A model generated the notes under the pieces. That model was not told the origin of the DNA, searched no databases, and was given only the letters and a program-made list of their open reading frames with translations. The position numbers were made by a program, and so were the translations under genes. From Gammaproteobacteria bacterium (lineage in GTDB: Bacteria > Pseudomonadota > Gammaproteobacteria > PS1 > Pseudothioglobaceae), in the NCBI GenBank assembly GCA_029243595.1, contig JAQWRQ010000016.1, forward strand, positions 1 through 40,827: a stretch of 40,827 nt of DNA. The letters run 5' to 3'. How positions within the stretch are numbered: position 1 is the first letter of the stretch; each line of letters opens with the position of its first letter. Of this stretch, positions 1 through 40,827 are shown in pieces.

Positions 1-710
1 CCACCGACACAAGCAACCAATGCATCAGGCAGACCACCGACTTGATCAGCAAATTGCGCTTTAGCCTCTTTGCCAATCACACTTTGGAAATCACGCACCA
101 TCATCGGATAAGGGTGTGGCCCTGCGACTGTGCCAATAATATAAAAAGTATCGTCAATATTAGTCACCCAGTCACGCATTGCTTCATTTAGTGCGTCTTT
201 TAGGGTTTTTGAACCTGAAGAAACAGGCACTACTGTGGCGCCTAATAATTTCATGCGAAAAACATTAAGCGCCTGACGGGCAACATCAACTTCGCCCATA
301 TAAACAATGCATTCCAAGCCTAGACGAGCCGCGACGGTAGCAGTCGCTACGCCGTGCTGGCCTGCACCAGTCTCAGCAATAATACGTGTTTTACCCATAC
401 GCTTAGCCAATAAAGCTTGGCCAATGGTATTGTTTACCTTGTGTGCACCGGTATGATTTAGATCTTCACGTTTGAGATAAATCTGTGCACCACCGAGTTT
501 TTTACTGAGATTTTCAGCGTGATAAAGCGGTGTTGTGCGGCCGACATAGTGTTTTAGATCGTGCTCAAATTCTTTTATAAAATCTGCATCGTCCTTGTAT
601 TTTTCGTAAGCCTCTTTAAGCTCACTCACCGCGGTCATTAATGTTTCTGCAATAAAGACACCGCCGTATTGTTCGAAATGACCTTTATCGTCTGGCAATG
701 AATAACTCAT
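1..710 (-). CDS. trpB: Tryptophan synthase beta chain, 3' end cut by window edge
   Basis: TrpB joins indole to serine using pyridoxal phosphate, the last step of tryptophan synthesis. About 236 N-terminal residues are present. The protein begins [18 protein letters not shown] and carries the family motif [12 protein letters not shown], in which the cofactor-binding lysine is about residue 91. The visible end reads [12 protein letters not shown], matching the conserved region before the phosphate-binding glycine loop. The start ATG at 708-710 overlaps the trpF stop codon (ATGA), so the two genes are translationally coupled. This trpF-trpB order is common in proteobacteria. The identification is certain; only the C-terminal part is outside the window. 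Confidence 0.97.
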
Positions 711-1315
711 GAGCGCGCCTTGTGTATAAATTGTTTTATTTTATCGATATCCTTGATTCCTGGGCTACTTTCCACGCCGCTAGACACATCAACCGCATAA
801 GGGTTTACCTGTGCAATTGCATCAGCAACTGTATTTGGATTAAGGCCGCCAGCCAGAATGATCGGCAAATCGATATCGACCTTAGCCAAACTCCAGTCAA
901 ACGCCTCGCCCGTACCGCCATAAGTGTCTTTGTTAAAAGCATCTAACAACAAGCCACTGGCTTGGTGATAATCGTTAGCCATTTGGGTAATATTGGTGTC
1001 TTGATTAACGCGTAATGCTTTGATAAACGGCATAGCGTATTGGGTGCATTCAACCACTGATTCATCGCCGTGAAACTGTAAAGTGTCGAGTGGTACTTCG
1101 CATAATACTTCATCAACAAAGCTAGAGTCTGCATTCACAAACAAACCCACGCGATTAATAAATGGCGGCAAGGCGTTAACAATCTCTAGTGCTGACTCAA
1201 CCTCAACATAGCGAGGTGACTTGTCATAAAACACTAGGCCAATCGCATCTATACCAAGAAGTGACGCCTCTCGTGCATTATTGGCATTAGTCAATCCGCA
1301 AATCTTAATTTTCAT
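707..1315 (-). CDS. trpF: Phosphoribosylanthranilate isomerase
   Basis: TrpF converts phosphoribosylanthranilate to the carboxyphenylamino-deoxyribulose phosphate in tryptophan synthesis. The 202-residue protein is a normal-length single TIM barrel. It opens with KIKICGLTN, where Cys6 matches the catalytic cysteine. It has the LQFHGDE strand near residue 80 and LLLDAF, where Asp125 matches the general acid. GGLNP and DVSSGVE near the C-terminus form the phosphate site. The ATG directly follows the stop of the upstream unknown gene with no spacer, and the stop overlaps the trpB start, so all three look like one transcript. Confidence 0.97.
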
Positions 1316-2032
1316 TTAGTGTGTATTCTCAGCATCTAGTTTTGCTTTAATTGTATCACGGTCAATCCACCACTTGTCTTCCACTAGCAAGTCAACTGCG
1401 CCTGATAATTTCTTTAAAAAGACTTCAGGTTTATCTAATTCTAAAGTTTTACGCCACACATCAAAAGTAGATTGGTCAGTAATATGCGAGTGTTTATCAG
1501 CAACACTAGTTAACATTTGCGAGGTAAAAAACGTTAGGTCATCGTCTTCACCACAACGCATTGAAGTAACATAATGCGCTGCCGCTGCCGCTACTGCTCT
1601 AGTGTCTGCCTCTTCTGGAGACTCTTCAACCAAATGCTGTAGCATTGCCACGGTAATTTCTGGGTCGATTGGAAAAGTAATGCCTAACCATAAAGCGTGC
1701 CCAAGTGCGACTAACGCATCTGGCCCTTCAGATAAGAACATCACATCACAAGCTTCAACAGCCAACTCCCACAGTTCGTCTTCTTGCGCTAGGCTAAAAG
1801 CGGTAAAGGCTTTTTCCCATGCATCTGCACCTTTGTAGCGCTCTACTTGAATACGGCCAATCTCTAATAAAATTTTGATACGCTCTTCGGCTGGTGAACT
1901 CTCGCTTAAGCCTGCCAACTGAGATTCAAAATATTCTAATCTTGATTGCAGCTGTTCTTCATTAGCATAGACGTCTTCACCATCATCACCGTCAAAAATA
2001 TCTTGATCTTTGTTTAAATACTTAAATCCCAT
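1316..2032 (-). CDS. Unrecognised 238-residue acidic protein
   Basis: I do not recognise this family. A longer in-frame reading reaches 2077 but would run into the preceding small gene. The ATG at 2030-2032 (protein start MGFKYLNKDQDIF) has a good AAAGGA ribosome site a few bases upstream, so I chose it. The protein is soluble, acidic and largely helical by eye, with no signal peptide or membrane segment. An Asp/Glu-rich patch follows residue 8 (IFDGDDGEDVYANEE), then alanine- and leucine-rich helices (ALVALGHALWLGITFPIDPE; AAAAAHYVTSMRCGEDDD) that could form a helical repeat. It sits flush against trpF and behind a 60-residue gene. No function can be assigned. Confidence 0.75.
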   Translation of the reverse strand: MGFKYLNKDQDIFDGDDGEDVYANEEQLQSRLEYFESQLAGLSESSPAEERIKILLEIGRIQVERYKGADAWEKAFTAFSLAQEDELWELAVEACDVMFLSEGPDALVALGHALWLGITFPIDPEITVAMLQHLVEESPEEADTRAVAAAAAHYVTSMRCGEDDDLTFFTSQMLTSVADKHSHITDQSTFDVWRKTLELDKPEVFLKKLSGAVDLLVEDKWWIDRDTIKAKLDAENTH

Positions 2033-2043
2033 TTTGTTATCCT

Positions 2044-2226
2044 TTAATAAAATGCCGCCTCTAAGCGGTCTTCCCAATTTTCTGGCGTGTCGCCATAATC
2101 AGGCTTAACATCCATTTGAAAAAAGCGTTCGTCTGATGCTTTAGCAATGCTTTTAAGCACTACAACCAATTCTTCAAAAGATTCAAGCTGCGGATTTGCA
2201 ATCATGACTTCACTTATTAGCAACAT
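2044..2226 (-). CDS. Small unrecognised protein, about 60 residues
   Basis: This short reading frame encodes a protein starting MLLISEVMIANPQLESFEEL and ending NWEDRLEAAFY. An alternative ATG eight codons in (MIANPQLESF) is possible; neither has a strong ribosome site. It is acidic with no cysteine, signal or membrane segment. The case for a real gene is its position: it ends 11 bases before the next start, sits in line between topA and the 238-residue gene, and has protein-like composition. It may work with that neighbour. The family is unknown to me. Confidence 0.6.
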   Translation of the reverse strand: MLLISEVMIANPQLESFEELVVVLKSIAKASDERFFQMDVKPDYGDTPENWEDRLEAAFY

Positions 2227-2301
2227 AGAGATCTACCGTTATTAATTAAATGCCTTGTATTTTACACCGCAAAGCCCATAAATAGCCATGCGATAGTAAG
2301 G

Positions 2302-4668
2302 CTATGATTTTTTCGACGCTTTTTTGGTGGTCTTTTTAACTGCTTTTTTCTTGGCTTTCTTTTTACGCTTAGCAGTTTTAGATTTGATTTTTCCAGCAAT
2401 GGCTTTTTTACACTCTTCTAGTGTGAGTTCGCCTGGCTCTTTATTACCAAATAATTTAGAAATAGTAATGTTCTTTTGGCCTTTGCCTTTTTTCTTGCCG
2501 TTCCAAATGTAAGGGCCAAAACGACCATTGAGAATTTGAATTTCAGAATCATCAAAGGTTTTGATAATGCGCTCGGCATCAAATTTTTCTTTAGCGGCGA
2601 TCAGTTCCAATGCTTTTTCAAGCGTGACGTCTTCAGGAATATCCTCTTTCAAAGAGACATATTTCTTGCCATACTGTATGTAGGGGCCAAAGCGACCATA
2701 GTTAGCTTTAATAACACCAAAGTCATCTGTTTCACCTACTGTACGTGGCATGTTGAATAGCTCTAATGCCTCGTCAAGGGTAATGGTCTCAATAACAAGA
2801 TTGCCACGCAGTGAAGCGAAAGCCGGCTTATCCTCGTCATCTTTATGGCCGATTTGTGCGAAAGGGCCAAAGCGCCCAAAACGCACGCTGACAGGTTTTC
2901 CACTCTTTGGATCAATACCAAGATCGCGCATGCCGTGTGTTTCTTCTCTAGAGATGTCATCTGCCGCTTCAATTTTTTCATGGAAAGGGCCGTAGAATTC
3001 TTTAACCACACCTTGCCAAGCAACACCTTGATTAGCAATGGTGTCAAAATCGGTTTCTAAATTTGCTGTAAATTTGTAATCAACAATATCACCAAAATGT
3101 TTAACCAAGAAATCGGTTAATAAGTAAGCAACACTGGTTGGGAAAAGTTTATTTTTCTCAGCGCCTGTATTTTCTGTTGGCTCCGACTGTTCAACCTTGC
3201 CTTCGTTGATCTCAATTAGCTGATACGTACGCTCTGCACCCTCGCGCGTTTCTTTAGAAACATAATTTCGATCTTGTACGGTTGACACCATAGTGGCAAA
3301 AGTAGAAGGACGACCAATACCCATTTCTTCAATTTTCTTCACCAAAGAGGCTTCGGTGTAACGTGGTTTAGCACGTGAAAAGCTTTCCCTAGCAGCAAAA
3401 CTAGCCAAAGTTAATTCATCGCCTTGGCTTAAGTCTGGCAATAGTTTGTCGTCTGATGACAAGTAGTCATAAACACTTAAAAACCCTGGGAACACTAATA
3501 TTTCACCATTTGCCAAAAAGGTTTCATCGCGATTAGAAATGTTGGTTTTAATTTGTGTTCTTTGTAGTTTTGCATCACTCATTTGTGAAGCTAATGCGCG
3601 CTTATAAATCAATGCGTACAGTTTGGCTGCCTGATCTTCCAAACCATAAATCTCCGACTTGGTTAAATCGGTTGGTCGAATGGCCTCGTGCGCTTCTTGT
3701 GCGCCTGCGTCTTTAGTTTTGTAGCGTCTTGCCTCATGGTACTCAGCGCCATACTTAGAGGTAATTTCTTTTTGGGCTGCCGCAATCGCCTCTTCAGACA
3801 ATGTGAATGAGTCAGTTCTCATGTAGGTAATTGCACCTTCACGATATAGATTTTGCGCCAAAGTCATGGTCTGTTTAACTGAGAATCCTAACTTCTGAGA
3901 CGCCTCTTGCTGCAAAGTTGAAGTGATAAACGGTGCTTTTGGCGAACGCTTAGAAGGTTTTTTCTCAATGCTATTAACATTGAGTGTTGCGTCTAATAAT
4001 TTATTAGCAAACTCAAGCGCCTCATCTTTTGTCGAAAAGTCTTTATCAAGTTTTGCTTCAATTAACTCACCTGCACCGTTCACCAAATCGGCTTTAATTT
4101 TAAAAGTGCTTTTAACCGTATGATCGTTAATCTCTCTTTCTCTTTCTACTACTAAACGCACCACCGGAGACTGCACTCTACCTGCTGACTTTGCACCTGA
4201 AACTTTTTTCCATAGGACGCCTGATATCTCAAACCCTACCAAACGGTCAATAACACGTCTGGCCTGTTGCGCATCAACAACATCAAAATTTACTGTTTTT
4301 GGCTCTTGAATCGCTTTTGTAATTGCGCTTTTTGTAATCTCATGGAAAACAATGCGTGGCGTCTCTTTCGGTAAGTCAAGCGCTTCTAGCAAATGCCATG
4401 CAATTGCCTCTCCTTCGCGGTCCTCATCAGTCGCGAGATAGACTTGTTCGGATTTTTTGACTGCTTTTCGAAGATCAGTGACGACTTTTTTCTTGTCAGC
4501 GCTGATTTCATAATTTGGCTTGAAGTTATTTTCAATCTCAATGCCGTTTTTCTTAGCCATATCACGGATATGGCCGATACTAGACTTAACCTGGTAGTCT
4601 TTGCCTAAAAATTTTTCAATTGTTTTGGCTTTAGCGGGGGACTCAACAATAACAAGATTTTTTGCCAT
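2302..4668 (-). CDS. topA: DNA topoisomerase I, form with C-terminal repeats and lysine-rich tail
   Basis: TopA relaxes negative supercoils by cutting and rejoining one DNA strand. The 788-residue protein has the Toprim domain (VIVESPAKAKTI at 6-17; acidic DEDREGEA at 81-88). The active-site region GAITYMRTDS places the catalytic tyrosine at 282. The C-terminal part has three GRFGP-type repeats (FGRFGPFAQIG, YGRFGPYIQYG, NGRFGPYIWNG) of the topoisomerase C-terminal repeat family, then about 30 residues of almost pure Lys/Ala/Thr. There are no CxxC pairs, so the zinc ribbons of E. coli TopA are absent. The start codon overlaps the smg stop by one base. Confidence 0.97.
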   Translation of the reverse strand: MAKNLVIVESPAKAKTIEKFLGKDYQVKSSIGHIRDMAKKNGIEIENNFKPNYEISADKKKVVTDLRKAVKKSEQVYLATDEDREGEAIAWHLLEALDLPKETPRIVFHEITKSAITKAIQEPKTVNFDVVDAQQARRVIDRLVGFEISGVLWKKVSGAKSAGRVQSPVVRLVVEREREINDHTVKSTFKIKADLVNGAGELIEAKLDKDFSTKDEALEFANKLLDATLNVNSIEKKPSKRSPKAPFITSTLQQEASQKLGFSVKQTMTLAQNLYREGAITYMRTDSFTLSEEAIAAAQKEITSKYGAEYHEARRYKTKDAGAQEAHEAIRPTDLTKSEIYGLEDQAAKLYALIYKRALASQMSDAKLQRTQIKTNISNRDETFLANGEILVFPGFLSVYDYLSSDDKLLPDLSQGDELTLASFAARESFSRAKPRYTEASLVKKIEEMGIGRPSTFATMVSTVQDRNYVSKETREGAERTYQLIEINEGKVEQSEPTENTGAEKNKLFPTSVAYLLTDFLVKHFGDIVDYKFTANLETDFDTIANQGVAWQGVVKEFYGPFHEKIEAADDISREETHGMRDLGIDPKSGKPVSVRFGRFGPFAQIGHKDDEDKPAFASLRGNLVIETITLDEALELFNMPRTVGETDDFGVIKANYGRFGPYIQYGKKYVSLKEDIPEDVTLEKALELIAAKEKFDAERIIKTFDDSEIQILNGRFGPYIWNGKKKGKGQKNITISKLFGNKEPGELTLEECKKAIAGKIKSKTAKRKKKAKKKAVKKTTKKASKKS

Positions 4669-5156
4669 TATTGAACAGTATGGTTGTCATCAAGAAACAC
4701 AATTGATTCTAGCCATTGTGCTGAGATCTCTTCGTCGTTGCTATTGCCCAACACCATCATTACTACCCACTTTAAATCATCTAAAGATACCGCGGAATCA
4801 CCCAATGACATAATTTGATCAATGATCATTTCACGCTGGTTAGCATCTATTTGTTTCATGTTTTCCATAAACAATAAGAAGCCACGAGATTTAGCATCGA
4901 GTTTTAATTTTTCCGCCTCACTATAAATACGCATACCGCCATGTGTATTGGCAAATGGCTTAATATTACCATCTTGCAAGGTAGCAATATTTTCTAGCCA
5001 GCTAAGTGCTTTTTCAATACGAACCGCCTCAAAACCTGCATCTGAAAGGTGCGCTTTTAAGGTAGTGTCATCAATTTCATTAGACGAATCATGTTCTGCT
5101 TCTTCAAACAAGTAGTCAAACATATAAGTTAGTACGTCAAGAATATTGTGTGTCAT
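4668..5156 (-). CDS. smg: Smg family protein (DUF494)
   Basis: This 162-residue protein has the Smg family opening (NILDVLTYMFDYLFEE) and the usual length. It lies just after dprA, its standard place in gammaproteobacteria. The biochemical role of Smg is not established. The protein is acidic and helical, with no signal or membrane segment. It starts 6 bases after the dprA stop and its stop shares one base with the topA start, so dprA-smg-topA is one transcription unit. Family call is firm; function is open. Confidence 0.93.
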   Translation of the reverse strand: MTHNILDVLTYMFDYLFEEAEHDSSNEIDDTTLKAHLSDAGFEAVRIEKALSWLENIATLQDGNIKPFANTHGGMRIYSEAEKLKLDAKSRGFLLFMENMKQIDANQREMIIDQIMSLGDSAVSLDDLKWVVMMVLGNSNDEEISAQWLESIVFLDDNHTVQ

Positions 5157-5162
5157 AAAATC

Positions 5163-6251
5163 TCACTTAGTTAATAGATAGCCAGAGCCGCTAGCCTTTG
5201 TCACCCTGTTTGAAAGCTCTAACAAAAGCAACTCTTGTGTAATGATTTGGGGGCTCAACCCACTTTTTTCAACCATTTCATCAATACTTATGGCTTCATA
5301 ACCCAGGTATTTTAATAGCACAGAGGGGGTGTTGTCTACATCTTTTGTATAAATAGCTGTGTTACCACCTAATAAAGGCGGCTCAAAATCCAGCGATAAC
5401 TCCTCAATAATGTCCTCAATATTCTCAACTAATTTTGCTCCTTGTTTGATTAATTGATGACAGCCTTGCGACAATGGGTTGTGGATAGAACTCGGAATAG
5501 CAAACACTTCCTTACATTGATCAGCGGCTAATTTAGCCGTAATCATAGTGCCACTTTTAATACTAGCCTCCACCACCAAAGTACCCAGACTCAAACCGCT
5601 GATAATTCTATTGCGTCTTGGGAAATTATTTGCTACTGGCGCTGTGCCAATAGCAAATTCAGATACTAACGCACCTTGGGTTGAGATTTGGTGTGCCAAT
5701 GATTTATGCTTTGCCGGGTAAATTCGATCAAGCCCTGTGCCACACACTGCAACGGTTAGTTGGCCAGCCCCCAATGCGCCAATATGTGCACTGGCATCAA
5801 TACCACTGGCCATACCCGAAGTGATTATTAAGCCTGCTTTAGACAACGCCTCAGCAAACTGCTGAGCGTTTTGTTTACCCCCTGGCGTTGGATTACGACT
5901 ACCCACAATAGCAAGTTGTTGCTTAGACAAGCATTCAACATTGCCTCGCACATATAGCACCGGTGGCGGATCAGAAATAGTCTTAAGTTGTTGAGGGTAG
6001 CCTGCATCAATTAGAGTTAGAATATGGCAGTTTTCGGCTTTGGCCCAATCAATATCAGCTTGCACCGTTGAGGTGTCTTGCTGCTCCAAGTAATCAAGGG
6101 TCACTTGTCGAAACAACCCACACTCTTTACGTTGTGTTTTTGAAGCCAGAAACACTTGCTCAGGCGTTTCGAAAATTTTAAGCGCTTTATAAAAAGTACG
6201 CACACCTAAGTGTGGTGCTTTGAGTAGCATGAGCCAATAGATTAGATCCAT
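5163..6251 (-). CDS. dprA: DNA processing protein DprA (Smf)
   Basis: DprA binds incoming single-stranded DNA and loads RecA during natural transformation. The 362-residue protein has the extended Rossmann fold: AIVGSRNPTPGG, ITSGMASGIDASAH, the FPRRNRIISGLS segment and SIKSGTMITA. A helical N-terminal region precedes it (about 1-80) and a C-terminal winged-helix-like domain follows (about 300-362, ISIDEMVEKSGLSPQIITQELLLLE). It is the first gene of the dprA-smg-topA unit and diverges from rpmH. Its presence alone does not prove competence, since DprA is kept in many non-transforming bacteria. Confidence 0.96.
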   Translation of the reverse strand: MDLIYWLMLLKAPHLGVRTFYKALKIFETPEQVFLASKTQRKECGLFRQVTLDYLEQQDTSTVQADIDWAKAENCHILTLIDAGYPQQLKTISDPPPVLYVRGNVECLSKQQLAIVGSRNPTPGGKQNAQQFAEALSKAGLIITSGMASGIDASAHIGALGAGQLTVAVCGTGLDRIYPAKHKSLAHQISTQGALVSEFAIGTAPVANNFPRRNRIISGLSLGTLVVEASIKSGTMITAKLAADQCKEVFAIPSSIHNPLSQGCHQLIKQGAKLVENIEDIIEELSLDFEPPLLGGNTAIYTKDVDNTPSVLLKYLGYEAISIDEMVEKSGLSPQIITQELLLLELSNRVTKASGSGYLLTK

Positions 6252-6283
6252 CTTAAATTTAGGTTGTTAAGGATTTGAAAGTT

Positions 6284-6310
6284 ATTATAAATTAATATAC
6301 TTATTTACAA
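6284..6310 (-). promoter_or_regulatory. Candidate promoter for dprA-smg-topA
   Basis: On the minus strand a perfect TATAAT (6284-6289) lies 33 bases before the dprA ATG. TTGTAA at 6305-6310 could be the -35 box with a short 15-base spacer. The -35 side overlaps the region upstream of the rpmH promoter, so the two divergent promoters are back to back. Confidence 0.45.
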
Positions 6311-6326
6311 GGCGTATTGTGATTTA

Positions 6327-6335
6327 TGGTAAAAT
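6327..6335 (+). promoter_or_regulatory. Extended -10 promoter for rpmH-rnpA-yidD-yidC
   Basis: TGGTAAAAT is an extended -10 element (TGn plus TAAAAT) 29 bases before the rpmH start. TTTACA at 6304-6309 resembles a -35 box but at a 20-base spacing from TAAAAT, so the extended -10 is probably decisive. The same nonamer occurs before aroQ. Confidence 0.5.
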
Positions 6336-6364
6336 TGCAAGATTTTATCGGCTGATATTCTATT

Positions 6365-6505
6365 ATGAAACAGAAAAGAACCTTCCAACCCAGCGTTATA
6401 AAACGCAAACGTACTCATGGCTTTAGATCAAGAATGAGCACTAAGTCTGGCCGCGCAGTAATCAATGCCCGCAGAAGAAAAGGACGTAAGCGTTTAGCTG
6501 CTTAA
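6365..6505 (+). CDS. rpmH: 50S ribosomal protein L34
   Basis: L34 is a small, very basic protein of the large ribosomal subunit. The 46-residue product begins [20 protein letters not shown] and ends [10 protein letters not shown], matching the family along its whole length. A two-residue QK insertion follows the usual MK start. It heads the conserved rpmH-rnpA-yidD-yidC cluster, and its stop codon shares one base with the rnpA start (TAATG). In many gammaproteobacteria dnaA lies divergently upstream; here dprA occupies that place. Confidence 0.97.
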
Positions 6506-6846
6506 TGTCTCTACGGCTGAATCGTGAAGCCAGAATTCTTAAAGCCCATGAATACACCCATGTTTTTAAAGGTGGTAAGCGGGCTAAGGGTAAGTACTGG
6601 CAAATCATTGCAAAACCTATTCAAGAGTCTAGACCACGTCTAGGCTTGGCAATATCAAAGAAGGTGACACGTTTGGCTGTCGACAGAAATCGATTCAAAC
6701 GTGTTGCTAGAGAAACCTTTAGAGTGGCGCAAGCGCAGTTAGATAATTGGGGTTTTGTGGTGATGGCTAGAAATGCTAAGCCAGCTAAGAACCCAGAGCT
6801 GTCCGCTGAATTACTAGACTTATTTAAACAGGTGACAAAAAACTAA
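6505..6846 (+). CDS. rnpA: Ribonuclease P protein component
   Basis: RnpA is the protein subunit of RNase P, which matures the 5' ends of tRNAs. The 113-residue basic protein has the family core with the RNA-binding signature KKVTRLAVDRNRFKRVARETFR at about 52-73, plus a basic N-terminus starting at residue 4. The length is normal. Its start overlaps the rpmH stop by one base, and yidD follows after 8 bases. The RNase P RNA gene is not in this window. Confidence 0.96.
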   Translation: MSLRLNREARILKAHEYTHVFKGGKRAKGKYWQIIAKPIQESRPRLGLAISKKVTRLAVDRNRFKRVARETFRVAQAQLDNWGFVVMARNAKPAKNPELSAELLDLFKQVTKN

Positions 6847-6854
6847 TTTGAATT

Positions 6855-7079
6855 ATGCGTTATTTATTGCTTATTCCCATTAAATTTTATCAGTTGTTTA
6901 TCAGCCCGTTTCTAGGCGCTAATTGCCGTTTTGATCCAACTTGTTCGCAGTATTCTTACGATGCCGTGAAAGAGCATGGCTTTTTCAAAGGCTTTGCACT
7001 GAGTGCAAAACGCATTGGAAAATGCCACCCTTGGCATGATGGTGGCTTTGATCCAGTACCCAAAAAACATTCACACTAA
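6855..7079 (+). CDS. yidD: Membrane protein insertion efficiency factor YidD
   Basis: YidD is a small membrane-associated protein that helps YidC-dependent insertion. The 74-residue product has the family core [15 protein letters not shown] with two conserved cysteines, then [15 protein letters not shown] with the third. The N-terminal [19 protein letters not shown] is an amphipathic helix typical of the family. It lies between rnpA and yidC, its standard position. No clear ribosome site is visible, so translation may be coupled to rnpA. Confidence 0.95.
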
Positions 7080-7100
7080 TATCAACTAAATTAACCTTTT

Positions 7101-8714
7101 ATGAACAATCAAAAATTATTCCTCGGTATTGCTATTTTCTTAACTGTTTTCCTATTATGGGATAAGTGGCAAATTACACACATAACGGATGCTGATGGCA
7201 ATGTTGTTCGTAAATCTCAAATTACCTTGGACGCACCCGCACAAAACAACGATGTGCCGATGATCAGCACAGACTCAACACAAATTGACCTGCCAACCCC
7301 AGCGATTACTGAACAGCATGGATTTACCACGGTCACAACTGACTTACTTACAGTAGAAATTAGCCATAAAGGTGGTACGATTCAAAATGCCTATCTTAAT
7401 GCCTTCCCTATCGAAAAAGGTGGCGAAGAAAAATTTCAGTTATTAAGCAATAAGACTGGTTCACTGTTCCAAGCGCAAAGTGGTTTGGCATCACGCGATG
7501 ACTTATTGCCAACGCACTTGTCAATGTTTAACTCTGCTAATACAAATTATCAACTATCTGCAGACGAGTTAGTTGTACCACTAACTTGGCAAGGAAAAAA
7601 TGGCGTCACAGTTACAAAGAACTTCCATTTTAAGAAGGGTAGCTACGGTGTTGATATCGACTATCAAATTAATAATAATTCCAATCAATCAATCCCAGCC
7701 AAAAGCTATGTACGCCTAAGTCGAAATTCAATTGGACAAGGAAACATGATGATGCCTACCTTTACGGGTGGTATTGTTTACGACAAAACAGCCCATACTG
7801 TACAAAAAAATGAGTTTGATGACTGGAACGACTTTGCACAACAGCAAGCACTTGGTGGGTGGATGGCAATGGTTCAGCAATATTTTGTTGCAGCCTGGAT
7901 TCCAAACCAAGGCGAAGAGCAAGTTTTCTCAGCAAGTGTTAGCAACGGTATACACAAACTAACCAATGCCAATCAGCAGGTTAGTATTGATGCCGGAAGT
8001 AGCGCAACACTAGGCGCTAATCAGCTTTATCTTGGCCCTAAAGAATATGGTCAAATTGAAAAGGTGGCCACCGGGTTGAACTACACGCTTGATTATGGAT
8101 GGTTAGATATCTTAGCTGACCCATTGTCTTGGGCTATTCATAAGATCAACAACTTTGTTGGTAGCTGGGGCTGGTCAATTATCATTATCACTATCTTAAT
8201 TAAATTAGCCTTCTATCCACTAAGTGAAAAATCATACCGCTCAATGGCTGGCATGAGAAAACTCTCACCAAGATTGGCTAAACTCAAAGAAACCTATGGT
8301 GATGACAAGCAAAAAATGGGTCAAAAAACCATGGAGCTGTACAAGAAAGAAAAAATTAACCCTGCCTCTGGCTGTTTGCCAATCATGGTGCAGATCCCTG
8401 TATTTATTGCTTTTTACTGGATGTTGCTTGATACGGTTGAGTTACGCCAAACAGCGTTCTGGTGGCTGACAGACTTATCAACAGAAGACCCTTACTACAT
8501 CTTGCCAATTATTATGGGCGCGTCTATGTTCGTACAGCAGAAGCTTAACCCGCCGCCGCCTGATCCAATGCAAGCGAAAATCATGATGTCATTACCCTTT
8601 GTGTTTACCATTTTCTTCTTATGGTTCCCATCAGGTTTGGTGCTTTATTGGGTGTTTAATAATATTCTATCTATTGCACAGCAGTGGTCGATTAATAAGC
8701 GTATTAACGGCTAA
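7101..8714 (+). CDS. yidC: Membrane protein insertase YidC
   Basis: YidC inserts and folds inner-membrane proteins, including Fo subunits a and c of ATP synthase, encoded about 8 kb away. The 537-residue protein is the long Gram-negative form. It has an N-terminal anchor helix (about 5-20, LFLGIAIFLTVFLLW), a large periplasmic domain (about 50-330), and then five membrane segments in the conserved insertase domain, from WGWSIIIITILIKLAFYPL to the final LVLYWVFNNILSIAQQW. The cytoplasmic loop MRKLSPRLAKLKETYGDD is diagnostic. The usual follower mnmE is absent; a structured gap and an unrelated gene come next. Confidence 0.97.
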   Translation: MNNQKLFLGIAIFLTVFLLWDKWQITHITDADGNVVRKSQITLDAPAQNNDVPMISTDSTQIDLPTPAITEQHGFTTVTTDLLTVEISHKGGTIQNAYLNAFPIEKGGEEKFQLLSNKTGSLFQAQSGLASRDDLLPTHLSMFNSANTNYQLSADELVVPLTWQGKNGVTVTKNFHFKKGSYGVDIDYQINNNSNQSIPAKSYVRLSRNSIGQGNMMMPTFTGGIVYDKTAHTVQKNEFDDWNDFAQQQALGGWMAMVQQYFVAAWIPNQGEEQVFSASVSNGIHKLTNANQQVSIDAGSSATLGANQLYLGPKEYGQIEKVATGLNYTLDYGWLDILADPLSWAIHKINNFVGSWGWSIIIITILIKLAFYPLSEKSYRSMAGMRKLSPRLAKLKETYGDDKQKMGQKTMELYKKEKINPASGCLPIMVQIPVFIAFYWMLLDTVELRQTAFWWLTDLSTEDPYYILPIIMGASMFVQQKLNPPPPDPMQAKIMMSLPFVFTIFFLWFPSGLVLYWVFNNILSIAQQWSINKRING

Positions 8715-8745
8715 TTGCTTGCTGTTTTCACCTTATACTGCGTTA

Positions 8746-8805
8746 AACCTAAGAAAATACTCAGTCACATAGCATCAACTATGTTCAGTCCTATTTTCTT
8801 GGGTT
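8746..8805. repeat. Two-part inverted repeat after yidC
   Basis: Outer arms AACCTAAGAAAATA (8746-8759) and TATTTTCTTGGGTT (8792-8805) pair at 13 of 14 positions. Inside, ACATAG (8767-8772) and CTATGT (8779-8784) form a second perfect stem around a 6-base loop. The linkers between the stems both contain CAGTC, so they form an internal loop. There is no T-run, so it is not a standard terminator. It may act as a yidC transcript end or processing structure, or as an operator for the downstream gene. Confidence 0.65.
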
Positions 8806-8812
8806 CGCCTTG

Positions 8813-8818
8813 TATAAT
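8813..8818 (+). promoter_or_regulatory. Candidate -10 box for the TauD-like gene operon
   Basis: A perfect TATAAT lies 30 bases upstream of the ATG at 8849. No good -35 box is visible at 16-18 bases, because that position is taken by the right arm of the inverted repeat at 8792-8805. An activator or repressor could act there. Confidence 0.4.
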
Positions 8819-8848
8819 GCAAAAATAACAGCGCAATAGGTGTTACAC

Positions 8849-9706
8849 ATGCTACTAGACAATTCAGATGAGTATCAATATTGGCGAGACGAAAAACTCG
8901 CCAACATCCCGACCCAGTTAAACGATTGTATTGTTGAAATACAAAACCCGTTTGAACTCTCAAGTGCAGAAAAAAACAAAATTACCGACCTTTGTCAAAG
9001 GGGCAATTTTTCCTTATTTCAAATCCAGCCTATTGATCAATACGACACAGCGATTATCAGTATCAACGCCCAATTTGGGCTAACGGACTTCGATCAACAC
9101 TTGTTTGTTAAAACCGGTGGACTGGCACACATCACCCAGGGTGGCGAAAAAGACCAGGGAGAATTTATCCCCTACACCGATAAAAACATAGGCTGGCATA
9201 CCGATGGCTACTACAATGCAATTGATGCACGTATTCGTGCATTCTCCTTGTTCTGTGTTAACCCTGCGACTCAAGGTGGTGTCAATGAATGGATCGATCC
9301 ACAAATGATCTATCTACTACTACGAGAAGATAACCCTGATATTGCCAAAGCACTCACACACTCGAAAGCCATGAGTATTCCGGAGCACGAAGTTGATGGC
9401 GTCGTTAGACGCGAGAAATCAACGGGGCCGATATTCTTTGTTGATGAGCTTAGTGGGTCGCTTTATATGCGCTACACTCAACGCAAGAAAAATATTAATT
9501 TTTTAGATTCTACTGAAATCAAACAAGCCGTTGAACACTTAGACGCTCTACTAAGTACAAAAACCGATTATCATTTTCAACATCTAATGCAATCTGGCCA
9601 AGGTTTATTGTGTAACAACATCCTGCATAAGCGTAATAGCTTTACTGATGATATTAACAATCCAAGACTCTTACTCAGAGGGCGATATTTCAATCGGATC
9701 AAATAG
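8849..9706 (+). CDS. TauD/TfdA-family Fe(II)/2-oxoglutarate dioxygenase-like protein
   Basis: The 285-residue protein looks like a member of the TauD/TfdA fold, whose members hydroxylate small acids using Fe(II) and 2-oxoglutarate. WHTDGYYN supplies the HxD pair (His117, Asp119), the distal His is probably His260 in NILHKRNSF, and Arg277 or Arg279 in LLLRGRYF would bind the co-substrate. A GTG at 8840 would extend the frame by three residues, but AGGTG at 8838-8842 is a ribosome site spaced 6 bases from the ATG at 8849, so I chose the ATG. The substrate is unknown. It precedes ampD by 15 bases. Confidence 0.8.
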   Translation: MLLDNSDEYQYWRDEKLANIPTQLNDCIVEIQNPFELSSAEKNKITDLCQRGNFSLFQIQPIDQYDTAIISINAQFGLTDFDQHLFVKTGGLAHITQGGEKDQGEFIPYTDKNIGWHTDGYYNAIDARIRAFSLFCVNPATQGGVNEWIDPQMIYLLLREDNPDIAKALTHSKAMSIPEHEVDGVVRREKSTGPIFFVDELSGSLYMRYTQRKKNINFLDSTEIKQAVEHLDALLSTKTDYHFQHLMQSGQGLLCNNILHKRNSFTDDINNPRLLLRGRYFNRIK

Positions 9707-9721
9707 GGTTATAATCACCTC

Positions 9722-10240
9722 ATGATTAACAACCACTTACTCAGTCTCGCTAAGCAGTCACCTTCAGATAATAAAAATGAACGACCAGACAATGAGATTT
9801 CACTAGTGGTGATTCACAATATATCCCTACCACCAGGTGAATTTAACAACGACTATGTAGAACAATTCTTTACCAATCAGCTTGATTTTGATAAACATAC
9901 TTATTTTAAAAATATTAAAGAAATGCAGGTGTCTGCACACCTATTAATTAAACGCGATGGCTCAAGCATACAATTTGTACCATTCGATCAACGTGCCTGG
10001 CATGCAGGTAAATCCAGTTATAAAGGTCGAGATAATTGTAATGATTACTCTATTGGTATCGAGCTAGAAGGAAGCGACAATCTTGCGTATGAAGCGGTAC
10101 AATATCAATCATTAAAAATAATATTAAATTTATTAAAGGTTCATTACCCAATCGAGGCTGTTGTTGGGCACAGCGACATTGCTCCAGGTAGAAAAACTGA
10201 CCCAGGTAAAGCCTTTAATTGGGATGAAATACAGGATTAA
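9722..10240 (+). CDS. ampD: N-acetyl-anhydromuramyl-L-alanine amidase AmpD, cytoplasmic
   Basis: AmpD cleaves the peptide from anhydromuropeptides during cell-wall recycling. The 172-residue protein has the amidase_2 fold with candidate zinc ligands His32 (VVIHN), His150 (VVGHSDIAPGRKTDPG) and Asp160 in the same segment. Glu116 in IGIELEG is the likely catalytic acid. WHAGKSS near residue 93 is also typical. There is no signal peptide, so it is the cytoplasmic AmpD rather than a periplasmic AmiD. It lies 5 bases before kdsC, giving a small envelope-precursor group. Confidence 0.93.
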   Translation: MINNHLLSLAKQSPSDNKNERPDNEISLVVIHNISLPPGEFNNDYVEQFFTNQLDFDKHTYFKNIKEMQVSAHLLIKRDGSSIQFVPFDQRAWHAGKSSYKGRDNCNDYSIGIELEGSDNLAYEAVQYQSLKIILNLLKVHYPIEAVVGHSDIAPGRKTDPGKAFNWDEIQD

Positions 10241-10245
10241 TATAC

Positions 10246-10779
10246 ATGAAACTACTCAATAAATCTTACTTACGCGCCAAGCAAATCAAACTTATTATCT
10301 TTGACGTTGATGGCGTTTTAACCGATGGTGGGTTGTACTTTTCTGATGGCGGAGAAGAGTTCAAACGCTTTAATTCGCTTGACGGCTTGGGCATCAAAAT
10401 CCTAAAAGACAATGGAGTTGAACCTGCTGTCATTACTGCGCGTAACTCAACAACGGTTGAACATCGCATGAAAAATCTAGGTATAACGCATTTTTACCAG
10501 GGCCAAGATGACAAAGTTGTCGCCTTTAATGATTTACTAAACAAGCTCAACCTAACAGCCGACCAAGTTGCCTATATGGGTGATGACGTCATTGATTTGC
10601 CAGTGATGACTAAAGTAGGCTTGCCGATTGCAGTTGCTAATGCACATGAATTGGTTAAAGAAAATGCTTGCATAGTAACAGACAAGGTAGGTGGTCATGG
10701 CGCTGTCAGAGAAGCATGTGACTTTATTCTAAAGGCGCAAGATACCTTCGATGAGGCGATGAAAGTCTATTTGACGTGA
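10246..10779 (+). CDS. kdsC: 3-deoxy-D-manno-octulosonate 8-phosphate phosphatase
   Basis: KdsC removes phosphate from KDO-8-phosphate, giving KDO for lipopolysaccharide. The 177-residue protein is a cap-less HAD phosphatase of normal length. It has FDVDGVLTDGGLYF (Asp20 nucleophile, Asp22), the ITARNS motif near residue 65, and YMGDDVIDLPVM as the metal-binding motif. The C-terminal VTDKVGGHGAVREACDFIL is typical of KdsC rather than other HAD enzymes. Its TGA overlaps the GTG start of the next gene (GTGA). Confidence 0.95.
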   Translation: MKLLNKSYLRAKQIKLIIFDVDGVLTDGGLYFSDGGEEFKRFNSLDGLGIKILKDNGVEPAVITARNSTTVEHRMKNLGITHFYQGQDDKVVAFNDLLNKLNLTADQVAYMGDDVIDLPVMTKVGLPIAVANAHELVKENACIVTDKVGGHGAVREACDFILKAQDTFDEAMKVYLT

Positions 10780-11084
10780 CCGATTTTCAGCAGCAATGCT
10801 ACCAAACACTTCAAGATAAAGTTCCTGCTGGTCGGGTTATTACTTATGGGGGTTTAGCGCAATTGATCGGCCATCCTAATGCGCATCGAGCTGTTGGTAA
10901 TGCGATGAATAAAAACCCCTTTGCACCCAAGGTTCCTTGCCATCGCGTGGTCAAATCAAATGGTGATTTAGGTGGGTTCGCACTCGACTTGAAGATCAAA
11001 ATAAAACGCCTTCAAAAAGAAGGCGTTCAAGTCATGAATAATAAGATTGTTGACTTTAAAGAAAAAGTCGTCAAGATAGCTTAG
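10776..11084 (+). CDS. One-domain O6-alkylguanine-DNA alkyltransferase-like protein
   Basis: The 102-residue protein matches the C-terminal DNA-binding domain of Ogt/MGMT, which repairs O6-alkylguanine. VPAGRVITYGGLAQLIG is the helix-turn-helix region, AHRAVGNAMNKNP carries the conserved arginine, and VPCHRVV keeps Cys55, the alkyl acceptor. Stand-alone alkyltransferase-like proteins usually replace this Cys with Trp, so this small form may still transfer alkyl groups. The N-terminal domain of Ogt is missing. The start is a GTG overlapping the kdsC stop. The last bases overlap the end of atpC on the other strand, and the frame contains the atp terminator. Confidence 0.85.
   Translation: MTDFQQQCYQTLQDKVPAGRVITYGGLAQLIGHPNAHRAVGNAMNKNPFAPKVPCHRVVKSNGDLGGFALDLKIKIKRLQKEGVQVMNNKIVDFKEKVVKIA
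11005..11027 (-). terminator. Rho-independent terminator of the atp operon
   Basis: Read on the minus strand, AACGCCTTC and GAAGGCGTT pair perfectly (9 bp) around a five-T loop and are followed by TTTTATTTTG. It lies 54 bases beyond the atpC stop and inside the coding region of the converging alkyltransferase-like gene. On the plus strand no T-run follows, so it should act only on atp transcripts. Confidence 0.8.
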
Positions 11085-11497
11085 AGTTTTTTGCCTCGAG
11101 CCTTGGCAATCATTTGTAGTTGTGCCATTGCCTCTGCTAATGCTGCTTGTGTTGTGCCGACATCGTGACCATTATCTGAATTAGTCATAGCCTCTTCTGC
11201 GCGTTGTTTAGCTTCTAATGCTTTAGACTCGTCTAAATCATGTGCGCGAATTGCTGTATCAGAAAAAATCGTTACTGTATCAGGCTGCACCTCAACAATG
11301 CCGCCAGAAACATAAATAGATTCAACGCCCTTTTCAGTTTCAACACGAACTTCACCTGGTTTTAAAACTGATAAGAGTGCAACGTGTTTTGGGTAAATAC
11401 CTAGTTCACCTGTTGATGCCGGTGCAAACACACAGTTCGCTTCACCTGAGTAAAGTGACTCTGTTGCACTAACGACATCGACATGGATGGTTGACAT
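11081..11497 (-). CDS. atpC: ATP synthase F1 epsilon subunit
   Basis: Epsilon is part of the rotor stalk and can inhibit ATP hydrolysis. The 138-residue protein has the N-terminal beta-sandwich (HVDVVSATESLYSGEA, GELGIYPKHVALLS) and the C-terminal two-helix region (about 88-138, ALEAKQRAEEAM through AMAQLQMIAKARGKKL). Length is standard. It starts directly after the atpD stop. Its stop overlaps the converging alkyltransferase-like gene by 3-4 bases. It is the last gene of the operon. Confidence 0.97.
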   Translation of the reverse strand: MSTIHVDVVSATESLYSGEANCVFAPASTGELGIYPKHVALLSVLKPGEVRVETEKGVESIYVSGGIVEVQPDTVTIFSDTAIRAHDLDESKALEAKQRAEEAMTNSDNGHDVGTTQAALAEAMAQLQMIAKARGKKL

Positions 11498-12901
<1,404 letters not shown>

Positions 12902-12916
12902 CTATATTTTTTAAAT

Positions 12917-13780
12917 TTATACCGCAGCAGCACCACTAACAATCTCAGAAATTTCCTGAGTAATTGCCGCCTGTCTTGCCTTGTTGTAAACTAACTCTAA
13001 TTCCTGAACCATGTCGCCTGCATTATCTGTCGCACTCTTCATTGCAATCATTCGTGATGACTGCTCACAAGCAATATTTTCCACCAAACCTTGGTAAACC
13101 AAAGCTTCAATATATCTTACCAATAATGCACTCAATGCTTCTTGGGCATCTGGCTCATAAATATAATCCCAATGATGATCCATATCATCAACTTCGCCTG
13201 CTACCATTGGCACTAATTGCGCCACTGTTGGCGTTTGGGTCATGGTATTTTCAAACCTATTATAAGCCACTGATAACTGCTGAATTTCACCTGCATCGTA
13301 AGCATCTAACATAACTTTGACTGTACCTAGCAAATCATCAAAATGTGGTGCGTCGCCCAGATCTATCAATACTGACTTAATATTTAAGCCTGTATTCTTA
13401 AAGAATGATGTCGCTTTTTTACCGATCGTGCAAATATCAACTTCAATGCCTTTAGCCTGGTAATCAGTTATTTGCTTTAACAAGCTTCTGAATAAGTTGG
13501 TGTTTAGGCCGCCACATAAACCCCTATCACTAGAAATAATGATAATGCCAATACGCTTAACATCGCCAACTTCTTTCATATAAGGGTGCTCAAACTCAGA
13601 GTGAGCGTAAGCCAAATGCCCAATCACTTGGGAAATTTTTTCAGAATAAGGGCGTGATGCCAACATTCTATCTTGGGCTTTTTTCATCTTAGACGCTGCC
13701 ACCATTTCCATGGCCGACGTGATCTTCTGAGTATTTTTAATACTCGCGATCTGTGTTCTAATTTCCTTGCCAGCTGCCAT
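12917..13780 (-). CDS. atpG: ATP synthase F1 gamma subunit
   Basis: Gamma is the central rotating shaft. The 287-residue protein has the conserved N-terminal helix ([20 protein letters not shown], then [17 protein letters not shown]) and the conserved C-terminal helix ending [20 protein letters not shown]. The middle holds the Rossmann-like domain with [15 protein letters not shown]. Length is normal. It sits between atpA (9 bases upstream) and atpD. Confidence 0.97.
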
Positions 13781-13789
13781 ATTATCTAC

Positions 13790-15331
13790 TTACCAAGTGT
13801 GGTTTGCTTTAAAGTCATCAATTGCGGCTTGTAACTCTGCTGCAATATCGTCGTTATAGTCGCCTGTTGTATTGATTTTGTCCATCAATGGCACCTGATT
13901 TGCGCCCATGTAAGCAATCAATGCTGCTTCAAAATCAACAACTTTATTGGCATCTATATCATCTAGTGAGCCTGAGTTCGCTGCAAACAACGAAGTTGCC
14001 ATTTCAGCAACCGACATTGGCGCATATTGATTTTGTTTCATCAGCTCAGTCACACGTTGACCACGGTCAATCTGTGCTTTTGTTTCTGCATCAAGGTCTG
14101 AAGCAAACTGTGCAAATGCCGCTAATTCACGGTACTGCGCCAAGTCAAGACGAACACCACCACCTAATTTCTTAATAATGTTGGTCTGTGCTGCACCACC
14201 TACTCGTGATACTGATAAACCCGCATTAATCGCTGGGCGAATACCTGCATTAAATAAATCTGTTTCTAGGAAAATCTGACCATCGGTAATAGAAATTACG
14301 TTAGTTGGTACGAATGCTGACACATCACCACCCTGAGTTTCAATAATTGGCAATGCTGTTAACGAGCCTGTTTTACCTTTGACTTCGCCATCGGTTAACT
14401 GCTCTACATAATCTGCATTGATACGTGACGCACGCTCAAGTAAGCGTGAGTGTAAGTAAAACACGTCGCCTGGGTAAGCCTCACGTCCTGGTGGACGCTT
14501 AAGAAGTAGTGATACTTCACGGTAAGCCCATGCTTGCTTGGTTAAATCATCATAAACAATTAGTGCATCTTCACCACGATCACGGAAGTACTCAGCCATT
14601 GAACAGCCTGCGTATGGTGCGATGTATTGTAGTGCTGGAGATGATGCCGCACCAGCATTAACAATAATTGTATTTTCTAATGCGCCGTGCTCTTCTAGCT
14701 TGCGCACAACCGCCGCTACTGATGAGTCTTTTTGACCGATAGCAACATACACACACTTAACACCCGTGTCTTTTTGGTTAATAATTGCATCAATCGCTAC
14801 GGCCGTTTTGCCCGTTTGACGATCACCAATAATTAGCTCACGTTGGCCACGGCCAACTGGTACCATCGCATCAATCGCTTTCACACCGGTTTGAATTGGC
14901 TCATCAACACTTTGACGATCAATTACACCAGGCGCCATAATCTCTAATGGGCGTGCGCCTTGGGCTTTAATATCGCCTTTACCATCAATTGGCTTTCCTA
15001 GTGCACTAACCACACGACCTAGCATTGCTTCACCTACTGGTACTTCCATCAAGCGATTGGTACATTTAACTGTATCGCCTTCAGAAATATGTAAATAGTC
15101 ACCTAAAACTACTGAGCCAACTGAGTCTTGCTCTAAGTTCAATGCCATACCGAACGTGTTGCCCGGAAATTCTAGCATTTCACCAAACTGAACATCTGCC
15201 AACCCGTGAATACGAACGATGCCATCACTTACACTGATTACCGTACCTTCAGTACGTGCTTCAGCTGCAAAATCAAAGCCTTCTATTTGTTTTTTAATTA
15301 AATCACTAATCTCGCTGGCGTTTAATTGCAT
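13790..15331 (-). CDS. atpA: ATP synthase F1 alpha subunit
   Basis: Alpha forms the non-catalytic sites of the F1 hexamer. The 513-residue protein has the Walker A loop [15 protein letters not shown] near residue 170, [17 protein letters not shown] as Walker B, and the alpha signature region [17 protein letters not shown]. The N-terminal [20 protein letters not shown] is typical. Length equals that of E. coli AtpA. Spacing to atpH upstream is 24 bases. Confidence 0.98.
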
Positions 15332-15355
15332 AACCCTTCCTCTTAATAAAATAAA

Positions 15356-15904
15356 TTAATTAATTGACAAACGTGAACCCAGCTCATTTACTCGAGCCTT
15401 GATTGACAAGTCAATTACTTTGTCACCTTCTTTAATCACTACGCCACCCACTAGATTTTCATCCACTTCGGTGTCGATACTTACTGTTGTACTGTATTTA
15501 TCAGATAAATCACTCACAATTTGTTTTTCTTCAGCGGCGCTTAACTTATAAGCACTAATCACATGAAATGTCTTAGCATCACTACTAAGGTTGCTCATTG
15601 CATCAAACAACTCAAGCATACTTGGCAATGCGCCAATACGGCTGTTGTCTAACAACAAAGCAACAAAAGACGTTTCTTCTGTATTTAACGCTCTGCCTAA
15701 AATCGACCCAAACAACGCCACAACCGCTTGCGCTTTATTCTCATTGGTTGCGCCTGGCGAAGCAATAAATGCTTGCATGTTTTCATCATTAGCCAATTGT
15801 GCGCCCGCCTCTAATACACCCCTCCAGTCTGAATGCGACTTATTTTGCTCAGCAATTTCAAAAACTGCGTTAGCGTAGGGTTTGGCGATTGTTGTTAGTT
15901 CCAC
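15356..15904 (-). CDS. atpH: ATP synthase F1 delta subunit
   Basis: Delta links F1 to the peripheral stalk formed by subunit b. The 182-residue protein starts MELTTIAKPYANAVFEIAEQ, the family hallmark, and ends with LVGGVVIKEGDKVIDLSIKARVNELGSRL, the conserved C-terminal signature. It is a few residues longer than the common 177, which is within family range. It lies 9 bases after atpF. Confidence 0.96.
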   Translation of the reverse strand: MELTTIAKPYANAVFEIAEQNKSHSDWRGVLEAGAQLANDENMQAFIASPGATNENKAQAVVALFGSILGRALNTEETSFVALLLDNSRIGALPSMLELFDAMSNLSSDAKTFHVISAYKLSAAEEKQIVSDLSDKYSTTVSIDTEVDENLVGGVVIKEGDKVIDLSIKARVNELGSRLSIN

Positions 15905-15913
15905 TGATCGATC

Positions 15914-16384
15914 CTATAGTGTTTGTGACAATTTGCCTAACATGTCTTTATGCGTTTTAGCGTCTACTTCTTTAGCCAATACTGAATTTACACCTTGCAT
16001 AACTAAATCAGACACTTGGTCTTTTAGCTCATTACGAACACGGTTAGCTTCTTGATCAATCTCTGCTTGTGCGCTTGTTTTGATTCTATCGGCTTCTTGT
16101 GAAGCAGTATCCTTAGCATCTTCAACCATCGTTGACGCTTGTCTACCTGCATTAGCAATAATTTCAGCTGCTTGGTCTTTAGACTGGTTAAGCATTTCTT
16201 GCGCTTTTTGCTGTGCTTCTTTATGCTCTGATAAACCACGTTCTGCTGCAATCAAACCACTTTCAATGCGCTTTTTACGCTCGTCCATGGCAGCAACAAT
16301 TGGGGGCCAAATAAACTTCATGCAGAACCATGTAAACATGGCGAACATGATTAACTGGCCAATCATTGTCAAATTAATATTCAT
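15914..16384 (-). CDS. atpF: ATP synthase Fo subunit b
   Basis: Subunit b forms the peripheral stalk. The 156-residue protein begins [20 protein letters not shown], one membrane helix, followed by CMKFIWPPI. The rest is a long charged helix (about 30-156) rich in Lys, Glu and Ala, ending in the delta-binding region. Length matches E. coli AtpF exactly. Only one b gene is present, so the stalk is a homodimer. Confidence 0.97.
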
Positions 16385-16419
16385 AGCTTAAACCTTGTGT
16401 GCTTTTAAATAAACAGTCT

Positions 16420-16662
<243 letters not shown>

Positions 16663-16683
16663 TTACTCCTATTTATAAAAAAA

Positions 16684-17879
<1,196 letters not shown>

Positions 17880-17918
17880 CGCCAAAACCTCAATATGTAC
17901 AAACCCACAAAATTGTGA

Positions 17919-17947
17919 ATTATACAGTCTTGATAATAAAAATTAAA
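17919..17947 (-). promoter_or_regulatory. Promoter of the atp operon
   Basis: On the minus strand TTTAAT (17942-17947) and a perfect TATAAT (17919-17924) are separated by 17 bases, 40 bases before the atpI ATG. The region between this promoter and the divergent sqr promoter is AT-rich and short, so a shared regulator could act on both. Confidence 0.65.
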
Positions 17948-18011
17948 GCCGTTTTTGCTGAAAAATTGGTTTTATTGCCTAGTATTAATAGGTAACGATA
18001 TTCTTATACAT

Positions 18012-18040
18012 TTGACAACAATGCCAACTCTATCAATAAT
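18012..18040 (+). promoter_or_regulatory. Strong sigma-70-type promoter of sqr
   Basis: A perfect TTGACA (18012-18017) and AATAAT (18035-18040) are separated by 17 bases, the closest match to consensus seen in this window. The predicted transcript starts about 30 bases before the ATG, which has GGAGAG as ribosome site. Both suggest high expression. Confidence 0.8.
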
Positions 18041-18075
18041 GGCTTTTTTTGAAACAAACTAACCGAGGAGAGAAT

Positions 18076-19362
18076 ATGGCACACGTTGTCGTTATTGGCG
18101 CAAGTACGGGCGGATTACCTTTTGCCTACGATGCTAAAAAAACACTAGGGAAAGACCACAAAGTTACGGTAATTTCCAACAACCCTGATTTTAACTTTAT
18201 TCCTTCCAACCCATGGGTAGCAGTTGGCTGGCGCTCTGAAGATGACATTAGTTTTGAATTGGAGCCTAGGCTTAAGAAAAAAGACATTAATTTAATTGTT
18301 GGTGAAGCCACTGAAATTAAACCTAACGATAATCAAGTCATAGTTGGCGATCAAGTAGTGGATTACGACTACTTAGTGTTGGCTACCGGCCCTAAACTGG
18401 CTTTTGATGAAGTAGATGGCCTTGGCCCTGACGGGCACAGTGTTTCAATCTGTACAACAGCACATGCCAAGGTTGCCTCTAATGAATGGGAAACATTCTG
18501 TAATAATGGCGGTGGCCCGATTGTGGTTGGCGCAGTGCAAGGCGCCTCGTGCTTTGGTCCGGCTTATGAATTTGCTTGTATTATGGACACCGACCTTAAA
18601 AAACGCGGCATTCGTGACAAGTGTCCGATGACCTTTGTCACCGCTGAGCCGTATATTGGTCATCTTGGCCTCGGTGGTGTTGGCGACTCAAAGGGCTTAT
18701 TAGAGTCAGAATTCAGACAACGCCATATTAAATGGATCACCAATTCAAAAGTCACTTCAATTACTAAAGACACGGTAACAGTTGAAGAAGTAGACAGCGA
18801 AGGCGCCGCCATTAAAGCCCATAAAGTTGCCACCAAGCACACGATGATGCTGCCGGCCTTTAAAGGTGTTGATGCTGTAGCAAACTTGTCTAATGTTGAT
18901 GCAGGTTATGTTAATCCACGTGGCTTTGTTATGATTAACGATTATCAGCAATCACCCGTTAAAGACAACATTTTTTCACTCGGTGTGAATATCGCTATCC
19001 CACCGGTTGAGCCAACACCAGTGATGTGTGGCACGCCAAAAACCGGCTACATGATTGAATCTATGGTTACTGCTACCGTACATAATATCGAAGAAATGAT
19101 TGCCGGAAAGTCACCATCCAACATCCCAACTTGGAATGCGGTTTGTATTGCTGACATGGGTGATACCGGTGCAGCGTTTGTGGCCATGCCTCAAATCCCA
19201 CCGCGTAATGTAACCTGGGCCAAAAAAGGCAAGATGATGCACCTCGCAAAAATTGCCTTTGAGAAATTCTTTATTCGTAATATGAAAACAGGTAATCCAG
19301 AACCAGCTTATCAAAAATATATCTTTAAGATGTTGGGCATTGAGCGTTTAAAGAAAAAATAA
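18076..19362 (+). CDS. sqr: Sulfide:quinone oxidoreductase (FAD-dependent)
   Basis: Sqr oxidises sulfide at the inner membrane and passes electrons to quinone, forming sulfane sulfur. The 428-residue protein has an FAD-binding N-terminus (HVVVIGASTGGLPFAY), the ATG motif YLVLATGPKL at 100-109, and three cysteines in the places expected for Sqr: Cys126 (SICTTAHA), Cys159 (GASCFGPAYEF) and Cys318 (PVMCGTPKTGY). The last two would bridge the FAD. The C-terminal stretch after about 390 (MMHLAKIAFEKFFIRNM) is amphipathic and could bind the membrane. A flavocytochrome c flavoprotein is less likely because no signal peptide is present. An in-frame TTG at 18049 was rejected in favour of the ATG with GGAGAG. 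Confidence 0.88.
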   Translation: MAHVVVIGASTGGLPFAYDAKKTLGKDHKVTVISNNPDFNFIPSNPWVAVGWRSEDDISFELEPRLKKKDINLIVGEATEIKPNDNQVIVGDQVVDYDYLVLATGPKLAFDEVDGLGPDGHSVSICTTAHAKVASNEWETFCNNGGGPIVVGAVQGASCFGPAYEFACIMDTDLKKRGIRDKCPMTFVTAEPYIGHLGLGGVGDSKGLLESEFRQRHIKWITNSKVTSITKDTVTVEEVDSEGAAIKAHKVATKHTMMLPAFKGVDAVANLSNVDAGYVNPRGFVMINDYQQSPVKDNIFSLGVNIAIPPVEPTPVMCGTPKTGYMIESMVTATVHNIEEMIAGKSPSNIPTWNAVCIADMGDTGAAFVAMPQIPPRNVTWAKKGKMMHLAKIAFEKFFIRNMKTGNPEPAYQKYIFKMLGIERLKKK

Positions 19363-19377
19363 TTAAAACTAAAAAAT

Positions 19378-19405
19378 CCGCTTACATTTGAGCGGCTTTT
19401 TTATT
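19378..19405. terminator. Bidirectional terminator between sqr and recN
   Basis: CCGCT (19378-19382) and AGCGG (19391-19395) form a short stem, followed on the plus strand by CTTTTTTATT and on the minus strand by ATTTTTTAG. It lies 15 bases after the sqr stop and borders the recN stop, so it can serve both converging genes. Confidence 0.75.
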
Positions 19406-21065
19406 ACGCACTTTTTTCAATCATCTCCTCGGCCGCTGTGCGCGCCTTATCAGTAATCGTTGCGCCACCCAAAATACGTGCAACTTCACTCACACGCTCA
19501 TCAGCCGACAGCTGTTCAACGGTTGTTTGTGCACCATCATCTTGCTGGGCTTTGCTCACACGTAAATGCTGATGTCCAAAACTGGCCACTTGCGCCAAAT
19601 GAGTAATACAAATAATCTGATAGTGTTCGCTCAACTGTTTTAATTTTTGCCCGACGACTTCAGCCACGGCGCCACTAATGCCGACATCAACCTCATCAAA
19701 GATCAAGGTTGGCGTGTATTCACTGTCACTACTCACCACTGAAATTGCTAAAGATATACGCGAGAGCTCGCCGCCTGATGCGACTTTTTTCAAGGCTTTA
19801 AAATCACTGCCCATATTAGTTTTTACTAAAAAATCAACACTCTCATCGCCGTTGTAATGAACACCGATTGTCTTACTTGACAAGTCGACTTTAACCTCAC
19901 TGCCCGGCATACCCAATACTTGCATAGCCTCGGTAACAGCATTTGATAAATGCTTGGCTTTTTCAGTGCGCACTTTACTCAGTTGTTGAGCTTGTGTTTG
20001 ATACTGCTGGGCCAGTTGATCCTTTTGCTGTTGCAAGGCATCGATTGATGCGCCGGCACCGCCAATAGCATCTAACTCATCAGCAATTTTATCTCTAGCG
20101 CTAATTAGTTCTGTAATCTGGCAATTATGCTTGCGTGACAAATCATGCAATTCGCTTAATCGCTCTTCTAACTCAGCGGTTGTTTGCTCGTCTACTGACA
20201 AGCTGGATAAATAATTATTTAGCTCATAAATACTTTCTTGTGTTTGTAGCTGTGCACTAGACAATAACGCTGAGATTGGTTGTAACTTCTCGTCTGTTTC
20301 TGCTGCCAAGCTCAATTCATAACTCAAACTGTTCAGCTGTGTATTAACGCCGGACTCTTGTTCCAGCTGGTTGAGAATATTAGAAGCCTTCTCAATCAAA
20401 CTGGCGGCATTTGCACTGGTTTTAAAATCACTCTCAATATTGTCTAGTTCATCTTGAATGAGTTCAGCGCTTTCTAATTCTTGTAGCTGGTGCTGCAATA
20501 AAGTTTTTTGTTGCAGTTTTAAATCTTGATTACTACTCAACTCTTCAATCTGACTGCTTACAGCATTATATTCAGCAACGATTGTATTGAGTTGAGCACA
20601 GGCCTCGCTACTTTGTGCATAAGCATCCAACAACTCTCGCTGTTGATCAGGGCGCAATAGTAATTGATGCTCGTTTTGGCCGTGCATGTCAATCAACATT
20701 TCGCCCACACTTTTCATCACCGATAGTGGAACACTGACGCCATTAACAAATGCTTTGGAGCGCCCATCAGCATTAATAATACGGCGCAAAATACACTCGC
20801 CATCATCCTCGAGTGATTGGTTTTCTAAGTAGTTTTGTATTTTTTGATTATTGGCCACATCAAACACAGCGCTCACTTCAGCCTTGTCTTTACCATGGCG
20901 CACCAAAGTAGAGTCGCCACGCCTACCCAGTGTCAAATTAAGCGCTTGTAATAAAATTGATTTTCCTGCGCCAGTCTCGCCCGTCACTGTGCTCATACCT
21001 GGGGAAAAAGCCAGATCTAAGGTTTCAACAACCGCCAAATTTTTAACCGATAGCTGGGATAACAT
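19404..21065 (-). CDS. recN: DNA repair protein RecN
   Basis: RecN is an SMC-like ATPase that acts in double-strand break repair. The 553-residue protein has the Walker A GETGAGKS at 29-36, a long coiled-coil-like middle (about 150-360, rich in Gln, Leu and Glu), a signature KKVASGGELSRISLAI, and Walker B LIFDEVDVGISG. Length is normal. It follows nadK by 15 bases, a pairing seen in many bacteria. Confidence 0.97.
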   Translation of the reverse strand: MLSQLSVKNLAVVETLDLAFSPGMSTVTGETGAGKSILLQALNLTLGRRGDSTLVRHGKDKAEVSAVFDVANNQKIQNYLENQSLEDDGECILRRIINADGRSKAFVNGVSVPLSVMKSVGEMLIDMHGQNEHQLLLRPDQQRELLDAYAQSSEACAQLNTIVAEYNAVSSQIEELSSNQDLKLQQKTLLQHQLQELESAELIQDELDNIESDFKTSANAASLIEKASNILNQLEQESGVNTQLNSLSYELSLAAETDEKLQPISALLSSAQLQTQESIYELNNYLSSLSVDEQTTAELEERLSELHDLSRKHNCQITELISARDKIADELDAIGGAGASIDALQQQKDQLAQQYQTQAQQLSKVRTEKAKHLSNAVTEAMQVLGMPGSEVKVDLSSKTIGVHYNGDESVDFLVKTNMGSDFKALKKVASGGELSRISLAISVVSSDSEYTPTLIFDEVDVGISGAVAEVVGQKLKQLSEHYQIICITHLAQVASFGHQHLRVSKAQQDDGAQTTVEQLSADERVSEVARILGGATITDKARTAAEEMIEKSA

Positions 21066-21080
21066 AACCGATATTGCGTA

Positions 21081-21899
21081 TTAAAGCTTAGCGCCCCAAT
21101 GTAACTTTGAGCGAATAATCTCAAAATAATCATAATTCTGCGGATGCAGTAAATGAATAAAACTGCCGTGCTGACGCACACGGATATCTTGTCCGGAAGC
21201 AATGGCCACTGAAGTTTGCCCGTCAAAGCTCACGGTTGCCCCTTCGTCAGATTCTCTTACGCGAATCACCACCTCGCTACCACCCGGCACCAAGAGCGGC
21301 CTATGACTCATGGTATGCGGGCAAATTGACACCAGACCAATGGCATTCACACCAGGGTGCATAATAGGGCCACCACTTGATAGTGCATAAGCAGTTGAGC
21401 CTGTAGGTGTGGTAACGATCAAACCATCGGCTCGCTGATTATTGACAAACTTATCATCAATAAACACATCAAACTCGATCATCTTTAAAGTTTCTTTTCG
21501 GTGAACAACCACATCGTTTAAAGCCAAATGCTGACCCAGTACATTGCCGTCTTGCTCAATCTGGCATGACAACAAACAGCGCTCTTCTTTGGTGAAATCG
21601 CCATTGAGCACTTCAGCCACAAGATCCAACATATTGTCCACTGAAACATCAGCCAAAAAGCCAAGATGGCCTAAGTTAATGCCCAAGATTGGAATATTGT
21701 TATCAACAAAAGAGCGTGCAGTGTTCAGCAAAGAGCCGTCACCGCCGACCACAATGATCAAATCGGCTTGCTCGGCAATTTGCTCTGACTCCAGCACCAC
21801 GCCCACGCCTTGCTCTTCAAGGAATGCACTAAGCTCTTCAGCCTTACCTTCGCTGACCGGGTCGTTCGGTTTAGTAATGATGCCAATGGTATTAAACAT
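21081..21899 (-). CDS. nadK: NAD kinase
   Basis: NadK phosphorylates NAD to NADP. The 272-residue protein has the catalytic GGDGS at 52-56 and the diagnostic DGLIVTTPTGSTAYALSSGG near 158-177, followed by VSICPHTMSHRPLLVP. Length is slightly below E. coli NadK (292), mostly at the N-terminus. It diverges from grpE and is first in the nadK-recN unit. No convincing promoter is visible for it in the 77-base gap. Confidence 0.96.
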   Translation of the reverse strand: MFNTIGIITKPNDPVSEGKAEELSAFLEEQGVGVVLESEQIAEQADLIIVVGGDGSLLNTARSFVDNNIPILGINLGHLGFLADVSVDNMLDLVAEVLNGDFTKEERCLLSCQIEQDGNVLGQHLALNDVVVHRKETLKMIEFDVFIDDKFVNNQRADGLIVTTPTGSTAYALSSGGPIMHPGVNAIGLVSICPHTMSHRPLLVPGGSEVVIRVRESDEGATVSFDGQTSVAIASGQDIRVRQHGSFIHLLHPQNYDYFEIIRSKLHWGAKL

Positions 21900-21915
21900 A
21901 GTTAATTTATTGCTG

Positions 21916-21942
21916 TTGATTTATTTAAAATAGCCCCTATAT
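21916..21942 (+). promoter_or_regulatory. Heat-shock (sigma-32)-like promoter of grpE
   Basis: TTGATT (21916-21921), a 12-base spacer and CCCCTATAT (21934-21942) resemble the sigma-32 consensus (CTTGAAA and CCCCATnT). A sigma-70 reading is also possible, with TTGATT and TATATA at 21938-21943 spaced by 16. The start codon follows 34 bases later. E. coli grpE is sigma-32 controlled, which fits. Confidence 0.6.
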
Positions 21943-21976
21943 AACGAATACAAATATACATGAGTTGAGCATTAAA

Positions 21977-22522
21977 ATGACAAAAAAGAAAGCACAAGAA
22001 GAAGCAGTTGAAAAAGCAGAAGACGAGAACGTTACACAAGCAGTAAAAGACGAACAAGAAAACGACTTACAAACACAATTAGAAGAAGCGCAACAATCCG
22101 CCAAAGACAACTGGGACAAAGTACTCAGATCCCAAGCGGAAATGGAAAACCTCAAACGTCGTAACGCCAAAGACCTTGAAAACGCACACAAATTTGCCCT
22201 TGATGGTTTTGTAAAAGCACTACTTGAAGTCAAAGACTCTTTAACCATGGGTCTTAAAACTGCCAATGAAGAGAAAGCCACGATTGAACACATTATTGAA
22301 GGTCTAGAAATGACTGACAAGGTGTTTTTGTCTACCATGGAAAAATTTGGTGTTGAATCTGTTAACCCTGAAGGTGAAGCCTTTAACCCGGAGCTCCATG
22401 AAGCAGTGACTATGGTGCCAATGCCAGACAAAGAATCTAACTCAGTGTTTGAAGTGGTACAAATTGGCTTTACGCTTAACGGTCGTTTAGTGCGCCCAGC
22501 AATGGTGGTTGTGGTTCAGTAA
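21977..22522 (+). CDS. grpE: Nucleotide exchange factor GrpE
   Basis: GrpE releases ADP from DnaK in the Hsp70 cycle. The 181-residue protein has a charged N-terminal tail rich in Glu, Gln and Lys (1-45), the long dimerising helix (about 45-95, [21 protein letters not shown]), and the C-terminal beta domain with [18 protein letters not shown] and the ending [11 protein letters not shown]. An upstream TTG at 21965 is in frame, but the ATG at 21977 gives the usual MTKKK start. No strong ribosome site is visible. dnaK and dnaJ are not adjacent. Confidence 0.95.
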
Positions 22523-22610
22523 ATCAACAATAAAAATTTCGGAAATAATAGATACGACCATAAAAAATACATTTAAAACCCTAATTCACGGCATAAATAA
22601 CGCTCGTTTG

Positions 22611-22632
22611 CCCTGAAAACAGGGTGTTTTTA
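22611..22632 (+). terminator. Terminator after grpE
   Basis: CCCTG, loop AAAA and CAGGG (22611-22624) form a compact hairpin followed by TGTTTTTA. It lies 88 bases beyond the grpE stop. The stem is short, so termination may be partial. Confidence 0.65.
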
Positions 22633-22687
22633 CACTGCAAACCAAAAATTCCGGAAATTTTAACAATGACGCAAAAAATAGCTTAAA

Positions 22688-22716
22688 TTGTATACATCAT
22701 AGTTCTATGATATAAT
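22688..22716 (+). promoter_or_regulatory. adk promoter with palindrome in the spacer
   Basis: TTGTAT (22688-22693), a 17-base spacer and TATAAT (22711-22716) form a promoter, strengthened by an extended -10 TGA. The perfect inverted repeat ATCATAG-TT-CTATGAT (22696-22711) fills the spacer and touches the -10 box. This is a typical place for a repressor or a MerR-type regulator to bind. Confidence 0.7.
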
Positions 22717-22796
22717 TTTCGCTCGATTTTGATCTCAAATTTTTTTAAAAAAATGAGGTTGGATTTTTTTATTAACTTATTTTCCAAGGAAACAAT

Positions 22797-23435
22797 ATGA
22801 AATTAATTCTTTTAGGTGCACCAGGCGCTGGCAAGGGTACTGTTGCAAAATTACTAACCAAAATTGATGGTTCAGTTCAAATCTCTACAGGTGACATCTT
22901 ACGTGGCGCAGTAGCGGCTGGCACGGAGCTAGGTAAACAAGCTCAAGCAGCAATGAAAGCAGGTGACCTAGTCTCTGACGATTTAATCATGGGCATCATG
23001 GAAGAGCGCCTTAAAGAAGACGATTGTAAATCTGGCTACTTGTTAGATGGTTTCCCACGTACGATTCCACAAGCTGAAGCATTAAAAGCATTACTTGAAA
23101 AAATGGGTGAAAAACTTGACGCTGCGGTTGAAATCCAAGTACCACGTGATGTGATTCTTGATCGTTTAACAACGCGTCGTACTTGTGAAGATTGTGGCGC
23201 AATTTACAACACTAAGTCTAACCCAACTAAAGTTGAAGGCGTATGTGACAAGTGTGGTGGCCCTGCAGTACAACGTGAAGATGAAACTGTCGAGGCAATC
23301 AGCAACCGTTTGAACGTATACAACGACCAAACAGCGCCTTTGGTTGGTTTTTACGACAACGAAGGCTTATTACTTAGCGTAGATGCAACGTCGTCTCAAG
23401 CGGTAATTGATGCTATTCAAACGAAGATTAGCTAA
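22797..23435 (+). CDS. adk: Adenylate kinase with four-cysteine LID
   Basis: Adk interconverts AMP, ADP and ATP. The 212-residue protein has the P-loop GAPGAGKGT at 8-16, the AMP-binding region STGDILRGAV, and YLLDGFPRT near 81-89. The LID domain carries CxxC-x16-CxxC (Cys130, Cys133, Cys150, Cys153), so it probably binds zinc. E. coli Adk lacks these cysteines; the zinc form is best known from Gram-positive bacteria. AAGGA precedes the ATG by 6 bases. The gene has its own promoter and terminators. Confidence 0.97.
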   Translation: MKLILLGAPGAGKGTVAKLLTKIDGSVQISTGDILRGAVAAGTELGKQAQAAMKAGDLVSDDLIMGIMEERLKEDDCKSGYLLDGFPRTIPQAEALKALLEKMGEKLDAAVEIQVPRDVILDRLTTRRTCEDCGAIYNTKSNPTKVEGVCDKCGGPAVQREDETVEAISNRLNVYNDQTAPLVGFYDNEGLLLSVDATSSQAVIDAIQTKIS

Positions 23436-23443
23436 AAAACCTT

Positions 23444-23472
23444 CTAAGCTATTTAGTGATTAAATAGCTTAG
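23444..23472. repeat. Perfect 12-bp hairpin after adk
   Basis: CTAAGCTATTTA (23444-23455) and TAAATAGCTTAG (23461-23472) pair fully around a five-base loop, 8 bases past the adk stop. No T-run follows. It may protect the adk mRNA 3' end or work with the terminator just downstream. Confidence 0.65.
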
Positions 23473-23484
23473 TCGTTAAAAACT

Positions 23485-23521
23485 AAAAACCCTTGGGTGT
23501 GAAAACATTCAGGGGTTTTTT
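23485..23521 (+). terminator. Terminator after adk
   Basis: AAAAACCCTTG and CAGGGGTTTTT pair with one G-T wobble around a loop that has weak internal pairing. The stem ends in a run of six T. It lies 50 bases after the adk stop, just upstream of the dsbD promoter, and separates the two genes. Confidence 0.8.
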
Positions 23522-23541
23522 GCATTTAAAGGCATGGGTGT

Positions 23542-23570
23542 TTGTCTTAGAGACTCTTATGGCTTATAAT
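23542..23570 (+). promoter_or_regulatory. Promoter of dsbD
   Basis: TTGTCT (23542-23547) and a perfect TATAAT (23565-23570) are separated by 17 bases. Transcription should start near 23577. This is downstream of the ATG at 23559 but upstream of the TTG at 23598, so the promoter helps to fix the dsbD start. Confidence 0.7.
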
Positions 23571-23597
23571 GAAACGTCTAGTACTTGGGAGAGAGCC

Positions 23598-25847
23598 TTG
23601 AAGCGATTATTATTGCCACTATTTTTATTGTTATTTTCTGTTTTTGCACAAGCAGAAAATGATTTGTTGCCTGCCGACGAGGCATTTAAATTTAAAGCTA
23701 AAGTGGTTAATGACGAAATACTGCTTACTTGGAATATTGCAAAAGGATATTATCTTTATAAAGAAAAGATCAAAATTTCTTCGGATTATTCTACTCAGCT
23801 AGGCACCGCAAAGTTTCCAAAAGCCAAAGTTAAAAATGACGAATTTTTTGGCAGAATAGGGGTTTATCGCAATAGCGCTGTGGTGGCCGTTCCTGTGCTT
23901 GAAGGCGATGCAAGATCAGTTTTATTAAACGTTACTTTCCAAGGGTGTGCAGATCTAGGTGTGTGTTATCCGCCGATCACAAAATCAGTGGCGCTTGATA
24001 TTAGCAATATCCATAGCCCATCACTGGTTGACAATGCGCTCAGCATATTGTCTAAGGCAAAAACCAAAGTCAGCTCTGTTGTAGAAAAAGTAGTGCCGGT
24101 TTCTGACGAGCCACTGCCTGCCGACGAGGCGTTTGCTTTTTCTGTTATTGCCATAGATGCCAACACACTGATGGTCAGTTGGAACATTCACCCAGAGTAT
24201 TACTTATATCACGATAAATTTTTCATTGAGACCCTGGGCGCTGAAATTGGTGACGTGATTTTTCCTAAGGGCAAAGAAAAAGACGATCCTTTATTTGGCA
24301 AAGTTCAAATTCATAAAGGCCAACTCAATGTTGAAATTCCACTTAAAAATATTCAATCAACACCGATTACTTTTATCGCCAAATATCAAGGTTGTTGGCT
24401 GGGTGGTATTTGTTATCCACCGTTAGAAAAAACCACCGACATTGTGTTGCCAATTCAAGGTGCTCAGCCCATTATCAATACACCCAAACCCGCAGTAACG
24501 ACTAGCAATAACAATATAGTCGTAAACACAGCTGTAAATACTGAGGCGGTTGAACTAAATGAAACTGACCAAATTGCAGCCTTACTGCAACAAGATAATA
24601 TTTTCTTGGTTTTAGCCAGCTTCTTTGGTTTTGGCTTGTTGCTCTCATTAACGCCTTGCGTGTTCCCAATGATCCCAATTCTATCGGGTATTATTGTTGG
24701 GCAAAAAGGCGAGGTCAGCACACAAAAAGCACTGATTATGTCAATTGTATTTGTACTGGCAATGAGTGTGACTTACTCTGTTGCCGGCGTACTCGCAGGC
24801 TATTTTGGTGAAAACTTACAAGTGCTGTTCCAAACCCCTTGGGTGCTGGTGGTATTCGCCCTGGTGTTTGTTGCTTTAGCACTCTCCATGTTTGGCTATT
24901 ACGAGATTCAACTACCGGCTAGCTTGCAAAACAAAATTTCTAAGATCAGCAATAAACAAGAAGGTGGGCATTTAATTAGTGTTGCCATTATGGGCTTCTT
25001 GTCTGCGCTGATTGTTGGCCCTTGTGTTGCGCCACCGTTAGCAGGTGCGTTGATTTACATTGGTCAGACGGGTGATGCTCTGCTTGGTGGTGTGTCTCTA
25101 TTTGTGATGAGTTTGGGCATGGGTGCACCGCTAATCGCTATTGGTGCCGGTGTCAGCAAACTACCTAAAGCAGGTGGCTGGATGGACAACATCAAATACA
25201 TATTTGGTGTCTTGATGCTGGCCGTGGCTATTTGGCTACTAGACCGCATCACCTCTCAAGTGGTGTCGCTTGCACTGTGGGCAACTTTATTTAGTTTCTC
25301 TCCAATTGCGATGGGTGTGCTCAATTCACTCACCAATACACCAACACCATGGCAACGTATTTTTAAAGCCATTGGCCTGCTAGTGTTGGCTTACGGTATC
25401 CTGCTTTGGGGCTTAGTGGCTCGTGGTGGTGGCGACATGCTAGCACCACTATCCGGCTATGGCAACGGCGCCCAAGTGGAGCAAGTGCATGTTAAGTTTG
25501 AAAAAATTAAATCAAACAAAGACCTTGATCAAGCACTGCTTAGAGCTAAAGCTAATAGCCAAATTGTGATGCTTGATTTCTACGCTGATTGGTGTATTTC
25601 TTGTAAAGAACTAGAGCGCTTCGTATTCTCAAATACTGGTGTGGTTAATAAAATGCAAAATGTGATTGCATTACAAGCAGATGTTACTGCCAACGATACC
25701 GCTGACAAAGCATTAATGGCTCGCTTTAATATCATTGGGCCGCCGGCAATTTTGTTTTTCAAAAATGGTATCGAGAATCGCCCACAACGTATTGTTGGCG
25801 ATATTAATGCACAGGGTTTCCTTGAACACTTGAGAAAATCTCAATAA
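23598..25847 (+). CDS. dsbD: Thiol:disulfide interchange protein DsbD with duplicated alpha domain
   Basis: DsbD carries reducing power from cytoplasmic thioredoxin to the periplasm. With a TTG start after GGGAG, the protein is 749 residues and opens with a clean signal peptide (MKRLLLPLFLLLFSVFAQA). Two tandem alpha domains follow (about 20-140 and 170-290). Each keeps the cysteine pair: Cys117/Cys123 (QGCADLGVCYPP) and Cys266/Cys272 (QGCWLGGICYPP). The membrane beta domain has Cys354 (LTPCVFPMIP) and Cys476 (VGPCVAPPL). The C-terminal thioredoxin domain has WCISC (Cys666, Cys669). E. coli DsbD has one alpha domain in 565 residues. Longer starts upstream would spoil the signal peptide and lie before the predicted transcript start. 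Confidence 0.93.
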   Translation: MKRLLLPLFLLLFSVFAQAENDLLPADEAFKFKAKVVNDEILLTWNIAKGYYLYKEKIKISSDYSTQLGTAKFPKAKVKNDEFFGRIGVYRNSAVVAVPVLEGDARSVLLNVTFQGCADLGVCYPPITKSVALDISNIHSPSLVDNALSILSKAKTKVSSVVEKVVPVSDEPLPADEAFAFSVIAIDANTLMVSWNIHPEYYLYHDKFFIETLGAEIGDVIFPKGKEKDDPLFGKVQIHKGQLNVEIPLKNIQSTPITFIAKYQGCWLGGICYPPLEKTTDIVLPIQGAQPIINTPKPAVTTSNNNIVVNTAVNTEAVELNETDQIAALLQQDNIFLVLASFFGFGLLLSLTPCVFPMIPILSGIIVGQKGEVSTQKALIMSIVFVLAMSVTYSVAGVLAGYFGENLQVLFQTPWVLVVFALVFVALALSMFGYYEIQLPASLQNKISKISNKQEGGHLISVAIMGFLSALIVGPCVAPPLAGALIYIGQTGDALLGGVSLFVMSLGMGAPLIAIGAGVSKLPKAGGWMDNIKYIFGVLMLAVAIWLLDRITSQVVSLALWATLFSFSPIAMGVLNSLTNTPTPWQRIFKAIGLLVLAYGILLWGLVARGGGDMLAPLSGYGNGAQVEQVHVKFEKIKSNKDLDQALLRAKANSQIVMLDFYADWCISCKELERFVFSNTGVVNKMQNVIALQADVTANDTADKALMARFNIIGPPAILFFKNGIENRPQRIVGDINAQGFLEHLRKSQ

Positions 25848-25877
25848 TACTTGAGGAAATCTCAATAATACTTAAGG
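25836..25877. repeat. Tandem 21-base duplication over the dsbD stop
   Basis: Two adjacent 21-base units (25836-25856 and 25857-25877) differ at one base and begin AAATCTCAATAATACTT. A third partial unit (AAATCAC) follows. Because 21 is divisible by three, the last dsbD codons and stop are repeated in frame; the second copy is untranslated. Confidence 0.8.
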
Positions 25878-25938
25878 AAATCACTAAAGATTGTGTAGTT
25901 AAAATGCTGATAAAGCCTTCTAACATACGTGATGTTGG

Positions 25939-25947
25939 TGGTAAAAT
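25939..25947 (+). promoter_or_regulatory. Extended -10 promoter for the aroQ operon
   Basis: TGGTAAAAT lies 30 bases before the aroQ ATG. It is identical in sequence, and nearly identical in distance, to the element before rpmH. It would drive the long aroQ-to-ubiB gene run. No clear -35 box is visible. Confidence 0.45.
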
Positions 25948-25977
25948 CAGTTTTATTTAACAACCCTGGTTACAATA

Positions 25978-26418
25978 ATGGATATTTTGCTACTAAATGG
26001 TCCAAACCTCAATATGTTAGGCACACGTGAGCCTGATCATTATGGTGCGCAAACTTTAGAAGATATTGTAAATCATGCAACCGATATTGCAACGCAGGCT
26101 GGTTTAACACTTGGTCATCATCAAGATAATGCAGAAGTCGGGCTGATTGATCGTATTCATCAAGCGCACAAAGACGGTGTTAAATATATTATTATCAACC
26201 CAGCAGCCTTCACGCACACTTCGGTAGCACTGCGTGATGCAGTGTTGGCAGTTGATATTCCGTTCACTGAAATTCACTTGTCTAATGTATACAAGCGTGA
26301 GGAATTTCGCTCTAAATCATATTTTTCAGACATTGCACAAGGGGTGATTTCTGGCTTTGGCGCACAAGGCTATGAATTCGCAATGAATGCAGCAATTAAA
26401 CACATTCAAAAAACATAA
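25978..26418 (+). CDS. aroQ: 3-dehydroquinate dehydratase, type II
   Basis: AroQ makes 3-dehydroshikimate in the shikimate pathway. The 146-residue protein has the type II plan: [19 protein letters not shown] with the catalytic tyrosine at Tyr22, [16 protein letters not shown], and [14 protein letters not shown]. It is first in the run with accB-accC, a pairing typical of gammaproteobacteria. The stop is 17 bases before the accB start. Confidence 0.97.
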
Positions 26419-26435
26419 AAAAAGGGGAATAAAAA

Positions 26436-26888
26436 ATGGACATTCGTAAAGTAAAAAAACTAATGGAGCTGTTAGAGCAGTCTGGCATGGCAGAGATTGA
26501 AATTCACGAAGGTGAGGAGTCAGTTCGTATCTCTCGTTATGGTGATGCACCTATCGCAGCTGCACCAGTAGCAATGGCTGCGCCTGTCGTGGCACCAGCT
26601 ATAGCAGCTGCACCGGTAGAAGCAGCCGCTGAAGAATCAGCACCAGCTATTGATGGCCATCCAATTACCTCACCAATGGTTGGCACTTATTATGGTGCAG
26701 CATCACCAACGTCTGAAGCCTTTGTTAAGGTCGGCCAGCATGTCAACCAAGGTGATACGATCTGTATTGTTGAAGCAATGAAAATCATGAACCAGATTGA
26801 GGCTGATCAGTCAGGTACAGTGACAGAGATTTCTTGCAATGACGGCGATGCCGTTGAATTTGGCCAAACTCTGGTTGTAATCCAATGA
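26436..26888 (+). CDS. accB: Biotin carboxyl carrier protein of acetyl-CoA carboxylase
   Basis: AccB carries the biotin that shuttles CO2 in the first step of fatty acid synthesis. The 150-residue protein has an N-terminal helix region (1-36), an Ala/Pro/Val-rich flexible linker (about 38-70) and the biotinyl domain (about 75-150). Biotin is attached to Lys116 in [16 protein letters not shown] precedes the ATG. The stop overlaps the accC start (ATGA). Confidence 0.97.
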
Positions 26889-28252
26889 ACTCGATGAATA
26901 AAATTCAGAAAGTTTTAATCGCCAACCGTGGTGAAATCGCCTTGCGTATTTTGCGTGCTTGTAAGGGGCTAGGCATTAAAACTGTGGCTGTTTATTCAAC
27001 AGCAGATAAGTGCTTAAAACACGTGCGCTTGGCAGACGAGTCTGTGTGTATTGGACCACACCCTTCTACAGACAGTTATTTAAACATTCCAGCACTCATC
27101 AGTGCCGCCGAAGTAACACATGCGGATGCCATTCACCCCGGCTATGGCTTTTTGTCTGAAAATGCTGATTTTGCACAACGTGTCGAAGAAAGTGGCTTTA
27201 TTTTTATTGGCCCCAGGGCTGCAAATATTCGCGTCATGGGTGACAAAGTAGCTGCCATTGAAGCCATGCAAAAATCTAGTGTGCCTTGCGTACCAGGATC
27301 AGACGGTGCTTTGGGTACTAACGATATTGAAAACATGGAGATTGCAAGGGGTATTGGCCTACCAATCATCATTAAAGCTTCTGGTGGTGGTGGTGGTCGT
27401 GGCATGCAAGTGGTAGAAAAAGAAGAAGATTTACTCGGTTCAATTGAGCTTGCCAAGTCTGAAGGCTTAAGTTTTTTTGGCAATGCAGAAGTCTATATGG
27501 AAAAATTCTTAACCACACCTAGACATGTTGAAATTCAAGTATTAGCAGACGAGCACGGTAATGCCGTACACCTTGGTGAGCGTGATTGCTCTATGCAACG
27601 TCGCCACCAAAAAGTAGTGGAAGAGGCGCCAGCACCAGGTATTACACCCGAACTGCGCAACAAGATTGGTGCAGTTTGTGCTGAGGCGTGTAAAGCGATT
27701 AATTATCGAGGCGCAGGCACGTTTGAATTCTTGTTTGAGAACGACGAGTTCTATTTCATTGAAATGAACACCCGTGTTCAAGTAGAACATCCGGTTACTG
27801 AAATGATTACCGGCATTGATATCGTACGCGAACAAATCATGATTGCCGATGGCCAAAAACTGTCTTTCACACAGGACGATGTAGAAATTAAAGGCCATTC
27901 AGTTGAGTGTCGTATCAATGCAGAAGATCCAAATAACTTTATGCCATCACCTGGAACAATTACCCAATACCATGTGGCTGGTGGTTTAGGTGTGCGCGTT
28001 GACTCACATGTTTACAACGGCTATATGGTTCCGCCGCACTATGACTCAATGATTGGAAAGCTTATTACTTTTGCCGATACACGTATCGGCGCCATCATCA
28101 AAATGCAAAATGCACTCGATGAAATGGTGATTGATGGCATCAAAACCAACATCCCGTTACAAGCACGTATCATGGAAGATGAAACTTTCCGCGAGGGTGG
28201 TATGAACATCCACTACCTTGAAAAAATGCTTGGAGATCTCACTAATGATTAA
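26885..28252 (+). CDS. accC: Biotin carboxylase subunit of acetyl-CoA carboxylase
   Basis: AccC carboxylates the biotin on AccB using ATP and bicarbonate. The 455-residue protein has the N-terminal [18 protein letters not shown], the ATP-grasp glycine loop [37 protein letters not shown] in the active site, and [19 protein letters not shown]. Length is as usual. A second ATG four codons in could also serve. The end overlaps argC by 8 bases. Confidence 0.98.
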
Positions 28253-29276
28253 AGCGGGCATCATCGGTGGCACTGGCTATACCGGCGTTGAGCTGTTGCG
28301 CCTGCTGCACAACCACGCACAGGTGGAGGTGATTGCCATTAGTTCTCGTTCAGAAGCTGGGCAACTTGTTGGTGATTTTTTCCCGTCTTTAGCGGGGCAA
28401 ACAGATTTGGCTTTTACCGCGCCCGGTGATGCAATCTTAGATGAATGCGATGTTATTTTCTTTGCAACACCGCACGGTGTTGCAATGGAAACCGCTGGTA
28501 CCTTTATTGATAAGGGTATTAAAGTTATTGATTTGGGGCCAGACTTCCGTTTGCGCGATAAAGATGAATACGCACAATGGTATGGTTTAGAAAATTTCCA
28601 AGACGATCTACTAGCATCCTCAGTGTATGGGCTTTCTGAAATCAATCGTGATCAAATTAAAGGTGCACAATTAATTGGAAACCCAGGCTGTTTTCCAACC
28701 ACTGTCTTATTGGCACTTAAGCCATTGATTGAAAATAAACTTATTGATTTGTCAAATATTATTGTCGATTCTAAAACGGGTGTAAGTGGTGCAGGTCGTG
28801 GTGCAAACCAAGCGATGCTATTATGTGAAGCCAGTGAATCTGTTAAGGCTTACGGCGTGAGCGGCCATCGCCATTACCCAGAAATAAAACAAGAATTAAG
28901 TTTATTGGCCGGCGGCGAGCCGATTGGCTTAACTTTCATTCCGCACTTAGTGCCAATGATTCGTGGCATGGAATCCACAATTTATGTGGACTTATTAGAT
29001 ACTAACACTGATGTACAATTAATACTTGAAGCTGCTTATAAAGACGAGCACTTTGTATCCGTTCTTGGCGCAGGTGTTGCAGCTGAAACGCGCAGTGTTA
29101 AATCAAGCAACTTTTGCCAAATTGCCGCACAAAAATCTGTTGGTGGTAAGTTAGTAATAACGTCCGTGATTGACAACTTAATCAAAGGTGCAGCAGGACA
29201 GGCAATACAAAACATGAACATCATGTTTGACATGGATGAAGGGCTAGGCCTAGAACAAATCGGCTTACTGCCTTAA
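28245..29276 (+). CDS. argC: N-acetyl-gamma-glutamyl-phosphate reductase
   Basis: ArgC makes N-acetylglutamate semialdehyde in arginine synthesis. The 343-residue protein starts [20 protein letters not shown], the NADP-binding fold, and has the catalytic Cys149 in [10 protein letters not shown], plus [12 protein letters not shown] with the active-site histidine. A longer in-frame start lies within accC, but GGAG sits 9 bases before the ATG at 28245. This start overlaps accC by 8 bases, so translation is likely coupled. No other arg gene is in the window. Confidence 0.96.
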
Positions 29277-29287
29277 AGGAGATAATT

Positions 29288-29641
29288 ATGGACACAGCAC
29301 AAGTTTTAGAAGAGGCTGATATTATTTTTAGCGACTCTGCTGCTAAAAAAGTAGCCGACTTAATTGTTGAAGAAAAAAATGACGAGCTAAAACTACGCGT
29401 CTACATTACTGGTGGTGGTTGTTCTGGTTTTTCTTATGGCTTCACGTTTGATGAAAATTACAAAGAAGGTGACAGTTCTGTTGATAACAACGGCGTACGC
29501 CTTGTTGTTGACCCAATGAGCTACCAATATTTAATTGGCGCCACTGTCGACTACCTTGAAGACTTACAAGGCTCACGCTTTATTATTCACAATCCAAATG
29601 CCAAAACCACTTGTGGTTGTGGCTCATCGTTCTCAGTATGA
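29288..29641 (+). CDS. erpA: Iron-sulfur cluster insertion protein ErpA
   Basis: ErpA is an A-type carrier that hands Fe-S clusters to target proteins. The 117-residue product has the three conserved cysteines: Cys45 in [10 protein letters not shown] and Cys109/Cys111 in [11 protein letters not shown]. The segment [20 protein letters not shown] is also typical. The strong ribosome site AAAGGAG precedes the ATG. Its TGA overlaps the gltA start. ErpA rather than IscA is favoured by the opening and by the absence of isc genes nearby. Confidence 0.92.
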
Positions 29642-30774
29642 TTGAATATATCCCTGGTTTAGCCGGCGTTCCGGCAACAGAATCTTCTATTTCTTCAATT
29701 GATGGCAAAAATGGCATCTTGGCTTATCGAGGTTACTCGATTGAAGATTTGGTTAAGAACGCTTCTTTCGAAGAAGTCTCTATGTTGTTATTACATGGCG
29801 AGCTACCAAATCAGCAAGAAACTGAGGAGTTCAGATGCTTGCTGCAAAGTCATTATCGCGTAAAGTCTAACATTCGTACAATGATGTGGTCGCTACCACC
29901 AACGGGTCATCCAATGAATGTATTGCAGATGGCAATTGCATCTATGGCAACCTTTTATCCAGAAGCCAAGGCAGCAACACCAGATTCTGCAGTTACCCAA
30001 AATGCACTGATTCACATTCTTTCTACAACAGCAACACTGGTTTCTATGTGGGAAAACATTCGCAATGGTTATGATCCAGTGCCGCCGGATCCGTCAATGG
30101 GTTATGCACAGAACTTTTTACACATGCTTTGTGGCAAAGAACCAAGCGATGATATTGTAAAACTATTCGATGCTTGCTTGATTTTGCATGCTGAACACAC
30201 GATTAATGCCTCAACTTTCTCAGCCATGGTAACCGCTTCCACGCTCACCAACCCATTTGCCGCAATGTCGGCAGCTGTTGGTACTTTGGCTGGCCCACTA
30301 CATGGTGGTGCGAACGAAGATGTACTCAACATGCTAGACGAGATTGGCGAGGCCAAGAATGCGCGCGCTTATATTGAAAATCGTCTAAAAAACAAAGAGG
30401 TCATATGGGGTATGGGGCATCGTGAATACAGTGTTAAAGATCCTCGCGCCACTATTTTGCAAAAAATGATTGAGGAATACGTTAACAAAACTGGTGTTAC
30501 TTTGTCTAAACGCTTCGAAACTGCACTAGAAGTAGAGCGCGTTTGTGAAGAGTTGCTGTCTGCCAAAGGCGTTTATCCAAATGTTGACTTCTATTCAGGT
30601 ATTTTGTATGCAGAAATACTGCACTTGCCGACAGACCAATTCACGCCTATTTTTGCAGTTGCACGCTCTGCAGGCTGGCTAGCGCATTGGAGAGAGCAAG
30701 TATCCCACAACCGTATTTTCAGACCAACGCAAATCTATACGGGCGCTGATTTTAGAAAATACCCAAGTAAATAG
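29638..30774 (+). CDS. gltA: Citrate synthase, short form
   Basis: Citrate synthase condenses acetyl-CoA with oxaloacetate. The 378-residue protein starts [19 protein letters not shown]. The catalytic residues are His222 ([11 protein letters not shown]), His261 ([14 protein letters not shown]) and Asp317 (NVDFYSG), with His187 in [11 protein letters not shown]. It lacks the N-terminal extension of the about 427-residue E. coli GltA, so it resembles the short dimeric enzymes. 2-Methylcitrate synthase (PrpC) is in the same family and cannot be excluded, but no prp genes are nearby. The ATG overlaps the erpA stop (ATGA); longer starts inside erpA lack support. Confidence 0.9.
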
Positions 30775-30786
30775 ACCGAATTAAAC

Positions 30787-31527
30787 ATGGATAAGACCAC
30801 ACATTTTGGCTTTAAAGATGTCGATACTGATGACAAGCAAGGCCTAGTCAGAGGCGTTTTTGATTCAGTAGCCAGCAAATACGACCTGATGAACGATGTG
30901 CTTTCTTTTGGCGCACACCGCTTATGGAAACGCTACACTATTGCTTCAAGTAACGTAAAGGCCGGAGACAAAGTATTAGACATTGCTGGCGGAACTGGTG
31001 ATCTGGCTATCGAATTTAGAAAAAAAGTCGGTGACTCTGGTCAAGTTGTGCTTAGCGATATCAACGCCGCTATGCTCGGTGAAGGCAGAAAAAACCTAAT
31101 CAACAACGGTGTTTTTGGTGTGGAATTTGTTCAGCTCAATGCACAGAGAATACCTTTTGCAGACAACACTTTTGATTGTGTTAGTATTGCTTTTGGCCTT
31201 AGAAACGTCACCGACAAAGACCAAGCGCTTGCTGAGATGTGGCGTATCTTAAAGCCTGGTGGTTGTTTGTTGATTTTAGAATTTTCTAAAACTGATTCTG
31301 AGCTTTTGAAAAAATTCTACGACTTTTATTCGTTTAATGTGATGCCTAAACTTGGTGGTATTATTGCTGATGACGAAGAATCGTATCAATATTTAGCCGA
31401 ATCCATTCGGAAACACCCTGATCAAGAAACACTAAAATCTATGGTGCTTAATGCAGGCTTTGGTTTTTGTGAATATCATAACCTATCGGGCGGTATTGTT
31501 GCTTTACACAAGGGCATCAAAACTTAA
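30787..31527 (+). CDS. ubiE: Ubiquinone/menaquinone C-methyltransferase
   Basis: UbiE adds the C-methyl group in quinone synthesis using S-adenosylmethionine. The 246-residue protein has THFGFKDV at the start, [24 protein letters not shown], the SAM motif [15 protein letters not shown] near 63-77, and [16 protein letters not shown]. The C-terminal [14 protein letters not shown] is diagnostic. ubiJ and ubiB follow at once, forming the usual ubiE-J-B cluster. Since no menaquinone gene is nearby, ubiquinone is the likely product. Confidence 0.97.
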
Positions 31528-31532
31528 GCCTC

Positions 31533-32033
31533 ATGCAACACTTTGTGCTTGAACAAGCCCTAAACTATTTAATCGACCAAGGCAATGCTGATCTAAGTGC
31601 GCTCAACGGCAAAACACTACACTTTGCCCTAGAAGACTTGCCACTTAACGTTAATTTCGTTTGTACAAATAACCGTATTTTTGTCACAACCGATACAAGT
31701 ATTGGCGCAGATGTCGATATCAAACTCAAATCTAGTGTTTTTTTAGCACTGCTTCAAGGTGAAGATTTAACCGAACTACTTCGACAAGACAAAATCGTTA
31801 TCCATGGTGATGTTAAAACTGCTCAATTATTAGTCGATTTACTGCAACAGCTCGATATTGATCTTGAAGAAGCGTTGTCTAAATACACTGGTGATATTAT
31901 TGCTCATCAAGTAGGCAAACTGGCTAAAAATTTTAAAACATCTGATAACCCGTTAGAAGCACTCAAAAACGAGTTAACCACTTTGTTGGTGGCGCCTTCA
32001 AAATCTAGCCTGTTTAAAAACAAAGGCTCTTAA
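31533..32033 (+). CDS. ubiJ: Ubiquinone biosynthesis accessory factor UbiJ
   Basis: UbiJ is an SCP2-domain lipid-binding protein needed for the cytosolic ubiquinone-making complex. The 166-residue protein has the SCP2-like core (about 10-110, with LHFALEDLPLNVNFV, SSVFLALLQGEDLTELL and KIVIHGDVKTAQLLVDLLQQLDID) and a C-terminal helix. It is shorter than E. coli UbiJ (201). Position between ubiE and ubiB, with gaps of 5 and 3 bases, secures the call. Confidence 0.9.
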   Translation: MQHFVLEQALNYLIDQGNADLSALNGKTLHFALEDLPLNVNFVCTNNRIFVTTDTSIGADVDIKLKSSVFLALLQGEDLTELLRQDKIVIHGDVKTAQLLVDLLQQLDIDLEEALSKYTGDIIAHQVGKLAKNFKTSDNPLEALKNELTTLLVAPSKSSLFKNKGS

Positions 32034-32036
32034 TCG

Positions 32037-33641
32037 ATGCGCAGCTTAATACGATTTATTGGTATTTCTCGCGTTCTAATGCGTTACCGCTTAGACAGTT
32101 TAATCTTGTCTACGCCTTTATTAAAAAGCTTTAAGCCGCTCTTATATTTAATTCCTTGGCATTACTTCCCAGTAAAGCAATACACGCGCGGTGAACGCAT
32201 TCGCCTAGCGCTAGAAGAATTAGGGCCAATTTTTATTAAATTTGGACAAACGTTATCTACCAGACGAGACCTACTGCCAGATGATATTGGCGACGAATTA
32301 GCCAAGTTGCAAGATAGCTGCCCAGCCTTTGATTCAGCTGAAGCCAAACACATGATCGAACAATCTTTAGGCGACAGCACAGAACGTTTGTTCAAACAAT
32401 TTGATCAAACGCCACTTGCTTCAGCCTCTATTGCTCAAGTGCATACCGCCATTACCCATGATGGTGATGCCGTTGTTATTAAAGTGGTACGCCCTAATAT
32501 TGATCAAACCATTAAACGTGATGTTGCCCTTATGTACGCTTTAGCCAGGCTGATTAGCAAACACTCAATGAGTGAAAAGGTGCGCCCTTTGGAGATTGTT
32601 GCAGAGTTTGAGTCTATTATCTTAAACGAATTAGACATGCTTAATGAGGCCAATAACGCCGCTCAATTACGTCAAAACTTTCAAAATTCAAACCTGCTCT
32701 ACGTGCCTAAAGTGTTTTGGGATTTATGTAGTGAAAACGTACTGACTACTGAGCGCATTTATGGCACACCTGTTGGAGACATCGCCCAACTAAAGGCTGA
32801 CAATGTCGATCTTAAAAGATTAGCTGAAGAAGGCGTGATTATCTTTTTCACCCAAGTGTTTAAACATAACTTCTTTCATGCTGACATGCACCCTGGAAAT
32901 ATTTTTATCGGTGCTGATGGCAACTATATTGGGGTTGATTTTGGCATTATGGGTACGCTAGATGAGACAGATAAAGATTTTCTTGCTGATATCTTTTTAG
33001 CCTTTTTTAATCAAGATTATCATGGTGTAGCCAGCGCTTACATTGAATCAGGTTGGGCAAGTGCCAGTACCGACGTGGTTGCCTTTGAAAAAGCCATCGG
33101 TAGAATCTGTGAACCCATGTTTGAAAAACCTTTAGGGGAAATTTCCTTTGGACAAGTGCTCATGGATTTGATGGCTGAGGCGAAAAATTTTGACATCACT
33201 GTTCAGCCACAACTGTTATTATTAGACAAAACCTTATTGAATATTGAAGGTTTGGGTAGGCAGCTTTACCCACAACTAGATTTATGGGCAACAGCAAAAC
33301 CTTTTTTAGAAGACTTAGTTAAAGAGAAGTACAGCATGAAAAACACATTTGAAAAACTCAAAGAGCAAGCGCCACAATTATTAAAAGACATCCCCGAGTT
33401 GCCAGCATTAATAGTTAGCGCCTTAAAGAAAGTCGACAAAATGAAAGACATATCTGGCCTATACGCTCAACAAACAGACTCAATTGTTAAACAACTAAAA
33501 GACAACGCCAACAAACAAACCTCAGCTGTTTTTGCAGGCGCCCTAATCATCCTTTCAGGGGTGTTAGCCACTAACGCTCTGTGGCTAGCCAGTAGTGTTA
33601 GCGCAGTAATTGGACTGGTGTTCTGGTTCAAGTCTAGATAG
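32037..33641 (+). CDS. ubiB: UbiB, atypical kinase-like ubiquinone biosynthesis protein
   Basis: UbiB is an ADCK-family ATPase needed for ubiquinone synthesis. The 534-residue protein has the KxGQ-type motif (GPIFIKFGQTLSTRRDLLP), the alanine loop ASASIAQVHTA, the catalytic loop FFHADMHPGNIFI and metal motif GVDFGIMG. Two hydrophobic segments at the C-terminus (AVFAGALIILSGVLATNAL and LASSVSAVIGLVFWF) anchor it to the membrane. Length matches E. coli UbiB (546) well. It ends the nine-gene run. Confidence 0.96.
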   Translation: MRSLIRFIGISRVLMRYRLDSLILSTPLLKSFKPLLYLIPWHYFPVKQYTRGERIRLALEELGPIFIKFGQTLSTRRDLLPDDIGDELAKLQDSCPAFDSAEAKHMIEQSLGDSTERLFKQFDQTPLASASIAQVHTAITHDGDAVVIKVVRPNIDQTIKRDVALMYALARLISKHSMSEKVRPLEIVAEFESIILNELDMLNEANNAAQLRQNFQNSNLLYVPKVFWDLCSENVLTTERIYGTPVGDIAQLKADNVDLKRLAEEGVIIFFTQVFKHNFFHADMHPGNIFIGADGNYIGVDFGIMGTLDETDKDFLADIFLAFFNQDYHGVASAYIESGWASASTDVVAFEKAIGRICEPMFEKPLGEISFGQVLMDLMAEAKNFDITVQPQLLLLDKTLLNIEGLGRQLYPQLDLWATAKPFLEDLVKEKYSMKNTFEKLKEQAPQLLKDIPELPALIVSALKKVDKMKDISGLYAQQTDSIVKQLKDNANKQTSAVFAGALIILSGVLATNALWLASSVSAVIGLVFWFKSR

Positions 33642-33739
33642 GGTTTTCTTTAACGCTGTTTTCGGGTAAAATTATCACCTCGATATGTTTGGTCGCAAAG
33701 CATATTGTTTACATAGTAAGTTTTATTTTTAGTTTATAT

Positions 33740-33770
33740 AACACCCAATTGGTGGTGTTTTTTTATTTTT
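33740..33770 (+). terminator. Hairpin and T-run just before rplY
   Basis: AACACC (33740-33745) and GGTGTT (33754-33759) pair around an 8-base loop and run into a T-rich tract interrupted by one A (33758-33771). It ends two bases before the rplY ribosome site GGAG. It can end ubiB transcripts or attenuate rplY, depending on where the rplY promoter lies; I saw no convincing promoter in 33642-33739. Confidence 0.6.
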
Positions 33771-33782
33771 TGGAGAGTCAAA

Positions 33783-34472
33783 ATGAGCATGACAATTAAT
33801 GCAACAGCAAGAGATGACCAGGGCAAAGGTGCGAGCCGCCGCCTGCGTCGTGAAGAACAAGTGCCTGGTATCGTTTACGGTGCAGGTAAAGAACCTAGTG
33901 CAATTTCACTAAACATACACGAGATCACACATCTATTAGAAAACGACGATGCTTATACATCCGTTTTAGATTTGTCGATCGACAAAAAAGTAGAGCCGGT
34001 TATTGTAAAAGACTTACAACGCCACCCTGCTAAAAACACCGTTACTCATGTTGATCTATTACGTATTAACATGAAGAAAACTATTGTTACTAGTATTCCA
34101 TTGAACTTTACTGGCTCTGATGATAACGAAGCAATCCGTCTAGGTGCTATTCTTAACCAATTCATAAATGCGGTTGAGGTTTCTTGTTTACCAGCAGACA
34201 TGCCAAACGGTATTGATGTAGACATTACTGGCCTTGCTATCGGTGACCACATTAGTCTAACTGGCCTTACTATGCCAGAAGGCGTAACACTGACAGCTCT
34301 AACACATGGCGATATTGAAGCACACGATCAAAGCGTTGTTGCAGTTCAAGAGCCTAAGCTAATGGCTGAAGAAGTTGAAGAAGAGATTGTTGATACCGAA
34401 GGTGAAGAAGGTGAAAGTGCCGAGGGTAGCGACAATGATTCTGAAGGCGACGACTCAGATTCAGACTCTTAA
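33783..34472 (+). CDS. rplY: 50S ribosomal protein L25, long CTC form
   Basis: L25 binds 5S rRNA. The 229-residue protein is the long CTC form. It has an L25 domain (about 1-95, with GKGASRRLRREEQVPGIVYG and KDLQRHPAKNTVTHVDLLRI) followed by a C-terminal beta domain (about 100-190). The last 35 residues are almost all Glu, Asp, Ser and Gly (EEVEEEIVDTEGEEGESAEG), a disordered acidic tail. GGAGAG precedes the ATG by 5 bases. pth follows, its usual partner. Confidence 0.96.
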   Translation: MSMTINATARDDQGKGASRRLRREEQVPGIVYGAGKEPSAISLNIHEITHLLENDDAYTSVLDLSIDKKVEPVIVKDLQRHPAKNTVTHVDLLRINMKKTIVTSIPLNFTGSDDNEAIRLGAILNQFINAVEVSCLPADMPNGIDVDITGLAIGDHISLTGLTMPEGVTLTALTHGDIEAHDQSVVAVQEPKLMAEEVEEEIVDTEGEEGESAEGSDNDSEGDDSDSDS

Positions 34473-34488
34473 TTTGGGATAAACCGTT

Positions 34489-35064
34489 ATGACGATTAAA
34501 CTGATTGTTGGCCTGGGCAACCCAGGCAAAGACTATCAGCCTCATCGTCACAATGTTGGCTTTTGGTTTTGTGATGCGCTTGCGCATTTATACTCAGGTT
34601 CTTTTAAAAAAGAAACCAAGTTTTTTGGTGATGCAGCACAAATCAACATTGCAGGGTCAAACCTACGTTTAATAAAACCTGGCACTTATATGAATCGCTC
34701 GGGTCAATCCATTCAAAGTATTGCAAAATTCTACCAGATTAACACTGATGAAATTTTAGTGGCGCACGATGAATTAGACCTTGATCCTGGCATCGCTCGA
34801 GTCAAATTTAGCGGAGGGCATGGTGGTCACAACGGCCTTAGAGATACTATGAAAGCACTAAACAGTAATGATTTTTACCGGTTAAGGATTGGCATTGGTC
34901 ACCCAGGTGACAAATCAAAAGTCGCTGATTTTGTTCTACATGCACCCAACAAATCAGAGGTTGAACCAATACAAACAGCACTGGTTAATTCATTAAATGT
35001 TATTGAGCAGGTGGTTAAAGGTGATATCGAGTCTGCTATGCAAACGCTGCACACACAAGGATAA
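34489..35064 (+). CDS. pth: Peptidyl-tRNA hydrolase
   Basis: Pth frees tRNA from peptidyl-tRNA dropped by ribosomes. The 191-residue protein has [10 protein letters not shown] with Asn11, catalytic His21 in [17 protein letters not shown] with Asn69, and HDELDLDPG with Asp94. [14 protein letters not shown] is also conserved. Length is standard. It lies between rplY and ychF, a common arrangement, and ychF starts 2 bases after its stop. Confidence 0.97.
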
Positions 35065-35066
35065 AA

Positions 35067-36158
35067 ATGGGATTTAAATGTGGTATTGTTGGCCTGCCCA
35101 ACGTCGGAAAATCAACCTTATTCAACGCACTAACTCAGGCGGGCATTGAGTCTGCTAACTATCCATTTTGCACCATTGAACCAAATGTAGGCATTGTGCC
35201 GATTAATGACAAACGCCTACAACAACTAGCTGATATCGTCAGCCCTGAAAAAATACTACCTACTACCATGGAGTTTGTTGATATTGCCGGCCTGGTGGAA
35301 GGCGCTTCAAAAGGCGAAGGGTTGGGCAACCAATTCTTAACCAATATTCGTGAAACCGACGCCATTGTGCATGTAGTCCGTTGCTTTGAAGATGCGGATA
35401 TCATTCATGTTGCCGGCAAAATATCACCACTCGATGACATTGAAATCATCAACACTGAGCTTGTGTTGGCAGACTTGGCCGCGGTTGAAAAACTTTATCA
35501 AAAAGCCGTTAAAAATACCAAATCTGGTCAAAAAGACGGCTTACCACTGAGGTCCTTATTAGAAAGAGTACTGCCAACCCTTGAAGCAGGTGAAAGTGCC
35601 AGAACTTTGTCTTATGATGACGAAGAGCTCAAACTACTTAAAGGTTTTCAATTGCTAACCATTAAGCCTGTACTTTATGTTGCCAATGTCAGTGAAGAAG
35701 GCTTTAACAACAACCCGCACCTTGATGTTGTAACTAATTTTGCCAACACCGAAGGTGCACAGGTTGTGGCGATTTGCGCTGATATTGAGGCTGAAATATC
35801 GGAACTTGATCTTGAAGAAAAGCAAGAGTTTTTATCCGAGATGGGGCAAACTGAGTCTGGCCTAGATCGACTGATTAAATCTGGGTACGCCTTACTAGGC
35901 CTACAAACCTACTTTACCGCTGGCGTTCAAGAAGTACGCGCTTGGACTGTTAACGTTGGCGATAGCGCACCACAAGCAGCAGGTAAAATTCATGGTGATT
36001 TTGAAAAAGGCTTTATCCGCGCTGAAACAATTGCCTTTGATGATTTTATTCAGCATGGTGGTGAAAAAGGCGCCAAAGAAGCAGGAAAACTGCGCTCAGA
36101 AGGCAAGGATTACATTGTCCAAGACGGCGATGTGGTACACTTCTTATTTAATGTTTAA
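35067..36158 (+). CDS. ychF: Ribosome-binding ATPase YchF (Obg-like)
   Basis: YchF is a P-loop ATPase of the Obg family that binds ribosomes and takes part in stress and translation control. The 363-residue protein has [15 protein letters not shown] at 8-22, [20 protein letters not shown] as the G3 region, and VANVSEEG in the G4 place where YchF departs from the GTPase NKxD, which fits preference for ATP. The C-terminal TGS domain contains [18 protein letters not shown]. Length matches E. coli exactly. Confidence 0.97.
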
Positions 36159-36177
36159 CTCTTAATAAATCGGATCA

Positions 36178-37719
36178 ATGATCGCTAAAAAACAAACGAA
36201 ACTACTTATTATTCTTGACGGCTGGGGGCACTCAGATGTTGTTGAAAACAACGCAATCGCTCAGGCAAAAACCCCTGTATGGGACAAGTTTAACGAGCAA
36301 TCTCCACACACTTTAATAAGCACTAGCGGCAAAGAGGTTGGTCTGCCTGGCGAACAAATGGGCAACTCAGAAGTTGGCCATCTTAATCTAGGTGCAGGCC
36401 GCGTTGTTAAACAAGACTTTACCCGCATTCATAATGAAATTGAAAATGGCGATTTCTTTAGAAATCCAATCTTAAGAAATTCATTAGAATATGCCAACGA
36501 CAACAATAAAGCTGTTCATATTATGGGCTTATTGTCAGATGGAGGTGTTCACTCACACGAAGAACAAATCCATGCCATGTTGGAGATGACCAAAAAACAC
36601 GACTGTAACGAAGTGTACTTACATATTTTTGTCGATGGTCGAGACTGTGCACAAAAAAGCGCTAAAAAATACATTCAAACACTGGAAGACAAAATTAATG
36701 AAATCGGCATTGGTGAAATTGCAAGTGTTATTGGCCGTTACTTTTCAATGGATCGTGATAATCGCTGGGCTCGTGTGCGTTGCGCTTATGAACTCATTGC
36801 CAAAGGCAAAGGCAAGTTTTTAGCCAGGTCTGCCATCGATGCTATCGACATGGCTTACGAACGTGGTGAGACCGATGAGTTCGTTCAATCTACCGTAATT
36901 AAAGCGCCGACTAAAATCAAAAAAGGCGATGTACTTATCTTTATGAACTACCGTGCAGACCGTGCTCGACAAATCACCCAAGCGTTTTTTGATGAAAACT
37001 TCCAAGGCTTTTCACGCGGCACCTTTGTACCGACTCAGTTCACCTGTTTAACCGAATACAAAAAAGACTTTAACTTGCCTGTAGCCTACCCTTCAGCCAA
37101 GCTAAACAATGTTTTAGGCAAGTATTTGTCCAACTTAGGCATGACTCAACTTAGAATTGCTGAAACTGAAAAATATGCCCATGTCACTTTCTTCCTTAAC
37201 GGTGGCGTTGAACGGCCTTTTTATGGGGAAGATCGAGTTTTAATCCCATCGCCTGATGTGGCTACCTACGATCTAAAACCAGAAATGAGTGCCTTTGAAC
37301 TCACCGATGAACTAGTAGAGCACATTGAAAGCCAAAAATACGACCTTATTATTTGTAATTTTGCCAATACTGACATGGTTGGGCACTCTGGCAAACTTGA
37401 TGCCGCTGTTAAAGCAGTTGAAGCTGTTGATGCTTGTCTGGGTATTGTTTATCAAGCCATGCATAAAATTGACGGCGAGATGCTAATCACCGCTGACCAT
37501 GGTAATGCCGAGCAAATGGTTAACCCAGAAACTGGCGAAGTACATACAGCGCATACTAACAACTTAGTGCCACTACTCTTTATTAGTGGTCGCGCCGCCA
37601 CAATTGCCGAAGCCGGCGCCGGCGCTTTGTCTGACATTGCGCCAACATTATTAACAATGATGGGTATCGAGCAGCCTGATGAGATGACAGGCAGTAGCTT
37701 ATTAACCTTTAACGAATAA
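36178..37719 (+). CDS. gpmI: Phosphoglycerate mutase, cofactor-independent
   Basis: GpmI interconverts 3- and 2-phosphoglycerate using two manganese ions. The 513-residue protein has LIILDGWGHSD with Asp14, the phosphoserine site Ser64 in MGNSEVGHLNLGAGR, GLLSDGGVHSHEEQ, DGRDCAQKSA, and the metal-binding CNFANTDMVGHSG and TADHGNAEQM. Length is standard. It is unrelated in fold to GpmA. rpe follows after 36 bases. Confidence 0.97.
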   Translation: MIAKKQTKLLIILDGWGHSDVVENNAIAQAKTPVWDKFNEQSPHTLISTSGKEVGLPGEQMGNSEVGHLNLGAGRVVKQDFTRIHNEIENGDFFRNPILRNSLEYANDNNKAVHIMGLLSDGGVHSHEEQIHAMLEMTKKHDCNEVYLHIFVDGRDCAQKSAKKYIQTLEDKINEIGIGEIASVIGRYFSMDRDNRWARVRCAYELIAKGKGKFLARSAIDAIDMAYERGETDEFVQSTVIKAPTKIKKGDVLIFMNYRADRARQITQAFFDENFQGFSRGTFVPTQFTCLTEYKKDFNLPVAYPSAKLNNVLGKYLSNLGMTQLRIAETEKYAHVTFFLNGGVERPFYGEDRVLIPSPDVATYDLKPEMSAFELTDELVEHIESQKYDLIICNFANTDMVGHSGKLDAAVKAVEAVDACLGIVYQAMHKIDGEMLITADHGNAEQMVNPETGEVHTAHTNNLVPLLFISGRAATIAEAGAGALSDIAPTLLTMMGIEQPDEMTGSSLLTFNE

Positions 37720-37725
37720 TTTTTA

Positions 37726-37731
37726 TATAAT
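37726..37731 (+). promoter_or_regulatory. Possible weak promoter before rpe
   Basis: A perfect TATAAT lies 24 bases before the rpe ATG, with TTAACC at 37702-37707 (18-base spacer) inside the end of gpmI. The ribosome site AGGAGAG follows. The region is AT-rich, so the match could be chance. Confidence 0.3.
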
Positions 37732-37755
37732 TGAATTTAAAAACAGGAGAGAAAA

Positions 37756-38427
37756 ATGAAACAATCTAATTTTATCGCACCCTCTATTTTGGCTGCTGAC
37801 TTTGCCAAACTAGGCGAAGAAGTTGACAACGTACTAGCTGCTGGCGCAGACATCGTACACTTTGATGTAATGGATAACCATTACGTACCTAATCTAACTA
37901 TTGGTCCCTTGGTGTGTGAAGCACTTAGAAATCACGGTGTAACAGCGCCAATTGATGTGCATCTAATGGTCAAGCCAGTTGACAGAATCATTCCTGATTT
38001 TGTGGCAGCGGGCGCATCATACATCACTTTCCATCCAGAAGGCTCTGAGCACATTGACAGAACCTTAGGCATGATTAAAGAAAGTGGCTGTAAAGCTGGC
38101 TTAGTATTCAACCCGGCAACGCCGCTACATGTTTTAGACAATGTTATGGATAAGTTAGACATGATTCTATTAATGTCAGTTAACCCTGGTTTTGGCGGTC
38201 AAGCCTTCATTCCGCACACGCTAGAAAAATGTCGTCAAGTGCGTCAATTGATCGATGCTAGCGGCAGAGATATTCGCTTAGAAATTGACGGTGGCGTTGG
38301 CCCTGCAAACATTCGCGAAGTAGCGGCCGCAGGTGCAGATACGTTTGTAGCAGGTTCAGCAATCTTCAATACAGATGACTACAAAACAACCATCGATTTG
38401 ATGCGTGCAGAACTAGCAAAAGCATAG
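37756..38427 (+). CDS. rpe: Ribulose-phosphate 3-epimerase
   Basis: Rpe interconverts ribulose-5-phosphate and xylulose-5-phosphate, serving both the pentose phosphate pathway and the Calvin cycle. The 223-residue TIM barrel has [57 protein letters not shown] and RLEIDGGVG. Length is normal. No other Calvin-cycle gene is in the window, so its main role cannot be decided here. Confidence 0.97.
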
Positions 38428-38447
38428 CGATTAACTTGCGTATAAGC

Positions 38448-38476
38448 TTGTCGTAGCAACATCGCTTCGGTATAAT
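38448..38476 (+). promoter_or_regulatory. Promoter of rpsB-tsf
   Basis: TTGTCG (38448-38453) and a perfect TATAAT (38471-38476) are spaced by 17 bases. The following TACGCG is partly G+C-rich, as in growth-controlled ribosomal promoters. The predicted transcript starts near 38483, giving a leader of about 218 bases. Confidence 0.7.
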
Positions 38477-38529
38477 TACGCGTTTTACGATTTTAGTTAC
38501 TTTTTAAGTAATAAAAAATCAAAAAGTTG

Positions 38530-38565
38530 AGTTGGGCGTCCAGTTTCGATAATGGGCGCCCAACT
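38530..38565 (+). promoter_or_regulatory. G+C-rich hairpin in the rpsB leader
   Basis: AGTTGGGCGTCC (38530-38541) pairs with GGGCGCCCAACT (38554-38565) over 12 positions with one G-T wobble and a 12-base loop. The downstream TGTTTTAATG is only a poor T-run, so termination would be partial at best. It may be an attenuator, part of the leader fold, or the end of rpe transcripts. Confidence 0.6.
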
Positions 38566-38580
38566 TGTTTTAATGTATCA

Positions 38581-38700
38581 CACAGCTTGGCATGTTAGTC
38601 AGGGTGCCTTTTTGAAAAATAAAAGGTTGGCTAGCAGAAGCTGTGGAAGAAAGAAGTCGGCAAGAGGTCGGCGTTCTTTATTAACCCCGGAGAAAATATT
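38581..38700 (+). promoter_or_regulatory. Probable S2-responsive leader of rpsB
   Basis: CACAGCTT (38581-38588) and AAGCTGTG (38638-38645) form a perfect 8-bp closing stem over about 50 bases. Within it GGCA/TGCC and CCTTTT/AAAAGG give two further hairpins. A second fold pairs AAAGAA with TTCTTT (38649-38679) ahead of the ribosome site GGAG. E. coli S2 represses its own rpsB-tsf mRNA through the leader, so autoregulation is the likely role. Assignment is by position and folding only. Confidence 0.6.
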
Positions 38701-39669
38701 ATGGCAAAAACGTCCATGAAAAAAATGTTAGAGGCTGGTGTACACTTTGGTCACCGTAGCCGTTTTTGGCACCCAAAAATGGAGCGCTACATCTACGGCA
38801 CTCGCAATGGTGTGCATATCATCAACCTAGAAAAAACCCTACCAATGTTTAACGATGTGCTTAATTTTGCATCGAAAACTGCAGCTGCAGGTGGCTCAAT
38901 CTTGTTCGTTGGAACAAAAAGAGCGGCGGCTGATATCGTTAAAGAAGAGGCGATTCGTTGTGGCATGCCATACGTAAATCACCGTTGGTTAGGCGGCATG
39001 ATGACAAACTACAAGACAATTAAAGCTTCTATTAAGCGTTTAAAAGATCTTGAGTTTTTAGCCGAAGAAAACTTTACCCAATTTGGTAAAAAAGAAGCGC
39101 TAATGATGACGCGTGAAATGGAAAAATTAGAACGCAGTTTAGGCGGTATTAAAGATTTAGGTGGCATTCCTGACGTGGTTTTTGTTATTGACATTGGTCA
39201 TGAGAAAAACGCCATTAAAGAAGCGCAAAAACTTCACTTGCCATTAATCGGTGTTGTAGATACCAATCACAACCCTGAAGGTATTGACTATGTTATCCCT
39301 GGTAACGACGACTCAATTAGAGCCATTGGTTTCTACGCTAGAGAAATTGCTAACGCTGTTTTAGAAGCGAAAGCTGCTGCTGGCACGCAAACTAAAAAAG
39401 CACCCGCTAAACAAGCGCCTGCAAAGAAGCCTGCTGCTAAAAAAGAAGAAGTAAAAACTGAAGCACCTGCCGCTAAAGAGGCGCCAGCTAAAGAGCCGGC
39501 TACTAAAAAAGCACCAGCAAAAAAAGCTGAACCTGTTAAAGCAGAGAAACTTAGTAAAACAGCACTTAATGCAATGAAAAAAGCAGAGCTAGCTGATTAT
39601 GCAAATACTCAAGGTGTTAAGGTTAACGCTAGCGATACTAAAGCTCAAATGCTTGAAAAGCTTGCTTAG
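38701..39669 (+). CDS. rpsB: 30S ribosomal protein S2 with long basic C-terminal extension
   Basis: S2 sits on the small subunit and helps to recruit S1. The 322-residue protein has the whole S2 domain (about 1-227), with [46 protein letters not shown] and [19 protein letters not shown]. coli S2 is 241 residues. Here a Lys/Ala/Pro-rich linker (about 228-283) leads to a compact C-terminal segment (284-322, [20 protein letters not shown] then [16 protein letters not shown]) that resembles small HeH/LEM- or SAP-like helix-extension-helix folds. The extension is in frame, so it is not a mis-called end. Confidence 0.97.
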
Positions 39670-39687
39670 ACAAAACACACATTAAGT

Positions 39688-39705
39688 CACCCCGTTAATG
39701 GGGTG
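39688..39705 (+). promoter_or_regulatory. Hairpin between rpsB and tsf
   Basis: CACCCC and GGGGTG form a perfect 6-bp stem around GTTAAT, 18 bases after the rpsB stop. No T-run follows. It lies 12 bases before the tsf ribosome site and could tune the S2:EF-Ts ratio by partial termination or mRNA processing. Confidence 0.65.
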
Positions 39706-39726
39706 CAATACATACAGGAGATACTT

Positions 39727-40605
39727 ATGGCAATTACAGCCGCTTCAGTTAAAGAACTAAGAGAAAGAACCGGTGCAGGCATGATGGACTGCAAAAAAGC
39801 CCTAACAGAAACCAATGGCGACATGGAGGCAGCGATTGACCTTATGCGCACATCAGGCGCTGCAAAAGCCGCTAAAAAATCAAGTCGTGTTGCTGCTGAA
39901 GGCTTAGTCAAGGTCAACATTAGTGATGATGGAAAAACAGCCACCATTCTAGAGGTTAACTCTGAAACTGACTTTGTGACTAAGGGCGATGCCTTTATCG
40001 ATTTTGTTAATTCATTAGGTGCATTAGCACTTAAAACAACCCCTGAAAACATTGATGAGTTTTTAACTCAAACACTAGACAACGGCGATTCATTAGAAAA
40101 AGCCAGAGAAGCTATTGTCGCTAAAGTGGGTGAGAACGTTGCTATTAGACGCGTACAAACTGTTAGTGTTGATACAGGTGTTATTGGTGCTTACAAGCAT
40201 GGCGAGCGTATTGCAGTACTTGCTACTTTAGAAGGTGGTGACGAGGCGCTAGCAAAAGACATTGCTATGCATATCGCAGCAACACGCCCTGAGTGTGTTA
40301 CTGAAGACGAGCTATCTGATGATCTTTTAGAAAGAGAAAAAGCTATTTTTGTTGAGCAAGCAAGAGAATCTGGCAAGCCAGACAACATCATTGAAAAAAT
40401 GATCGTCGGCCGCATGAAAAAGTTTGTAAACGAAGTAACGCTTTACGGCCAAGCCTTTGTTAAAGACCCAGACACAACAGTAGGCGCACTTGCAAAATCA
40501 AATGGTGCACAAGTTAAGTCTTTTATTCGTTTTGAAGTCGGTGAAGGTATTGAAAAGAAAGAAGAAAACTTTGCCGATGAAGTGGCGGCCCAAATGAAAG
40601 GCTAA
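39727..40605 (+). CDS. tsf: Translation elongation factor Ts
   Basis: EF-Ts exchanges GDP for GTP on EF-Tu. The 292-residue protein starts MAITAASVKELRERTGAGMM with MDCKKALTETNGDMEAAIDL, the N-terminal domain. The core dimer region includes VNSETDFVTKGDAF, and the C-terminal region VTLYGQAFVKDPDTTVGA is conserved. CAGGAG precedes the ATG by 7 bases; an in-frame start 8 codons upstream would put the ribosome site inside the gene and was rejected. It is cotranscribed with rpsB and ends before a strong terminator. Confidence 0.97.
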   Translation: MAITAASVKELRERTGAGMMDCKKALTETNGDMEAAIDLMRTSGAAKAAKKSSRVAAEGLVKVNISDDGKTATILEVNSETDFVTKGDAFIDFVNSLGALALKTTPENIDEFLTQTLDNGDSLEKAREAIVAKVGENVAIRRVQTVSVDTGVIGAYKHGERIAVLATLEGGDEALAKDIAMHIAATRPECVTEDELSDDLLEREKAIFVEQARESGKPDNIIEKMIVGRMKKFVNEVTLYGQAFVKDPDTTVGALAKSNGAQVKSFIRFEVGEGIEKKEENFADEVAAQMKG

Positions 40606-40612
40606 CACAGGA

Positions 40613-40658
40613 TTTAAGCAATTAAAAAGGCGCGAAAGCGCCTTTTTAATTGCTTAAA
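40613..40658. terminator. Very long bidirectional terminator after tsf
   Basis: The two arms (40613-40633 and 40638-40658) are perfectly complementary over 21 bases around a GAAA tetraloop. The core is AAAAAGGCGC-GAAA-GCGCCTTTTT, so both strands have a T-run. It lies 7 bases after the tsf stop. Confidence 0.9.
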
Positions 40659-40695
40659 ATACTTACACGTTTGATCATTTAGCTTTACCCATAAA

Positions 40696-40719
40696 AAAAC
40701 CACCCTCTCGGGTGGTTTT
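40696..40719 (-). terminator. Terminator for the minus-strand gene at the right edge
   Basis: AAAACCACCC (40696-40705) and GGGTGGTTTT (40710-40719) pair perfectly around TCTC. On the minus strand a run of seven T follows, so it most likely ends transcription of the gene whose stop is at 40781. On the plus strand four T follow, so some activity there is possible. Confidence 0.8.
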
Positions 40720-40728
40720 AGCTTGGCT

Positions 40729-40754
40729 ACTTAGTAAGCCTAGGCCTACTAAGT
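40729..40754. repeat. 26-base near-perfect palindrome
   Basis: ACTTAGTA (40729-40736) and TACTAAGT (40747-40754) flank a central GCCTAGGC (40738-40745). Only the A/C pair at 40737/40746 breaks the symmetry. It lies between the stop of the minus-strand gene and its terminator. It has no T-run of its own. Confidence 0.75.
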
Positions 40755-40780
40755 GATGCTTAGCGAGGTTAAGTAATAAA

Positions 40781-40827
40781 TTACTTAGCTACTTCAGTTG
40801 AAGTTGCAGTACCTGCAGCTTTAGCAT
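40781..40827 (-). CDS. C-terminal end of an unidentified protein
   Basis: On the minus strand an open frame enters from the right edge and encodes 14 residues, AKAAGTATSTEVAK, before TAA at 40781-40783. The alanine/threonine-rich composition and the downstream terminator make a real gene end likely. Too little is visible to name it. The stop lies inside a small inverted repeat (AAGTAAT at 40771-40777 and ATTACTT at 40780-40786). Confidence 0.5.
   Translation of the reverse strand, partial: AKAAGTATSTEVAK

Follow-up and report, generated by a model that had tools for sequence, protein, structure and literature searches.

The window, by which we mean the whole stretch of 40,827 nucleotides that was analysed (contig JAQWRQ010000016.1 of a Gammaproteobacteria bacterium), carries a dsbD gene that starts with a TTG at 23598 and whose TAA stop ends at 25847 (Table 1). 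The automatic list of open reading frames prolongs the frame upstream to a TTG at 23493; MKRLLLPLF, the shared start phrase of the relatives, favours the TTG at 23598. A Pfam scan of the 749-residue protein returned DsbD_N (PF11412) twice, followed by DsbD_TM and a thioredoxin-type domain, and when the two halves were scanned separately the DsbD_N matches reached 105.4 and 96.0 bits (cut-off 25 bits), which bears out the earlier note in reading two complete N-terminal alpha domains. Both copies, the outer one (N1) and the one adjoining the membrane part (N2), contain the QGC-x5-CYPP motif, with the cysteines at the positions that had been named. The membrane domain (PF02683) scores 321.9 bits and holds one cysteine per half, the gamma domain matches solved cDsbD structures (E 5.9e-28) and provides a CxxC pair, and the whole-protein model NF001419 (protein-disulfide reductase DsbD) reaches 714.7 bits (cut-off 330). 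The features that define DsbD, namely DsbD_TM, a C-x5-C alpha domain, a CxxC gamma domain and the whole-protein match, are all found, as are two alphas, beta and gamma in a single frame, which define the two-alpha subtype. Judged by its sequence, the protein is an ordinary DsbD and belongs to a two-alpha subtype that is widespread.

Table 1. Coordinates of the dsbD gene and its parts in the window
Feature	Position	Strand	Basis
dsbD, two-alpha form, 749 residues plus stop, TTG start	23598..25847	+	domain and family models
Probable signal peptide, residues 1-19, MKRLLLPLFLLLFSVFAQA	23598..23654	+	judged by eye
Alpha domain N1 (outer copy), C117/C123, cap loop DEFFG	23658..23996	+	
Linker between alphas, residues 141-169, predicted disordered	24018..24104	+	AlphaFold, pLDDT under 50
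Alpha domain N2 (adjoins membrane part), C266/C272, cap loop DPLFG	24105..24443	+	
DsbD_TM (beta) membrane domain, C354/C476	24603..25250	+	
Gamma thioredoxin-fold domain, WCISC (C666/C669)	25479..25841	+	

Two other assignments were rejected. TsoB, a rhodanese/DsbD fusion selenoprotein, was considered via NF045694, which reaches only 207.9 bits (cut-off 805) and covers the membrane and gamma part only, and a CcdA/SoxV protein, consisting of the membrane domain only, is ruled out by the presence of alpha and gamma domains. Of 80 collected loci, some of which end too early to include it, 46 have aroQ downstream, and this conserved neighbourhood suggests that the two-alpha gene is the usual dsbD orthologue. 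A few genes upstream of dsbD, positions 18049-19362 encode an FAD/NAD(P)-dependent oxidoreductase that by eye resembles sulfide:quinone oxidoreductase.

The textbook Gram-negative route by which reducing power is sent outward is DsbD, presented there with a single alpha domain. The window protein has the alpha, beta and gamma domain types, their order, the cysteine pairs and the NF001419 match in common with E. coli DsbD. The latter has 565 residues and one alpha, and relative to it the gene was rightly described as an in-gene duplication, the extra alpha and linker amounting to ~150 residues. Further differences from the E. coli protein are the gamma motif WCISC and, in N2, a leucine in place of the cap-loop residue Phe70. 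An AlphaFold model of the tandem alphas, computed from a 48-sequence alignment, displays two beta domains (mean pLDDT 85.5) joined by a linker of ~30 residues with pLDDT under 50 (model residues 124-152); its pTM is 0.59, and the mutual placement of the two domains is therefore not fixed by the model. Both domains fold like nDsbD of E. coli and Neisseria. By VIA-align, N1 superimposes on Neisseria nDsbD (6dps) with Z 17.9 over 114 residues at an rmsd of 1.4, and N2 on E. coli nDsbD (1vrs) with Z 17.8 over 113 residues at an rmsd of 1.3; the best sequence matches to solved nDsbD have E-values of 2e-24 (N1) and 2e-17 (N2). A tandem immunoglobulin-fold arrangement is reportedly present in the N-terminal periplasmic part of ScsB from Proteus mirabilis, a DsbD-like transporter (according to the title of a 2018 paper by Furlong and colleagues). 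The structure of that part, 6c29, matches one model domain (Z 11.4, 110 residues, 19% identity) and was not listed in the sequence-profile search with the tandem.

Tandem DsbD_N domains on one contig were found in 8 of 9 genomes of the genus, the ninth (77% complete) containing a weaker paralogue only, in 47 of 60 genomes of the family, and in 28 of 84 genomes of the class, a sample with mostly one genome per family in which 77 of 84 have any DsbD_N match. A draw across the phylum, weighted to other families, identified the tandem in 2 of 22 genomes of the same class and in none of 68 genomes of other classes. The two-alpha form is common in the class, though not the majority, and its share varies with the families drawn; the outcome that the earlier note named as refuting its reading, two-alpha DsbD being the common form across gammaproteobacteria, thus largely applies. 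Among the named carriers are Thiomicrorhabdus, Thiomicrospira, Thiocystis, Allochromatium, Methylocaldum and Guyparkeria, all drawn from the 80 collected loci, which are best matches to a mainly two-alpha query and hence uninformative on frequency. Three gammaproteobacterial loci that were scanned (L109, L114 and L118) all have the architecture of the window protein, two DsbD_N domains followed by DsbD_TM and thioredoxin, and the two-alpha DsbDs of other Gammaproteobacteria receive the same NCBIfam name. From other carriers (e.g., Thiomicrorhabdus, Thiocystis, Methylocaldum, Candidatus Ruthturnera) the window protein differs by sequence divergence only, with best-segment identities of 72% to Ruthturnera and 44-46% to the three scanned loci. 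From tree position, the family of the window appears to include Candidatus Ruthturnera, Vesicomyosocius, Thiodubiliella and Thioglobus-type genomes. No paper on two-alpha DsbD was found in the open literature, to which the search was confined, and this counts as a weak negative; database domain listings may already show the architecture.

Several loci depart from this layout. Two DsbD frames of 849 and 889 residues (L306 on contig C47 of G104, and L288 on contig C1 of G097) contain one recognised alpha and long N-terminal extensions, in which a very divergent second alpha is possible. In Candidatus Thiothrix singaporensis (L164), a stop codon at ~3439-3441 parts N1 (open frame of 179 residues) from N2 and the membrane part (open frame of 613 residues) in the same frame, so that the gene is split or the sequence contains an error.

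The two copies of the window protein share only about a third of their residues (34% over 108 residues by BLAST, E 3e-25; 32.7% by global pairwise alignment). They differ in the cap loop and in the residues that follow it. A phenylalanine at the position aligned to E. coli F70 occurs in 72% of N1 domains (n=137), 28% of N2 domains (n=137) and 15% of single alphas (n=26), counts from which nine loci repeating already collected genes, as well as identical domains, were left out. This cap-loop difference is consistent with different gating of the N1 and N2 active sites. Both copies do begin with LPADEAF, as had been noticed, and in the window the codons of this phrase are nearly alike, with 19 identical bases in a stretch of 20. 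Such near-identity would favour a recent duplication special to the source organism, a reading that the wording of the earlier note could suggest. However, LP[AP]DxAF is the usual start motif of alpha domains in the family, and among 137 two-alpha proteins LPADEAF itself is more frequent at the start of either copy than any other phrase, occurring exactly in 13 N1 and 18 N2 domains; its codons diverge in relatives. The shared phrase is real, and as a sign of recent copying it is rejected. Recent duplication in this organism is further contradicted by the divergence of the copies, by the presence of the tandem throughout genus, family and class, and by the separate clades described below, which together refute it at the genus and family level and leave it with practically no credibility.

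In a tree of both copies with other DsbDs, the family N1 domains and the family N2 domains form separate clades (support 96/91 and 100/100), and the split between them therefore predates the family, as the check suggested by the earlier note was meant to reveal. Within the family, N1 domains are on average 75.6% identical to one another and N2 domains 69.0% (23 proteins, 253 pairs). The best tree places all 23 N1 domains on one side and all 23 N2 domains opposite; support at this node is 42/76, and a duplication at the level of the family, with p 0.19 in the AU test, is not rejected. Deeper in the class, the copies keep recognisable signatures: HMMs trained on 103 two-alpha proteins assigned 197 of 206 held-out domains to the right copy. 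Raw identity barely separates them at this range, window N1 being closer to N1 than to N2 in 67 of 103 proteins and window N2 resembling N2 more than N1 in 56 of 103. A larger domain tree needs 9 changes for N1 and 15 for N2. A single class-wide origin of two-alpha DsbD is favoured, although not proven. At two loci (L063 and L152) the protein's own N1 and N2 are adjacent in the tree, and some tandem copies may be independent duplications or products of gene conversion. The split of the copies is older than the family, and the duplication is neither recent nor rare.

A tree of the membrane-plus-gamma part, in which the window row was over-long (763 aa) and columns filled in <30% of rows were dropped, nests the family's single-alpha proteins in the two-alpha family clade (100*), and because of this nesting it is simpler to suppose that N1 was lost. 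When the family N1 and N2 models were compared on 12 examined single-alpha proteins of the family, the N2 model gave the higher score in every case, and the 12 form a clade with N2 (100/97); joining them to N1 instead is rejected by an AU test (p 9e-123). With class-trained HMMs, N1 was called for 6 of the family's 14 single-alpha entries (which stand for 12 genes, L079/L218 and L092/L219 each being one gene entered under two labels) and for 7 of 42 family N2 domains, and only family-trained models sort the family's single alphas cleanly. Among class-wide single alphas, models whose training set lay outside the family favour N2 in 21 of 25, the E. coli alpha being a near tie within this set (114.7 vs 114.1, called N1). 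Decay of the outer copy is seen in one genome (G297, contig C22, L220), where both active-site cysteines of N1 are replaced (QGYADIGIGYPP) and N2 is intact; this is a natural outer alpha domain predicted to be inactive, and its genome shares a genus code with the single-alpha genome G291. No other N1 in the 137 two-alpha proteins lacks the motif, and the single N2 lacking it, L006_N2, does so only because its sequence runs into unknown bases (N). As the family's single alphas are N2-type and the N1 of G297 is cysteine-less, N2 would serve as the core outlet, with N1 as an accessory that can be dispensed with; the loss events rest mostly on draft assemblies. In family proteins that have both copies, conservation is higher for N1 in 212 of 253 pairs, although the pairs are not mutually independent. 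N1 is probably under selection where it is kept, a pattern that fits poorly with a mere accessory. Two further loci from a mostly single-alpha genus (L216 and L217, of G326 and G330) have GYFIVK or GYFVVK in N1 compared with GYYLYK in the window, and these N1 domains are perhaps heading for loss.

Given the domain order, the intact cysteine pairs of both copies, their folds, a split that predates the family, the retention of N2 and the loss or decay of N1, all of which are directly supported, we think it probable that the protein works as an ordinary two-alpha DsbD with N2 as the indispensable outlet and N1 as an ancient accessory served by the same gamma domain. By analogy with E. coli DsbD, electrons would travel from cytoplasmic thioredoxin via the membrane cysteines to the gamma CxxC pair, and reduced gamma would pass them through an alpha domain to periplasmic partners. 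N2, beside the membrane core, would act as the standard outlet, and N1, held on its flexible linker, would likewise be reduced by gamma, adding capacity or partner range; most relatives retain it in well-conserved form, and in some it is lost or inactivated. That the two alphas are instead interchangeable and only make reduced alpha locally more concentrated on one membrane core is conceivable, if doubtful: the full active-site motif is present in both, and N2 alone suffices in some members of the family, but pure redundancy would not maintain the position-specific signatures kept class-wide, and the cap loops and following residues differ between copies. The order N1-linker-N2-membrane, with its flexible linker, might also suit a serial relay from gamma via N2 to N1, which would then reach partners further from the membrane; we regard this as very unlikely, as N2 becomes the direct donor once N1 is lost, and we know of no case of electron transfer from alpha to alpha. 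With two alphas in roughly one in three of the class genomes sampled, and with the same copy lost in members of one family, these proteins offer a natural set for studying what limits the outlet step.

Its own small genome yielded no full-length membrane hub of the DsbD type besides the window gene, which as a single finding amounts to an ordinary annotation. A single full DsbD_TM gene and no second CcdA/SoxV-type gene scored above cut-off, next to one DsbE/CcmG above cut-off (contig C25, 26694-27224) with several weaker relatives, one DsbC_N (DsbC-type) protein (C13, 11559-11756) and one SoxY (C15, 4140-4448); one hub therefore plausibly feeds several partners. According to PMC7347389, E. coli DsbD feeds DsbC, DsbG and CcmG all from one alpha, and several partners thus do not require a second one. 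A division of labour, with N1 dedicated to SoxY/SoxW-like proteins, N2 to DsbC and CcmG, and N1 lost together with its partner, is unlikely overall, and its more specific form, a Phe-tuned outer alpha serving as second outlet for a sulfur-oxidiser partner (SoxY/SoxW-like) and discarded with it, is a shade less credible still. Besides the enrichment of the cap-loop phenylalanine in N1 and the lack of a second CcdA/SoxV-type gene above cut-off in the own genome, the co-occurrence of SoxY argues for it. In the class, SoxY is found in 20 of 28 two-alpha genomes and in 19 of 48 single-alpha genomes (Fisher p 0.009, kinship ignored; G022, with a weak 29-bit match, was put with seven no-match genomes rather than with the 48). 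In the family, it occurs in 39 of 47 two-alpha genomes and 1 of 10 intact single-alpha genomes, 8 of which belong to one genus, and genus g223 lacks SoxY in 11 of 11 genomes, having a single alpha in 8 and the tandem in 2.

Against dedicated outlets, tree-independent pairs give no signal (4 supported pairs, median p 1), with the DsbD gene tree standing in for a species tree and with long branches at G020, G014 and G015. This tree was built from 70 rows, after removal of second copies, of rows shorter than 300 aa, of three rows in which their own HMM found no alpha (G033, G039, G094) and of two coreless loci (G069, G093). There are exceptions in either direction: G326 and G330 retain N1 although they lack SoxY, G291 has SoxY and no N1, G297 has SoxY and the cysteine-less N1, and in the class 8 of 28 two-alpha genomes are without SoxY while 19 of 48 single-alpha genomes have it. 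The link between SoxY and two-alpha DsbD is a loose correlation, only suggestive, and serves as a lead. The own genome further encodes a second DsbD_N-like domain (C51 of G000; L239, 1608-3878) in a 756-residue protein that contains no DsbD membrane domain. An apparent signal peptide precedes an N-terminal DUF255 thioredoxin-like domain (Thioredox_DsbH) with CHWC, and the C-terminal DsbD_N-like domain scores 31.8 bits and has a C-x4-C pair; with similar genes in relatives, the product could be a soluble partner of DsbD.
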